A DNA stretch of 64,000 nt from Limosilactobacillus fermentum. Its GTDB lineage: Bacteria; Bacillota; Bacilli; Lactobacillales; Lactobacillaceae. Shown here piece after piece: positions 1 through 64,000 of this stretch; positions within the stretch are counted from its first letter, which is position 1; each line of letters begins with the position of its first letter. The DNA is taken from NCBI RefSeq assembly GCF_013394085.1, contig NZ_CP040910.1, positions 1,533,112-1,597,111 of the forward strand. Reading direction: 5' to 3'. The position numbers and the translations under genes were made by a program. Under the pieces are notes generated by a model, which saw only the letters and a list, made by a program, of their open reading frames with translations, made no database searches and was not told the DNA's origin.

Positions 1-84
1 CACCAACGTTCTGAAGAATGGCTTTAGAAATGGTCAGAGGCCTATTTGAATATATATAGGCCCTATTTATAACCTGTTAAAATC

Positions 85-450
85 TTATAAAAAAACTATA
101 ATCTTAATTTCTGTTGAATTAGAAAATATATTTTTCCACAAATCAGTACTGCTAAATTCAAATAAGGGACGTAGATTCTCTTGTGAATCTATAATACCAA
201 ATTTAAAACACGTTTCTTGTGGATAATAATAAAATTGTCCCTTCGATAAAAGATCGCTGTTTTGAGATTTTTCTTTTGCCTTTTCTACGATGCCTTTTAT
301 AAGACCAGGTATTTTCAAATCTAGCAGCTCTAAATCATAGTTGGAAGTTTTAGCGGTACTATACCCTAGAGATTGTTCAGGAATTGCTGTAATTGAACTC
401 CCCGTATTGTCAGTAAATGTTGTTAAGGACTGAAACTTGAAAGCAGATAA
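85..450 (-). pseudogene. Remnant of an unrecognised gene (3' part)
   Basis: An open frame of about 121 codons without a stop runs from a TGA at 451-453 to a TAA at 85-87. The only start inside it is a TTG at 318, which would give 77 residues. Because the frame stays open upstream of that TTG, almost up to the inverted repeat of the IS4 element at 430, I read this as a gene whose 5' end was lost. I do not recognise the protein. It is moderately charged, has no clear membrane segment and ends in a hydrophobic tail (IKIIVFL). It could also be a chance open frame in AT-rich DNA. Confidence 0.3.
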
Positions 451-514
451 TCACCCCAAAGTGCCCCTAATCACGTGGCCCATTTGAAATTTAGGCTCAC
501 TAAATTAGTCAGTT

Positions 515-1867
515 TCAAGCGGCTTGAAACTGTTTGGCAACGGATTGTGGTAGGTGCTTAATAAATTGGTTAACAGTCCCCTCGAGGAGGTTCCTTGGGA
601 TAATTGGTTCATCTTCCATGAATTCTTGTAAAGTTTTTACGAACCATACCAATACCTCAGTAATGTTCAAATCAGGCATGGCTTCTCCCATAATGTAAAA
701 TAGATCGCCAATGGTTCGATCGTCCCGCTCTTGCCTTTCCTGCCACGCTAGGAGGTCATATGTCATCATGACCATGGCAAGGTGACCGCAAAGACCGTCA
801 TACTTCTGGACCTGAGTTTGGTCAAAACGTAAGTATTGCTTGGCAGCTTTGAAGTAGGTCTCGATCTGCCAGCGCCGGCCATATAGTTGAATGATTTCAT
901 TTGGGCGGAGAGAGGTCTTCGTAGTTGCCAAGACTAAATAGTTGTTGGCATGGTGGCGATTGCTTACGAACACCAACTTTAATTCAACGCCCGATAGACT
1001 TTCAACGACACAACTATACTGGTAAGTGGCGCCTTCTTTAGACTTACGCCCTTCTGTCTGGAGTCGCTGGTAGAGCGTCTTAACGGAATACAGGCGCTTA
1101 CGATAGCGATAGTAAACCTTCTTGGAACGCTTTAGCATTCCAACCCCATCAAGGCCGAGCTGGTTGATCAGGTCAAACATTTTAGGTGAACTATACCAGC
1201 TATCAAAGAGAACATATTGAGCTGGAACACCATTCTGAAGGGCTTGGGAAACCAGATCAACGGCGGCTTCATTCATCTTAGTTCGTGCTTGGTTTCGACG
1301 TTGACTAGCTAAGGTCCGCTGATCGTTCTTCAAGCAAGGTCCCAATTGATTCTCCGCTTTTCCACTCGACATTAAAGCGAAATTAACCGGGAGAAAGGTG
1401 TTGGCGTCACTCCAGCCCAGGGTGAGAGCCCGGTAGCCACGGACGTATACCCCTTTATTGTGGTCGTAAACTCGAGCGAGTAGCTCAGCCTTCTTGGCAT
1501 AAGGACGGGCAAAGAGACTGTCATCAATGATTAGTGCTAGTCGGCGGCGGGAATCGATAAAGGGGCGAAGGGCCTTGATTACTTGGCTCGTTAAGAGGCA
1601 GGTTAACTTTTGCCAATTGGTTCGGCCATCATTCAGAAAATTACGGGCCGTCCGGGTGGTGAAATTAGCGTCTGATTGCGCACGGTAAAGTGATTTACGG
1701 GCAAAGATGGTCGTCATTAACCACTTAATCATCATCAACGGGCTGATTGGCGTGTGTCGTTTAAAGTTAATTTGATGAATAATTTTACCTAGACCAATCT
1801 GCTTAAAGAAGGTCCGGATTAAGAATTGAGCCTCGTCATTCGATTGCGATTGCTTTATACTGTTCAT
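515..1867 (-). CDS. IS4-family transposase
   Basis: This 450-residue DDE transposase has the IS4-family YREK signature near its C-terminus: Y-x2-R-x3-E-x6-K is matched exactly in LYGRRWQIETYFKAAK. Earlier acidic positions are visible in LALIIDDSLF (about residue 115) and VLFDSWYSS (about residue 223). The start at 1867 is supported by AAAGGAG eleven bases upstream. The frame is intact, so the element may still be active. Confidence 0.9.
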   Translation of the reverse strand: MNSIKQSQSNDEAQFLIRTFFKQIGLGKIIHQINFKRHTPISPLMMIKWLMTTIFARKSLYRAQSDANFTTRTARNFLNDGRTNWQKLTCLLTSQVIKALRPFIDSRRRLALIIDDSLFARPYAKKAELLARVYDHNKGVYVRGYRALTLGWSDANTFLPVNFALMSSGKAENQLGPCLKNDQRTLASQRRNQARTKMNEAAVDLVSQALQNGVPAQYVLFDSWYSSPKMFDLINQLGLDGVGMLKRSKKVYYRYRKRLYSVKTLYQRLQTEGRKSKEGATYQYSCVVESLSGVELKLVFVSNRHHANNYLVLATTKTSLRPNEIIQLYGRRWQIETYFKAAKQYLRFDQTQVQKYDGLCGHLAMVMMTYDLLAWQERQERDDRTIGDLFYIMGEAMPDLNITEVLVWFVKTLQEFMEDEPIIPRNLLEGTVNQFIKHLPQSVAKQFQAA

Positions 1868-1950
1868 AGCGCAAGAACTCCTTTACTTTGGTTTTGATCA
1901 GTTAAAGTATAACGTAGGAGAGCTTGCGTTTTTCTATTTTTAGAGTGGAA

Positions 1951-1989
1951 AAGCGCAGAATGACGGGTTAAGCCCGCTATTCTGCGCTT
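1951..1989. repeat. Strong hairpin at the right end of the IS4 element
   Basis: AAGCGCAGAAT (1951-1961) pairs perfectly with ATTCTGCGCTT (1979-1989). An inner CGGG/CCCG stem closes a small loop. The hairpin overlaps the right inverted repeat and lies upstream of the transposase start. It would interrupt transcripts reading into the element from the neighbouring DNA. The position is directly visible; the insulating role is inferred from similar structures in other ISs. Confidence 0.6.
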
Positions 1990-2006
1990 TCAAGTTTCAG
2001 ATTTAA

Positions 2007-2032
2007 TGTGTAAACTTGACAGGGCACAGTAC
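2007..2032 (+). repeat. Possible remnant end of an IS3-type element
   Basis: The 26 bases from 2007 match the right end of the two IS3 copies (8045-8070) at 21 positions, including an exact CTTGACAGGG core. They abut the IS4 element. No transposase sequence accompanies them, so this would be only a terminal scrap. The open frame of 61 codons across 2006-2191 looks spurious. Confidence 0.3.
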
Positions 2033-2168
2033 CGATCAAAGATCCTTCATTTGCTGCATTGCTGGTCCTACTTTATTCAACAATTCCGGTATCTTTACCT
2101 TTTTACGATTTTTTTAATATGGCAAAATAACGTAAAACACCAAAGTTACTATAAAAAAGACGTTTTAG

Positions 2169-2219
2169 TAAAAAGTGTCCAAGAAAGCTAGATCAATAAT
2201 CTAACCTTCTCGGACACTT
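2169..2219 (-). terminator. Rho-independent terminator of nox
   Basis: AAGTGTCC (2173-2180) pairs with GGACACTT (2212-2219), with further imperfect pairing inside. Read on the minus strand the hairpin is followed by a T-run. It lies 30 bases beyond the nox stop codon. Confidence 0.8.
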
Positions 2220-2248
2220 CATACTACGTATAAACCGATTAATTTACT

Positions 2249-3619
2249 TTAGAAGCGTGCATAACCTAAAGCATGTTGCGCAGCCAAATTAATTAAACTC
2301 CATTGCCGGTCGTAACCAGGTTGGAAGAAGAAGTCAGCTTCGGCTAAATCTTCAAGCGTCAAACGATGCTCTACCGCTAATGCCAAAACATTTCCTTGAG
2401 CAGTTAAATCACATGTTGAAAGGACTGCGCCGCCTAAAACAATGTGGGTATGAGGGTCAAACGTGATATCAACATCCACGCGAACATTGCCCTCTGACTC
2501 AGGAACGTATGCTGGACGGATGTGATCGACATAGTGTGAATTAACAATTTCAACGTTAGAACGTTCTGCAGTAAATTCATTTACACCCGTAGAAGCAAAG
2601 TGTTCGTCAAATACATGCAATGCTGATGAGCCAACTACGCCTTTAAAGATTTGGGTTGGTTTCTTCTCGAAAATATGGTTTACAACGTATTGAGCTTCAC
2701 GCCGTGCAGTTGTAGCTAAAGCAATTGGAGATGGTTTTCCAGCCGGGATAGATAGTGGTAAGATGGCATCTCCGACTGCAAATATGTCGGGCACGTTGGT
2801 TCTCAAGTAGCCATCCACATTGATGAATCCGCGATCTGTCAGGTCCACTACGCCCTTGAGCCATTCTGTATTAGGTTGTACCCCGGCAGCTTGAATTACA
2901 AGGTCCGCAGGGTAACTACCCTTCTTAGTTTCCACACTGGCAACTTTTCCGTCGCCCTTAAATGCGGTAATGCTCTGGCTCATTTCTACTTGGACGCCGT
3001 TGTCAGTCAGCGTTTTATCGATAATTTCAGTCATTTCATGGTTGAGATAATTGCCGAGGGGACGATCGATGAAGTCAAATAAAGTGACGTGTTTACCTTT
3101 CTTAGCAAATACTTCAGCTGCTTCAATCCCGATGTATCCTGAACCAACCACCGCAACATTTTTAATACTATCATCAGTTAATGCTGCCTTAATCTTTGTA
3201 GCCCAGTCGTAACCTCGCATTAAATATACATTTTCAAGGTCTGTACCTGGGACAGGCAAATTCTTAGGCGTCACTCCTGAACTAAGAATCAATTTATCAT
3301 AAGCAACTTGTTCTTCTGTACCTTCTTTTAAATCTTTAACGGTTACCTGTTTTTGGTCAACATCAATTGCTGTAACTTGATGGTTATTAAAAATATTTCC
3401 GCCTTTGGAAGTGATGTCTTCTGGTCGGAAATTCCTTACGTCATTAACATCTGTAACTTGGTCTTCTAAGTAAAGTTGCATCCCACAGGACATGAACGAT
3501 ACGAAATCACCCATTTCATAAATCGTAACATCGACGTTATCGTATTTATCCAACAGCTCAATTGCCGATTCATGACCGCCATGTGATGCCCCAACAATAA
3601 TAACTTTTGCTTTATCCAT
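2249..3619 (-). CDS. nox: FAD-dependent NADH oxidase (Nox / CoA-disulfide reductase family)
   Basis: This 456-residue flavoprotein probably reduces O2 to water with NADH, regenerating NAD+ in the cytoplasm. The FAD-binding N-terminus carries GASHGG (10-15). The redox-active cysteine of NADH oxidases and peroxidases is C45 in MSCGMQLY. The NAD-binding fold is VVGSGYIG (157-164), with an acidic residue in LFDFIDR suggesting NADH preference. The second FAD motif is DIFAVGDA (278-285). Length and order fit the family. AGGGGG precedes the ATG. The gene stands alone, with its own terminator and a palindrome in the promoter. A NADH peroxidase cannot be excluded from sequence alone. Confidence 0.88.
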   Translation of the reverse strand: MDKAKVIIVGASHGGHESAIELLDKYDNVDVTIYEMGDFVSFMSCGMQLYLEDQVTDVNDVRNFRPEDITSKGGNIFNNHQVTAIDVDQKQVTVKDLKEGTEEQVAYDKLILSSGVTPKNLPVPGTDLENVYLMRGYDWATKIKAALTDDSIKNVAVVGSGYIGIEAAEVFAKKGKHVTLFDFIDRPLGNYLNHEMTEIIDKTLTDNGVQVEMSQSITAFKGDGKVASVETKKGSYPADLVIQAAGVQPNTEWLKGVVDLTDRGFINVDGYLRTNVPDIFAVGDAILPLSIPAGKPSPIALATTARREAQYVVNHIFEKKPTQIFKGVVGSSALHVFDEHFASTGVNEFTAERSNVEIVNSHYVDHIRPAYVPESEGNVRVDVDITFDPHTHIVLGGAVLSTCDLTAQGNVLALAVEHRLTLEDLAEADFFFQPGYDRQWSLINLAAQHALGYARF

Positions 3620-3668
3620 CTATAATATCCCCCTATTCATAATATTACAGCTATAGTGTAACTCTTTT

Positions 3669-3683
3669 TGTAAACCGCTTACA
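3669..3683. promoter_or_regulatory. 15-bp imperfect palindrome in the nox promoter (cre-like)
   Basis: TGTAAACCGCTTACA has outer arms TGTAA/TTACA. It resembles a catabolite-responsive element but is one base longer than the usual 14-bp consensus. On the minus strand, TTGTAA inside it could be a -35 with TACACT 18 bases downstream as -10. A repressor bound here would block the promoter. CcpA control is a guess. Confidence 0.35.
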
Positions 3684-3845
3684 AACAAAACGACAGTAAT
3701 TTTATAAAAGCTATACTTTATTGCATTAAATGTATTTGTTTAAGGTAGATTGTAAAATTTAAGTTGAACATAATTAGTGGACAGAAAAACCCATAAAGGT
3801 CTTTAATGGTGTCACCACAACATTCCATTAGAAAGAAGGACCTTT

Positions 3846-4289
3846 ATGGGCACCACTATTTTATCATTTGAAGACCGCGTTGTCATCGAAACACTTCATC
3901 ATGAAAAGCACTCACTTCAATATATTGCCGATTATTTAGGCTTTAGTAAAACCACTATCTTTAATGAGGTTCATCGCTTAGCTGGTTAGTATCACGCAGT
4001 TAAGGCTCAAACTGACCATGAAGTTAAACTTAGTCATCGTGGTCGTAAAACCATCTTAACGACTAACCTAAAGCTATTGATTGAAGAAAAAATCAAGATC
4101 CAAAAATGGTCAATTGAACAAGTGGCTCATGTAGTTAGAATTGCCTACAAAACCATCTATAACTGGATTGATCAGGGACTACTGGATATTAATGTGACTG
4201 ATTTACCTGACCATGGTATTCGTCGCAAACGATCTAAAGAAAGCCGTGGTAGTTTTAGTTATGGACGTTCCATCGAAGTTTGGGCCTAG
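3846..4289 (+). pseudogene. IS30-family transposase, N-terminal fragment with an internal stop
   Basis: Reading from the ATG at 3846 gives an IS30-type N-terminus with a helix-turn-helix (YIADYLGFSKTTIFNEVHRL). An in-frame TAG stands at 3987-3989. The same frame then continues (SIEQVAHVVRIAYKTIYNWIDQG) to a TAG at 4287. The DDE catalytic half is missing because the next element begins at 4288. This is a dead remnant. Confidence 0.8.
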
Positions 4290-4361
4290 AATAAAAAGTG
4301 TACAAGTTAAATAGAGACTCTGATTTAGTATAATTAAGGAAGTAAATTGGAGGATCAAATA

Positions 4362-4580
4362 ATGACGAAGCACAGTTATGACAAGGAATTTAAGGAACAG
4401 GCCGTTCAGTATTACTTAGATAACAAGGATCACATGACCATGAATGAAATAAGTAAGAATCTAGGTATTGGGGCTAGTACATTACATAAATGGATTAAGC
4501 TGTTTACTGAGACTGGGGAGTTTGGCCGTGGCTCTGGTAATTTTGCCAGCGATAAGGACAAGGAGCGATCGAAGTATTAA
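4362..4580 (+). pseudogene. IS3 orfA (HTH subunit), internally deleted
   Basis: It starts at the ATG at 4362 behind GGAGG. It encodes the usual HTH (MTMNEISKNLGIGASTLHKWIK) and then ends abruptly in DKERSKY. The expected leucine-zipper end (IEVLKKSIGIL) is encoded immediately downstream, but in another frame (4568-4600). A stretch between the HTH and this segment is therefore missing, and the frame is lost. The frameshift heptamer A_AAA_AAA remains at 4579-4585 but is no longer read in the right phase. Confidence 0.7.
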
Positions 4581-5511
4581 AAAAATCAATCGGGATTCTG
4601 AGCAAGTAACTACCGAAAAGGTGTACCAAGAAATGGACGTTCAGCACGCTTTGGAATCCCACCCTTCCATCAATGGTATGTGTGATTATGTTGGAATCTC
4701 AAGAAGTGGTTACTATCAACGAGAAAAGCGTCATAATCACCAATCACCGCGAAAGCTTCGGAAGAAGTTTATTCAAGGTGAAATTAAAGCAATTTGGCTC
4801 AAAAGCCTTTGTATTTACGGTGCCGGCAAAATCACCCAAGAACTTCGCTCAAAAGGATATAAGATCGCTGAACGAACTGTTGGTAAGTATATGCGTGAAC
4901 TTGGCATTCACGCCGTTTACCTAACCTCTTGGACGACTACCACTCGCAATTCTAAGTTTGATAAACAGCTAATAAATATTTTAGACGAGCAGTTCAATCC
5001 ATTGCGACCAAACGCCGTTTGGTGCATTGACACCACTTATATTCCAGTTCATGACGGATTCGTTTATTTAACCAGTATTATGGACTTGTACTCCCGACGG
5101 ATCATTGGTTGGGACTTATCTGAAACCTTGGAGGTATCGAATGTCATCCCACTTATTGAAAAGACTAAGCACAGTCGCCATATTAGCAAGCCATTAATCA
5201 TGCACAGTGATCGTGGTAGTCAGTTTACGTCTGAAGCTTACAATCAAGTTACAGCTAACATGACATTAAGCTATTCAAAGAAAGCTTATCCTTGGGATAA
5301 TGCCTGCATTGAGTCGTTTCATGCCTTGATTAAGCGTGAATGGATAAATCGGTTTAAAATCCATTCATACTCCGAAGCTAAACGACTAGTTTTTCAGTAC
5401 ATTGAAACGTTTTACAACACAGTTAGAATTCACAGTCACTGTGGATTCAAATCACCAAAGCAACTTGAAGATGAGTATCAAACTCAAATTCAAAATTTAG
5501 TCGTGGCATAG
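4570..5511 (+). CDS. IS3-family transposase OrfB (rve integrase domain)
   Basis: The orfB frame runs through KVYQEMDVQHALESHPSING to the stop at 5511. The DDE core is visible: VWCIDTTYIP (first D), HSDRGSQFTS (second D) and WDNACIESFHALIKRE (E). An HTH_21-like segment precedes it. Natural expression would be by -1 slippage from orfA at 4579-4585. Because orfA is damaged, this part is probably not made as the normal fusion. The same frame is open from 4468, but that part overlaps orfA. Confidence 0.75.
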   Translation, partial: RSIKKINRDSEQVTTEKVYQEMDVQHALESHPSINGMCDYVGISRSGYYQREKRHNHQSPRKLRKKFIQGEIKAIWLKSLCIYGAGKITQELRSKGYKIAERTVGKYMRELGIHAVYLTSWTTTTRNSKFDKQLINILDEQFNPLRPNAVWCIDTTYIPVHDGFVYLTSIMDLYSRRIIGWDLSETLEVSNVIPLIEKTKHSRHISKPLIMHSDRGSQFTSEAYNQVTANMTLSYSKKAYPWDNACIESFHALIKREWINRFKIHSYSEAKRLVFQYIETFYNTVRIHSHCGFKSPKQLEDEYQTQIQNLVVA

Positions 5512-5555
5512 GACAAAAAAGTCTCTATTTAAATTGTCTATTTTATTGACAGGGG

Positions 5556-6149
5556 ACCATACGCGCACGGGGGATTAAAGATATTCAGTTGTTCATCGCC
5601 GACGGTTTAGTTGGACTTCAATCTGCGATTGAGGCTAACTACCCGCAGGCGAAGTTTCAACGGTGCTGGGTCCACGCAGAGCGCAACCTTTTAGGGTACG
5701 TTCGCAAAAACGATCGCAGGGAGATTATCACCGACTTTAAGGCTATTCGGCAAGCAGAGAACCTACAAGCCGCCAAAGAACGATTGGCGGCTTTCAGTGC
5801 TAAGTGGGAGTCCAGTTATAAGCGTCGAATCAAGAATCTAGTCCAAATGGAGGAGCTATTCACGTTCTTCAGTTTTCCAACTGCGATCCGTCAGACCATC
5901 TACTCGACGAACCTAATTGAGTCGTTCAATAAGAGCCTGAAGAAGATGGTCCGACGTAAAGAGCAGTTCCCAAACGAAGGGGCCCTCGATCGCTTTATCA
6001 TGACGCAAGTAATGGAGTACAACGATAAATTTGAGAATCGAGCACATCGGGGATTCAAGGACTGTCACGACACGCTTGATTCGATGTTTTAGAATCGCCA
6101 ATTCATGCGGGCGAAGTTTCCTTTTTTACACAACATTCTTGACACTCTC
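5556..6149 (+). pseudogene. IS256-family (mutator-type) transposase, C-terminal fragment
   Basis: The frame is open from the edge of the preceding IS3 element to the stop at 6092. It has typical IS256-family sequence: LFIADGLVGLQ with the catalytic aspartate, then QRCWVHAERN and RQTIYSTNLIESFNKSLKK. The N-terminal half is lost. Bases 6126-6149 look like an IS256-type terminal repeat and abut a truncated sugar-transporter gene, so this element apparently inserted into that gene. Confidence 0.8.
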
Positions 6150-6319
6150 ACTTGCACGGCCAATATGGCAATCCCATGCAGCCGCTGGTTGCCTCCATCA
6201 ACAGCTCCTTTTGGTGCAGCTACGCCCTTTTGCAGAAGTACAAGGACTGGCCGGTCTTTATTGCCAATGTCCCTGGCATTATCTTCGGCCTGATCACTTT
6301 TGTAACTGCCTTGCACTAA
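6150..6319 (+). pseudogene. SemiSWEET sugar transporter, C-terminal remnant
   Basis: One frame reads GQYGNPMQPLVASINSSFW, then tyrosine- and tryptophan-rich membrane sequence, DWPVFIANVPG and IIFGLITFVTALH before TAA at 6317-6319. This matches the second half of lactobacillar SemiSWEET proteins (three-helix sugar transporters that dimerise): the QPL...N pore segment and the conserved NxPG helix break. The N-terminal helix is missing, displaced by the IS256 fragment. The gene pointed toward the crp/fnr-type gene and once shared its terminator. Confidence 0.65.
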
Positions 6320-6347
6320 GCCGTCTTCATCTTTCTTTTTCGATAGT

Positions 6348-6370
6348 AAAAAATCTCCTCCTAGTAATAA
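6348..6370. terminator. Left arm of a bidirectional terminator split by an IS
   Basis: AAAAATCTCCTCCTAG (6349-6364) is nearly complementary to CTAGAGGGAGATTTTT (8075-8090), on the other side of the IS3 copy. One mismatch and one wobble interrupt 16 pairs. Joined, they form a classic hairpin with A- and T-runs, serving the SemiSWEET gene on the plus strand and the metal operon on the minus strand. The insertion took place in the loop. Confidence 0.75.
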
Positions 6371-6437
6371 GGCTATAATCCCCTTAAAGGTAACAAGTAT
6401 GAAACCCAAGACTTATTATCGCTAGGGGGATTTTTAT

Positions 6438-7149
6438 TTGCCAAGCTATTCGACACTAGATCGGCTATATTTTCTAAGTTGTTATCAGGATTCGGATCTT
6501 TCGATCAAGGTTTTCGCTGATTACAACGGGATCCACGATGGTTCATTACGTCGTTGGATTAAAGGATTCCTTCAGGAAGGAGTACTGGGGGTTAGGCGGA
6601 GCGCGACCAACCGCCATTTTAGTCTATCTCTCTCTTTCTGCGGTTGTCGACTATCAAGATAACGGCTTATCACGCCAGGAAGTGCTTCATAAGTACAATA
6701 TTCGCAGTAATTCTCAACTAACCGACTGGGTTATTCGGTACAATAGTGGCAAACTACTAGCACCGAAAGGCGCAGGAAAGCGGGTTAGGAAAATGGGACG
6801 GAAAGTCAGTTACGACGAAAAGATTAAGATTGTCCAGTGGGCACTTGATCATGACAGTGATTACCAAGTAACAGCTAAGGAGTTCGACGTTTCGTATAAC
6901 CGAGTGTATGACTGGGTTCGAAAATATCAGGCCACCGGTAACTGGGAAGTCTTAAAGGACCGGCGAGGTAAAAAGCCGCGTCCCAAAGGTGACGCTTTAA
7001 CGCGCGAAGAACAGTTAGAAGAAGAGAACCGACAACTCAAGGCAAAAGTTCGGCGCTTAGAAGTGGAGCGAGCTTTCGCAAAAAAATTGAGAGAAATACG
7101 CAATCGGGAGGTGGACGATCCGCAAAATACGAAGCGATTCAGGAACTAG
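6438..7149 (+). pseudogene. IS3 orfA, copy 1, frameshifted
   Basis: Up to SATNR this matches the 237-residue OrfA of copy 2. Then 24 bases (6616-6639) replace 26 bases of the intact copy, and the first frame ends at 6662. The remaining OrfA, with its second HTH (KIKIVQWALDHDSDYQVTAKEFDVSYNRVYDWVRKY) and coiled coil, continues in another frame to 7149. The product is broken, so this copy would depend on transposase from copy 2. Confidence 0.8.
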
Positions 7150-7166
7150 TTAAGGAAGGTTACACA

Positions 7167-8021
7167 GTGACCGAGTTGGCGGCGGTAGCAAACACGTCGC
7201 GTAAGTCATATTACATTTGGCTCAAGAAAAGGCAGATCAAGACCCAGCAAGAAATCGAGAATGCGAAGATTTTGGCGGCGATTCGTCAAATCGAGAAACG
7301 CCATTTGAACTGTGCGGGTTACCGGAAGGTCACGGCCATTCTTAATAGCGATACCAGCAAGATTAAAGAGTACACTTTTAGCTTCGACTTCCCGATTAAC
7401 ATTAAACGGGTCCGGCGGATTATGCGTGAGCACGGGATCAAAGCTGACATTCGCCAACCGCGTCGTAACCGGGTTAAAGAACAACAACAGTACCTTGAAG
7501 ACAATGTATTACATCGCCAATTTGCCCCTGACCAGCCTAATAAGGTCTGGGTGACTGATACTACGGAACTTACTTACGGTCGTGGAAACAAGGTACGACT
7601 GCACGCAATCATAGATTTGTATGGGAACTATGCGCTTAGTTACTTCATATCTCCAACCGAAACCGCCAAGGACGTAATTAAAGCTTTTGAATTGGCTAAA
7701 CAGAAGACCAGTAGGTTGGCTCCGTTAATTCATACAGATCGTGGATCTGCCTACACTTCAAGGGAATTCAGTAATTACCTTATCCAAAACCAATGCGTCC
7801 ACAGTATGTCAGCGCCGGGGACCCCGGCTGATAATGCGGTAATTGAGCGCTGGTGGTGTGACTTCAAACATCTGTGGCTGGCACACCAGCCAGCGCCTCA
7901 AACGTATGACCAACTCTTAAAGTTAGTGGCAGAAGGCGTTAAGTACTTCAACACCGTTGAAATATCCGGTAAAAGAAAGAATCTCACCGCTGTAGATTAC
8001 TACAGAAGTGAGATTGCATAA
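7167..8021 (+). CDS. IS3-family transposase OrfB, copy 1
   Basis: This 284-residue integrase-like transposase is identical to that of copy 2. Its DDE residues lie in VWVTDTTELTYG, HTDRGSAYTS and ADNAVIERWWCDFKH. The reading frame is open upstream through AKYEAIQELVKEGYTV to A_AAA_AAA at 7080-7086. That heptamer sits in the correct phase for -1 slippage from orfA, so the real product is probably an OrfAB fusion. The GTG at 7167 is only a formal start. Confidence 0.85.
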   Translation: MTELAAVANTSRKSYYIWLKKRQIKTQQEIENAKILAAIRQIEKRHLNCAGYRKVTAILNSDTSKIKEYTFSFDFPINIKRVRRIMREHGIKADIRQPRRNRVKEQQQYLEDNVLHRQFAPDQPNKVWVTDTTELTYGRGNKVRLHAIIDLYGNYALSYFISPTETAKDVIKAFELAKQKTSRLAPLIHTDRGSAYTSREFSNYLIQNQCVHSMSAPGTPADNAVIERWWCDFKHLWLAHQPAPQTYDQLLKLVAEGVKYFNTVEISGKRKNLTAVDYYRSEIA

Positions 8022-8074
8022 CTTAATAATTTTAGATTTCTAAAGTGTTACCTTGACAGGGGGCAGTGCCTAAT

Positions 8075-8090
8075 CTAGAGGGAGATTTTT
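8075..8090. terminator. Right arm of the IS-split terminator
   Basis: CTAGAGGGAGATTTTT lies 8 bases past the stop of the Crp/Fnr-type gene and complements 6349-6364. On its own it cannot fold. Transcripts of the metal operon now run into the IS, antisense to its transposase, unless other sequence stops them. Confidence 0.7.
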
Positions 8091-8098
8091 CTTGTCTA

Positions 8099-8749
8099 TT
8101 ACAAGTCCAGCAGGCCATCTTCATCAAGGATTTTCACCTGCTTGCCTGTCCTTTTCAGATAGCCCATTTTTTCGAGGAGTTTGAATTTGCGGGAGAGGGT
8201 TTCGGGAGTAGTTCCCAAGTAGAGGGCGATATCTTTCATCTTCATGGACAGCTGGACCTGGTCGCTTCCAGCCACCTTAGCCAAGTCGAGCAGGTAGCTG
8301 GCCAGCCTTTCTTCGACCCGCTCCATGGCCAGGAACTGGGTCTGTCTTTCCGTGGCCAGCAGCTTCTGGGTGCTGAGTTCCAGCAGTTTGAGGGAGAGCT
8401 GGGGATTTTCTAGGAGGACCCGGTTGAAGTCGGCCTTGCTCAAGCTGCAGATTTCCGTATTCTCCATGGCCTGGCCGAAGAAGCTGTCGTTTTCCAGGCC
8501 AAAAAGCTGCGCTTCCCCTTCATAGTCACCCGGCTGGGCAACCCGGAGCAGCTGCTCGCGGCCGCTGGCGGACAGCTGGTAAACCTTCATGTTTCCCCGG
8601 GCCACGATCTGCAGCTTTTCATCCCCTGGCTGAAAAATCGTCTCACCTTTTTGATAGCGCCGGTGGCTGGCCAGGGAATTGATCTTAAGCTGGTCTTTTT
8701 CTGGCAGGTCCACGAATAAGGGAACCAGGCTGACACATATATGCTGCAT
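8099..8749 (-). CDS. Crp/Fnr-family transcriptional regulator (FLP-like)
   Basis: The 216 residues comprise an N-terminal cyclic-nucleotide-binding fold (about 10-130), a dimer helix and a C-terminal winged helix. The recognition helix reads TTPETLSRKFKLL: the E-x2-SR pattern is the one FNR uses to contact TTGAT half-sites. It lacks the four iron-sulfur cysteines of E. coli FNR but has two cysteines, C5 and C101. In the FLP protein of Lactobacillus casei a disulfide switch between two cysteines controls binding, so a thiol redox switch is plausible. It is the last gene of the metal operon, which carries two matching Fnr boxes; autoregulation is inferred. The RBS GAGGAG precedes the ATG. Confidence 0.85.
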   Translation of the reverse strand: MQHICVSLVPLFVDLPEKDQLKINSLASHRRYQKGETIFQPGDEKLQIVARGNMKVYQLSASGREQLLRVAQPGDYEGEAQLFGLENDSFFGQAMENTEICSLSKADFNRVLLENPQLSLKLLELSTQKLLATERQTQFLAMERVEERLASYLLDLAKVAGSDQVQLSMKMKDIALYLGTTPETLSRKFKLLEKMGYLKRTGKQVKILDEDGLLDL

Positions 8750-8773
8750 TTTGCTCTCCTCTGCTGGTAAAAA

Positions 8774-9055
8774 TTAGCCCTGGACCAAGTGGTCGAATTC
8801 TTCCAGGGTCTGGTAGGTCTTAGTCATCGCCCCGCAGGCGTCAGCCGGAATGGCGTAATCCGCGGTCAAGGACCGCAGCTTGCTGAAGTCGGCAGTCAAG
8901 TCTTCCTGGCCGGCTCTCACCTTCTTTTGGATGTCTTCATAAACCTTGCGGACTTCAAAGACTTCCGGGTGGTGGGCGCCGTGGGCCTTGGTAATTGCCT
9001 GCGTATATAAGTCTAACATTTCATCGTTCTTGGTAAAAAATTCCTTGATCATCAT
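8774..9055 (-). CDS. Hemerythrin/RIC (ScdA-YtfE)-like small protein
   Basis: This 93-residue protein resembles the core of di-iron iron-sulfur-repair proteins. AHGAHHPEVFEVRKVYEDI matches the usual HGxxHPEL...I helix, and LTADYAIPADACGAMTKTYQ matches the LTNxYxPPxDACNTxRxLY segment. Most of the iron-ligating histidines are absent: it stops at EEFDHLVQG, where the family continues with HIHLENNILFP. It is therefore a short, possibly regulatory or degenerate form. A slightly later ATG at 9052 is also possible. It sits 24 bases upstream of the Crp/Fnr-type gene. The family assignment is by remembered motif similarity and is moderate. Confidence 0.5.
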   Translation of the reverse strand: MMIKEFFTKNDEMLDLYTQAITKAHGAHHPEVFEVRKVYEDIQKKVRAGQEDLTADFSKLRSLTADYAIPADACGAMTKTYQTLEEFDHLVQG

Positions 9056-9106
9056 TTTTCTCCTTTTTTCTTGATTAGTCGTTTTTCTTATTTTTGCTTT
9101 TTTCTC

Positions 9107-9334
9107 TTATTTAGCGCTGGCCTTCAAGACGTCATAGCCGATATTCTTCACGGCTTGAGTGATCGTGTCCAAATTGGTTTTTTCCGGGTCGAAGTTGACC
9201 TTGGCCTTGCTTGCGTTGAAGAGGACCTTGACGCTGGTCTTTTCAACCCCGTCGACATTGGCGATGGCCCCCGCGATCTTCTGCATGCAGGTCGGGCAGG
9301 CTAATGTTTCAAGTTGTAAAATTGCTTTTTGCAT
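9107..9334 (-). CDS. HMA-domain metallochaperone (CopZ-like)
   Basis: This 75-residue protein is a single heavy-metal-associated ferredoxin-like fold. The metal-binding CxxC is in LACPTCMQKIA (13-16), followed by the glycine- and valine-rich GVEKTSVKV and the late NIGYDV. It would carry a soft or transition metal ion to the neighbouring ATPase, which lacks an N-terminal HMA domain of its own. It has a private promoter with a class II Fnr-type box (9409-9422) in addition to readthrough from the ATPase gene. The RBS AAAGGAAAAG precedes the ATG. Confidence 0.85.
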   Translation of the reverse strand: MQKAILQLETLACPTCMQKIAGAIANVDGVEKTSVKVLFNASKAKVNFDPEKTNLDTITQAVKNIGYDVLKASAK

Positions 9335-9356
9335 GATTTCTTTTCCTTTCTTTTTT

Positions 9357-11285
9357 CTATTGGATACTTTCGCTGCCCTTAGTATACGGGCCTGTTGCTT
9401 GAGAAAAATTGTTTTCTATCAATTTTCGCGATTTTTGTAATTTTGACCGGTAGGCCAGAAGGCGCATGGCGTTCAAGATTACAACCAGGATACTGCCTTC
9501 GTGGACAAACATCCCGATGGCCATGTTCATCCATGAGCTGGCTAACACGCTGACCAGCAGGACGGCTACGACAGCCAGGGCGATGGTGATGTTCTCAATC
9601 ATGTTCCGCCGGGTGGCCTTAGCCAGGGCCAGGGCCCGCGGAATCCGGTCAAAGCTGCCGTTCATGAGGACCACGTTTGAAGTCTCAATTGCCACGTCAG
9701 TCCCGCTGCCCATGGCAATCCCGATGTCTGCCCGGGCCAGTGACGGACTGTCGTTGATCCCGTCGCCGACAAAGGCCACGATTTCACCGGCTGCCTGCCG
9801 CTTTTTGACAAATTCGGCCTTGTCTTCTGGCAAAAGCTGGCCATATGCCTCAGTGAGGCCCAGTTCTTCCGCTACCAGGTCAACCGTCTTCTGGTTGTCA
9901 CCGGACAAGAGGAGCAGGTTCTTGACACCCAGCTTCTTTAAAGCAGCCAGGTCTTCCTTAACCCCGGCCCGGATCTCGTCCTTTAAGCCTAAAGCAAGTT
10001 CCAGCTGCCCGTTTACAGCCACCAGAACCAGGGAATTGCCAGCACTTGCCAGCTCTTCCATGTCCTTTTCCATTTCTTTTGTAACTGGGACATGGTACTG
10101 GTCAAGCAAGTAGCGGTTGCCGACCAGGACCTGCTGGCCAGCTACTTGAGCAACGATCCCGCCGCCCTGGAGGACCTGGGAAGCTTCAACTTCTTTAGCT
10201 TCCAGGTCTTCATAGTAGCCAGTGATGGCTTTCGCCAAAGGGTGGGCAGATTCTTTTTCCACGCTGACCAAAAGCTGTTCAGCCAGCTGGCCCTGGCCGT
10301 ACTTTTTCACCTGGCTGACCCGGGGGTCGCCGTAAGTCAAGGTCCCGGTCTTGTCGAACATGATCGTGTCGACCTTGCTGAACTTGGTGATGACTTCACT
10401 ACCTTTAAAAAGGATCCCCTGCTTGGCCCCATTGCCGATTCCGGCCACGTTGGAGACCGGAACCCCGATAACCAAGGCACCCGGGCAGCCGAGAACCAGG
10501 ATGGTTACAGCCAGTTCCAGGTCTTGGCTGATGAGGCCAACAATAATGGCCAGGAGCAGGACGACTGGGGTGTAGTACTTGGAGAAGCGGTCAATTAGAC
10601 GCTCAGCCTGGGACTTGGAGTCCTGGGCTTCTTCGACCAGTTCGATGATCTTGCCAAAAGTCGTTTCATCCCCGACTTTTTCCGCCTTGATCCGGATGGT
10701 CCCGTTTTCCAAAATAGTACCGGCATAGACCGGGTCGCCGGGCTTTTTGCCTAAAGGCATGGATTCACCGGTAATGCTGGCTTCGTTGGCCGTCCCGGAA
10801 CCGGAGACGACTTCCCCGTCAACCGGGATCTTGCCGCCGGTTTTGACCAAAAGGATGTCCCCTTCGTCCAGGTCGTCTAAGTCAACTTCTTCAAAGTCGC
10901 CGTCTGCCGTCTGCCGGAGGGCGGTTTCTGGCACCATCTCCACCAGTTTCTTGATGGCTGACCGGGTCTTGGCCAGGGTCCTTTGTTCAAGGTAAGCCCC
11001 AAACAAGAAAAGGAAGGCCACGATGGCGGATTCTTCGAATTCCTGGATGACGAAGGCACCTAAGATGGCCAGGGTCACCAGCAAGTCGATACTGATGACT
11101 TTGACTTTCAGGGCCTGCCAAGCGGATGCGGCGATCGGGAAGCCGCCGATGAGGGAGGCGGCCAGGAGCAGGCCGGACTCTGCTGTTTCACTTTTAAATA
11201 ACCATTTTGCGGCAAAGGCCAGGACGATTAAGATGCCCGTAATTGCCGTCAGCCGGTTGCGATTTTTCATTAACCATTTTTGCAT
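9357..11285 (-). CDS. P1B-type heavy-metal-transporting ATPase with a CPG motif
   Basis: All P-type signatures are present in 642 residues: TGES (172-175), the phosphorylation site DKTGT (311-315), SAHPLAK in the nucleotide domain and GDGINDSP. The membrane metal site is GCPGALVIG (267-269) instead of CPC or SPC. The last helix has VHEGSILVVILNAMRLL (H595, E596), like the HEG motif of P1B-4 pumps for Co, Fe or Zn. The N-terminus has only membrane helices, no HMA domain. GGAGG precedes the ATG. It is the first gene of the operon, driven by an Fnr-type promoter. The exported metal cannot be read from the sequence; iron, cobalt or zinc are more likely than copper given HEG. Confidence 0.88.
   Translation of the reverse strand: MQKWLMKNRNRLTAITGILIVLAFAAKWLFKSETAESGLLLAASLIGGFPIAASAWQALKVKVISIDLLVTLAILGAFVIQEFEESAIVAFLFLFGAYLEQRTLAKTRSAIKKLVEMVPETALRQTADGDFEEVDLDDLDEGDILLVKTGGKIPVDGEVVSGSGTANEASITGESMPLGKKPGDPVYAGTILENGTIRIKAEKVGDETTFGKIIELVEEAQDSKSQAERLIDRFSKYYTPVVLLLAIIVGLISQDLELAVTILVLGCPGALVIGVPVSNVAGIGNGAKQGILFKGSEVITKFSKVDTIMFDKTGTLTYGDPRVSQVKKYGQGQLAEQLLVSVEKESAHPLAKAITGYYEDLEAKEVEASQVLQGGGIVAQVAGQQVLVGNRYLLDQYHVPVTKEMEKDMEELASAGNSLVLVAVNGQLELALGLKDEIRAGVKEDLAALKKLGVKNLLLLSGDNQKTVDLVAEELGLTEAYGQLLPEDKAEFVKKRQAAGEIVAFVGDGINDSPSLARADIGIAMGSGTDVAIETSNVVLMNGSFDRIPRALALAKATRRNMIENITIALAVVAVLLVSVLASSWMNMAIGMFVHEGSILVVILNAMRLLAYRSKLQKSRKLIENNFSQATGPYTKGSESIQ
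9381..9422 (-). promoter_or_regulatory. Fnr-type box and promoter of the chaperone gene
   Basis: The minus strand reads TTGATAGAAAACAA (9409-9422), then exactly 22 bases, then TATACT (9381-9386). This is the geometry of a class II Crp/Fnr activator site centred near -41.5. It lies inside the last codons of the ATPase gene. One of ten half-site bases departs from TTGAT-N4-ATCAA. Confidence 0.7.
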
Positions 11286-11317
11286 TGATCTTTTGACCTC
11301 CTTGCTTTGATGCTTTT

Positions 11318-11359
11318 AATATACCGGGAAAGCAGGATTCCCAAATTGATTTCTATCAA
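11318..11359 (-). promoter_or_regulatory. Perfect Fnr-type box and promoter of the metal operon
   Basis: TTGATTTCTATCAA (11346-11359) is a perfect TTGAT-N4-ATCAA palindrome. On the minus strand, 22 bases separate it from TATATT (11318-11323). The spacing is identical to that of the second box at 9409. The ATPase ATG follows 33 bases later. The Crp/Fnr-type protein encoded at the end of the operon is the obvious ligand. Confidence 0.8.
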
Positions 11360-11469
11360 GATCGGGATTTTTACAAAAATTTTTTTACGAAAAAAGCCAT
11401 CCAGGGGAATTTGATCCTCTGGCACTGCCCCCTGTCAAGGTAACACTTTAGAAATCTAAAATTATTAAG

Positions 11470-12324
11470 TTATGCAATCTCACTTCTGTAGTAATCTACA
11501 GCGGTGAGATTCTTTCTTTTACCGGATATTTCAACGGTGTTGAAGTACTTAACGCCTTCTGCCACTAACTTTAAGAGTTGGTCATACGTTTGAGGCGCTG
11601 GCTGGTGTGCCAGCCACAGATGTTTGAAGTCACACCACCAGCGCTCAATTACCGCATTATCAGCCGGGGTCCCCGGCGCTGACATACTGTGGACGCATTG
11701 GTTTTGGATAAGGTAATTACTGAATTCCCTTGAAGTGTAGGCAGATCCACGATCTGTATGAATTAACGGAGCCAACCTACTGGTCTTCTGTTTAGCCAAT
11801 TCAAAAGCTTTAATTACGTCCTTGGCGGTTTCGGTTGGAGATATGAAGTAACTAAGCGCATAGTTCCCATACAAATCTATGATTGCGTGCAGTCGTACCT
11901 TGTTTCCACGACCGTAAGTAAGTTCCGTAGTATCAGTCACCCAGACCTTATTAGGCTGGTCAGGGGCAAATTGGCGATGTAATACATTGTCTTCAAGGTA
12001 CTGTTGTTGTTCTTTAACCCGGTTACGACGCGGTTGGCGAATGTCAGCTTTGATCCCGTGCTCACGCATAATCCGCCGGACCCGTTTAATGTTAATCGGG
12101 AAGTCGAAGCTAAAAGTGTACTCTTTAATCTTGCTGGTATCGCTATTAAGAATGGCCGTGACCTTCCGGTAACCCGCACAGTTCAAATGGCGTTTCTCGA
12201 TTTGACGAATCGCCGCTAAAATCTTCGCATTCTCGATTTCTTGCTGGGTCTTGATCTGCCTTTTCTTGAGCCAAATGTAATATGACTTACGCGACGTGTT
12301 TGCTACCGCCGCCAACTCGGTCAC
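11470..12324 (-). CDS. IS3-family transposase OrfB, copy 2
   Basis: This 284-residue DDE integrase is identical to the copy 1 protein. The catalytic residues are in VWVTDTTELTYG, HTDRGSAYTS and ADNAVIERWW. The frame is open upstream to the seven-A slippery site at 12405-12411, so it is probably made as an OrfAB fusion by -1 frameshifting. Confidence 0.88.
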   Translation of the reverse strand: MTELAAVANTSRKSYYIWLKKRQIKTQQEIENAKILAAIRQIEKRHLNCAGYRKVTAILNSDTSKIKEYTFSFDFPINIKRVRRIMREHGIKADIRQPRRNRVKEQQQYLEDNVLHRQFAPDQPNKVWVTDTTELTYGRGNKVRLHAIIDLYGNYALSYFISPTETAKDVIKAFELAKQKTSRLAPLIHTDRGSAYTSREFSNYLIQNQCVHSMSAPGTPADNAVIERWWCDFKHLWLAHQPAPQTYDQLLKLVAEGVKYFNTVEISGKRKNLTAVDYYRSEIA

Positions 12325-12341
12325 TGTGTAACCTTCCTTAA

Positions 12342-13055
12342 CTAGTTCCTGAATCGCTTCGTATTTTGCGGATCGTCCACCTCCCGATTGCGTATTTCTC
12401 TCAATTTTTTTGCGAAAGCTCGCTCCACTTCTAAGCGCCGAACTTTTGCCTTGAGTTGTCGGTTCTCTTCTTCTAACTGTTCTTCGCGCGTTAAAGCGTC
12501 ACCTTTGGGACGCGGCTTTTTACCTCGCCGGTCCTTTAAGACTTCCCAGTTATCGGTGGCCTGATATTTTCGAACCCAGTCATACACTCGGTTATACGAA
12601 ACGTCGAACTCCTTAGCTGTTACTTGGTAATCACTGTCATGATCAAGTGCCCACTGGACAATCTTAATCTTTTCGTCGTAACTGACTTTCCGTCCCATTT
12701 TCCTAACCCGCTTTCCTGCGCCTTTCGGTGCTAGTAGTTTGCCACTATTGTACCGAATAACCCAGTCGGTTAGTTGAGAATTACTGCGAATATTGTACTT
12801 ATGAAGCACTTCCTGGCGTGATAAGCCGTTATCTTGATAGTCGACAACCGCTGCCACTTTTAGGTCAATTGAATACCGGCGGTTGGTCGCGCTCCGCCTA
12901 ACCCCCAGTACTCCTTCCTGAAGGAATCCTTTAATCCAACGACGTAATGAACCATCGTGGATCCCGTTGTAATCAGCGAAAACCTTGATCGAAAGATCCG
13001 AATCCTGATAACAACTTAGAAAATATAGCCGATCTAGTGTCGAATAGCTTGGCAA
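12342..13055 (-). CDS. IS3-family OrfA, copy 2 (two HTH domains)
   Basis: The 237 residues carry one HTH near the N-terminus (SIKVFADYNGIHDGSLRRWI), a second around 70-95 (LSRQEVLHKYNIRSNSQLTDW), a third repeat-like segment (YQVTAKEFDVSYNRVYDWV) and a C-terminal coiled coil. Such proteins bind the inverted repeats. The slippery heptamer A_AAA_AAA lies within the codons for AKK near the end. Translation begins TTG or ATG-like at 13055; the upstream GGGGG could act as RBS. Confidence 0.8.
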   Translation of the reverse strand: MPSYSTLDRLYFLSCYQDSDLSIKVFADYNGIHDGSLRRWIKGFLQEGVLGVRRSATNRRYSIDLKVAAVVDYQDNGLSRQEVLHKYNIRSNSQLTDWVIRYNSGKLLAPKGAGKRVRKMGRKVSYDEKIKIVQWALDHDSDYQVTAKEFDVSYNRVYDWVRKYQATDNWEVLKDRRGKKPRPKGDALTREEQLEEENRQLKAKVRRLEVERAFAKKLREIRNREVDDPQNTKRFRN

Positions 13056-13132
13056 ATAAAAATCCCCCTAGCGATAATAAGTCTTGGGTTTCATACTTGT
13101 TACCTTTAAGGGGATTATAGCCACCTTTAACA

Positions 13133-13333
13133 ATGGATTTTATTTTCTGGTATCACGGTATTAGATATATCATTACCGCTGCCTACGGTGACGGTGGCTA
13201 CATGATTGCCGAAGAACTCAGCGGAAAATTCATAATTCAAAACAAGAATTTTCGTAAGTTGGTAGAAGACGTTCCCCTGTTTGAAGGCAAAACTTTCAAG
13301 GAACTTTTGCCCGATTCAGACGTAGAATATTAG
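13133..13333 (+). CDS. Hypothetical protein, 66 aa, possibly 5'-truncated
   Basis: A short acidic protein (MDFIFWYHGIRYIITAAYGD...DSDVEY) starts 11 bases beyond the IS3 copy. I do not recognise it. There is no convincing ribosome binding site before the ATG because that DNA is the IS end, so the original start may be lost. A terminator-like hairpin follows at 13350-13392, which supports a once real gene on this strand. Confidence 0.45.
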   Translation: MDFIFWYHGIRYIITAAYGDGGYMIAEELSGKFIIQNKNFRKLVEDVPLFEGKTFKELLPDSDVEY

Positions 13334-13771
13334 TTCATCAACCAAAACAAGCATCCCTGGCAGGATAACTTTCTTGCTAGAGATGCGTTTTTCGTCCAAT
13401 TTTGCCCGATTTTGAACGAAAGAGCAAATAATTGGACAAAAAAGTCCCTTCACGCTTAAACATGAAGTGACTCTTCTTTATCTTAGTCGGTAACTTAGTC
13501 GCTTATCTTGGTCGGTTGACCGACTAAGTTATTCTTTCGTCAGCACGGTCACGCATTCAACATGCCACGAGCTGAGTTGGTCAATTACACATTCTCGATT
13601 AACCGCTAACTATGGCGATTTTTATTGTCTAGCTAAATGCAGCATATCTGTTTACACGGGCCTAAAATGTTTGTTTTTTATGGATCCCGCGGATAGGTAA
13701 TAGCCCTCCAGTTTTGCTTGTTTGCGGGAACAAATACGTTTATAAATAGGCATTAAAGCGTTTGTGGAAAA
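13334..13771. other. Non-coding region with several hairpins
   Basis: No open frame of interest is seen here. A hairpin AGTCCCTTCA/TGAAGTGACT (13443-13472, one mismatch) has T6 on its minus-strand side and could end the defence operon about 300 bases after its last gene. AACTTAGTCG/CGACTAAGTT (13492-13530) is a perfect inverted repeat enclosing a second palindrome, TCGGTTGACCGA. From about 13620 to 13771 the sequence is AT-rich with no structure I can name. Confidence 0.4.
13350..13392 (+). terminator. Terminator-like hairpin after the 66-aa gene
   Basis: GCATCCCTGGCAGG (13351-13364) pairs imperfectly with CTTGCTAGAGATGC (13373-13386), with one or two mismatches and wobbles. GTTTTT follows. 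Confidence 0.55.
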
Positions 13772-14107
13772 TCAAAGTCTAAATCCAATGTTTGCCTGAT
13801 GGAATTCATCAAGATTCCAGTGCAGCAATCTAAGAGGCATTTTGCCAGCTGTAAAATGCAAATGAGTAAAGAATCCCCGATAATTAGATAAATGTACATT
13901 GCTATTAACTGCTGCTTCATTCTTTTGCAAAGTCAACACGTGATACTCTTTATTTGCAAAATTTTTTAAAATGATGAATTTCCTCATTGCTTCATGCTCA
14001 TCCGTTTCAGCTAGTTGCTCAAGCTGTGAAGCCTTATTAACCATGTAATCCACTCGTTCTTGTAATTCTTCTTTAGTTGTATTAACTGATGGAACAATAG
14101 TTTCCAT
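13772..14107 (-). CDS. Unknown 111-aa protein, last gene of the defence operon
   Basis: I do not recognise the family. The N-terminal half is charged and probably helical (KEELQERVDYMVNKASQLEQLAETDEHEAMR). The C-terminal half is rich in His, Phe and Leu (FFTHLHFTAGKMPLRLLHWNLDEFHQANIGF). GGAGA precedes the ATG, which lies 14 bases beyond the helicase stop, so it is very likely co-transcribed and may be a partner or inhibitor of the proteins before it. Confidence 0.6.
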   Translation of the reverse strand: METIVPSVNTTKEELQERVDYMVNKASQLEQLAETDEHEAMRKFIILKNFANKEYHVLTLQKNEAAVNSNVHLSNYRGFFTHLHFTAGKMPLRLLHWNLDEFHQANIGFRL

Positions 14108-14121
14108 ATTCAGAATCTCCT

Positions 14122-16014
14122 TTATTTATATCTCCCCATGACAATATCCTTAACTTCTTGCAGATAATCATCAGTATATTCTGGCACAAGCAATTGGCCA
14201 TCAATGGCATCGATCATAACCTTTTCTTTGTCCTTCAGCTTCTTGTACACCGTACTGTCAATAAAGCCCATGTGGGCAACATCACCCTTAGTCATCAGAT
14301 AGTAATACCGAGTATACTGATTAGCTGGAAGTCCCAAACGGTTAATCCGATCACGCGATTGCAACATAAAAGTAAGATTGAAGTTGTATTCGAAGTAAAC
14401 CGCATCGTGCACCGTCTGATGGAGCGAAATAGATTCACCTAACGTATTAGGATTAGAAACCAATACCTGGGCATCACCAGTACGGAAATTGTTAATCATT
14501 CCTTCACGGTCTTGCTTTGGAGTGGCCCCATAAACCAAGGTTGTTTTAATTCCCATATCGTTGAGAGTATCAGTGATCTTCTGCATGGTGCCAACAAACA
14601 TCCCCCAAACCAGGACTTTTTTACCTTGGCTAACCAATTTGTCAATCAAATCAATACCCATTTCAAACTTAGGAGATTCAACTTTAGCTAAATCATACTT
14701 CTTATAAGCATCCCCACTGCTGGCATTTTCTTTTTCCACAGTTGAAGCTTGCTTATCCCAAACACCAGAGTCGGCATCTACAAGGCCTAACTCTTTATAG
14801 TTAATGTTGGTTGCTAGTAATTCTGGATTAGTTGAAGCTTGCAACAGTCTAATGAAAGTTGCCAAAGTCCCATTTTCGGTTTCATAAATAGCCTGTGACA
14901 GCATCTGCTGATTCTTTGATGGTTCAACTTCTTTAATAATATCTGGATCTGGTTTAGGGACATGTAGATCTTTCTTGTTGGTCCGCCAAAAGAACGGCGA
15001 TAATTTCTTATTTACATCTTCTGGATCAATATTATTCAAAGTTGTTAAATCCCAAGCAAAGAAGGATGAGTATTCATCAGGGTACATCAGATGTAGGAAG
15101 TTATAGATGTCCCTAAAGCCATTCGGAATTGGTGTCCCCGTTAGAACATAGCGGTAGTGTGGTGTCTGGCTTAAACTCAATGCTGCCTTGGCACGCTGGC
15201 CACCGACTCCTTTTACCCGGTGAACTTCGTCAAAGACTAACATAGTTTTGGAATCCAACAAGTCATTAATGATGTTCAGCTTACTTTGTAAAGATTCGTA
15301 GTTGATGGTGATCACGTCAGCCTGGACCCAGTCGTGCTTAATAGCACCGACATTATTGTTGTATTTCTTATCCCGCATATTGAGGTAATGCAACTTACGC
15401 TTAGGACCAAACACAGCTTCAAATTCTGTCCGCCAAGCAGCAAAGGCGTTCAGTGGTGAAACAACTAACAGTTTATCTACTTCATTTACCCTTGGGCTAG
15501 ATAGATAGGCAAACGTGCCATACATCATTGCCGTTTTACCAGCACCAGGTACTGAAAAGTTGGCCGCTCGTTTCATGATAGTCATGAAGAAACTAGCTTT
15601 TTCTTGCTCTGGCTTAAGCGGACGCGTAATTTCTTGACTAACGACCGCTTTGAAGTTATCAAACTCATGTTGCCAGCGAGGATCACCATCTTTGATAGTT
15701 AAACCAGCCTGACTTTGTTCCTTAATATAATACTGACGCTGTTGAACAAAATGATTAAACTTGTTGCTAGTCTGAACCTCAGGTAACCCTTTACGTTGCA
15801 GACGCCTATTAAGTTTCTTAACTAATTCAAGCAGTTGAACGTAAGTTAAATCTTCCTTAAAGGTTCGCTGTCTCGGATCTTCAAAGTACGGCCTAAAAAT
15901 AGCTAAGCCACGCTGAGCTGTCTTTGACTCCAGTGTATGGTTACTATCATCTAGTAGTTGGAAGAAACCGTCATTATTCTTAATAATGATTGGACTATCT
16001 GATTTCGTCTCCAT
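14122..16014 (-). CDS. SNF2-like DEAD/DEAH-box helicase of the defence operon
   Basis: The translation is 630 residues from the ATG at 16014, which overlaps the end of the ParB-like gene by 20 bases; a GTG at 16033-16035 is a less likely start. Motor motifs, counted from this ATG: Walker A VPGAGKT (155-161), DEVH (262-265), LTGTP (291-295) and helicase motif VI QSRDRINRLG (552-561). These place it with SNF2/Rad54-like translocases. The first 130 residues match nothing I know. No nuclease motif is seen. It probably moves along double-stranded DNA in the service of the neighbouring restriction proteins. Confidence 0.85.
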   Translation of the reverse strand: METKSDSPIIIKNNDGFFQLLDDSNHTLESKTAQRGLAIFRPYFEDPRQRTFKEDLTYVQLLELVKKLNRRLQRKGLPEVQTSNKFNHFVQQRQYYIKEQSQAGLTIKDGDPRWQHEFDNFKAVVSQEITRPLKPEQEKASFFMTIMKRAANFSVPGAGKTAMMYGTFAYLSSPRVNEVDKLLVVSPLNAFAAWRTEFEAVFGPKRKLHYLNMRDKKYNNNVGAIKHDWVQADVITINYESLQSKLNIINDLLDSKTMLVFDEVHRVKGVGGQRAKAALSLSQTPHYRYVLTGTPIPNGFRDIYNFLHLMYPDEYSSFFAWDLTTLNNIDPEDVNKKLSPFFWRTNKKDLHVPKPDPDIIKEVEPSKNQQMLSQAIYETENGTLATFIRLLQASTNPELLATNINYKELGLVDADSGVWDKQASTVEKENASSGDAYKKYDLAKVESPKFEMGIDLIDKLVSQGKKVLVWGMFVGTMQKITDTLNDMGIKTTLVYGATPKQDREGMINNFRTGDAQVLVSNPNTLGESISLHQTVHDAVYFEYNFNLTFMLQSRDRINRLGLPANQYTRYYYLMTKGDVAHMGFIDSTVYKKLKDKEKVMIDAIDGQLLVPEYTDDYLQEVKDIVMGRYK

Positions 16015-17287
16015 ACTTACTGAACAACTCCTCACTTAGTTGATTCAAGTCACGCATGTATTTTTGCAACTCTTTTAACTGGTCTTCACTCACTTCGTTA
16101 TAACGAAGGCTCCCAATGAGGCCACCATCTTCGTTTAAGTCATGATAATATTTCACATTTTGCTTAATGTTACGAATGAATTTATCGACGGACTCACTGT
16201 TCCGTGCGTTCCGCATATAAGTATCAAAAGTATCTCCTAGGGCTTCAACCGTATCATTTTCATCAGTTAAACTTTGCATTAAATCAGAAGTGGTATGAAT
16301 TTCATCATCCTGTAGTGATTCAGACAGATCATCAACAATGTCCGCGACATCATCATTAAAATCTTCGTTATCGACGCTGTTGACAACATTTTTCCCATAT
16401 TCACGAATATGAGTTCTGGCGGTATTCCCGCTAACACCAACATGAATCTGGTAAAGAATCACACCGAAGTATGAGTTCATGGTTTCATTCTTACGAACCT
16501 GCGATTCTGAATCATCACCAAAGTTCTTTGAAAGTGACTTTCCCATTTCAAGAAACAGCGACCAGACCTTACTTTCCTTGATGATGTTGAAGCTATTTTC
16601 CGGAGCTCCAATAAACTCCAGAAACTTCTTCATGTAAACGGCACCATCATAGTATTTCTTAACCTCAGTTGGCCGCATATGAGAATCCGCAGCATAGTCC
16701 GCCTGAGTCATGATCGGATCATCGCCGCCAGTAGTTTGATAAATGTCAACAGCTAAGTCAACCGGATCATAATTTTGCCGTTCTTCAACACCCATCTGAA
16801 TAGCCAATTCCAGGTTTTTGATCTTAGCTCGTTCAGTTGAATTGTCATATGAGAATGGTAATACCACGGCTTCAAAATAAACTGTCCTACCAGTTGACTG
16901 GTGAATATTCCGTAAAGCAGTGAAGCGCCGATTACCATCGACAATTCTTCCATCATCAAGAACATAACCATATACCTGCTGTCCAGATTCCTGAATTGAT
17001 TTTTCTGTTCGTTTCAGTGCTGATGAATTATCCTTCTCAATTAACTTAGCAACAAAATTGTTATATTGTGGGTCCTCATGGTCATTTGCTGGGTGCAGCT
17101 CATCATGATACTGAGAAATGCCTGTTGCGATCCGACCATTCTTATCATTGTAATAAAGGTATTCCAACGGAATTTTATAGACATCCAACGTCTCGGAACT
17201 AACACCATCCACCTTAATTGGTAGCTTAGGCTTAGCTCCTGTTTTCTCTAAATTTCCTTCTTTAGCTAATTCAATTAGCGACAGCAT
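15995..17287 (-). CDS. ParB/Srx-fold protein of the defence operon
   Basis: The 430 residues include a ParB-like N-terminal domain with VYGYVLDDGRIVDGNRRFTALR (about 106-126), the G-x-R-R phosphate-binding motif of the ParB/sulfiredoxin fold. The C-terminal half is acidic and helical (DDVADIVDDLSESLQDDE), with no centromere-binding HTH evident, so a plasmid-partition role is unlikely. The ATG lies one base after the res stop codon and the gene overlaps the helicase gene, implying translational coupling. Such domains bind or hydrolyse nucleotides or cut DNA in other systems; which applies here is unknown. Confidence 0.75.
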   Translation of the reverse strand: MLSLIELAKEGNLEKTGAKPKLPIKVDGVSSETLDVYKIPLEYLYYNDKNGRIATGISQYHDELHPANDHEDPQYNNFVAKLIEKDNSSALKRTEKSIQESGQQVYGYVLDDGRIVDGNRRFTALRNIHQSTGRTVYFEAVVLPFSYDNSTERAKIKNLELAIQMGVEERQNYDPVDLAVDIYQTTGGDDPIMTQADYAADSHMRPTEVKKYYDGAVYMKKFLEFIGAPENSFNIIKESKVWSLFLEMGKSLSKNFGDDSESQVRKNETMNSYFGVILYQIHVGVSGNTARTHIREYGKNVVNSVDNEDFNDDVADIVDDLSESLQDDEIHTTSDLMQSLTDENDTVEALGDTFDTYMRNARNSESVDKFIRNIKQNVKYYHDLNEDGGLIGSLRYNEVSEDQLKELQKYMRDLNQLSEELFSKYGDEIR

Positions 17288-17288
17288 C

Positions 17289-20264
17289 CTAATTCAACTC
17301 CCCGTTTTCCAACTTATTAATCAAGGCATGCACCTCTTGTTCACTAGTAGCCATTCGATAATAAACCCCTGATTCCTGCAAATGATCAAAGTACTTTTGC
17401 TGAATAATTCGAATTTCTTCATCACCCAACCGCATGTTTTCAGCTTTAGTTTCAATCACTAAATAAATTGGCTTATTACCATGTTCAATCTTAAAGATAA
17501 AGTCAGGTGTAGTCGTTCCGTTATCAAAGCGCGGAATCTTAATAGCCTTTTTTGGTAATTTCCCAAAGACACTAATCTTCGGGCCATACGACCGTTGTAA
17601 AATTTTTAATTCTGGATCAGCACTGTCATAACGCAGCGGTGGCCGATCATACAAGTACTTTTCATCAGAAGTCGAATCTGACTGGTATACACCAAGTACG
17701 CTAGCCGGAACCGAATCCACAAACTCTTGCTTTTTAGCATTGTAAATCGATGTTGAAGATGAAAAGTTCAGTGGTTCATAGCTATAAGAAGTCTTAATTC
17801 GTTCATTAAATTGATTGTTAAAAGTGCGAATTAAATTGCCAAGTGTCTTCTCATTGATGTAGTTAGTATTATTTTTCAAACGCTTAATCGCTTTGATCAT
17901 CAAATTGTTAAGCAAATTAACCGGTAAATCAGTACCCTTAGCCAAGAGTTTAAGAAATTTACCATAATTCATGGTTAAGAATTCAGTACTATAATCCGAC
18001 TGCGTTTCCCGAACGGAAGCCACATTCTCATCAGTTACCACTTCTTGGTGAACCACCTGCGGCCGTTGCAAAACAAAGATCTTATTATCGCTATCGTTAA
18101 ATACGTTCCGAGCCACCGTTTCGGCATCCTGATTAACCGATGGATCAAACTTGATCATTTGCCGCTTAGCCAATTGCAGCCACAAATTCTTCAATTGCTG
18201 CCAATTTTGCTTGCGTAACTTAACAGTTGTGCTGTCTTTTGAATTTTTATCTCGAACCTTATCATTAGCAACTTTAGTTTCTTGAACTAATTCTGGATAA
18301 AGATGACACAAAGCATCATAGCCAGCCATCGATTGACCATCTAATTCAACGTTTTCTTTAAATTTGTTAGAACGAGTAATCACATTATGGGCATCTAAAT
18401 CATCAAGTAGCTGATTCTCATCAAACTTAGGATCAATTTTTTGTTTAGCTTTAACAATCAGCTTGATCATGTCATCAGTTAATTCTTCTTGGTTCAGTTT
18501 TATCGGTGAATCATCATTAATTTCACCTACTAACTTTTGAGCGAAATCTCGTTCATCATAACCAATTAAGAAAGATAGACGACTCTGCCACTCATCCTGA
18601 TTCAAACGGTGACCAGTTTCATCAACCGGAAGCCGTAAACCACGACCAACTTCCTGAATCTTACTAATCTCGGAACCGGAAGTACGTAACTTGGCAATTG
18701 TGAAAACATTTGGATTATCCCAACCTTCACGCAGCGTCCACTTTGAAAAGAGGAAGCGACGAGTTAGCCAGTTACCATCTTTATCCTTAAAGCTGAGCAG
18801 TTTTTCCTTATTGCTGAGGATATCTTCAACTTCAGCCTGAATGTCGGCATCAGAACTGCCCCGATCTTCACTGAAATAACCAGCATAAACGTCCTGATGT
18901 TCTGACTGCAAGCTCTTCAAGGTAGCCTGTAAGAAAGAGCGGTACTCTTTTTCCCGATCATCAATCGCCAATTCAAAACGATCAATTAATTTCTTGAGTT
19001 TCTTGGTTAAAATAGCCTCAAAGTGATGAGCAAGCCAACCCTTACCACTGTTTTCGCCACGGAAGCTGGAAATACTATCAATAAAGAATAAGGATAGAGT
19101 CTTAATCTTTGGAGCATTCTCCCCTGAATTTAAACGTAGGAAGTTTTCTTCTTCAGCCTTAAAGTGACAATCTAATGCCTGTGAGATAATTTCATCCTGA
19201 TAGTTTTCCGCAAAGGTACCAGGAATCAATTTCATGTCTTTAGATAAAGCTAAACCATTAGAAAGTTCCCGGTCAGTCCCACCAGCATAAGTAATATTAC
19301 CTTCAAAGCCAGCATCCACATCAGCCAGATTTTCGCCTACGTTTAATGAATAGTCTTTGCCACCCTTGGTCAAAACTAATTCTTTAGCTTTGACTTGCTT
19401 AACTTTATACAAGTTATTTGCCTGTTCTTCTGGCATATCAGGATAATCAATATCGATACCCTTAACCAGGCCCTGGTTGAAACTGTCCACGGCGTCCAAG
19501 TTAAACTGAGGTTCACCACGATAGTAATCAACCTTAGTGACTTTATTCTTCCCCCGACCAGTAGTTGTTTCCGGGAAGGTAGCACCAAAACGCACAATTA
19601 ATTGGGGCTTCATTTCTTCGATATCTTCGTAGAACTTTTTTCCTCGTGGAAAGCGTTGTGGTTCGTCGATAATTATTACTGGCCGAGTGGCAGCAATCGC
19701 TTTGATTGGGGAAGTTTCACCACCCAGCAAAGTTTGATCGTAGTCATCATGGTGCATGGATTTAGAGTGCAGCATCCCCTGATTAACTAACAATACTTCA
19801 ATTTGGTTTGCATTCTGCCGAGTTGCTTCAACAAATTCAGACAGTTGCGCTGGAAAGTTGCGCCGTCCTGAACGCGCACTAAAATCACCCGCGTTGATGA
19901 CATTTAATTGGATCCGGGTATTTTCATAAAATTCGCTAAAGTGCTGCTTAGCATAATCGCTACTAATAAAGCTACGAGTACCTTCTTTAATACTTGGGCT
20001 AGGCACTGCAATGACAAACTTAAAGAGCCCATACTTTTGGTGCATTTCATACATCATCCGGGTGTAGACATAGGTCTTCCCAGTCCCCGTCTCCATCTTG
20101 ATGTCAATATTGGCTTTATCCCTATAACGACACCTAATTAGTGGATTAGCATAAATGTAATTAGCATCTGGATTATTACTCATGGTATCCATGCCTGGGA
20201 AAGCTTTATCAATGGCGGCTAGGGCATCAGTTTGGTGTTGTAAAGTTTCTAGTTTAATCTTCAT
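17289..20264 (-). CDS. res: Type III restriction endonuclease, Res subunit
   Basis: This 991-residue superfamily 2 motor-nuclease cleaves DNA when complexed with Mod and unmodified head-to-head sites are met. Motifs: Walker A METGTGKT (57-64), DEPQ as motif II (200-203), SKIQEVGRGLRLPVD as motif VI, and a C-terminal PD-(D/E)xK nuclease with PDF (920-922) and ETK (939-941). Length is typical. The ATG is 3 bases beyond the mod stop codon. It appears intact. Confidence 0.95.
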   Translation of the reverse strand: MKIKLETLQHQTDALAAIDKAFPGMDTMSNNPDANYIYANPLIRCRYRDKANIDIKMETGTGKTYVYTRMMYEMHQKYGLFKFVIAVPSPSIKEGTRSFISSDYAKQHFSEFYENTRIQLNVINAGDFSARSGRRNFPAQLSEFVEATRQNANQIEVLLVNQGMLHSKSMHHDDYDQTLLGGETSPIKAIAATRPVIIIDEPQRFPRGKKFYEDIEEMKPQLIVRFGATFPETTTGRGKNKVTKVDYYRGEPQFNLDAVDSFNQGLVKGIDIDYPDMPEEQANNLYKVKQVKAKELVLTKGGKDYSLNVGENLADVDAGFEGNITYAGGTDRELSNGLALSKDMKLIPGTFAENYQDEIISQALDCHFKAEEENFLRLNSGENAPKIKTLSLFFIDSISSFRGENSGKGWLAHHFEAILTKKLKKLIDRFELAIDDREKEYRSFLQATLKSLQSEHQDVYAGYFSEDRGSSDADIQAEVEDILSNKEKLLSFKDKDGNWLTRRFLFSKWTLREGWDNPNVFTIAKLRTSGSEISKIQEVGRGLRLPVDETGHRLNQDEWQSRLSFLIGYDERDFAQKLVGEINDDSPIKLNQEELTDDMIKLIVKAKQKIDPKFDENQLLDDLDAHNVITRSNKFKENVELDGQSMAGYDALCHLYPELVQETKVANDKVRDKNSKDSTTVKLRKQNWQQLKNLWLQLAKRQMIKFDPSVNQDAETVARNVFNDSDNKIFVLQRPQVVHQEVVTDENVASVRETQSDYSTEFLTMNYGKFLKLLAKGTDLPVNLLNNLMIKAIKRLKNNTNYINEKTLGNLIRTFNNQFNERIKTSYSYEPLNFSSSTSIYNAKKQEFVDSVPASVLGVYQSDSTSDEKYLYDRPPLRYDSADPELKILQRSYGPKISVFGKLPKKAIKIPRFDNGTTTPDFIFKIEHGNKPIYLVIETKAENMRLGDEEIRIIQQKYFDHLQESGVYYRMATSEQEVHALINKLENGELN

Positions 20265-20267
20265 GGG

Positions 20268-22199
20268 TTAGTACCTCTTGATTAAAGTTACTTTACTATC
20301 CAACTGCTTTAAACCATTTTCAAGTTCACGCAGTTCTGCTACATTAAATGAATAGCCAAAGATAACTACACTTTGTACTTCTAATTGGTGAGTACCAAGT
20401 TGGTTGAGTAATTCTTTAGTTTGGCTTGCTCCCCAACCTTCATTAATCAAGTAAAGTCGATTATCTTCAACTTTATGTGCGGTGTAGTTATCAAATTTAA
20501 CTTCTTCAACATCAGTATCAAACGGGTAACCATCCTTGGCAAGCCAAGTGGTAAGAATTGTTTCTTCCCCAGTAGCATCCCCATCAATACCCAAGCTTTT
20601 ACTTGAAAAGCCATCAACCATATCGGTAAACAGGTTAGTGTTGTTAGGATTGAAGTCCTCAATTTCTTCAAGAGTTTGTTTAACAGGTTTAACTACACGA
20701 TAATGCTTAAAGCTGCCATCAAAATTTTGGGGCAAAGTTAGTTCATTGTCATCACGGATCTTTTTGGCAGCGCGCCGAATTCGTTCACGAGAAATTTCAT
20801 CAATAGACTTAAAGCCAGCATCATATGCAACTTTTGCCCCTTTAACAGGAACTGTTTTACCATCTTTATTCCGATGGTATGTTTTTTCCGGGAGTTGTAC
20901 CATGATGAAACGCCTATTTGCTGTATCTTCGGCATTTAATTGCATTACAGCATCGGCAGTCGTTGCTGATCCAGCAAAAAAGTCCATTACTATTTCCGAA
21001 TCTTTGGAAGTGTACTTAATTAACTTTTTTACCAAAGAAGTTGGCTTAGGGTAACTAAAGCATTTTTCGTTAAAAAGCTTTATTATCTCATTAGTCCCAT
21101 CTTTGGTAGTCCCAACATTCCTTAATATTGAACTTGGAGTTTTAGAATCCCCTTTTAAAATACGTTCTTTAAGAAACAACTTTCGTTTAGGGGACGAGTC
21201 ATTATTCATACCAAACTTTATTCTCCCATCATCCATTAATTTTTTAATACCATCTCTGTTAAAAGCCCAAATCCTATTGTGAGGAGGAAAATATTCTTTA
21301 CCAGTATTTGGATTGGTAATTCCAAAAACAGTATCACCACCAGCTTTGTTTGCATCCAGAGGGGTTAATTTCCAAGGGCCTCTTGGATCATTGTCAGGAT
21401 TTTTATATTCTCTTGAACTTAATGGATCTCCATACCACTGAAGTTGTTGAATATCTTTTGCGTAGACCAAAATGTAATTATGATTTAAGGATATTGGTGA
21501 ATCATTAGATATCGATGTCCTAGACTCCCATATAAATGTATCAACATAATTTGCTTCACCAAAAATCTCATCACAAATATTTTTTAGATTAGAAAACTCA
21601 TTATCATCTATGGAAATAAAGATTGTACCCTTAGAGGATAGCATTCTCTTTGCAAGAACTAATCTCGGATACATAAATGTCAACCAAGCCGAATGACTTG
21701 AACTTCCTTGTATTGATTTAAGTCTTTCAACTTGCTCATCCTCTAATCCAAACATTTCTTTTATCTTATTATCTGAATATTCAAAAGAATCGGGATACTC
21801 AAAATCATTACTTCCAGTATTGTATGGTGGATCAATAAATATAGTATTTATTTTATTTAAATAACCTACCTCCAAGTGACGAAGAACCTCTAAATTATCC
21901 CCAGTAAAGAATAAATTTTTGCTATTCTTACCTTCACCTTGATTCTGCTTTTCATCGGGCACAATAACAGTACTTGGCATTTCACCAGCCTGACGACGAG
22001 CGTAATCTTTACCAATGAAACCCAGCTGATAACCCTCACTCAGCTCATTAACATTCTTATCTTTTAGTTGGTTCCTAAACTTATCCAGGTCAAACGAACC
22101 ATCCTTCGTAAAAAATTCTGGAAGCTTTGCTTTCAATTCATTAAGAAAGGCGCTGTTTGGCTGCACAGTTTCATTGTATTTTTCATTATCCGTTTGCAT
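20268..22199 (-). CDS. mod: Type III DNA methyltransferase, Mod subunit
   Basis: I chose the ATG at 22199 (643 residues) because TAGGAG lies nine bases upstream and the earlier start at 22247 would overlap the XRE gene. It is an adenine methyltransferase of the beta class: DPPYNTGS (motif IV, 123-130) precedes the AdoMet motif MDFFAGSATT (405-414). The central region between them is the target-recognition domain, so the specificity cannot be predicted. I see no simple-sequence tract in the gene that would suggest phase variation. It partners Res directly downstream. Confidence 0.95.
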   Translation of the reverse strand: MQTDNEKYNETVQPNSAFLNELKAKLPEFFTKDGSFDLDKFRNQLKDKNVNELSEGYQLGFIGKDYARRQAGEMPSTVIVPDEKQNQGEGKNSKNLFFTGDNLEVLRHLEVGYLNKINTIFIDPPYNTGSNDFEYPDSFEYSDNKIKEMFGLEDEQVERLKSIQGSSSHSAWLTFMYPRLVLAKRMLSSKGTIFISIDDNEFSNLKNICDEIFGEANYVDTFIWESRTSISNDSPISLNHNYILVYAKDIQQLQWYGDPLSSREYKNPDNDPRGPWKLTPLDANKAGGDTVFGITNPNTGKEYFPPHNRIWAFNRDGIKKLMDDGRIKFGMNNDSSPKRKLFLKERILKGDSKTPSSILRNVGTTKDGTNEIIKLFNEKCFSYPKPTSLVKKLIKYTSKDSEIVMDFFAGSATTADAVMQLNAEDTANRRFIMVQLPEKTYHRNKDGKTVPVKGAKVAYDAGFKSIDEISRERIRRAAKKIRDDNELTLPQNFDGSFKHYRVVKPVKQTLEEIEDFNPNNTNLFTDMVDGFSSKSLGIDGDATGEETILTTWLAKDGYPFDTDVEEVKFDNYTAHKVEDNRLYLINEGWGASQTKELLNQLGTHQLEVQSVVIFGYSFNVAELRELENGLKQLDSKVTLIKRY

Positions 22200-22209
22200 C
22201 AAATTTCTC

Positions 22210-22455
22210 CTATTCTTCGTTAATTGGCACAGTTTCACAAATGTCATTAAGATCGCAATCTAAGCCAGTGCATATCTTCATCAAAAGATCCGTAGTTACG
22301 TTAGCATCTTTTCCTAACTTAGCAACGGAAGCAGCACTAATATCGCATTCAGCTTGTAAATCTTTTTTCTGTAATCCCCTGTCAATCAACAGTTTCCACA
22401 ATTTCTTGTAACTAACCTTGTATTTAATTTTTAAGTTATTTAGTTGCTTGCTCAT
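22210..22455 (-). CDS. XRE-family HTH regulator of the defence operon
   Basis: This 81-residue Cro/CI-type repressor starts at the ATG at 22455 behind GGGAG, overlapping the end of the DUF2326 gene. HTH: LQKKDLQAECDISAASVAKLGKD, then TTDLLMKICTGLDCDLNDIC, as in the short YozG-type regulators. A position directly before mod is typical for controller proteins of R-M systems. Which promoter it controls cannot be told, since the operon's 5' end is lost. Confidence 0.8.
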   Translation of the reverse strand: MSKQLNNLKIKYKVSYKKLWKLLIDRGLQKKDLQAECDISAASVAKLGKDANVTTDLLMKICTGLDCDLNDICETVPINEE

Positions 22456-22987
22456 TCCATGATCTCCCAAACAGTTCTTTACCACCACGTTCGAGTGTCA
22501 AAACCGTATTTTCTCTAATGATCTCTTGCGCCTTTTCTGATAATACTTCAATACTATCAATTGAAATAAATATCTGCTTAGTTTCTTGAGCATACATTTC
22601 AATAATTCGATTTCTACGATCAATCTCAATATTTGAAAATAGTAGTGAATCATGAACAAAGAATGGTAAACGTGTTAAGTCAAGACAAGCTTGATCAAAA
22701 ATAATTAATCCTTTGAATGATGTCCCTGTACCTTGGTCATTAATCGTCTCAAAATTGTATCCTGTTGGTTTTAATTCAATTCGTGGCGGTTGAAATGAAC
22801 TTGATCCGCAGACCTGCTCGTTTAAGCTAGCCATTTCAGTGTTCAAAGAGTGCTGTACCTCTGCCAATTCAGTATTGATGGTCGCTTTTAAGGCATCTTG
22901 CTGATCTTTCTTGTCTTGTTGTAGTTTTTTCTTCTTCCCGGATTTAAAATCTAAGTGCAACAAGTTCAAATTATACAAATAGGCCAT
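22436..22987 (-). pseudogene. DUF2326-containing protein (ABC-3C type), C-terminal fragment
   Basis: The fragment shows the DUF2326 core: GTSFKGLIIFDQACLDL, LPFFVHDSLLFSNIE, TKQIFISIDSIEVLSEKAQEII and RGGKELFGRSW. In complete proteins this follows an SMC-like ATPase with coiled coil; here a lysine- and glutamine-rich coiled-coil piece remains at the N-terminus. The ATPase part is missing because an IS30-family element begins at about 22990. Such proteins belong to ABC-3C defence loci. The rest of the gene is not found on the far side of the IS. Confidence 0.75.
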
Positions 22988-22989
22988 GG

Positions 22990-24104
22990 AGACCTAAAAT
23001 TAAAGTGCTGAAACTCTAAAGAAAGGATATCTCCATGACCCAATCCAAGCATAGCACTACCAAGCATTATCAACAACTTACCCCGGAAGAAAGAGGTGAA
23101 ATTGAAGCGTACTTGAATGCTGGGAAATCTCAGGCTGATATTGCGCGCCTGACCAATCGCAGTCGCAGCACGATCTCGCGTGAAATTAAGCGTGGCACCA
23201 TTCGACAACGTAATTCTGACTATCTCTTTTTCACCAAATACTTTGCGGACACGAGCCAGCTTATTCATGATAAAGCGCGTCAGAACTGCCGTTTTGGCGG
23301 ACTAGAAAAGGTCTGCTGGCTGTCCTTTAAGATGCTTAAAACAGCGCTTAAACGGCGACCACGGATTGATAGTGTTGATGGTTTCGTGCACGCCTTTAAG
23401 CAGACTCATCCTGACCAGCCGTGCCCTTCAACGCCGACCGTTTATCGGTATATTGATCAAGGCCGCTTAGACATTAAGAATATCGACCTGCCAGCCAAGC
23501 TGCGGCGCCATGTAAAGTCCAATCGTCACAACCACTCGCGTAAAAATAAGCGTCTGGCTGGTACTTCGATTGATGAACGACCAGACACTATTAATAACCG
23601 TGAACGCTTTGGTGATTGGGAAGGTGACCTGGTTAAAGGCAAGCGTCAAGCCAGTGAACCAGCACTGATGACCCTGACCGAACGGTGAGTCCGCTATGAG
23701 ATCATCGTCAAGATTCCCAACTACCACGCAGACACCTGCTTAAAAGAGCTTCAAGCCACCATTGACCAGCATCCTGGCTACTTTAAGACCATCACTTTCG
23801 ATAACGGCTCTGAGTTCAAACTGTTGGACCAGGTTCAAGGAGCTCAGATCTACTTTGCGCACCCGTACTCGCCTTGGGAACGTGGCAGTAATGAAAACCA
23901 GAATGGCCTGATCCGAGAGTACATCCCTAAAGGCCTATCACTACATGGCTTCTCTGAAGATGATATCGCAAAGGTTCAAGATGCGCTGAATCAAAAGCAT
24001 CGCAGGACACTCGGCTACGCTAACGCCGCCGAGCTTATTGAGGCCGCGCTAGCAAGCTAGCTCACGGTCTGGCTCCATGGTTGTTGCACTTGAGTTGACA
24101 TTCC
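22990..24104 (+). mobile_element. IS30-family insertion sequence
   Basis: Imperfect inverted ends are seen at about 22990-23012 (AATTAAAGTGCTGAAACTC) and 24080-24104 (reverse complement AACTCAAGTGCAACAACC). Boundaries are approximate. It truncates the DUF2326 gene on its left and abuts the chromosomal rlmD terminator region on its right, so it marks the junction between accessory and core DNA. Confidence 0.65.
23035..24060 (+). pseudogene. IS30-family transposase with one nonsense codon
   Basis: The frame is otherwise continuous for about 341 codons. It starts MTQSKHSTTKHYQQLTPEER with an HTH (SQADIARLTNRSRSTISREI) and has the DDE residues in FGDWEGDLVKG, TFDNGSEF and GSNENQNGLIRE. A TGA at 23686-23688, in TLTER*VRYEIIV, cuts it in two. 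This is a single-base-type lesion, so the element is recently inactivated unless the stop is read through. Confidence 0.85.
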
Positions 24105-24163
24105 GGGAAGGAAAAAGTACACTTTCAATCACCTATAAATGCCGTCAGAGCGCGGCTTATCGG

Positions 24164-25540
24164 CTATTTATCTGTACGTTCAAGGACCGTAACAGACTCA
24201 ACGTGCGTCGTCTGCGGGAACTGGTCGACCGGTTGGATCGGCTTGGTCACGTGGTAGCCCTGTTCGGCGAAGCGTTGTAAGTCGCGGACCAAAGTCGCCG
24301 GGTTGCAGGAGACGTAAATCACCTTTTGGGGCGCCATCTTACCGGTGGCCTCAATCAATTGGGCATCCAAGCCCTTGCGCGGTGGGTCAACAATCACCAC
24401 ATCAGGTTTGAGACCCTCGGCTTGCCACTTGGCAAACTGCTCTTCGGCCTTGCCAACAACAAAGGTCGCATTTTCGATCCCATTATTGGCGGCGTTTTGC
24501 TTGGCGTCTGCAATGGCGGCCGGCACGATTTCGACCCCGTAAACGTGCTTGGCGTGCTTAGCCACGGCTAAAGAGATCGTCCCAATCCCACAGTAAGCAT
24601 CGATAACGGTCTTGCTTCCGTCTAGTCCGGCGTTTTCAATGGCGGTCTGGTAGAGGCGCTCGGTTTGTTGCGGGTTGACCTGGTAAAAGGAGAGCGGCGA
24701 AATCGTGAAGTCGATCCCCAAGAGGGTGTCGTGGATGGTTGGTTCCCCCCACAACAGGTGGTTCTTCGTTCCCAAAATGACGTTGGTCCGCTTATCATTG
24801 ACGTTTTGCACGATGCTCTTAATTCCCGGCACCCGTTCACTTATTTCCCGGGTAATTTCTGCGACGTGCGGGAAATGCTCCCCGTTAGTGACCAGGACCA
24901 CCATCACCTGGTGGCTGTAGTAGCCCCGGCGGACCATCACCGTCCGGATTACGCCGCGGTGAGTTTCTTCATCGTAAGCCGGCACTTGGTACTTACGCAA
25001 GAGGTCGCGGACCACCAAAACGGTTTGGTCAATTGCCGGGTCCTGGATGTAAAAGTCTTCAATTGGCACCAGGTCATGGCTACCACGTTTGTAAAAACCG
25101 GTCGTCGGTTGGCCCTTGACCATCCGCACCGGGACTTGGGCCTTATTGCGGTAACCAAAGGGCTGGTCCATCCCCAGCGTTTCGGCCACTTCTAAGTTTA
25201 GGTGGGCCTTTTCCAAGAGTTCTTGAATTTGACGCTGCTTAAACTTGAGTTGGGCCGGGTAAGTCAGGTTCCCTAACGGCGCAATCCCCGTCTGTAGGTA
25301 GGCCCAGTTGGGGTCATCGATCCGGTCCGGGCTCTTCTTTTCAATGCTGATCAGCTTGCCCCAGGCGAAGTTCTTGGTCACCTTAGTTACCTTGACCGTT
25401 ACCTCTTCGCCCGGCAAGGTGTTGGGTACAAAAATGGGGTAGTGATCAACCTTGACGACCCCGTTCCCTTGGTAAGTTAGGTCGAGGACCGTCCCCGTGA
25501 CCGTTTCGTTTTTATGAACTGGTAGTTGCACCTTACTCAT
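24164..25540 (-). CDS. rlmD: 23S rRNA (uracil-C5)-methyltransferase, RlmD/RumA family
   Basis: The 458 residues begin with a TRAM domain (about 8-65; VTGTVLDLTYQGNGVVKV, then NTLPGEEVTVKVTKV) and end with an AdoMet-dependent methyltransferase. Signatures: DAYCGIGTISLAVAKHA (motif I), VIVDPPRKGLD and the catalytic cysteine in VIYVSCNPATLVRDL. In Firmicutes one such enzyme modifies both U747 and U1939. The cysteine cluster of the proteobacterial enzyme is not evident. It lies downstream of dgkB, as in many Firmicutes. Confidence 0.93.
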   Translation of the reverse strand: MSKVQLPVHKNETVTGTVLDLTYQGNGVVKVDHYPIFVPNTLPGEEVTVKVTKVTKNFAWGKLISIEKKSPDRIDDPNWAYLQTGIAPLGNLTYPAQLKFKQRQIQELLEKAHLNLEVAETLGMDQPFGYRNKAQVPVRMVKGQPTTGFYKRGSHDLVPIEDFYIQDPAIDQTVLVVRDLLRKYQVPAYDEETHRGVIRTVMVRRGYYSHQVMVVLVTNGEHFPHVAEITREISERVPGIKSIVQNVNDKRTNVILGTKNHLLWGEPTIHDTLLGIDFTISPLSFYQVNPQQTERLYQTAIENAGLDGSKTVIDAYCGIGTISLAVAKHAKHVYGVEIVPAAIADAKQNAANNGIENATFVVGKAEEQFAKWQAEGLKPDVVIVDPPRKGLDAQLIEATGKMAPQKVIYVSCNPATLVRDLQRFAEQGYHVTKPIQPVDQFPQTTHVESVTVLERTDK

Positions 25541-25600
25541 TGCTTTCCTCCGTATATTGTATGTACAACGGGCGCCGTAATTGCGCCCATTACAAGAAAG

Positions 25601-25635
25601 AGGGGCCCGTGCGTTTGCTTAACGGTTGGGTCCCT
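25601..25635 (-). terminator. Likely terminator after dgkB
   Basis: AGGGGCCC (25601-25608) pairs with GGGTCCCT (25628-25635) with one wobble. The minus strand continues CTTTCTTG. A second hairpin, GGGCGC/GCGCCC (25570-25588), follows in the rlmD leader. Confidence 0.5.
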
Positions 25636-25648
25636 ACTTAGCTAATTA

Positions 25649-26662
25649 TTACTCTTGCGTATCCTTTTCCATTTCGCCCAAGCCACGCACGAAGTAGTCT
25701 TCGGCCTTTTGCATGTCCGGCGTAATGTCGCTGGTAATCGCGTCATCCGGGATCGCCTCCATGTTGGCGACGACCGTCATGTGCTGGTGCAGGTTATGGA
25801 ATTCCATCGGGGCGTCCCCACCGTATTCCCCGTCCAAGTTGATCATTAACCGATCGTTTGGATCAAGGGGCTTCACCGTTACGTCCTTGGCCTTCACGTA
25901 GATTACCCGCGGATCATCAATGTGGGTCCCGTTTAAGGCCTTGGCCATCAGCTGCATCAGGCCCAGGAGGCTCGAATCCTTGATGATTAACAAGGAGAAG
26001 TTCCCGTCATCTAAGGAAGCATCCGGGACGATTTGTTCAAAGCCCCCCACCGAGTTAGTTAGGGCTAAGAAGATCGTGGAGGCCTTACCCTTAAAGGTTT
26101 GACCATCGTAAGTGATCTCCATGGCGACCGGCTTAACCCGGGGCAGGATTTCGGCGCCCTTGGCGAAGTAAGCCAGGTAGCCAAACATCGACTTCATTTG
26201 TGACGGCACGTCGTAGGTCAACTCCGTCAAGGTTCCCCCGGCCGCGATGTTCATGAAGTACTTATCACCGGCCTGACCGATGTCGATCTTGAACCGGTTG
26301 GCCGGCTCCAGGATCAACTTAGCGGCGGCCACCGGGTTATCGCGCGGTACCCGTAAGGCCCGGGCGTAATCGTTGGTGGTCCCGGCGGGGATGATCGCTA
26401 ACAGCGGCCGCTTCTTTAGGCCCGCTAAACCATCGACCACTTCGCTTAAGGTCCCATCGCCCCCGGCGGCCACAATCAGGTCAAAGCCTTCCTTGACTGC
26501 CCGGGCCGCCTCATTCTTAGCGGAATCTGGTTCCGGCGTGGTGGCAAAGGCACTGGTTTCATAACCGGCTTGTTCGTAAACATCGAGGATGTCGACCAAG
26601 TCGTTGCGCAGAGCTTCCCGTCCCGACGTCGGGTTGTAAATTATCCGAGCTCGTTTGGCCAT
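25649..26662 (-). CDS. dgkB: Diacylglycerol kinase (DgkB family)
   Basis: This 337-residue soluble lipid kinase phosphorylates diacylglycerol from lipoteichoic-acid synthesis so that it returns to phosphatidic acid. The catalytic motif is VAAGGDGTLSEVVDGL, followed by IPAGTTNDYARAL. The second ATG (26662) has AGGAGG at the proper distance; the first (26668) is too close to it. An acidic tail (about 310-337) is typical of lactobacilli. It lies just after gatB. Confidence 0.93.
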   Translation of the reverse strand: MAKRARIIYNPTSGREALRNDLVDILDVYEQAGYETSAFATTPEPDSAKNEAARAVKEGFDLIVAAGGDGTLSEVVDGLAGLKKRPLLAIIPAGTTNDYARALRVPRDNPVAAAKLILEPANRFKIDIGQAGDKYFMNIAAGGTLTELTYDVPSQMKSMFGYLAYFAKGAEILPRVKPVAMEITYDGQTFKGKASTIFLALTNSVGGFEQIVPDASLDDGNFSLLIIKDSSLLGLMQLMAKALNGTHIDDPRVIYVKAKDVTVKPLDPNDRLMINLDGEYGGDAPMEFHNLHQHMTVVANMEAIPDDAITSDITPDMQKAEDYFVRGLGEMEKDTQE

Positions 26663-26674
26663 GACCATTCCTCC

Positions 26675-28099
26675 TTAACGTTCGTTGAGTGACTTACCCA
26701 GTAATTGGTTAACCACCTTCGGGTTGGCCTTCCCCTGGGTCTTCTTCATGATTTGCCCAATCAAGAAGCCAAAGGCGCGGTCCTTCCCGTTCTTAAAGTC
26801 TTCAATCGATTGTTCGTTGTCGTCCAAGATGGCATCGATAATCGGTTGCAGTTCGGCCGGGTCAGACAGTTGTACCAAACCGTTAGCCTTAGCGAAGGCG
26901 GCCGGTTCTTGACCATCCAAGATCCCTTGGAAGACCTTCTTGGCCATCTTCGAGGAGATCGTCCCGTCGTCGATCAACTTGATCATCCCCGCCAGGTTAG
27001 CCGGCGTCAGCTTAGTGTCGTCCAGGTCAACGTGTTGGTTGTTCAAGTAGGAGTTAACGTCGTTCATCAGGTAGTTGGCCACCTTCTTGGCGTCGCCACC
27101 ATCCTTGACGGCCTCTTCAAAGAAGTCGGCCATTTCCTTGGTCTGGGTCAAAACCATGGCGTCGTAATCGGTCAGGCCGAGGTCGTTAACGTAACGGCGC
27201 CGGCGTTCGCCCGGCATTTCTGGCATTTGGGACCGAATTTCTTCAATCCAGGCGTCATCAACTTCCAGCGGCGGTAGGTCCGGTTCCGGGAAGTAACGGT
27301 AGTCGTCAGAACCTTCCTTGGTCCGCATCGCCACCGTCCCCTTCGTCGCTTCGTCGTAACGGCGGGTTTCTTGAACGATTTCACCACCGGCCATCAAGAC
27401 CTTTTGGTGGCGGTCGGCTTCAAAGTTCAGGGCGTTCTTGACGAAGTTAAAGGAGTTGATGTTCTTCATTTCCGTCTTGGTCCCGTACTGGTCGGAGCCG
27501 TATGGGCGCACGGAAATGTTGGTGTCGACCCGCATCGACCCCTCTTCCATCTTCACGTCGGAGATCCCGGTAAATTGGATCCGTTGGCGCAGGGCTTCCA
27601 GGTAGGCAACGGCTTCTTCTGGCGAAGCGATGTCGGCCTTGGAAACAATTTCGATCAACGGCGTCCCCTGCCGGTTCAAGTCCACGTAGGAGTGACTGCC
27701 GGTGTGGGTGTTCTTCCCGGCGTCTTCTTCGATGTGCATTTCCTTGATCCCGATCTTTTTCTTCTTACCGTCAACTTCTATTTCCACCCAACCATCGTGG
27801 GCGATCGGCGTTTCAGATTGGGTGATCTGGTAGGCCTTTGGGTTATCCGGGTAGAAGTAGTTCTTACGGTCAAAGTGCATCTTCTTGGTCACTTCGGCGT
27901 GCAAGGCTAATGCGGCCATGATCCCGTCGCGGACCACACCCTTGTTAATCGACGGTAAGACCCCTGGGTACCCCCAGTCGATCACGTTGGTGTTGGCGTT
28001 TGGCGCCGCCCCAAAGTTAACCGGGGACGGGGAGAAGATCTTTGAGTTGGTCTTTAATTCAACGTGGACTTCTAGCCCAATCGTAGTTTCAAAGTTCAT
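26675..28099 (-). CDS. gatB: Asp-tRNA(Asn)/Glu-tRNA(Gln) amidotransferase subunit B
   Basis: This 474-residue protein is the tRNA-binding and kinase-like subunit that activates Glu-tRNA(Gln) or Asp-tRNA(Asn) for amidation. The N-terminal [15 protein letters not shown] and the metal-site region GYPGVLP are conserved. The C-terminal YqeY-like tail domain is present ([23 protein letters not shown]). It stands between gatA and dgkB and has the typical length. Confidence 0.97.
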
Positions 28100-28112
28100 A
28101 AATGGTTCCCCC

Positions 28113-29576
28113 CTATCCTAATTCTGGCGTTTGCTTGTGGAAGTCGGTCGTCTGTTCAAAGACGTAACCGGCCTTGTAAATCGTGGCTTCATCAAAGCGC
28201 TTACCGATCATCTGCAGGCCAATTGGCATCCCATTGTCCTTGGAGAAGCCGGCAGGGATCGACATCCCCGGTAGCCCGGCCATGTTCAAGGTCACGGTCA
28301 AGACGTCATTGAAGTACATTTGCTTTGGATCGGCAATTTCGGCGCCGATCTTAAAGGCGGTGCTGGTTCCGGTTGGCCCAACGATCAAATCGTGGTCCTT
28401 TAAGACGTCATCGAAGTCCTGGGCGATCAGGCGGCGTACCTTAGCGGCCTTGTTGAAGTAGGCGTCGTAGAACCCGGCGGACAAGGAGAAGGTTCCCAGC
28501 ATGATCCGGAGCTTCACTTCGTCCCCAAAGCCTTGCGAACGGGTCTTAACGTAGACGTCTTCCAGGTTCTTAACGTCATCAGCGCGGAAACCGTAACGGA
28601 TCCCGTCGAAGCGTTGCAAATTAGAAGAAGCTTCCGAAGAGGCCAGGATGTAGTAAGCCGGTACCCCGTACTTGGTGTGTGGTAAGGAAACCTCATCGAT
28701 CGTGGCACCCAAGGATTCGAGGTGCTTCAGGCTCGCTTCGATCACTTCTTGAACGTCGTCATCGAGGCATTCCATGTATTCGCGCGGAACGGCGATCTTC
28801 ATTCCCTTGATGTCGGCCTGGTCGTTTAAGCCGGCGGCAAAATCCGGTACCGGTTGGTTAGCGCTAGTCATGTCGCGGTCATCCTTACCGGCGATGGCGC
28901 TCATCAAGATGGCGTTGTCCTTAACGGATTGGGTCAGCCAACCAATTTGGTCAAAGGAAGAACCAAAGGCGATCAGCCCCCAACGAGAAACCCGCCCGTA
29001 AGTTGGCTTCATCCCCACCGTCCCGGTAAAGGAAGCGGGTATCCGAATCGAACCACCGGTATCGGACCCCAAGGCCCCTAAAACATCCCCGGCAGCCACA
29101 GCGGCCGCGGAACCACCAGAAGAGCCCCCTGGTACCCGGGTTAGGTCCCACGGGTTCTTGGTCGTCTTAAAGGCGGAGTTTTCCGTTGACGACCCCATGG
29201 CGAATTCATCTAGGTTGACCTTCCCGACGTTGATTGCCCCGGCGGCGTTGAGTTTTTCAACGACCGTAGCATCGTAAACGGGCTTGAAGTTTTCCAAGAT
29301 CTTGGAAGCCGCCGTCGTCGTCAAGCCCTTGGTAACAATGTTATCCTTAACGGCCAGCGGGATTCCGGCCAGCAGTTGGTCTTCTGCGATTCCCGCTTGG
29401 TCTAATTCAGCGGCTTGCTTGAGGGCCGCTTCCTCGTTTAGGGCCAAAAAGGCGCCGACTTGGTCATCGGTGGCCTTGATCCGGTCAAAGGCGGCCTTGG
29501 TCAGTTCGGTGGCACTCACCTTCTTAGCAACTAGGTCGGCGTGCAGACCCGAAATGTCTTTACCGTAAAAAGTCAT
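28113..29576 (-). CDS. gatA: Asp-tRNA(Asn)/Glu-tRNA(Gln) amidotransferase subunit A
   Basis: This 487-residue amidase-signature enzyme liberates ammonia from glutamine for transfer to the misacylated tRNA. The Ser-cisSer-Lys catalytic triad is in IPLAVKDNI (Lys), [16 protein letters not shown] (cis-Ser) and [13 protein letters not shown] (Ser). The start overlaps the gatC stop by one base (TAATG), so translation is coupled. Confidence 0.97.
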
Positions 29577-29896
29577 TACTCTTCTCCGTCCTCGCTTTCG
29601 TCGATGATCGCTGGCACCTTGATTAAGCCGTTAGCCGTTTCCGGAGCGTTATCCAACAGGGCTTGGCGTTCTTGGTCGCTGCTCTTAACCGCCACGTCTT
29701 CTCGCATCACGTTGACTTCCGTCGTTGGCGTACTCATTGGTTCCACGCCGGTCGTATCGACCTCTTCCAGTTCCTTGAACAGGTCAATGATTTCTTCGAT
29801 TTTGGGGGTGAACTTGTCCAACTCCGCATCGGTAAACGCCAGCTTGGCCAGGTCCGCAACGTGTTCGACCTGTTGCCGGTCTAATTGCTCAGCCAT
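29576..29896 (-). CDS. gatC: Asp-tRNA(Asn)/Glu-tRNA(Gln) amidotransferase subunit C
   Basis: This small 106-residue subunit wraps around GatA. I take the ATG at 29896 ([19 protein letters not shown]), the usual GatC N-terminus, with GAGG upstream; the earlier start at 29938 adds an unrelated stretch. [28 protein letters not shown] is the family signature. Confidence 0.95.
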
Positions 29897-30007
29897 TCTC
29901 TCAACCTCTTTTCCTTTGTGCATTGATGATTTATACAATTCCTTATTTTATCACAGTTAGGGCGACTTATTAACTCAAGCGGCTAAAATTCGCGCCGCTA
30001 ACAACAA

Positions 30008-30046
30008 GGGACCCGCGCAGTTTCGGCATGCCGATTGCGCGGGCCC
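30008..30046 (-). terminator. Hairpin after camS
   Basis: GGGACCCGCGCA (30008-30019) pairs with TGCGCGGGCCC (30036-30046) with a single bulge, and an inner GGCATGCC extends it. The minus strand continues TTGTTGTT. It probably separates the pcrA-ligA-camS unit from gatCAB. Confidence 0.6.
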
Positions 30047-30070
30047 ACGGGCTCTGTTCAAAGTTTGGTT

Positions 30071-31183
30071 TTAATAGGAGCTAAAGATGTGCGATTGGTA
30101 ACTGCTGGACCCAGAGTTGCGGTAGACGACCGCTTGAATTGAGTTCGAAGATTGGATCTTGATTTCAATTGGGATCCCGTTTGGTAAGTACTTCTTGGCG
30201 GCCTGAACGATATATTCCGTGAAGGATTGGATTTCGGTTTCACTATAGAACTGGGTCGTGACCGTAATGTTCATCCCGGACAGGGAGTTGTTGTAGTACT
30301 GGGCCTGGGCCGTTACCCCGCTTAAGTTCGGGAAGAAGGATTGAATCTGGGTCTTGAAGTTCGTGAAGTTAGAGTTATCGGACTGATCACTGGAATTACT
30401 AGAGGTCGAATCGCTCGCCTTTGGTAAGACGACCGCCTTGTAGTTCAAGGTCTTCCAAGATGAGATCGTGGAGCCGTTATTCTTGCTGTAGGCAAAGAAG
30501 GTCCCCCCCACCAGTGAATCATCGGAGGCCTGCTTAAAGAGGGCGATCACGATCGGCACGTTCTTTAAGTCCTTACGGGCCCGGAGCCGCTTTAAAATCT
30601 TGGCGGCGGCTAACTTACCCTGTTTTTGTACCTCGGCGTCGGAGATGTTTTTCGTGTAATCCGGCCCATCGGTGGTCTTTTGGTAGGTGTATTCGCTGTT
30701 GACCCCGATCCCGATTACGATCCCCTTAAGCTTCAAAGAGTTACCGCTTTGCTGCATGTAATCTTGTTCTTCAATTTGTTGAATGTATTCTGGGTTCGGG
30801 TCGCTGCTCTTACCCTTAGCTGGGTTTAAACCGGTTGGGTTGCTGGACGTCTTGCGCCCTAACCAGTTATCCAGGGTGCTAGAAGACAGGTACTGTCCTT
30901 CCTGGAAGATGTAGCTCTTGGTGGAGAAAACCAGCTTAGAAACGTTGGTCAACCCAGATTCAAAGGCCTTCAAGTTGTACACGTTAGCGTTTTGCGCCGT
31001 GTTCACCCCACGGGCCTTGCTGGTCTTGTAGCGACCGTTTTCGATCACCCCTTGGTAATTACCACTGGTCGACCCGGTGGTTGTCACACTCGAGCTACTG
31101 GAGCTCTTCTTGCCACAACCGGCAAGCGTCACAGCGGCCACCATGGTGATGGCGGCGGCCAAGACGATTTTCTTTACTCGCAC
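30071..31183 (-). CDS. camS: CamS-family lipoprotein (sex-pheromone precursor homolog)
   Basis: The 370 residues begin with a lipoprotein signal peptide: the positive MRVKK, a hydrophobic stretch and the lipobox TLAGC with the lipidated Cys at residue 23. A serine-rich linker follows and then the CamS domain (MQQSGNSLKLKGIVIGIGVNSEYTY). In enterococci and staphylococci the cleaved signal peptide acts as a pheromone. Whether it does here is unknown. Its place after ligA is the conserved Firmicutes order. Confidence 0.9.
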   Translation of the reverse strand: MRVKKIVLAAAITMVAAVTLAGCGKKSSSSSSVTTTGSTSGNYQGVIENGRYKTSKARGVNTAQNANVYNLKAFESGLTNVSKLVFSTKSYIFQEGQYLSSSTLDNWLGRKTSSNPTGLNPAKGKSSDPNPEYIQQIEEQDYMQQSGNSLKLKGIVIGIGVNSEYTYQKTTDGPDYTKNISDAEVQKQGKLAAAKILKRLRARKDLKNVPIVIALFKQASDDSLVGGTFFAYSKNNGSTISSWKTLNYKAVVLPKASDSTSSNSSDQSDNSNFTNFKTQIQSFFPNLSGVTAQAQYYNNSLSGMNITVTTQFYSETEIQSFTEYIVQAAKKYLPNGIPIEIKIQSSNSIQAVVYRNSGSSSYQSHIFSSY

Positions 31184-31185
31184 GT

Positions 31186-35509
<4,324 letters not shown>

Positions 35510-35590
35510 CCTCTCTTTAAATCGTAACCTTCATTATACCAAATTTCCCGGGAAATACCTGGCTGATGCCCTTCCCTAACTACACTAAGA

Positions 35591-35632
35591 AGGCCCCAGG
35601 CGATCGGCCATGCCGAAGGTTACTGGAGCCCC
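35591..35632 (-). terminator. Terminator-like hairpin between pcrA and the purK-like gene
   Basis: GGCCCCAG near 35592 pairs with CTGGAGCC near 35623 around an inner CGGCC/GCCG stem. It would stop minus-strand transcription past the purK-like gene before pcrA. Confidence 0.5.
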
Positions 35633-35674
35633 ATTTTAAGTTCAGCGGGTAAGCGTAAACCACCCGCCCCTTAA

Positions 35675-36847
35675 CTATTCTTCTTCCGGTGCTGGTTGCG
35701 TTGGCGACGTTTTCGGCCGCAAGATTTCGGTTGTGTCAACCTGATTTAACAGGTCGCTGAGCAAGGCGTCTGGGCCACCAGTCACCCAAACTAACCCCTT
35801 CACGCCCTTCGTCCTAGTCGTGTCGGCCGGGAAGAAGCGGAACTTCCAGTTTTCCTTTAGGACCTGCTGCCTAGTAGCGGAGGCTAATTGGTTATCGTAG
35901 AGTGGCACTAACACGGCCGGCTGCAGCTGGTGGAGTTCGTGGATCGCCATTCCCCCGATCACCCGCAGCATTTGTTCGTATTGGTTTACCCCGGCCACCT
36001 CGTCAAAGATGTTCCCGGAGATGGTTGGCTCCAGGTCAAAGGAATTCACGTACAACGCTCCGGCAGCCGTTGCGTAAAAACGGACGGTGATCACACCACG
36101 GTAGCCCAGCTTCTTGGCAATTTCGGTGGCGATCCGGACCATTTCGTCGCGCATAGCATCCGGAACTTCGGTTGGGGTGGTGGCCTCAATTAGCTCCCGG
36201 TCCTCGTTGAAAAACTCTTCAACCAGCGGGTAAGCAACCACCGTTTCCCCGTCCGTGGCCACCGTCAGACTGTACTCGGTATTGTGGTCAATCCAGGATT
36301 CCAGTAGGTAAGCCCCACCTTGAATGTAGTCGTCACCATAGGCAATGTCTGATTGGTGATTGATCCGCAGGCTCTGTTCGCCCAACCCCCGTTGGATGGG
36401 TTTGAGTACCGCCGGGTAGCCAATCGAGTCAATCGATTGGTAAACGTCATCAAGTGAAATCACCGTGACGTAAGGGGACACGTTGACGTTAATTTCATCC
36501 AAAAAGGCCCGCTCCATCAAGCGATCCTGGACGATTTCCAAGGCCGCAACCCCTTGGGGAACCTGGGTAAAGTTGGTCAGGTAGTTGATGGCAACCGGGG
36601 CAATTAGGGAGCTGGCGTAAATGACCAGGTCGCTGTTTTGGCCAAATTCGGTCAGCTTGTCACGGTCACGGTAGTTGCCAACAATCGTAAAATCGGCCAG
36701 CTTGGTTAGTTGGGGTTGGGAGTGATCAACGTAAGCGCCCACGTTTAACCCCAGTTTTTTGGCCGCCACCAACAGCGGCCAGTCCTTTTGGGTTAGGCCG
36801 ATGATGCCCAGGGTCTTCCCCTGGGACAAAAGGTTTTGTCCCGCCAT
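35675..36847 (-). CDS. Divergent PurK-like ATP-grasp protein
   Basis: The 390 residues keep the overall PurK layout: an N-terminal Rossmann-like domain, an ATP-grasp core (GYPAVLKPIQRGLGEQSL, then YLLESWI) and a small C-terminal domain. Key PurK motifs are changed, however. The N-terminal GGGQLGRM is replaced by GLTQKDWP, and the AIR-binding RPHNSGHYT is replaced by EPTISGNIF. It probably no longer makes N5-carboxy-AIR efficiently, or uses another substrate. It follows xpt with one base between, an arrangement that hints at a purine-linked role. It is easily annotated as purK by similarity. Confidence 0.7.
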   Translation of the reverse strand: MAGQNLLSQGKTLGIIGLTQKDWPLLVAAKKLGLNVGAYVDHSQPQLTKLADFTIVGNYRDRDKLTEFGQNSDLVIYASSLIAPVAINYLTNFTQVPQGVAALEIVQDRLMERAFLDEINVNVSPYVTVISLDDVYQSIDSIGYPAVLKPIQRGLGEQSLRINHQSDIAYGDDYIQGGAYLLESWIDHNTEYSLTVATDGETVVAYPLVEEFFNEDRELIEATTPTEVPDAMRDEMVRIATEIAKKLGYRGVITVRFYATAAGALYVNSFDLEPTISGNIFDEVAGVNQYEQMLRVIGGMAIHELHQLQPAVLVPLYDNQLASATRQQVLKENWKFRFFPADTTRTKGVKGLVWVTGGPDALLSDLLNQVDTTEILRPKTSPTQPAPEEE

Positions 36848-36848
36848 C

Positions 36849-37451
<603 letters not shown>

Positions 37452-38066
37452 TTACTCATCATACTTGTGGAGGTTATAAGACTTAATGACGTTGATTAAC
37501 TTGGAAGCGTAATCGGGATCAGTTGCGTACCCCGCATCCTGAAGGGCCACGGCGGCCTGTTGATAGGTGGTGGCGTTAATCACGTTTTGGTAGTTTTGCT
37601 GATTGGTGTCGGTCCCGTTAAGCATCAATTTAGTGTGGTCGGCAATTGAATCGTTCCAGGAACTGTAGACCTTAAAGCGTCCCTTGATCACTACCCACTG
37701 TCCATTAACGTATTCCTTGGTTGAGAGCAACTTGGAGTTTGCCCCGGTTCCCTTAATCCCAAATAGGTTATGGTACTTAGCGGAGAGTTCCGACGTCCCC
37801 CAGTCCGACTCCAAGATTGCTTGGGCCATCGTAATCGAGGCCATCACGTGGTACTGCTTTTGCATCGCCTGGGCCTCGGGGGCAATTTCTTTAATGAACA
37901 ACTTCTTGGCGTTTTGCTGCTTTTCAATGATTTGTTCCTGGACGTGGCGCTGGTACAAGTGATAGCCCACGTAACTCCCCATTAACCCAATTAAAATAAT
38001 CAGGACGGCGACCAGCCAGAGGGACTTTTTAGCCCCCTTCTTTGTCCGTCTCCTTCGCTTAGCCAC
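37452..38066 (-). CDS. Membrane-anchored endo-beta-N-acetylglucosaminidase (GH73)
   Basis: The 204 residues consist of a basic cytoplasmic tip (MAKRRRRTKKGAKK), one membrane helix (about 16-37) and an extracellular glucosaminidase domain. The catalytic glutamate is in MAQAILESDWGTSELS, followed by HNLFGIKG. It cleaves the glycan strands of peptidoglycan during growth or separation. It starts at GTG (38064-38066) with AGGAGG nine bases upstream. No separate cell-wall-binding repeats are present. Confidence 0.9.
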   Translation of the reverse strand: MAKRRRRTKKGAKKSLWLVAVLIILIGLMGSYVGYHLYQRHVQEQIIEKQQNAKKLFIKEIAPEAQAMQKQYHVMASITMAQAILESDWGTSELSAKYHNLFGIKGTGANSKLLSTKEYVNGQWVVIKGRFKVYSSWNDSIADHTKLMLNGTDTNQQNYQNVINATTYQQAAVALQDAGYATDPDYASKLINVIKSYNLHKYDE

Positions 38067-38159
38067 AAAAAATATCCTCCTCAGATTTTTCAGATAATTG
38101 TACTTTCATCTTACCGCATTTAGGCGGGGAAGATTACTAATTTTTGTGGAAGATTTAAA

Positions 38160-38300
38160 CTGGAAGTGCGACCCAATCTATCAAACAGGTCGTGGGCTAA
38201 GCTAGGACGGGGTTAATGCGGTACGCATCGTTCTCCGTCCGTACTTAGCCACTAGGCCTGTGATTGGGGAGCACGCTATCTGGAAGTGCGACTCAATCTA
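38160..38300. repeat. Structured intergenic repeat: long hairpin with a duplicated 21-bp end
   Basis: A 21-bp sequence beginning CTGGAAGTGCGAC occurs at 38160-38180 and, with one change, at 38280-38300, a spacing of 120. Between GTGC (38166) and GCAC (38271) the first unit folds into a nested stem: CCCAATC/GATTGGGG, GGGCTAAG/CTTAGCC, GGACGG/CCGTCC, with tip GCGGTACGC. The second unit keeps only the outer parts (38280-38320). This looks like a MITE- or BIME-type element. I see no open frame in it. Confidence 0.6.
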
Positions 38301-38349
38301 GCAGACTTAGCCACTAAGCCCGCGGTTATCGTTAAACTTCAAGGAATAG

Positions 38350-38384
38350 AAAAAGGCCGGGAAAAATCGTGTTTCCCCAGCCCG
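38350..38384 (-). terminator. Rho-independent terminator of the acetoin reductase gene
   Basis: The minus strand reads GGGCTGGGGAAA, a five-base loop, TTTTTCCCGGCC and then T5. A similar hairpin is found at 63662-63692. Confidence 0.7.
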
Positions 38385-38460
38385 TTTAATATTTTAATTT
38401 TACGATTAGTTAACGTGGCCCTTAACCTGTCGAGGAGGTTGGTAACCACTCACCTAAATG

Positions 38461-39282
<822 letters not shown>

Positions 39283-39527
39283 TCACGGCTTTAATTGTAA
39301 CAGACTTCACAAAGAATAGCTATCCCCCTTTTGACTTTTCCAACCCTAAGCTTCGATTTAACGTTAAATCAATCAACTTCCCCCTCGTTCCCGTACGTTG
39401 TTTAATTAACAGAGCGGTGCCCCTATTTTATTAGTAATAATCACGTGATCCCAAGAAGGGCGTTGCTTATTTAGCAACCCTTTTCACCTGTGGTATGCTA
39501 ATAAAATCAATGAGAGAGGAAAGATCA

Positions 39528-40631
39528 ATGCGGATTTTAAAGAGGAGCGCCCTGACCTTGCTGGCGGTAATCACCACCCTAGCACTAGTGGTCGGGGGCT
39601 ACGTTTTATACATGCAACACCAATACTACCGGATTCCCGACCACCAGAAACTAACGATCGGCAACAATCAAGCAGCCACCCTAACGACCGGTAAGGTCTA
39701 CACCGCCACTACTTACAACGTCGGTTTTGGGGCCTACAACCACCAGTTTAGTTTCTTCATGGACGCCGGCGAGCTTAAAAGCGGCACCAAGACACGGGGC
39801 AAGTACGGGACCGCCCGCTCCAAGGCGGTAGTTTTAACCGATACTAAGGGCGTTGAAAGGGTCATGCAAGCCCAACAAGCCGACTTCATGCTCTTTCAAG
39901 AGATTGACACCAATTCGACCCGCTCCAAGCACGTCAACCAGGTCAGGATGGTTGAAAATAAGTTCCACGGTTACGGTCACGTCTTTGCCAATAACTTCCA
40001 CTCGGCCTTTTTAATGTGGCCACTCACCGACCCACACGGTAGCGTTCAATCGGGCCTTTTAACGCTGAGTCGTTACCACATTGGCAGTGCTACCCGGCGC
40101 CAGTACCCAGTCACCAACAGCTTTATCTCCAAGTTTACCGACCTGGATCGCTGTTTTGCCGTCACCACCATCCCGGTCACTAACGGCAAGCAACTACTTT
40201 TAATCAACAGCCACATGTCCGCCTACGACAAGGGCGGTAAGATGCGTAAGGCCCAGATGAAACTTTTAAACGCCGTCATTGAACGGGCATACTTAGCCAG
40301 CAACTACGTGATCGTCGGCGGTAACTACAATCACGCCCTGGGCAAGGACATGCTAACCCACTTCGCCAGCCAAGAAAAAGTGCCCGACTGGGTCTCCGTC
40401 TTGGACCAAAGCATGGTCGCCAAGGGCTTCACCATGGTCAAGGCCCAAAACCGCGAAACGGTGCCGACCGTTCGTTCCACCGACCTTGCCTATCGCTCCG
40501 GCGTCAACTACCTGACCGTTTGTGACGGCTTCTTGGTTTCTAACAACGTCACGGCAACCGCCACTAACATCAACACCGACTTTGACTACGCCGACCACAA
40601 CCCGGTCAAGTTAACTTTTATCCTCAAGTAA
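39528..40631 (+). CDS. Membrane-anchored endonuclease/exonuclease/phosphatase-fold protein
   Basis: The 367 residues start with a signal anchor (MRILKRSALTLLAVITTLALVVGGYVLYM), so the catalytic domain is outside the membrane. EEP motifs: TYNVGFGAY, LFQEIDTNSTRS (metal-binding Glu), NSHMSAYD and the terminal DYADHNPVKL (catalytic His). The usual GDFNH is GGNYNH here, an Asp-to-Asn change at a residue that is normally catalytic. The ATG at 39528 is supported by GAGAGGAAAG. The substrate, nucleic acid, phospholipid or a wall phosphodiester, is unknown. Confidence 0.8.
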   Translation: MRILKRSALTLLAVITTLALVVGGYVLYMQHQYYRIPDHQKLTIGNNQAATLTTGKVYTATTYNVGFGAYNHQFSFFMDAGELKSGTKTRGKYGTARSKAVVLTDTKGVERVMQAQQADFMLFQEIDTNSTRSKHVNQVRMVENKFHGYGHVFANNFHSAFLMWPLTDPHGSVQSGLLTLSRYHIGSATRRQYPVTNSFISKFTDLDRCFAVTTIPVTNGKQLLLINSHMSAYDKGGKMRKAQMKLLNAVIERAYLASNYVIVGGNYNHALGKDMLTHFASQEKVPDWVSVLDQSMVAKGFTMVKAQNRETVPTVRSTDLAYRSGVNYLTVCDGFLVSNNVTATATNINTDFDYADHNPVKLTFILK

Positions 40632-40636
40632 GCATG

Positions 40637-40662
40637 AAAAAACACCGGCAAGCCGGTGTTTT
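40637..40662. terminator. Bidirectional terminator between the EEP gene and rpsI
   Basis: CACCGGC (40643-40649) and GCCGGTG (40652-40658) form a perfect stem with a two-base loop as written, flanked by A6 and T4. It serves both converging genes. Confidence 0.9.
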
Positions 40663-40681
40663 GATAAGCGTAACCCGTAGA

Positions 40682-41077
40682 TTAACGCTTGCTGAATTGA
40701 GAAGCCTTACGGGCCTTCTTGAGACCTGGCTTGCGACGTTCCTTCATCCGTGGGTCCCGGGTTAAGAGACCAGCCTTCTTCAGGGCATCGCGGAAGTCAG
40801 GGTCAACGGTCAAAAGAGCGCGGGCGATCCCGTGACGGGTTGCACCGGCTTGACCAGAGAAGCCCCCACCGTTTACGTTTACCAAGACGTCGTATTGACC
40901 TTCCGTCTTAGTAGCGGCAAATGGTTGGTTCACGATGGCGCGTAAGTTGGCAAACGGAATGTAGTCTTCGATTGCCTTGCCGTTCATAGTAATGTTACCA
41001 GAACCAGGTACCAAGCGAACGCGTGCGGTTGCATCCTTACGACGTCCAGTACCACTGTATTGTACTTGTTGAGCCAA
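40682..41077 (-). CDS. rpsI: 30S ribosomal protein S9
   Basis: The 131 residues contain [20 protein letters not shown] at the N-terminus and the basic tail [18 protein letters not shown], which reaches the P-site tRNA with its final Lys-Arg. It follows rplM by 13 bases and ends at the shared terminator. Confidence 0.98.
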
Positions 41078-41090
41078 TTCCGTTCCCTCC

Positions 41091-41534
41091 TTAGATTAAG
41101 TTAGTAATGTCGAGTACTTCAGGCTTTTGAGCTGCTTGGTTGTGGCTTTCACCAGCGTAAACGTGCAGCTTCATCCCCATCTTCCGACCAAGCGAGGTGT
41201 GAGGAAGCATCCCCTTGATAGTTTGTTCAACCATCTTTTCAGGATCCTTAGCTAAGAAGTCACCGGCCGTGCGTTGCTTCAAACCACCCGGGTGGTTGGA
41301 GTGACGGTAGTAGATCTTCCCAGTTGCCTTCTTACCAGTTAACTTAACTTCTGCGGCGTTGATAACGATCACGTAGTCACCGGTGTCAACGTGCGGAGTG
41401 AAGGTTGGCTTGTTCTTACCGCGTAAAATAGATGCGACAGTAGAAGCCAAACGACCAAGGGAAATGCCCTTAGCATCAACAACGTACCACTTACGGTCAA
41501 CTTGACCAGGTTTTGCCATGTATGTCGTTCTCAC
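41091..41534 (-). CDS. rplM: 50S ribosomal protein L13
   Basis: The 147 residues have [21 protein letters not shown] at the N-terminus and the signature [20 protein letters not shown]. It is co-transcribed with rpsI. The 106-base gap to truA upstream leaves room for a separate promoter, and repeated ACGAG... pairing around 41575-41635 hints at leader structure. Confidence 0.98.
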
Positions 41535-41640
41535 GATTAAGTTCCTCCAATATTTGTCTTTCTTTTACAATAAATTGTGTACCGAGTAATTTATGGAAAA
41601 GAAATACCATTTAGTAGTTTACTCGTTAAACCCGTTGGCG

Positions 41641-42417
41641 TCAATCATTTTGTGAATTCGCCGGGGAATCATAGGTCACTTCCACCAGGTATAAGCCACT
41701 GGCCGGCGCCGTTCCCCGGGCGAGATCGCGGTTCTTGGCCTTCATTACCCGCATAACGTCATCGACGGGGCGGCGGCCGTTACCAATCTCCAGTAAGAAG
41801 GCCACCATAATCCGGACCTGGTTATACAAAAAACCATTACCAACGAAGTCAAAGACCACCTCGTCGTTTTCTTCATCCCGAACCACGGTTACCTCATCGA
41901 TGCGGCGAACGTTGCTGGTCGCTTGCGACCCAGAGGCAACAAAGGAGGTGAAGTCGTGTTCACCAACGAAGTCCTGGGCCGCTGTTTGCATCCGTTCAAC
42001 GTCGACCGGGTACTTGTAATGGCCGGTGTAATTGCGCTTAAAGGGGTTGGTGAACTCCCCCCCCACCACCCGGTAGCGGTAGCGCTTATGGTGGGCATCA
42101 AAGCGGGCGTGAAAGTCCGGCGCCACTTCTGTTGCCTCCTTCACCAAGACGTCGAGGGGGAGGCTTGAATTCAGGGCCCGCACCAAGGACGGCCCCGGAA
42201 TTTGGTATGGTAAGTCAAAGTGGGCGACCTGACCGAGGGCGTGAACGCCAGCGTCGGTACGTCCGGAACCGAAGACCATTAGCGGCGGTTGTGGTTTTTT
42301 AGCGATCTTATTAACGGCCCGTTCGAGGACCTGCTGAACGGTTCGTTCGCCGGGCTGGACCTGAAAGCCAGCAAAGTTACTGCCGTCGTAGGCAAAGGTT
42401 ATCTTATAACGGTGCAC
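41641..42417 (-). CDS. truA: tRNA pseudouridine synthase A (positions 38-40)
   Basis: The 258 residues modify U38-U40 in tRNA anticodon stems. The catalytic aspartate is in VFGSGRTDAGVHALGQ. YKITFAYDGSNFAGFQVQP and FLYNQVRIMVAFLLEIG are further family motifs. It lies last in the ecfA1-ecfA2-ecfT-truA unit. Confidence 0.96.
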   Translation of the reverse strand: MHRYKITFAYDGSNFAGFQVQPGERTVQQVLERAVNKIAKKPQPPLMVFGSGRTDAGVHALGQVAHFDLPYQIPGPSLVRALNSSLPLDVLVKEATEVAPDFHARFDAHHKRYRYRVVGGEFTNPFKRNYTGHYKYPVDVERMQTAAQDFVGEHDFTSFVASGSQATSNVRRIDEVTVVRDEENDEVVFDFVGNGFLYNQVRIMVAFLLEIGNGRRPVDDVMRVMKAKNRDLARGTAPASGLYLVEVTYDSPANSQND

Positions 42418-42432
42418 AAGAAACGTCCTTTC

Positions 42433-43236
42433 TTAAAGCAAAATCCGGGCAACAAAGAAGAGCACTGACACTATCACCACCACCGCCAGCGCAATGCTGT
42501 CGGGGCGCCGCCAGGTTAATTGACGGTAGCGGGTCCGCTCCTGATCTGGATCGTAGCCACGGGCCTCCATGGCCACCGCCAGATCCTCGGCTCGCCGGAA
42601 GGCCCCGACAAACAGGGGCACCATGATTGGCACCATGCGCTTGACCCGGGTGTAGACACTCCCGGAGGTGAAATCCACCCCCCGGGCCTGCTGGGCCTTA
42701 ACAATCGTGTTAACTTCATCCATGATCGTCGGAATAAAGCGCAGGGCAATTGAAATCATCATTGCAATCTGATTGACCGGCACTTTGATTTTCTTAAGCG
42801 GCTTCATTAACGACTCAATGGCATCGGCTAGCCGTAACGGTGGCGTGGTCGCGGTTAGAACCGTTGAGGCTAAGACAATCAAAATAAACCGGGCGAGAAT
42901 CACGAGGGCCTGGTTGATCCCCCCACTAGTGATCGCCATCAAGCCCCAGTGCCAGTAAACGTGGCCCCCCGATGAAAAGAGGACCTGGATAGCAATTGTC
43001 AGCCCGATTACCCACAGCAGCGGTTTAAGCCCCGCCCAATACATTTTCAGTGGAACCTTTGAAAGCCCAATCATGGCGCCTAGCATCGCCACCAAGAGTA
43101 GGTAGGTTAACGGGCCCTTCGCAAAGAAAATAATGACCACGTACCAAAAACAGGTCACTAACTTTAAGCGCGGATCCAAGCGGTGCAAGACGGAGTCGAC
43201 GGGGACAAAGCTCCCAAACAAGACGCGGCTATTCAT
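42433..43236 (-). CDS. ecfT: ECF transporter transmembrane component EcfT
   Basis: The 267 residues have about six membrane helices. Two coupling motifs face the ATPases: KAQQARGVDF and AMEARGYDPD, both with the A-R-G core. It forms the vitamin and micronutrient uptake complex with EcfA1 and EcfA2 and exchangeable S components encoded elsewhere. The ATG at 43236 lies inside the ecfA2 stop region (GATGAATAG). Confidence 0.95.
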   Translation of the reverse strand: MNSRVLFGSFVPVDSVLHRLDPRLKLVTCFWYVVIIFFAKGPLTYLLLVAMLGAMIGLSKVPLKMYWAGLKPLLWVIGLTIAIQVLFSSGGHVYWHWGLMAITSGGINQALVILARFILIVLASTVLTATTPPLRLADAIESLMKPLKKIKVPVNQIAMMISIALRFIPTIMDEVNTIVKAQQARGVDFTSGSVYTRVKRMVPIMVPLFVGAFRRAEDLAVAMEARGYDPDQERTRYRQLTWRRPDSIALAVVVIVSVLFFVARILL

Positions 43237-44095
43237 CGTTGTCAGCACCCCCTAACTGCGTGGCCAGTCGATCGGCTAGTTGGTTTAACGAGAGCGGCGC
43301 CCCTACTTCAACCCCCGCTTGCTTCAGCCGATGGGCAAACCGAACCGACTGGGGAGCCTGAAGGTGGTTTTTTTGAAGCAAGTCAGGGTCGGCAAACAGG
43401 TCAGCCGGGCGTCCATCAAAGACTAGACTCCCTTGGTTTAACACCAACACCTGTTGAGCCAAACGAGCTACCTGGTCCATTTGGTGGGTGATCATCAGAA
43501 CCGTCACCCCCTGTTGGTGCAGCTTTTCCACTAGGGTTAAGAGCTCCTCTTGACCAGCCGGATCAAGCCCCGCGGTCGGCTCATCGAGGATCAAGACGTC
43601 GGGTTCCATCGCTAAGACCCCCGCTAAGGCGACCCGCCGCATCTGCCCCCCCGAAAGCTCCAAGGGGCTGTGTTGCAAACGGTCTGCGGGGAAGTTAAGG
43701 GCGGTTAAGGCACGGTTAGCCGCTTGCTTGGCCTCCTCGGCATCCTTCCCCAGGTTCTGGGGGCCAAAGGCGACGTCTTCGATTACGGTCGGGGCGAAGA
43801 GCTGTTTTTCCGGAAATTGAAAAACATACCCTACCCGGCGGTGGACGTTAATCAGATCCTTTTTAGCGGTCTGGGAATCAATGGTCAAGTCACCAACCTG
43901 GATCGACCCGCTGGTGGGTAAGATCAGGGCGTCCACCATCTGCATCAGCGTCGACTTACCGCTCCCGGTGTGACCAATAATGGCGGCCGTTGTCCCGCTG
44001 GGGATGGTGGCACTCAGATCAACCACCGCCTGAGTTCCCTGCTCATCAGCCCCCTGGTACCGGTAGCCTACTTGATTGAACTTAACTTCTGCCAT
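43229..44095 (-). CDS. ecfA2: ECF transporter ATP-binding protein EcfA2
   Basis: The 288 residues have Walker A IGHTGSGKSTLM, the Q-loop in VFQFPEKQLFAPTV, signature LSGGQMRR and Walker B VLILDEPTAGLDP. The ATG at 44095 lies within the end of ecfA1; a GTG two codons earlier is possible. It pairs with EcfA1 as a heterodimer. Confidence 0.94.
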   Translation of the reverse strand: MAEVKFNQVGYRYQGADEQGTQAVVDLSATIPSGTTAAIIGHTGSGKSTLMQMVDALILPTSGSIQVGDLTIDSQTAKKDLINVHRRVGYVFQFPEKQLFAPTVIEDVAFGPQNLGKDAEEAKQAANRALTALNFPADRLQHSPLELSGGQMRRVALAGVLAMEPDVLILDEPTAGLDPAGQEELLTLVEKLHQQGVTVLMITHQMDQVARLAQQVLVLNQGSLVFDGRPADLFADPDLLQKNHLQAPQSVRFAHRLKQAGVEVGAPLSLNQLADRLATQLGGADNDE

Positions 44096-44904
44096 ATCCA
44101 CTTCACCATTTCGTCTTCCGTACTAATCTCCCTTGGAATGGCGATCCCCCGGGTCGCCAACGCCTCCTTGAGGGTCACTAAAAAGGTGGGGGCCAGTTGA
44201 TGGGTTTCCATCAACTGACGATCCTGCATCAATTCTTTGGGGTCGCCATCGACCACTAACCGTCCCCCGTCGATCATAATCATCTGGTCAGCCAAGCGGG
44301 CCTCTTCGGTGTCGTGAGTAATTGAAAGAATGGTTAGGTTTCCGGTTTGGTGCAGTCGTTTTAGCAGGGTCATGATCTGCTCTTTTCCTTCCGGATCAAG
44401 CATTGCTGTTACTTCATCAACGATTAAGACCTTCGGGTGCAGGGCCAAGGCGCCGGCCAGGGCCACCCGCTGCTTTTGTCCCCCCGATAACTGGGCGGGC
44501 TCCCGGTCAGCAAAGGCTGTCATCTCGACTTGCGCTAGGGCCTGATCAACCCGTTCTTGCATTTCAGCCCGGGGAAGACGCTGGTTTTCAAGTCCAAAGG
44601 CAACGTCATCGGCTACGGTGGTCCCAACAAATTGATTATCTGGGTTTTGAAAGACAAAAGCCACCCGTTGGTGAACGGCAGTTAAGTTATCCACCGTTAC
44701 CGGTAGCCCATCGACGGTAATCTCCCCGGCCGCCAACGGCAACAAGCCATCAATTAAGCGGGCCAAGGTGGACTTGCCGGAGCCGTTGTGCCCCACGATC
44801 GCTAACCACCGCCCAGCCGGAACCGAGAAGCTAACCCCCTCTAGCGCCGGCGCCTCACTACCGGGGTAGGTAAAGGTGGCGTTTTTTACTTCAATCATCG
44901 CCAA
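44068..44904 (-). CDS. ecfA1: ECF transporter ATP-binding protein EcfA1
   Basis: The 278 residues have Walker A VGHNGSGKSTLA, VFQNPDNQFVGTTVADDV, LSGGQKQR and Walker B VLIVDEVTAMLDP. The last has Val where most ABC proteins have Pro. TTG at 44904, nine bases after AGGAGG, is the likely start; ATG at 44898 is the alternative. It begins the ECF operon downstream of rplQ. Confidence 0.94.
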   Translation of the reverse strand: MAMIEVKNATFTYPGSEAPALEGVSFSVPAGRWLAIVGHNGSGKSTLARLIDGLLPLAAGEITVDGLPVTVDNLTAVHQRVAFVFQNPDNQFVGTTVADDVAFGLENQRLPRAEMQERVDQALAQVEMTAFADREPAQLSGGQKQRVALAGALALHPKVLIVDEVTAMLDPEGKEQIMTLLKRLHQTGNLTILSITHDTEEARLADQMIMIDGGRLVVDGDPKELMQDRQLMETHQLAPTFLVTLKEALATRGIAIPREISTEDEMVKWIWQKLSSIK

Positions 44905-44968
44905 GCGTATTTTCCTCCTCTGGCTTTCAGTATCTTAACCATTCTAGCAAATTTTCGCGTAAATAAAA

Positions 44969-45066
44969 AATCACTTACGAATGGGGCGCGCCGTTTCCGA
45001 CCTTCAAGCTAGACTAGAAGCAATGCTTCACCATCGTAGCGCTCTATACCACCAAACGTAGTGATT
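44969..45066 (-). terminator. Long terminator-like hairpin after rplQ
   Basis: AATCACTTACG (44969-44979) pairs with CGTAGTGATT (45057-45066) with one bulge, and the minus strand then runs into T6. About 77 bases lie in the loop, including the inner hairpin GAAGCAATGCTTC (45017-45029). It is unusually long for a terminator and may be a structured leader of the ECF operon as well. Confidence 0.5.
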
Positions 45067-45094
45067 CTTTATTACGTATTTAACTTAATCTCGC

Positions 45095-45475
45095 TTAGAC
45101 AAGTTCCAAGATAACCATCTTGGCACCGTCCCCACGCCGCGGCATGGTCTTGAGGATCCGAGTGTAACCACCGTTACGGTCAGCGTACTTCGGTGCAATG
45201 TCCTCAAACAGGTTTTGCAAAGCGGATTGGATCTTGATGTCATCGCCATCTTCCTTAACGTCAGCAACGACGTTCCGGACAAAGGCAGCAGCCTTCCGGC
45301 GGGAAGCAAGGTCGCCCTTCTTGGCCAGGGTGATCATTTGATCCATGGTCTTGCGAACTTCCTTCGCGCGTGGTTCAGTGGTGGTGATAGAACCATTAAC
45401 GATGAGGCTCGTCGTCAAATCACGTAATAAAGCCTTCCGTTGTGAACTGGTCCGTCCCAATTTACGGTAACTCAT
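45095..45475 (-). CDS. rplQ: 50S ribosomal protein L17
   Basis: The 126 residues have [18 protein letters not shown] and the ending [12 protein letters not shown], both typical. It is the last gene of the alpha operon, 32 bases after rpoA. Confidence 0.98.
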
Positions 45476-45507
45476 GAAGTGTTCCCTCCTTTAATTTAAA
45501 TAATTAA

Positions 45508-46452
45508 TTAATCTTCTTGGCGAAAACCAACGCCAAGTTCAGCCAACTTGAGCTTGATTTCATCCAATGACTTCGTCCCAAGGTTCCGAACCTTCATCAT
45601 GTCGGCTTCGGTCCGTTCAGTTAAGTCCTTTACGGTTTGGATGTCAGCACGCTTCAAACAGTTGTATGAACGTACAGACAGGTCAAGTTCTTCGATGGTC
45701 TTGTCAAGCACCTTTTCTTGGTGGGTTTCTTCCCGTTCAACCATCACTTGAGTTACTTGTGCTTCTTCGGTGAGGTTGACGAACATCGTCAGGTGTTCAG
45801 TGAGGATCTTAGCAGCAAGACTGATTGCTTCGGTTGGCGTTAAGGAACCATTAGTCCAAACGTCAAGGGTCAGCTTATCGTAGTCGTTGCTTTGCCCCAC
45901 CCGGGTGTTTTCCACCGTGTAGTTAACACGTTCGATCGGGGTGTAGATGGAATCAATTGGTAAGACACCAATTGCCAAGCCCTCCATACGAGTCTTGTTA
46001 TCATCAGCAGATGAGTAACCACGACCCTTATCAGCGGTCATCTTAACGTGCAATTCGGCACCGTCGGAAACCGTCGCAATGTGAAGGTCAGAGTTCAGGA
46101 TAGTAACATCGCCGTCACCTTGGATGTCGGCAGCCGTTACTTCGGCCGGACCCTTAACGTCAATTTCAAGGTCCTTAGCGTCCTCAGAATCAATCTTTAA
46201 AGCAACTTGCTTTAAGTTCAAGATAATCTGCGTAACGTCTTCCGTAACCCCTTGAACCGTGCTGAATTCATGCAGAACACCATCAATTTGAATGCTGGTG
46301 ATGGCTGCCCCTGGCAGGGATGCCAGCATAACACGCCGAAGAGAGTTACCCAGAGTCGTCCCGTAACCGCGTTCCAACGGTTCTACGACAAACTTACCGT
46401 AGTTGTCTGTTTCTTCAACTTTGTGGATGTTTGGTTTTTCAAATTCGATCAT
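45508..46452 (-). CDS. rpoA: RNA polymerase alpha subunit
   Basis: The 314 residues comprise the N-terminal dimerisation domain ([17 protein letters not shown]), a linker and the C-terminal domain that binds UP elements and activators ([20 protein letters not shown], then [15 protein letters not shown]). Length is standard for lactobacilli. It lies in the conserved rpsK-rpoA-rplQ order. Confidence 0.99.
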
Positions 46453-46534
46453 TCTACTCTGTTACCCCTTTCAAAACGTGAATCGTATTCTGTAAAAGGC
46501 ACCTGGCCGATTAAAACATCGCCGTAGATGCACA

Positions 46535-46924
46535 TTAAACACGACGACGCTTTGGAGGACGAGAACCGTTGTGTGGTACTGGAGTTACGTCCCGAATGGC
46601 AGTAACTTCAAGACCAGTTGTTTGAAGTGCCCGGATGGCAGATTCACGACCGGAACCTGGCCCCTTAACTTCAACTTCGACGGTCTTCATACCGTGTTCC
46701 ATTGCTTGCTTAGCAGCGGCTTCAGAAGCCATTTGTGCAGCAAATGGAGTTGACTTACGACTACCCTTGAAGCCAAGGACCCCGGCAGAGGACCAAGCAA
46801 CTGCGTTCCCTTGAACATCGGTAATCATAATCAGAGTGTTGTTGAACGTTGAGTGGATGTGGGCAACACCAGTTTCAATGTTCTTCTTTACCCGACGCTT
46901 ACGCGTACCCTTTTTGGTTGCCAT
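46535..46924 (-). CDS. rpsK: 30S ribosomal protein S11
   Basis: The 129 residues have [17 protein letters not shown] and [15 protein letters not shown] at the C-terminus. S11 forms part of the platform near the E-site mRNA. It is separated from rpsM by 31 bases. Confidence 0.98.
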
Positions 46925-46955
46925 AGATTAACTAACCTCCTTTTCTAAATAATGA

Positions 46956-47321
46956 TTACTTCTTCTTGCCGGCAATGGCAACGGCCTTCCCCTTACGAGT
47001 CCGGGCGTTGTTCTTCGTGTGTTGACCACGAACTGGTAACCCATGACGGTGACGCATGCCACGGTAAGAGCCGATTTCTTGAAGACGCTTGATGTTGAGG
47101 GATACTTCACGGCGAAGGTCACCTTCAACCTTGATTTGGTCAACTTCTGCACGGATCTTTTCTTCTTGATCCGGCGTTAAGTCGCGAACCCGAATGTCTT
47201 CGGAAACCCCAGCGTTAGCCAGGATCTTTTGTGCAGTCGTGTTCCCAATCCCAAAAATGTAAGTTAAGCCGATTACGATTCGCTTGTCACGAGGTAAATC
47301 GACACCTGCGATACGAGCCAT
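46956..47321 (-). CDS. rpsM: 30S ribosomal protein S13
   Basis: The 121 residues begin [21 protein letters not shown] and show [21 protein letters not shown] and a lysine-rich tail that contacts P-site tRNA. It is followed by rpsK. Confidence 0.98.
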
Positions 47322-47346
47322 TTTGACACCTCCGTCCTATTCTAAA

Positions 47347-47463
47347 TTACTTGCCTTGGCGTTGCTTGTGCTTTGGGTTAATGCAGATAACCATAACCCG
47401 GCCGCGACGCTTAACAATCTTGCAGCTATCGCACATCCGTTTTACTGATGGTCGTACTTTCAT
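47347..47463 (-). CDS. rpmJ: 50S ribosomal protein L36
   Basis: The 38 residues start [15 protein letters not shown]. The zinc ligands C11, C14, C27 and H32 are all present, so this is the zinc-binding (C+) form. It lies between infA and rpsM, with AGGAGG upstream of the ATG at 47463. Confidence 0.97.
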
Positions 47464-47500
47464 TGTAAATAATCCTCCTAAAAGATCTTTAGACTAAGTC

Positions 47501-47719
47501 TTATTTGAAGCGGAAAGTAATCCGGCCCTTGGTCAGATCATATGGAGACATTTCCACCCGAACCCGGTCCCCAGGTAAAATCTTGATGTAGTGCATCCGA
47601 ATCTTACCGGAAACGTGGGCCAGAATTTCAACCCCATTTTCCAATTCAACTTTAAACATTGCGTTCGGTAAGGTTTCAGTAACCTTACCCTCGACTTCGA
47701 TAACATCGGCCTTTGCCAC
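47501..47719 (-). CDS. infA: Translation initiation factor IF-1
   Basis: The 72 residues form one S1-type OB fold ([26 protein letters not shown], then [21 protein letters not shown]). IF-1 sits in the A site during initiation. It stands between adk and rpmJ as in other Firmicutes. Confidence 0.98.
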
Positions 47720-47860
47720 TGAATGGTTCCTCCTCGCCGTCTCGATTTAATATTACTATTACTTACGTAAAAAGGGTGGAAGACAACCGTCTCCCACGAA
47801 AACTAGATAAACCTTGTGTATTCTACCACGGTAAGGGTGAATGCGCAAGGTAAACCTCGC

Positions 47861-48532
<672 letters not shown>

Positions 48533-48541
48533 TTATGGCTA

Positions 48542-49840
48542 CTATTCATGGATAAACCCAATGTATTCACGCTTCATCGTCAACCCGTTTAGTTGCCGGA
48601 CGACGTCCAAGGCGATTTGGACGACGATCAGTAAACTCGTTCCCCCAAGCCCGATTGATTGGCTTAAGTTCCAAACGTTGGAAGCAATCAATGGAATCAG
48701 AGAAATCAGGCCCAAGAAAAGGGACCCAACGGTCGATAGCCGCATCAGGAGCCCCGAGACAAAGTCTTGGGTCCCCTTCCCCGGCCAAACCCCCGAAATG
48801 TAGGAGCCTTGCTTTTGCAAGTTTTCGGCTAATTTTTCCGGGTTAACCTGAACGAAGGCGTAGAAGAAGGTAAACACAACGATCAAGAAGATGTACAGGG
48901 TTATCCCGGGACCCGATTGAAGGTTAAAGATACTGGTCATAACTTGGTACCAAGTATCCCCGGAATGATTTTGCTGAAAGGCCATTAAGATCGTTTGCGG
49001 CGTCGAAATAACCGAACCGGCAAAGATAACCGGGATCACCCCGGAAACGTTAATCTTTAATGGCAGGTAGCTATTGGCCGGCGAGACGGTCGTCCGCCGG
49101 GTGTACTGAATCGGCAAACGCCGTTCAGCTTGCTGAACCCACGTTACAAAGGCAACGATGATCAGCAAAGCCACCACAACCAGCGCAATGAACCCGATGC
49201 CCATCCAAAGGGCACTCCCGGATTCGCCAGTGATTTGATCCGTCCACAACTGCTGGATTGCGCTTGGCATCTGGGCGATGATCCCGGCAAAGATCAACAT
49301 GGAAACCCCGTTCCCAAGTCCCCGCTCGGTAATCATGTCCCCCATCCAGGTCGCAAACATTGTTCCAGCCGTCAGGATGAGACCAATCGTGAGGTAGGCC
49401 TTCATCCCCGGATTATTCACCAGTTTAATGGTGGAGAGGGCGTTGAACCCGGCGGTGATCCCGATCGACTGGACAAAGCCCAACACAATCGTTAACCACC
49501 TAGTCGCCTGGTTTAATTTCCGCCGTCCAACTTCACCCTGTTTTGACCATTCAACGAACTTCGGCACGATGTCCATTTGTAGCAGTTGAACGACAATTTG
49601 GGCCGTAATATACGGCGAAACCCCCATCGCAAAGAGGGAGTAGTTTTCCAAACCCCCACCACTAAAGGTATTAAGAATAGATGCTAATCCCGATGACGAG
49701 AGTTGCTGCAAGGCCGCAGCGTTAACTCCCGGAACGGTGATCGAAGCTCCCAACCGGTAAACAATCAACACGAACAGGGTAAAGAAGATCCGGTGTCGAA
49801 TTTCTTTGACCCGGAACGCGTTTTTGACGGTTGTGAACAT
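48542..49840 (-). CDS. secY: Protein translocase channel SecY
   Basis: The 432 residues form ten membrane helices. Recognisable regions are RLGASITVPGVNA, the plug and helix 2 segment NTFSGGGLENYSLFAMGVSPYI, and FTWVQQAERRLPIQY in the cytoplasmic loop that binds ribosome and SecA. It is the export channel for most secreted proteins. It follows rplO directly. Confidence 0.98.
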   Translation of the reverse strand: MFTTVKNAFRVKEIRHRIFFTLFVLIVYRLGASITVPGVNAAALQQLSSSGLASILNTFSGGGLENYSLFAMGVSPYITAQIVVQLLQMDIVPKFVEWSKQGEVGRRKLNQATRWLTIVLGFVQSIGITAGFNALSTIKLVNNPGMKAYLTIGLILTAGTMFATWMGDMITERGLGNGVSMLIFAGIIAQMPSAIQQLWTDQITGESGSALWMGIGFIALVVVALLIIVAFVTWVQQAERRLPIQYTRRTTVSPANSYLPLKINVSGVIPVIFAGSVISTPQTILMAFQQNHSGDTWYQVMTSIFNLQSGPGITLYIFLIVVFTFFYAFVQVNPEKLAENLQKQGSYISGVWPGKGTQDFVSGLLMRLSTVGSLFLGLISLIPLIASNVWNLSQSIGLGGTSLLIVVQIALDVVRQLNGLTMKREYIGFIHE

Positions 49841-50275
49841 TTAGATCACCTCAGTCGTACCACCGGCAGCTTCAATTGCCTTAACGGCTGAAGCAGAGAA
49901 CTTGTTAGCCTTAACGGTCAGCTTCTTTTCAAGCTTCCCAGTTGCCAAAACCTTAACGCCACTCTTAACGTTCTTGATCACGCCGTTTGCAACCAGAACT
50001 TCTGGCGTAACTTCAGCGCCGTCTTCGAATTGGTTAAGCGTCGTCAGGGAAACAAGGGCGAAGTCTTTGTGGTTCATGCTGGTGAAACCACGCTTTGGCT
50101 TTTGCCGGTAGAGAGGCATTTGGCCCCCTTCAAACCCAAGACGGGTCTTACCGTGCGCCTTTTGACCCTTCGTCCCACGACCAGAAGTGAAACCGTGACC
50201 GGAAGAAAGGCCACGACCCTTACGAAGCCGCTTGAAACGTGAGCCAGCAACAGGCTTTAATTCGTTTAATTGCAT
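49841..50275 (-). CDS. rplO: 50S ribosomal protein L15
   Basis: The 144 residues show [20 protein letters not shown], the Gly-Arg-rich [15 protein letters not shown] and [17 protein letters not shown]. The stop codon directly adjoins the secY ATG. Confidence 0.98.
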
Positions 50276-50306
50276 TAGTTGGCACCTCCTTATTTGATTT
50301 TGTTTT

Positions 50307-50489
50307 TTACTTAACTTCCTCGATGGAAACTAAGTGCGCAACCTTAAAGATTGCACCACGAGTAGCCGCGTTATCTGGGAGGATAACGGAGCTGTGAAGC
50401 TTGCCCAGCCCCAGAGCCTTAACGGTCCGGCGTTGAGTCGGCTGACGGTGGGCAACACTGCGGATTAAAGTAACTTTAACTTTAGCCAT
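50307..50489 (-). CDS. rpmD: 50S ribosomal protein L30
   Basis: The 60 residues are [19 protein letters not shown] onward, with [18 protein letters not shown]. The ATG at 50489 gives the usual length; the open frame continues upstream to 50558 only by chance overlap with rpsE. Confidence 0.97.
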
Positions 50490-50502
50490 GTTTGGTGTCC
50501 TC

Positions 50503-51012
50503 CTATTCTGCCAGGTGGTCAACGGATGTGCCGCGCAGCTTGGAAACTTCTTCGGCACTCTTCAAGGCCTTGAGACCTTCAAAAGTAGCACGAACAACGT
50601 TGATCGGCGTGTTGGAACCTAACCGCTTTGAGGTAACGTCGTTAACCCCTGCAAGTTCCATCACGTTACGAACGGCCCCACCGGCGGTAACCCCGGAACC
50701 TTCAACGGCTGGCTTTAACATGATCTTCCCACCGCCGTAAGTACCGATAACTTCGTGCGGAATGGTCGTTCCAACGGTTGGAACCTTGATCAGATTCTTT
50801 TGAGCGGCTGCAGAAGCCTTGCGGATTGCTTCCGGAACTTCTTGGGCCTTCCCAGTACCGAAGCCGACGTGGCCATTGTGGTCACCGACAACCACGAGGG
50901 CTGCAAAGCGGAGACGACGACCACCCTTAACAACCTTGGTAATCCGGTTGATGGAAACAACTTGATCGTCAAGATCCAACTTAGCTGGATCAATGTATGA
51001 TGATGATGCCAT
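50503..51012 (-). CDS. rpsE: 30S ribosomal protein S5
   Basis: The 169 residues start [19 protein letters not shown] at the ATG at 51012, preceded by GGGAGG. The double-stranded-RNA-binding N-domain has [35 protein letters not shown]-type sequence follows. It lies between rplR and rpmD. Confidence 0.97.
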
Positions 51013-51034
51013 TACGGGTAATTCCTCCCTTTCC

Positions 51035-51400
51035 TTAGAATTGAAGCCCGTTTTCACGAGCGGCTTCTGCTAAAGCTTGTACCCGACCATGGTAAAGGTA
51101 ACCCCCACGGTCAAACACAACAGTGGTAACGTTCTTTTCAACCCCACGCTTAGCGATCAGGGCACCAACACCGGCAGCTTGTTCGGTCTTAGTCTTACCA
51201 CTTACTTCAGTATCTTGGGTTGAGGCACTTGCGAGCGTCACACCCTTTACGTCATCAATTAATTGAGCGTAAATGTTTTTGTTAGAACGGTAAACACTTA
51301 AACGTGGGCGCTCTGCAGTACCAGAGATCTTACCGCGAACGCGCATGTGACGGCGTTGACGGATCTTGTTCTTGTCTGGTTTAGAAATCACAACTGTCAC
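51035..51400 (-). CDS. rplR: 50S ribosomal protein L18
   Basis: The 121 residues show the basic N-terminus [20 protein letters not shown] and [20 protein letters not shown]. It binds 5S rRNA together with L5. Confidence 0.98.
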
Positions 51401-51444
51401 CTCTTATTTTTAGATTAGTTTAACTTGCTGGTTGTAACCTATGA

Positions 51445-51981
51445 TTACTTACCAGTCTTACCTTCCTTGCGGACGATGTGTTCGTTTTCGTAACGAATAC
51501 CCTTACCCTTGTATGGTTCAGGTGAACGAACGGCACGAACTTCAGCAGCGAAGTCACCAACTTCTTGCTTGTCAATCCCACTGATTTCAATCGTGGTGTT
51601 GTCTGGAACAGCAACTTCCACTTCAGCAGGCTTCGTCATTTCAACTGGGTTAGAGTAACCAACAGTCAAGATCAACTTGTCACCCTTGAATTGGGCACGG
51701 TACCCAACCCCGACGAGCTTCAAGGTCTTCTTGAATCCATTAACGACCCCTTCAACCATGTTGTTAACGTTGGCGCGGGTAGTCCCGTGCAGGGCACGGA
51801 CCTTGTTATCTTCGCCAGAACGTTCGAACTTAACCACGTTGCCTTCAACGGACATCGTGATCAGCGGAGAAATTTCACGAGAAAGGGTCCCCTTTGGTCC
51901 CTTAACAGTAACCACGTTACCTTCTTGAGAAACTTCAACGCCTGCTGGCAAATCAATTTCCTTGTAACCAATACGACTCAT
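51445..51981 (-). CDS. rplF: 50S ribosomal protein L6
   Basis: The 178 residues begin [17 protein letters not shown]. The C-terminal signature [19 protein letters not shown] is clear. It is located at the factor-binding site of the large subunit. Confidence 0.98.
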
Positions 51982-52009
51982 GCGTACACCTCCTTTGTTA
52001 GTTTATTTA

Positions 52010-52408
52010 TTACCAAATGTAGGCAACGACTTCGCCGCCGACCTTCTTAGCACGGGCAACCTTATCAGTAACCACGCCGTTGGACGTAGAAATGATGGCA
52101 ATCCCTAAGCCGTTTAAGACCTTCGGCACAGCGTCTGCCTTAACGTAGGAGCGAAGACCCGGCTTGGAAATCCGCTTTAAACCGGAAATAACGCGTTCGC
52201 CGTCTTGGCCGTACTTCAAGAATACGCGGATGATGCCTTGCTTGTTGTCTTCAACGTATTCAACATCGCGGATGAAACCTTCTTGCTTCAAGATTTCGGC
52301 GATGTCCTTCTTCATCTTGGATGCAGGTACTTCAACTGAATCGTGGTGTGCCATGTTGGCATTGCGGATCCGAGTTAAGAAATCTGCGATTGGATCACTC
52401 ATAGACAT
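52010..52408 (-). CDS. rpsH: 30S ribosomal protein S8
   Basis: The 132 residues begin [19 protein letters not shown] from the ATG at 52408, with GGAGG ten bases upstream; an ATG two codons later is also possible. The C-terminal rRNA-binding motif is [18 protein letters not shown]. In other bacteria S8 represses the spc operon. Confidence 0.97.
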
Positions 52409-52440
52409 CGATGTTTTTCCTCCTTTTGTCGGTGATTTGT

Positions 52441-52626
52441 TTACCAACTAGCCTTCTTCATACCAGGAATCTGTCCCTTGTGGGCAAGGTCACGTAAGCA
52501 AATCCGGCAGAGGTGGAACTTACGGTAAACGGAGTGTGGGCGGCCACAACGTTCGCAACGCGTGTATTCTTGCGTTGAGAACTTGGCCGGACGTTCGCTC
52601 TTAGCGATCATTGATTTTTTAGCCAA
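52441..52626 (-). CDS. rpsN: 30S ribosomal protein S14 type Z
   Basis: The 61 residues have a zinc ribbon, [13 protein letters not shown] then [11 protein letters not shown], with four cysteines in place. This is the short zinc-containing form usual in Firmicutes. It lies between rplE and rpsH. Confidence 0.97.
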
Positions 52627-52642
52627 TTTTGTAACCTCCTAA

Positions 52643-53185
52643 TTACTTAGCAAATGGCATCCCTAATTGGGCCAGTAATTCGTGAGCTTCTTCGTCGCTG
52701 TTAGCAGTCGTAACGATGACGATGTCCAAACCACGAACACGGTTAACGTTATCGTAATCGATTTCTGGGAAGATCAGTTGTTCCCGAACACCCAACGTGT
52801 AGTTACCACGACCATCAAAGGCCTTGTTGGAAACCCCACGGAAGTCACGAACCCGTGGCAAGGAAACGTTAACTAACTTGTCCAAGAAGTCGTACATCCG
52901 CGTGCCCCGCAGAGTAACCTTGGCACCGATAGCCATCCCTTCACGAAGACGGAAGCCGGCGATGGACTTCTTGGCCTTAGTGATCAGTGGCTTTTGACCG
53001 GAGATAAGCCCAAGTTCTTCAACGGCTTCGTCAAGGTTCTTGGAGTTTTGCGTTGCGTCCCCAACCCCCATGTTCAAGACGATCTTTTCGAGCTTGGGAG
53101 CAGCCATAACTGAAGAGTAATCAAACTTTTCAATCAAAGATGGGCGAACTTCGTTTTCGTACTTAGCTTTTAAACGGTTTTCCAT
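52643..53185 (-). CDS. rplE: 50S ribosomal protein L5
   Basis: The 180 residues include [17 protein letters not shown] and [18 protein letters not shown]5 binds 5S rRNA and touches P-site tRNA. The family's ending, [12 protein letters not shown], is present. Confidence 0.98.
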
Positions 53186-53214
53186 AAGAAGATTGTTCCT
53201 CCTTTCGCTAATGA

Positions 53215-53523
53215 TTAGTCGATTTGCTTGCCAGACTTCTTGGCAACCCGAACCTTCTTGCCGTCAACGACTTCAAAGCCAACCCGAGTTGGTTCGTTCG
53301 TTGATGGGTCAAGCAGCATCACGTTTGAAGCGTTAATCGGTGCTTCAGTGTCGATGATCCCGCCGTTAGGGTTCATGTTACTTGGCTTTTGGTGTTTCTT
53401 GATCTTGTTAACACCTTCAACGATCACCCGGTTTTCCTTGGCGAAGGTCTTCTTGATCGTACCTTCTTGACCCTTGTCCTTACCGGTGATGACGCGAACT
53501 TTGTCACCTGTCTTTAAAAACAT
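53215..53523 (-). CDS. rplX: 50S ribosomal protein L24
   Basis: The 102 residues begin [20 protein letters not shown], a KOW motif. The ATG at 53523 with AAGGAGG upstream is preferred to 53535. L24 initiates large-subunit assembly. Confidence 0.97.
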
Positions 53524-53556
53524 GTGGTAGTGCACCTCCTTATTTTTGGGTAATCT

Positions 53557-53925
53557 TTACAGAACTTCTGGGGCCAGTGAGATGATCTTCATGTAGTCAT
53601 CGTCACGTAACTCACGAGCGATTGGGCCAAAAATACGGGTACCCTTTGGGCTCTTGTCGTTGTTGATCAGAACGGCTGCGTTTTCATCAAACTTGATGTA
53701 GGAACCATCCTTACGGTGCAGACCATGCTTAGTCCGTACGACAACGGCCTTCACAACGTCACCCTTTTTGACAACGCCACCTGGTGTTGCTTGTTTTACA
53801 GTAGCAACAATAATGTCACCAATATTACCGGTCTTAACACGGGAACCACCCAAAATCTTGATGACCAGGATTTCGCGGGCACCGGAGTTATCTGCGACCT
53901 TCAACCGACTTTCTTGTTGAATCAC
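53557..53925 (-). CDS. rplN: 50S ribosomal protein L14
   Basis: The 122 residues begin [19 protein letters not shown], with [19 protein letters not shown] and the ending [10 protein letters not shown]. All positions look standard. Confidence 0.98.
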
Positions 53926-53985
53926 GGTTAGTGTCCTCCTTCCGTCTATAAGTAAGAATTAGAATACGAATTTAAGGTTTGTTGA

Positions 53986-54252
53986 TTATAAGATAACGGC
54001 CTTTTCTACGACCTTAACAAGCCGGAAACGCTTCTTAGCAGACAGCGGCCGCGTTTCCATGATTTGAACAGTATCACCAACGTGGGCTTCGTTGTTAGCG
54101 TCGTGAGCGTAGTACTTCTTGGAGTACTTAACCCGCTTGCCGTAGATCGGCGCGCTCTTGTAGGTGTCAATTACGACCGTGATCGTCTTGTCCATCTTGT
54201 CAGAAACAACGCGACCTTGGTACACCTTACGTGCATTACGTTCGTCACTCAT
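53986..54252 (-). CDS. rpsQ: 30S ribosomal protein S17
   Basis: The 88 residues have [20 protein letters not shown], an OB fold, and [20 protein letters not shown]. It is a primary 16S rRNA binder. Confidence 0.98.
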
Positions 54253-54274
54253 GCGTAATCCTCCTTTTCGTATT

Positions 54275-54481
54275 CTAGTTGTTTAATTCTTGTTGGCGAA
54301 GAACCGTCTTAACCCGTGCGATGTTCTTGCGAACAGTCTTAAGGCTTGCAGTGTTTTCCAACTGGCCGGTTGCTAATTGGAAACGTAAGTTAAACAATTG
54401 TTCCTTCAATTCCTTCTCACGGTTCAGCAATTGCTCAGTGGTTAATCCATTCAGTTCTTGTACGTAATCTTTAGTCTTCAT
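54275..54481 (-). CDS. rpmC: 50S ribosomal protein L29
   Basis: The 68 residues are [20 protein letters not shown] onward, two helices with [20 protein letters not shown]. The ATG at 54481 has AGGTGG upstream and overlaps the rplP stop by 11 bases. Confidence 0.97.
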
Positions 54482-54905
54482 TAGATTGTCCACCTACTTC
54501 CTCACGCTTAACGATCTTAGTGCGAACTGGCAACTTGTTTCCGGCAAGACGAAGGGCTTCACGGGCAACTTCTTCAGGAACCCCAGCAACTTCGAACATC
54601 ACCTTCATACGCTTAACAGGGGCTACCCAACCTTCAGGAGCACCCTTACCGTTACCCATCCGGGTACCAACACCCTTACTAGTGTAAGAAAGGTGTGGGA
54701 AGATCTTGATCCAAACCTTACCACCACGCTTCATGTAACGCGTCATGGCAATACGAGCGGCTTCGATCTGCCGGTTAGAAATCCAGTGAGAATCGAGAGC
54801 TTGCAGACCGAATTCACCAAAAGTAACGGTCTTACCACCCTTGGCTTCCCCACGCATCTTACCGCGTTGAACCTTACGGTGCTTTACTCGCTTTGGTACT
54901 AGCAT
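54471..54905 (-). CDS. rplP: 50S ribosomal protein L16
   Basis: The 144 residues begin [20 protein letters not shown] and contain [20 protein letters not shown] and [17 protein letters not shown]. It is located near the A-site tRNA. Confidence 0.98.
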
Positions 54906-54908
54906 GTT

Positions 54909-55568
54909 TTAGTTCCCTCCCTTAGCTTCGTTGTTCTTCTTAGCTGGGAGAACTTCACCACGGTAGATCCAGGTCTTGATCCCCAGAACCCCGTAGGTAG
55001 TGTGAGCTTCGTCCCAGGAGTAGTCGATATCTGCGCGAAGCGTGTGCAAAGGAACAGTCCCATCAGAGTAGGATTCGATCCGAGACATGTCGGCACCGTT
55101 CAAACGGCCGGCAACTTGAATCTTGATCCCCTTGGCACCGGCACGCATAGTACGTTGCATAGCACCACGCATCGCACGACGGAATGCAATCCGGTTTTCA
55201 AGTTGTTCAGCAACACTTTCACCAACCAGGTGTGCATCAAGGTCTGGCTTCTTAATTTCAACCACGTTGATGTGAACCCGCTTGTTGGTCAGGTTGTTAA
55301 GTTCCTTGCGAAGTGCTTCAACTTCTGAACCACCCTTACCAATAACCATCCCTGGCTTGGCAGTGTGAATTGATACGTTTACGCGGTTAGCAGCACGTTC
55401 AATTTCCACGGTTGATACAGAGGCGTCAGCAAGTCGCTTTTCGATGTATTTACGGATCCGAAGGTCTTCGTTCAGGTAAGCGGCGTAGTTCTTATCTGCG
55501 TACCACTTAGCAGTCCAGTCGCGAATGACCCCAACACGGAAACCATTAGGATTAATCTTTTGACCCAC
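54909..55568 (-). CDS. rpsC: 30S ribosomal protein S3
   Basis: The 219 residues contain a KH domain with [18 protein letters not shown] and a C-terminal [20 protein letters not shown]3 lines the mRNA entry tunnel. It overlaps neither neighbour. Confidence 0.98.
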
Positions 55569-55580
55569 TATTCATTCCTC

Positions 55581-55928
55581 CTACTTTTCTGCAACAACCA
55601 CTGTGATGTGACTGGTCCGCTTGTTAATTGGAGAAGCAGAACCCTTGGCGCGTGGACGGAACCGCTTTAAGGTTGGTCCTTCGTTAGCAAAGGCTTCGCT
55701 TACAACCAAGGATGCTTGGTCCAGGTCAAAGTTGTTTTCAGCGTTTGCAACAGCAGATTTCAAAACTTTTTCGACGTCTGAAGCAGCCCCGTTTGGAGTG
55801 AACTTCAGAATAGCAAATGCTTCGGCAACGGACTTGTTACGGATGGTGTCAAGCACCAGGCGTACCTTGCGAGATGATACACGGACCATCTTAGCAGTTG
55901 CCTTAGCTGAAGTAACGTTTTCAGCCAT
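55581..55928 (-). CDS. rplV: 50S ribosomal protein L22
   Basis: The 115 residues show [20 protein letters not shown] and the long beta-hairpin [20 protein letters not shown] that lines the peptide exit tunnel. No deletion associated with macrolide resistance is apparent. Confidence 0.98.
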
Positions 55929-55944
55929 TAATCAATTCCCTCCT

Positions 55945-56226
55945 TTACTTACGACCAGTCTTCTTGTCATCGGCAGCGTGACCACGGAAAGTCCGCGTTG
56001 GTACGAATTCACCAAGCTTGTGACCTACCATGTCTTCTTGTACGTAAACTGGCACGTGCTTCCGACCATCATATACTGCGAACGTGTATCCGATAAAGCT
56101 CGGGAAGATCGTGGACCGACGTGACCAGGTCTTAATGACGGTCTTCTTGTCGCTATCTGCTTGAGCTTCAACCTTCTTTAATAAAGAAGCATCTGCAAAA
56201 GGTCCCTTCTTTAAACTACGACCCAT
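55945..56226 (-). CDS. rpsS: 30S ribosomal protein S19
   Basis: The 93 residues begin [20 protein letters not shown] and contain [20 protein letters not shown] and [18 protein letters not shown]. Confidence 0.98.
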
Positions 56227-56266
56227 TTTTGTACCTCCTCTCGGGTATTTGACGATTTATGAGTGA

Positions 56267-57112
56267 TTAACGCGTGTGTGGACCACGCTTACGCCCACGA
56301 ACAATGAACTTGTTGGAACGAGCCTTGTGTGAACGAGTCTTCTTACCAACAGTCTTCTTACCCCATGGGGAGAGTGGAGATGGTAAACCAACTGGAGCCT
56401 TACCTTCACCACCACCATGTGGGTGATCGTTAGGGTTCATAACAGAACCACGAACGTGAGGACGTTGACCAGCGTAACGAGAACGACCAGCCTTACCCTT
56501 AACGAGCAGACCGTGTTCATCGTTACCGATCGACCCAATCGTTGCCCGGCAAGCAGCCAGGATCATCCGAACTTCACCAGAAGAAAGACGTACCAGAACG
56601 TACTTTTCTTCCTTACCAAGAAGTTGAGCAGAAGTACCGGCAGAACGGGTCAATTGACCACCCTTACCCGGCTTAAGTTCGATGTTGTGAATAACAGTAC
56701 CAACTGGAATGTTCTTCAGCGGTAACGTGTTACCAACCTTGATATCTGCATCCGGACCAGATTGAACAGTCATCCCAACCTTGAGACCCTTCGGTGCAAG
56801 GATGTAAGACTTAGTCCCGTCAGCGTAACCAAGCAATGCGATGTTAGCAGTTCGGTTCGGGTCATATTCAATGGCCTTAACAGTTGCTGGAACATCATCC
56901 TTGATCCGCTTGAAGTCGATAATCCGGTATTGACGCTTCGTACCACCACCACGGTGACGAACGGTCATCTTACCAGCGTTGTTACGACCAGCGGTGTGCT
57001 TGAGCGGAGCCAATAACGACTTTTCCGGCGTCGTCTTCGTGATTTCCGCGAAGTCGTAACCGTTCATGTTACGGCGTCCGTTAGTGGTGCCTTTGTATTT
57101 GCGAATTCCCAC
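56267..57112 (-). CDS. rplB: 50S ribosomal protein L2
   Basis: The 281 residues contain [20 protein letters not shown] and, near the peptidyl-transferase centre, [20 protein letters not shown] with the conserved histidine. Length is normal. Confidence 0.99.
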
Positions 57113-57137
57113 TGTGTTTTCCTCCTATCCGTTAGAT

Positions 57138-57431
57138 TTATTCGTTATCGTCGCCGAATAACTTGATTTCGTTGGAGTCAGCAGAAAGCTGAACGATCGC
57201 CTTACGACGGCGCTTCGTGTAGCCGACGTAACGGCCTTGGCGCTTTTGCTTTCCCTTAACGTTCATGATGTTAACCTTCACAACCTTAACGTCGAAGATT
57301 TCTTCAACGGCGTTCTTGACTTGCGTCTTAGTTGCTCGTAAATCAACGTCGAACGTGTAACGCTTGTTGTCCATGGCAGCCGTGGAGGCTTCCGTAATTA
57401 CAGGACGTAAAATGATATCGCGTGCTTCCAT
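57138..57431 (-). CDS. rplW: 50S ribosomal protein L23
   Basis: The 97 residues begin [20 protein letters not shown] and contain [21 protein letters not shown]23 forms the exit-tunnel docking site for trigger factor and SRP. The start adjoins the rplD stop. Confidence 0.98.
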
Positions 57432-58054
57432 TATGCGAGCACCTCCTCTACTTGAGAAAGAGCTGACTGGGTAATGATGATCTTTTGGGCGTCAACGACG
57501 TTCAAGATGTTCACACCAGCTGGCGTCACAACCGTCGTCTTCGGCAGGTTGCGTGCTGATAATTGAGCGTTCTTGTCTTCGTCAGTAACCACAACTAAGA
57601 CCCTTTCGCTAACCTTGAGGTTGTTCATTACGCCAGCGAATTCCTTCGTCTTTGGTGCGTCAAAGTTCAAACCATCAACAACAACGAACTTGTCGTTGGC
57701 AACCTTTTGGGAAAGGGCTGACTTGATGGCTAATTGACGAACCTTACGTGGTAATGCGTAGTTGTAGGAACGAGGGGTTGGGCCAAAGACGATCCCACCG
57801 CCACGGAATTGAGGTGCGCGGATGGAACCTTGACGGGCACGACCAGTACCCTTTTGACGCCAAGGCTTCTTCCCACCACCGCGAACTGCGGAACGGTTCT
57901 TAACCGCGTGAGTCCCTTGACGCAGGGAAGCACGTTGGCGAAGAATCGCATCGAATTCAGCGGATTCGTTTGCTTCAACAGAAAATACGCTGTCGTTCAG
58001 TTCAACAGTGCCGTTTTGGCTACCGTCTTGCTTGAATAATGCAACACTAGTCAT
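57431..58054 (-). CDS. rplD: 50S ribosomal protein L4
   Basis: The 207 residues contain the tunnel loop [20 protein letters not shown] and [14 protein letters not shown]-type sequence. In Gram-negative bacteria L4 represses this operon; whether it does here is unknown. Confidence 0.98.
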
Positions 58055-58072
58055 TGATTACTTCCTCCTTTC

Positions 58073-58735
58073 TTACTTGTTGGATTGCTTGCTAAGGCTC
58101 TTCTTAGTGTTAGCCTTAACGGAGTTCTTGATCGTAACAAAGGACTTGTTGGCACCAGGAACGTTACCCTTGATTAAGAGAACGTTGTTTTCAGTGTCGA
58201 CCTTAACGATCCGCAGGTGTTGCACAGTCCGGGTGTTGTTACCCATCCGACCTGGCAGCTTCTTACCCTTGAACACGTGGTTGATGATGGCACCAAGTGA
58301 ACCTGGGCGACGGTGGTAACGAGAACCGTGCGCCATTGGCCCACGCCGTTGGCCGTCCTTATGGATGTTACCTTGGTAACCATGACCCTTGGTGGTACCA
58401 GTAACGTCGACCGTTTCGCCTTCTGCGAAAATGTCGGCTGCTACCTTATCCCCAACTTTGATGTCGTCTCCTAATTCAGCGTCGCGGATTTCACCGATGA
58501 AGCGCTTAGGAGTCGTGTTAGCCTTTGCTGCATGACCTTGTTCGGGCTTGTTGCTCAGAACTTCGCGCTTGTCGTCGAACCCGAGTTGAACGGCACTGTA
58601 ACCGTCATTTTCAAGGGTCTTAACTTGCATAACAACGTTTGGCGTTACGTCAATAACAGTAACTGGAACCAATTCACCGTTGTCAGTGAAGACTTGAGTC
58701 ATCCCGACCTTCTTACCTAAGATTCCTTTGGTCAT
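58073..58735 (-). CDS. rplC: 50S ribosomal protein L3
   Basis: The 220 residues contain [20 protein letters not shown] and the loop reaching the catalytic centre, [15 protein letters not shown]. The C-terminus has a lysine-serine tail ([14 protein letters not shown]), about ten residues longer than in many relatives. Confidence 0.98.
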
Positions 58736-58784
58736 GAGTACACCTCCAATTTAATTTGATTTTTGTTTGTTTTTAGATTTTGAA

Positions 58785-59093
58785 TTAAAGCTTGATTTCG
58801 ATGTCAACACCACTTGGCAGATCGAGCTTCATCAGGGCGTCAACCGTCTTAGGGGTTGGGTCGATGATGTCGATCAGACGCTTGTGAGTGCGCATTTCGA
58901 ATTGTTCCCGTGACTTCTTGAACTTGTGCGGTGAACGAATCACCGTGTAAAGAGTCCGTTCAGTAGGTAACGGAATCGGGCCTGATACTTGAGCACCGGT
59001 CCGCTTTGCACTTTCAACAATCTTGTCTGCTGATTCATCCAAAACGCGGTGTTCGTAAGCCTTTAAACGAATACGAATCTTTTGGTTTGCCAT
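58785..59093 (-). CDS. rpsJ: 30S ribosomal protein S10 / NusJ
   Basis: The 102 residues are [20 protein letters not shown] onward; the ATG at 59093 with AAGGAGGG upstream is certain. The frame is open up to 59411, but that stretch is the untranslated leader and promoter. S10 also binds NusB in antitermination. It is the first gene of the S10-spc-alpha cluster. Confidence 0.98.
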
Positions 59094-59262
59094 TGTGTTC
59101 CCTCCTTCGTCAAATTTGAAATTATGACTAGCTCCATGGAAATTACCGCCACATCCTGTGGCAAAGCGGCCGGGTGTGTCGCAACCTTCCACTTCATCGC
59201 CTGCGTGCTGAAATCCTAGCGAGGGCCACTCTCTGCTCCTCTTTTGTTCAAGCACTTTTTCT
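59094..59262 (-). promoter_or_regulatory. Structured leader of the S10 operon
   Basis: About 160 bases separate the promoter from rpsJ. Within them GCCACATCCTGTGGC (59148-59162) is a perfect hairpin, flanked by CCGC/GCGG. The stretch with GACACACCCGGCCGC recalls leaders I have seen before rpsJ in other lactobacilli. A ribosomal-protein binding site is plausible but not proven. Confidence 0.5.
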
Positions 59263-59291
59263 ATAATACAAGAAAAAGCCTGGTGTAGCAA
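59263..59291 (-). promoter_or_regulatory. Promoter of the S10 operon
   Basis: The minus strand has TTGCTA (59286-59291), a 17-base spacer and TATTAT (59263-59268). This is a near-consensus vegetative promoter directly before the leader. Confidence 0.8.
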
Positions 59292-59428
59292 GGATTTTCT
59301 GGGATTAATTTCAAGAAAGTGGTTTCGTCGTTTTTCTTTGTCCTTCGACCATGAAAAAAGACGCTTAATTTTTTTCGACGGCGCTCTTCTCCCCTTCCTT
59401 GATCGAAACACTCCCTAGCATTCCATAC

Positions 59429-59467
59429 AAAAAACAGGTGCCAGCAGCTGCTAGCACCTGTTTTTTT
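59429..59467 (-). terminator. Rho-independent terminator of the str operon
   Basis: ACAGGTGC and GCACCTGT with additional internal pairing form an almost perfect stem, framed by A6 and T7. It lies 15 bases past the fusA stop. Confidence 0.92.
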
Positions 59468-59481
59468 ACGGGTCAAGTTAA

Positions 59482-61566
59482 TTACTTACCACCGTTCTTT
59501 TCGATGATTTCTTCTTGGATGGACTTCGGCACAGCTGAGTAGTGGTCGAAGGTCATCGTGAAGGTACCACGTCCTTGGGTTGCGGAACGAAGGGTCGTTG
59601 CGTAACCGAACATTTCGGACAGCGGAACGAAGGAGTGAACTAATTGGGCGTTCCCACGTTCTTCCATCCCGTCGATCGAACCACGACGAGCGGTAACGTG
59701 ACCCATCACGTCACCCAGGTTATCTTCTGGGGCGACGATGTCAACCTTCATGATTGGTTCAAGGATAACGGCTCCACCCTTAGGAGCGGCGTTACGTAAT
59801 GCTAAGGAAGCGGCAACCTTGAAGGCAGCTTCAGAGGAGTCGACTTCGTGGTAGGAACCGTCGTAAAGCTTAGCGTGAAGGTCGACCAATGGGTAACCGG
59901 CCAGAACACCGTTTTCCATCGCTTCCTTCAACCCTTGTTCAACGGCTGGGATGTATTCACGCGGAACAACCCCACCGACAATGGCGTCTTCGAATTCGAA
60001 GCCGGCCCCTTCTTCCAGCGGCGTAAATTCGATCCATACGTCCCCGTATTGACCCTTACCACCAGATTGACGAACAAACTTCCCTTGGGCGGAAACTTGC
60101 TTAGTGAAGGCTTCACGGTAGGAAACTTGTGGCTTACCAACCGTAACTTCGGCGTTGAATTCACGGCGAAGACGTTCAACGATGATGTCCAAGTGCAGTT
60201 CACCCATCCCGGCGATCAGAGTTTCACCAGTTTCAGGGTTCGTTTCAGCCTTGAAAGTTGGGTCTTCTTCAGCCAACTTTTGCAGACCCTTGTCCATCTT
60301 GTCTTGGTCAGCCTTGGACTTCGGTTCAACAGAAACCTGGATAACTGGTTCTGGGAAGTCCATGGATTCAAGTTGCAGTGGGTGGTCTGGGTCGGTCAAG
60401 GAGTCACCAGTGGTGGTGTTCTTCAGACCGATGGCAGCGGCGATATCACCAGAGAAGACTTCTGAGATTTCGTTTTGTTGGTTGGAGTGCATTTGAAGCA
60501 GACGACCAATCCGTTCACGCTTGCCCTTGGTTGCGTTCAGAACGTAAGAACCAGATTTAAGGGAACCAGTGTAAACCCGCAGGAAAGTCAGACGACCAAC
60601 GAATGGGTCAGTTGCGATCTTGAAGGCCAAAGCGGCGAATGGCTTGTCATCGCCGGCAGTCAGTTCAATGGCGTTACCTTCCTCGTCGTGAGCAACGAAT
60701 GGCTTAACATCAACTGGGGATGGCAGGTAATCCAAGACGGCATCAAGCATCATTTGGATCCCCTTATCCTTGTAGGCAGAACCTGCCATTACCGGGAAGA
60801 GTTCTTGGTCCAGGGTTGCTTGACGGATGGCAGCCTTGATTTCATCAACGGAGATTTCGGCACCTTCAAGGTACTTTTCCATGATGTCGTCGTTTACGTC
60901 AGCCAGCGTTTCGATCATTGCGTCGTGACGGCTTTCGGCTTCATCCTTCATGTCGGCTGGGATTTCAACGGTGTCCCAGTTTTCGCCGAGCTTGTCTTCG
61001 TCGTAGATGTAAGCAACCATCTTAACCAGGTCGATCACACCGGCGAATTCGTCTTCGGCACCAATTGGCATTTGGATTGGAAGCGGCGTAACGTTCAGGC
61101 GTTCCTTGATGGTCTTAACGGAATAGTCGAAGTTGGCCCCCATCTTGTCCATCTTGTTAGCGAAGACCAGCCGCGGAACGTTGAAGTCGTCGGCTTGACG
61201 CCAAACGGTTTCAGTTTGTGGTTCAACACCGGCTTGGGCGTCAAGAACGGTTACGGCACCGTCGAGCACCCGGAGGGCACGTTCAACTTCGACAGTGAAG
61301 TCCACGTGTCCTGGGGTGTCGATGATGTTGATCCGGGTATCCTTCCAAACGGCCGTAGTAGCGGCAGAAGTGATCGTGATCCCACGTTCCTTTTCTTCTT
61401 CCATCCAGTCCATTTGGGAAGCCCCATCGTGGGTTTCACCAATCTTGTGAATCTTACCGGTGTAGTACAAAATCCGTTCAGTGGCGGTCGTCTTCCCGGC
61501 ATCGATGTGGGCCATGATCCCAATGTTACGGGTCTTTTCAAGAGGGTATTCACGCTTGTTAGCCAT
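59482..61566 (-). CDS. fusA: Elongation factor G
   Basis: This 694-residue translocase GTPase has the P-loop [15 protein letters not shown], switch [11 protein letters not shown] and specificity motif NKMDK. Domain IV, which enters the A site, is seen at [20 protein letters not shown]. The length is normal. It lies 122 bases after rpsG, with an intervening hairpin that could lower or uncouple its expression. Confidence 0.99.
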
Positions 61567-61606
61567 CTTAAAAGTGGTCTCCTTCCGTGTTTGTGTTGTT
61601 ATTTTT

Positions 61607-61646
61607 AGAAAAAGGGGTGACGAGTGGAGTTTCCGCCGTCACCCCT
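61607..61646 (-). terminator. Hairpin/attenuator between rpsG and fusA
   Basis: AGGGGTGACG (61613-61622) pairs perfectly with CGTCACCCCT (61637-61646). On the minus strand the stem is followed by TTTTTCT. This has the form of an intrinsic terminator within the operon, so it may act as a partial terminator or a processing site. Confidence 0.7.
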
Positions 61647-61688
61647 CCTGATTGTAACTAGTTTAAGGGCTAGTTTCAAACCGCAATC

Positions 61689-62159
61689 TTACCAGCGGTA
61701 GTGTGCGAAGGCCCGGTTAGCTTCGGCCATCCGCAGGGTGTCTTCCTTCTTCTTGATGGAAGCACCAGTGTTGTTGGAAGCATCGATGATTTCGCCAGAA
61801 AGACGTTCCACCATCGTGTGTTCCCCACGAAGACGTGCGTATTGCACGAGCCAACGAAGTGCCAACGTCCGTTGACGGTCTGGGCGAACTTCGATCGGCA
61901 CTTGGTAGTTAGAACCACCAATCCGGCGCGCCTTAACTTCAAGGGCCGGCTTGATGTTTTCAATTGCTTGTTCGAACACTTCGATCGGGTCGTTACCAGT
62001 TTGTTCCTTGATTTGGTCAAGGGCTTGGTAGAGGATCTTAGAAGCGGTTCCGCGCTTACCATCAAGCATCAAGTGGTTAATCAGGCTGGTAACCAGCTTT
62101 GAGTTGTAAATTGGATCCGGTAAAACTTCCGGCTTTGCTACATGTCCCTTACGTGGCAT
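61689..62159 (-). CDS. rpsG: 30S ribosomal protein S7
   Basis: The 156 residues begin [20 protein letters not shown] and contain [20 protein letters not shown] and the C-terminal [15 protein letters not shown]7 starts assembly of the 30S head. It is 24 bases after rpsL. Confidence 0.99.
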
Positions 62160-62183
62160 TGCTTAATCCCTCCTATATAAAGA

Positions 62184-62597
62184 TTACTTCTTCGGCTTCT
62201 TAGCACCGTACTTGGAACGGCTTTGCATCCGGCCGTCAACACCGGCGGTATCAAGCGTCCCACGGATGATGTGGTAACGAACCCCAGGAAGGTCCTTAAC
62301 ACGGCCCCCACGGATCAGGACAACGGAGTGTTCCTGAAGGTTGTGGCCAATCCCTGGAATGTAAGCCGTCACTTCGATCAGGTTAGATAAACGCACACGA
62401 GCGTACTTCCGCAGGGCGGAGTTAGGCTTCTTTGGCGTCATCGTCCCAACACGGGTAGCAACCCCACGCTTTTGCGGTGATGGGTTCTTGATTTCTTCCT
62501 TCTTAAAACTGTTGTATACAAAGCCCAGGGCAGGTGACTTTGACTTACCCTTGTGGCTCTTGCGGCCCTTACGAACCAATTGGTTAATGGTAGGCAT
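62184..62597 (-). CDS. rpsL: 30S ribosomal protein S12
   Basis: The 137 residues include [17 protein letters not shown] and [16 protein letters not shown]. The lysines associated with streptomycin sensitivity are wild type in both segments. S12 takes part in decoding. It is the first gene of the str operon. Confidence 0.99.
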
Positions 62598-62628
62598 AAT
62601 TTTTCCCCTTCCTTAATTTAAGTCCACA

Positions 62629-62673
62629 CATCCAGGCGGTTCTTTTTTTGGAATAAAAAAAGGGCGCTGGATG
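62629..62673 (-). repeat. Nested hairpin in the rpsL leader
   Basis: CATCCAG (62629-62635) pairs with CTGGATG (62667-62673). Inside, CTTTTTTT-type and AAAAAAAG tracts pair again. It lies about 32 bases before the rpsL start, so it could influence its translation. There is no T-run after the outer stem, so it is not a plain terminator. Confidence 0.5.
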
Positions 62674-62753
62674 TTATTTAGTTTTGTGCTATCGCTGCGC
62701 ATGCCGTCTGCCCAACGACAGACCAATCCGTTGCTCAAAAAAGCACCTTTATT

Positions 62754-62782
62754 AAATTAACACGCTCTCCGACTAAAGTCAA
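62754..62782 (-). promoter_or_regulatory. Promoter of the str operon
   Basis: The minus strand has TTGACT (62777-62782), a 17-base spacer and TAATTT (62754-62759). The -35 is near-perfect. The leader to rpsL is about 150 bases. Confidence 0.65.
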
Positions 62783-62850
62783 CGACAACTATGATCAAAT
62801 TCGTAACATTGAGTGGTTTTGCCGTACTTAATGGGCAGGAGGAACTAATT

Positions 62851-63516
62851 ATGGAACAACTAATCGCCTTTTTAACCGGCTCTTGCCTAGCATCGTTCAT
62901 CGTCACCATGACCCAGCGGCACCTTCTAGAAATGGGACCTTCTTCCCCCCGTTCGCTTTGTGATCACTGCGCCCACCCCCTAGCCTGGTGGCAATTGATT
63001 CCCCTCGTCGGCTTCGCCCTTCAGTTGGGGCGGTGCCGGTGGTGCAAAAAAGCCATCGCCCCCTGGTCCAGTGTGTGCGAACTAACTTGCGGAACGTGGT
63101 TAGCCCTATACACCCCTCTTGACTTAACCGAGTGGTTAGCAAGCCTAGTCCTGTTAACTGGCCTGTCAGCCATGGCCACTACCGACTGGTACGCCGGGTG
63201 GATGAACCCCCTCGCCCTGACTAGCCTACTCCCCCTCCCCTTAATTGCGTTGTCTCCCCTGGGGATAGAACAACCCGCCCTCTTCTTATTAGTGGCGGGA
63301 TTACTCTCATTGATCACCTTACTTAGCCACGGACTGGGCCTAGGTGATCTTGAATGGCTCTTAGTCGTCTTACTTTTAGCTGGGTGGCAGTGCTATTGGC
63401 AAACCCTGCTAATTGGCTGCGGCCTAGCCTTAACCTCCCCTAAGTTATGGCACCGCCAACCACTCCCCTTTTTGCCCTACCTTTCTACCGGGCTGCTCGT
63501 TTCATTGTTGATCTAG
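62851..63516 (+). CDS. comC: Prepilin peptidase (type IV / competence pilin processing)
   Basis: This 221-residue A24 aspartyl protease has several membrane helices. The N-terminal methylase-like domain keeps the paired CxxC motifs (CDHC and CRWC). The catalytic aspartates are in TTDWYAGWM and the GLGDLEWLL loop. It would trim ComGC-type pseudopilins of the DNA-uptake machinery. The ATG at 62851 is chosen because AGGAGG lies eight bases upstream; the frame is open from 62791. It diverges from rpsL. Confidence 0.9.
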   Translation: MEQLIAFLTGSCLASFIVTMTQRHLLEMGPSSPRSLCDHCAHPLAWWQLIPLVGFALQLGRCRWCKKAIAPWSSVCELTCGTWLALYTPLDLTEWLASLVLLTGLSAMATTDWYAGWMNPLALTSLLPLPLIALSPLGIEQPALFLLVAGLLSLITLLSHGLGLGDLEWLLVVLLLAGWQCYWQTLLIGCGLALTSPKLWHRQPLPFLPYLSTGLLVSLLI

Positions 63517-63661
63517 AAAACGAGTGGCAATTAAGTTTCCAACGGGAATGACTAAATTTAGCGGTAGGGTAGTTGGTCCGTGGCGTTCTTTAGCCGTACT
63601 TAACCTCCGGGTCTTTTGTTTTCTTTGGGTATGTTTTTATAAATTCTCCGGGAATTCAAAA

Positions 63662-63692
63662 GGGGACTGGAAAAACACGTTTCCTCAGCCCC
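63662..63692 (-). terminator. Terminator of the 98-aa membrane-protein gene
   Basis: The minus strand reads GGGGCTGAGGAAA, a short loop, TTTTTCCAGTCCCC and then TTTT. It resembles the terminator at 38350-38384. Confidence 0.65.
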
Positions 63693-63702
63693 CTAGTTAT
63701 AA

Positions 63703-63999
63703 TTAATGACTAACCCCGTCATTTTCTTCGGCCACCAATTCGACGGTAAAGAGGCGGACGTCCCTTTGCACGACGGCTTCAATTAACTGGAAAAGTAACA
63801 AAATCCACGAAAACGCGATCCCAAAGGCCAGCATTTCAAAAGCGGTTAAAGAAAGGTAGCGGACGAACTTAAAAGCGATGTAACTAACGGCCAACACGCC
63901 ACCGATCACGTAAGAAAGGGTCAAGAAGGTCTTAGTCATCATTGGCATCGTCCACCGAACCACTACCACCAAAATTAACATGGTGTAAACCATCCACAT
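63703..63999 (-). CDS. Small membrane protein of unknown function, possibly 5'-partial
   Basis: The 98 visible residues contain about three hydrophobic segments (MLILVVVVRWTMPMM, LSYVIGGVLAVSYIAF, MLAFGIAFSWILLLFQLI) and an acidic tail (ELVAEENDGVSH). I do not recognise the family. An ATG lies at the very edge of the window (63997-63999), so the gene may begin further upstream. Confidence 0.55.
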   Translation of the reverse strand: MWMVYTMLILVVVVRWTMPMMTKTFLTLSYVIGGVLAVSYIAFKFVRYLSLTAFEMLAFGIAFSWILLLFQLIEAVVQRDVRLFTVELVAEENDGVSH

Positions 64000-64000
64000 G

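Follow-up and report, generated by a model that had tools for sequence, protein, structure and literature searches.

A co-inherited ParB-like and SNF2 translocase gene pair accompanies type III restriction-modification genes in Limosilactobacillus fermentum and C5-methylases elsewhere

Each restriction system is assigned to a type according to the subunits it is built from. In CglI and NgoAVII, the methylase is of the C5 type and the nuclease has a PLD-B3 make-up; the nuclease of SauUSI is a PLD domain. The excerpted account of CglI and NgoAVII (PMC4267653) describes three genes, whose methylase, nuclease protein and DEAD-family helicase-like ATPase cooperate, and includes no ParB. SauUSI appears, in the excerpts of PMC7913695, as one enzyme which recognises methylated target DNA and whose ATPase drives translocation and shredding. 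In DndCDEA-PbeABCD the mark is a phosphorothioate, and the partners are the SMC-like PbeC and two small proteins; the excerpted sections of PMC6459918 make no mention of ParB and report that PbeABCD, whose helicase is related to that described below, can stop replication without cutting. DUF262, the domain of GmrS, bears a D-G-x-x-R type motif according to an excerpt of PMC10952713.

The locus described here lies in the window, the whole 64,000-nucleotide stretch of L. fermentum DNA that was analysed. Open reading frames placed six minus-strand genes in the order XRE, mod, res, parB-like, SNF2 helicase and 111-aa gene (Table 1). A single base separates res from parB-like, parB-like overlaps the helicase by 20 bases, and the 111-aa gene lies 14 bases past the helicase, with AGGAG ahead of its ATG. 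The one-strand operon proposed in a first-pass annotation was therefore confirmed, and the motifs which it had listed (DGNRR, PGAGKT, DEVH, and QSRDRINRLG) were all found in the translations. Its start for the XRE gene, ATG 22455, exists but is internal to a longer frame opening at GTG 22488. The helicase start is an ATG, and the longest frame opens at GTG 16035.

Table 1. Genes of the defence block, with coordinates in the window and the source of each assignment
Feature	Position	Strand	Basis
mod, type III N6-adenine methyltransferase, EcoP15I-like, 659 aa	20268-22247	-	Pfam, PADLOC
res, 991-aa type III restriction subunit with a helicase and a C-terminal endonuclease domain	17289-20264	-	Pfam, PADLOC, NCBIfam, 4zcf
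parB-like, 430 aa	15995-17287	-	structure model
SNF2-family DNA translocase, 630 aa, without PLD domain	14122-16014	-	Pfam, solved relatives
111-aa gene, optional companion	13772-14107	-	homologue counts
XRE/VanU-like HTH regulator	22210-22488	-	Pfam, NCBIfam
DUF2326 gene, C-terminal remnant	22436-22987	-	comparison with 551-aa versions in L001 and L004

G+C content was 0.34-0.41 across 13-22 kb of the window, compared with 0.50-0.53 immediately to the left (7-12 kb) and 0.52-0.55 immediately to the right (23-28 kb); the initial 7 kb of the window is likewise lowish (0.38-0.46). An IS30-like ORF (23035) stands on one side of the block and an IS3-like pair (11470-13055) on the other. Because of its low G+C relative to the immediate flanks and these bordering ORFs, the block looks acquired. 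The DUF2326 gene is truncated beside the IS30-like ORF. XRE regulators accompany DUF2326 and mod in some loci only, and the XRE match to NCBIfam NF000090 (68 bits) fell below the cut-off of 150.

To judge by their domains, Mod and Res are a complete and ordinary EcoP15I-like type III pair. Mod contains an N6-adenine methylase domain (Pfam N6_N4_Mtase, 6.7e-36) and the EcoP15I C-terminal domain (T3RM_EcoP15I_C, 7.4e-30), and matched PADLOC MTase_III with 710 bits. Res joins an SF2 helicase (ResIII) to a C-terminal endonuclease domain (RE_endonuc, 1e-9, residues 868-972). It matched PADLOC REase_III, NCBIfam NF012027 (1387.6 bits; cut-off 564), and the solved EcoP15I Res structure 4zcf (3.2e-108).

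The ParB-like protein had no Pfam match above cut-off and none in PADLOC or NCBIfam. Its structure model placed an NTP-binding ParB/Srx domain with the conserved Arg motif at residues ~33-168, a probable helix-turn-helix at ~170-285, and then a helical tail. The first domain models as a nucleotide-binding domain of the ParB/Noc/KorB type, in a comparison by VIA-align 2, where folds outside its list would go unnoticed. Alignment to the host's Spo0J/Noc by hhalign gave 49.5% probability (E 1.7e-4), and a PDB profile search with the ParB alignment found no ParB, its top match being a kinesin at 0.079. The helicase model was poor (pLDDT 52.9). By sequence, the helicase has an SNF2 core (Pfam SNF2-rel_dom, 1.2e-20, plus Helicase_C) with Walker A, Walker B and motif VI, and among solved structures it comes closest to SNF2 chromatin remodellers and an Snf2/Rad54-family helicase.

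An 11-row ParB profile (A1) was searched against 396 family and 398 class genomes, a few of them common to both samples. Positives numbered 23 and 17, respectively; the window's genome was the only one shared, leaving 39 distinct positive genomes and 39 loci (38 extracted regions plus the window). An SNF2 gene immediately followed parB in 37 of 39. The two exceptions were a 94-aa remnant (L105) and a 43-bit match at a contig end (L106). Among the 37, a contig end cuts parB in L090, and parB and SNF2 form a single open frame of 1024 aa in L101. This fusion was set aside as proof of linkage, since one indel in the draft contig would be enough to create it. Two loci (L097 and L099) have an additional parB copy with no helicase after it.

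In the converse search, the window helicase matched 26 of 396 family genomes at E <=1e-30. Near-full-length helicases occurred in exactly the 23 ParB-positive genomes, and none without parB was found at this threshold. The remaining three genomes (G056, L122; G191, L121; G286, L119) held C-terminal fragments only, as did a second place in G197 (L120). Distances in the ParB and SNF2 trees correlated at 0.956, against 0.384 for the best of 500 label shuffles. These were 'quick' trees without bootstrap of 41 chosen pairs, from which near-copies, broken genes, L092-L094, L101 and truncated loci were omitted. The ParB-like protein and the SNF2 helicase are a tightly linked, co-inherited pair.

The first-pass annotation had joined the 111-aa gene to these two as a linked module. 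The counts which it proposed uphold the link between parB and SNF2 and break that with the 111-aa gene, homologues of which were found in five of 29 type III loci (the window, L003, L011, L014, and L071), the 29 being the window plus 28 loci scored for intact genes, with L108 among them stopping at the helicase. A three-gene module was thus ruled out, and the 111-aa gene is an optional companion outside the ParB-SNF2 module. The four homologues other than the window's own were 32-71% identical, and one further homologue adjoins the helicase remnant of L119. No family matched the 111-aa protein above cut-off in Pfam, PADLOC or NCBIfam. Longer gene overlaps in the locus comparison are an effect of calling ORFs from the earliest start.

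Counting the loci with and without mod-res revealed that the pair is not confined to type III systems: of the 39 loci, 15 had Mod and Res no more than 9 kb from parB, and 13 had a C5-methylase there instead. The other 11 had neither; L090, L101, L105, and L106 are truncated or fragments, and L092-L095, L097, L099, and L100 are not. Conversely, the window Res was matched in 41 of 396 family genomes. Closely related Res (>=43% identity and near full length, including the broken Res of G131) occurred in 19, a count outside which falls a G392 fragment with 73% identity over 99 residues. Of these genomes, 14 had the pair and five did not (G001, G017, G026, G034, and G131; regions L112-L116). No pair adjoined the ~30%-identity type of Res in the two regions examined (L117 and L118). 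Mod-Res and the pair therefore each occur without the other.

Grouping the loci by partner revealed three classes. Class A, found in Lactobacillaceae, Enterococcus and Lactococcus, has the order mod-res-parB-SNF2 and a helicase of ~620-650 aa. The order is the same in all 15 type III loci of the genome samples; in some of them, mod or parB is broken or runs off the contig. In Class B, the SNF2 protein is ~850-906 aa long and carries a PLD nuclease domain at its N-terminus. Pfam PLDc_2 was found in four of four long SNF2 proteins scanned (above cut-off in three), and an FHxKxG-type pattern in 20 of 21, the exception being L085. Frequent neighbours in Class B are a C5-methylase, Vsr and a MutH/Sau3AI-like nuclease; some loci encode a large HTH protein whose C-terminal part is similar to one of these nucleases. 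In three Enterococcus plasmids, parB and a short SNF2 come after a large gene, whose annotation reads sigma-factor-like HTH in two of them and hypothetical in the third. Class C consists of parB, SNF2, a NO VEIN (DUF3883) protein and a C5-methylase, joined in some cases by Vsr and an enzyme resembling BglII, BanI/DpnII or PD-(D/E)XK nucleases. Its members are L102-L104 (Bacilli), Mesorhizobium, and Streptococcus phage Javan191. Across the 13 C5-methylase loci, Vsr was present in seven, a MutH/Sau3AI-like nuclease in six, and NO VEIN in three, and 10 had a long SNF2 (849-906 aa) with the PLD nuclease fused. A Kozakia plasmid has parB, SNF2 and DUF3883, with no methylase annotated in the 10.5 kb shown. 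The Bradyrhizobium match, with no SNF2 adjoining parB and a helicase four genes further, was left unclassified. ParA-family genes were seen near the pair in an Exiguobacterium plasmid.

In the ParB tree as in the SNF2 tree, Class A formed a single clade (100* and 98*) near a Class B clade with C5-methylases, which suggests that Mod-Res probably joined the pair once. As Class C and the Enterococcus group are also without the long SNF2, the PLD domain may have been either lost in Class A or gained elsewhere.

Such partner swapping could mean that the pair is a standalone defence unit riding beside restriction-modification genes, sharing an operon with Mod-Res in the type III class while acting by a separate mechanism. 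In agreement with this, no Mod-Res was seen in 22 of 37 pair loci (L090 being one at a contig end, beyond which Mod-Res could lie), seven untruncated loci have no methylase within 9 kb, and five of 19 genomes have Mod-Res without the pair. The plasmid locus L126 has three parB-helicase copies, two of them intact, beside a split res whose matches break near residue 244. We nonetheless consider a standalone unit unlikely. The type III loci of the genome samples keep their gene order, and because their pairs form one clade in both trees, the partnership with Mod-Res looks old and stable. Methylases also occur beside the pair far above their base rate: 61 family genomes (~2 Mb each) hold about 22 C5-methylase genes, two of which adjoin the pair itself, and this corresponds by arithmetic to ~0.3% for 9 kb on each side.

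Gene decay among the 28 scored type III loci, some of them near-copies, bears on whether the pair restrains or extends Mod-Res. As a control layer, the ParB-like protein would be a DndB-like regulator or nucleotide sensor that holds back Mod-Res or the motor, and SNF2 would act as a remodeller stripping Mod-Res off self DNA. The probable helix-turn-helix of the ParB model would suit this role, and excerpts of published work supply precedents in DndB (PMC10853773) and in the phage P1 SNF2 protein DarB, which shields DNA in cis from type I enzymes, with DdrB-like ParB domains found in the same kind of proteins (PMC5512222). However, parB is broken in L009 and L013 while mod, res and helicase are intact, so parB is not required to restrain them. 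In L071 and L108, which have identical ParB, mod carries a frameshift close to a stretch of six G; their res, parB and helicase genes are intact. Some of these breaks may be assembly errors; as they read, the patterns suit neither a ParB antidote nor a lethal nuclease independent of Mod. The PLD nuclease on the motor of the long relatives also suits an attacker. A control layer thus seems improbable. Because this nuclease is fused to relatives of the window helicase, a further attack on the DNA that Mod-Res recognises, the other role raised in the first-pass annotation, appears the better guess.

Mobile elements were also considered. The A1 profile found five type III loci in viral contigs, and two viral contig scans with a Class B ParB found no relative. 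Matching plasmid records numbered 67, of which 61 are predicted to be mobilizable or conjugative. The pair might accordingly shield its own plasmid or island from other restriction systems, or take part in an Osa-like rivalry between plasmids. Weak matches to ddrB-ParB, below cut-off, in two relatives, a phrog_62 DNA helicase match (3e-61), and the ParA-family genes adjoining the pair in Exiguobacterium point in the same direction. Yet complete restriction-modification operons in 15 of 39 loci, together with chromosome-like copies such as that of the window, on its genome's single 1.9-Mb contig, make protection of the element very unlikely.

Our preferred reading, which we hold tentatively and at close to an even chance, is that the operon joins type III restriction-modification to a plug-in translocase module, in which the ParB-like protein is a nucleotide-gated DNA clamp and SNF2 the motor. 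Mod would lay down the self mark, and Mod-Res would recognise its site and cut. The ParB-like protein would load on unmarked DNA, via its helix-turn-helix or by contact with Mod-Res, sense nucleotide, and then license SNF2 to run on duplex DNA. We infer that the outcome is restriction, with the motor either bringing a nuclease to the target or stalling phage replication. Here Res would be that nuclease; relatives would use either the PLD domain carried by their motor or a stand-alone MutH/Sau3AI-, BglII- or BanI-like enzyme. What the analysis establishes is the arrangement of the genes, their shared inheritance, the exchange of partners and the conserved motifs, with the ParB fold taken from a model; clamp loading, nucleotide gating and translocation are proposals. 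On paper, relatives with the nuclease on the motor could behave like SauUSI or CglI.

A broader and more doubtful proposal is that ParB-SNF2 is a general and as yet undescribed restriction plug-in. A partition-derived ParB nucleotide-switch clamp would load on DNA without the host methyl mark and hand it to the SNF2 motor. Evolution would have combined this plug-in with no fewer than three sets of modification and nuclease genes that are unrelated to each other (type III Mod-Res; C5-methylase, MutH/Sau3AI-like nuclease and PLD-SNF2 fusion; C5-methylase, NO VEIN and BglII/BanI-like enzyme) in Bacillota, Alphaproteobacteria and a streptococcal phage. A two-gene motor, itself co-inherited, that swaps methylase and nuclease partners crosses the restriction types, and it raises the question of whether a ParB-type nucleotide switch gates DNA translocation in defence. 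An ordinary type III annotation would pick up mod and res alone and pass over half of the operon. The pair is also carried on plasmids of dairy and fermentation bacteria, in which phage resistance has practical value.

Compared with known systems, the locus resembles EcoP15I and EcoP1I in its full-length Mod and Res with methylase and endonuclease domains, and differs in adding the co-inherited parB-like and SNF2 genes. As the first-pass annotation had held, it does not match the DISARM, BREX, Dnd or Zorya gene sets, for which Pfam, PADLOC and NCBIfam gave only sub-cut-off or helicase-level matches; no PADLOC or NCBIfam model names a ParB-SNF2 system for the proteins scanned. SauUSI shares with the longer SNF2 relatives a PLD domain ahead of the helicase. 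Unlike it, the loci here place a ParB and SNF2 pair beside a methylase, and the window helicase has no PLD domain. The PLD class also combines a methylase, a nuclease and a helicase-like ATPase, like CglI and NgoAVII in the excerpted account, where the helicase is of the DEAD family and the three genes include no ParB; the window itself has an N6-methylase and an SNF2 motor with no PLD domain by Pfam. The Class B SNF2 of L085 matched PADLOC PbeA with 243 bits, best in its PLD part, while the window match (38 bits) lay in helicase stretches. The SMC-like PbeC, the two small proteins and the phosphorothioate mark set Pbe apart, and PADLOC found no DndCDE or PbeC among the seven window proteins.

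DISARM, Zorya, Dpd and BREX share an SNF2-like motor with the locus (PADLOC ZorD 67 bits, DpdE 52, DrmD 32, BrxH 26). In NCBIfam, DrmD (29.7 versus 610) and DpdE (19.6 versus 500) were far below cut-off, with no ZorD or BrxH model among the results listed. Other components of these systems were absent from the seven window proteins scanned: DrmA, DrmB (DUF1998) and DrmC, leaving the sub-cut-off DrmD match at the helicase level; ZorA and ZorB, leaving the ZorD helicase region alone; and, by Pfam and PADLOC, PglZ/BrxZ and BrxC. The ParB-like protein, as modelled, shares the ParB/Srx domain, D-G-x-x-R type motif and probable helix-turn-helix with ParB/Noc/KorB, DdrB-like ParB and GmrS DUF262. It differs from partition proteins in reading GNRR where the host's own Spo0J/Noc has GERR, in not retaining the Asn of ENLQ, and in having SNF2 as its usual neighbour; the window operon has no ParA gene, unlike the surroundings of the Exiguobacterium pair.

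No ParB-SNF2 pair with Mod-Res is described in the excerpts of PMC12839542, PMC10853773, PMC5512222, PMC6098607, PMC2292703, PMC3710099, PMC13335696, PMC4260502, PMC3459991, PMC10952713, PMC6459918, PMC7913695, and PMC4267653. A prior account is possible in papers on novel lactococcal plasmid systems (PMC11381338, cited in PMC13335696), the lactococcal defensome (PMC12418389) or lactobacillus genomes. Mod-Res is thus a plain type III system, and what is new relative to PADLOC and NCBIfam is its accessory ParB-SNF2 translocase module.

The parB-helicase pair is repeated on a 42-kb L. plantarum plasmid (L126), where two of its three copies are intact and all are surrounded by IS30 transposases and split res. 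Two parB-PLD-SNF2 loci (L097 and L099) each carry tandem parB genes, yet only a single PLD-SNF2 gene; upstream of each parB lies the gene of a large protein whose C-terminal part is Sau3AI/MutH-like. At L101, ParB and SNF2 share one open frame of 1024 aa, which may be a true fusion or an indel of the draft assembly.

Four further regions (L119-L122) retain the helicase only as its C-terminal part, starting at about residue 448-472, and parB is absent at all four places. In L119, a homologue of the 111-aa gene follows the fragment.

Among the type III loci, mod frameshifts coincide with internal runs of six to eight G in L108 (position 2159), L071, and L003 (position 6209), a hint that Mod may be phase-variable. 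The L003 locus also has a broken parB and a broken helicase gene.

Left of the window operon, the 284-aa products of two oppositely oriented IS3-type ORFs appear identical. ORF reading places a putative CRP-like regulator and a putative cation-transporting ATPase between them.

Coordinates of the features, by region
Feature	Region	Position	Strand	Remark
parB-helicase copies	L126	3958-7123, 18001-21166, 31748-34894
Tandem parB genes	L097	6703-7923, 12837-14081
Tandem parB genes	L099	6092-7336, 12256-13470
ParB + SNF2 frame	L101	1817-4891
Helicase C-terminal fragment	L119	8716-9270
Helicase C-terminal fragment	L120	7565-8044
Helicase C-terminal fragment	L121	7287-7772
Helicase C-terminal fragment	L122	7588-8280
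IS3-type transposase ORF	window	7167-8021	+	ORF reading
IS3-type transposase ORF	window	11470-12324	-	ORF reading
DUF2326 remnant	window	22436-22987	-	adjoins IS30-like ORF
IS30-like ORF	window	23035-23688		HTH_38 match

Just upstream of the window XRE and mod genes lie a DUF2326 remnant and an IS30-like ORF. The DUF2326 gene encodes 551 aa in regions L001 and L004, of which the window retains the C-terminal third. Against the defence-system models of PADLOC, the DUF2326 copy of region L069 matched LmuB with 38 bits and PDC-M68B with 69 bits.
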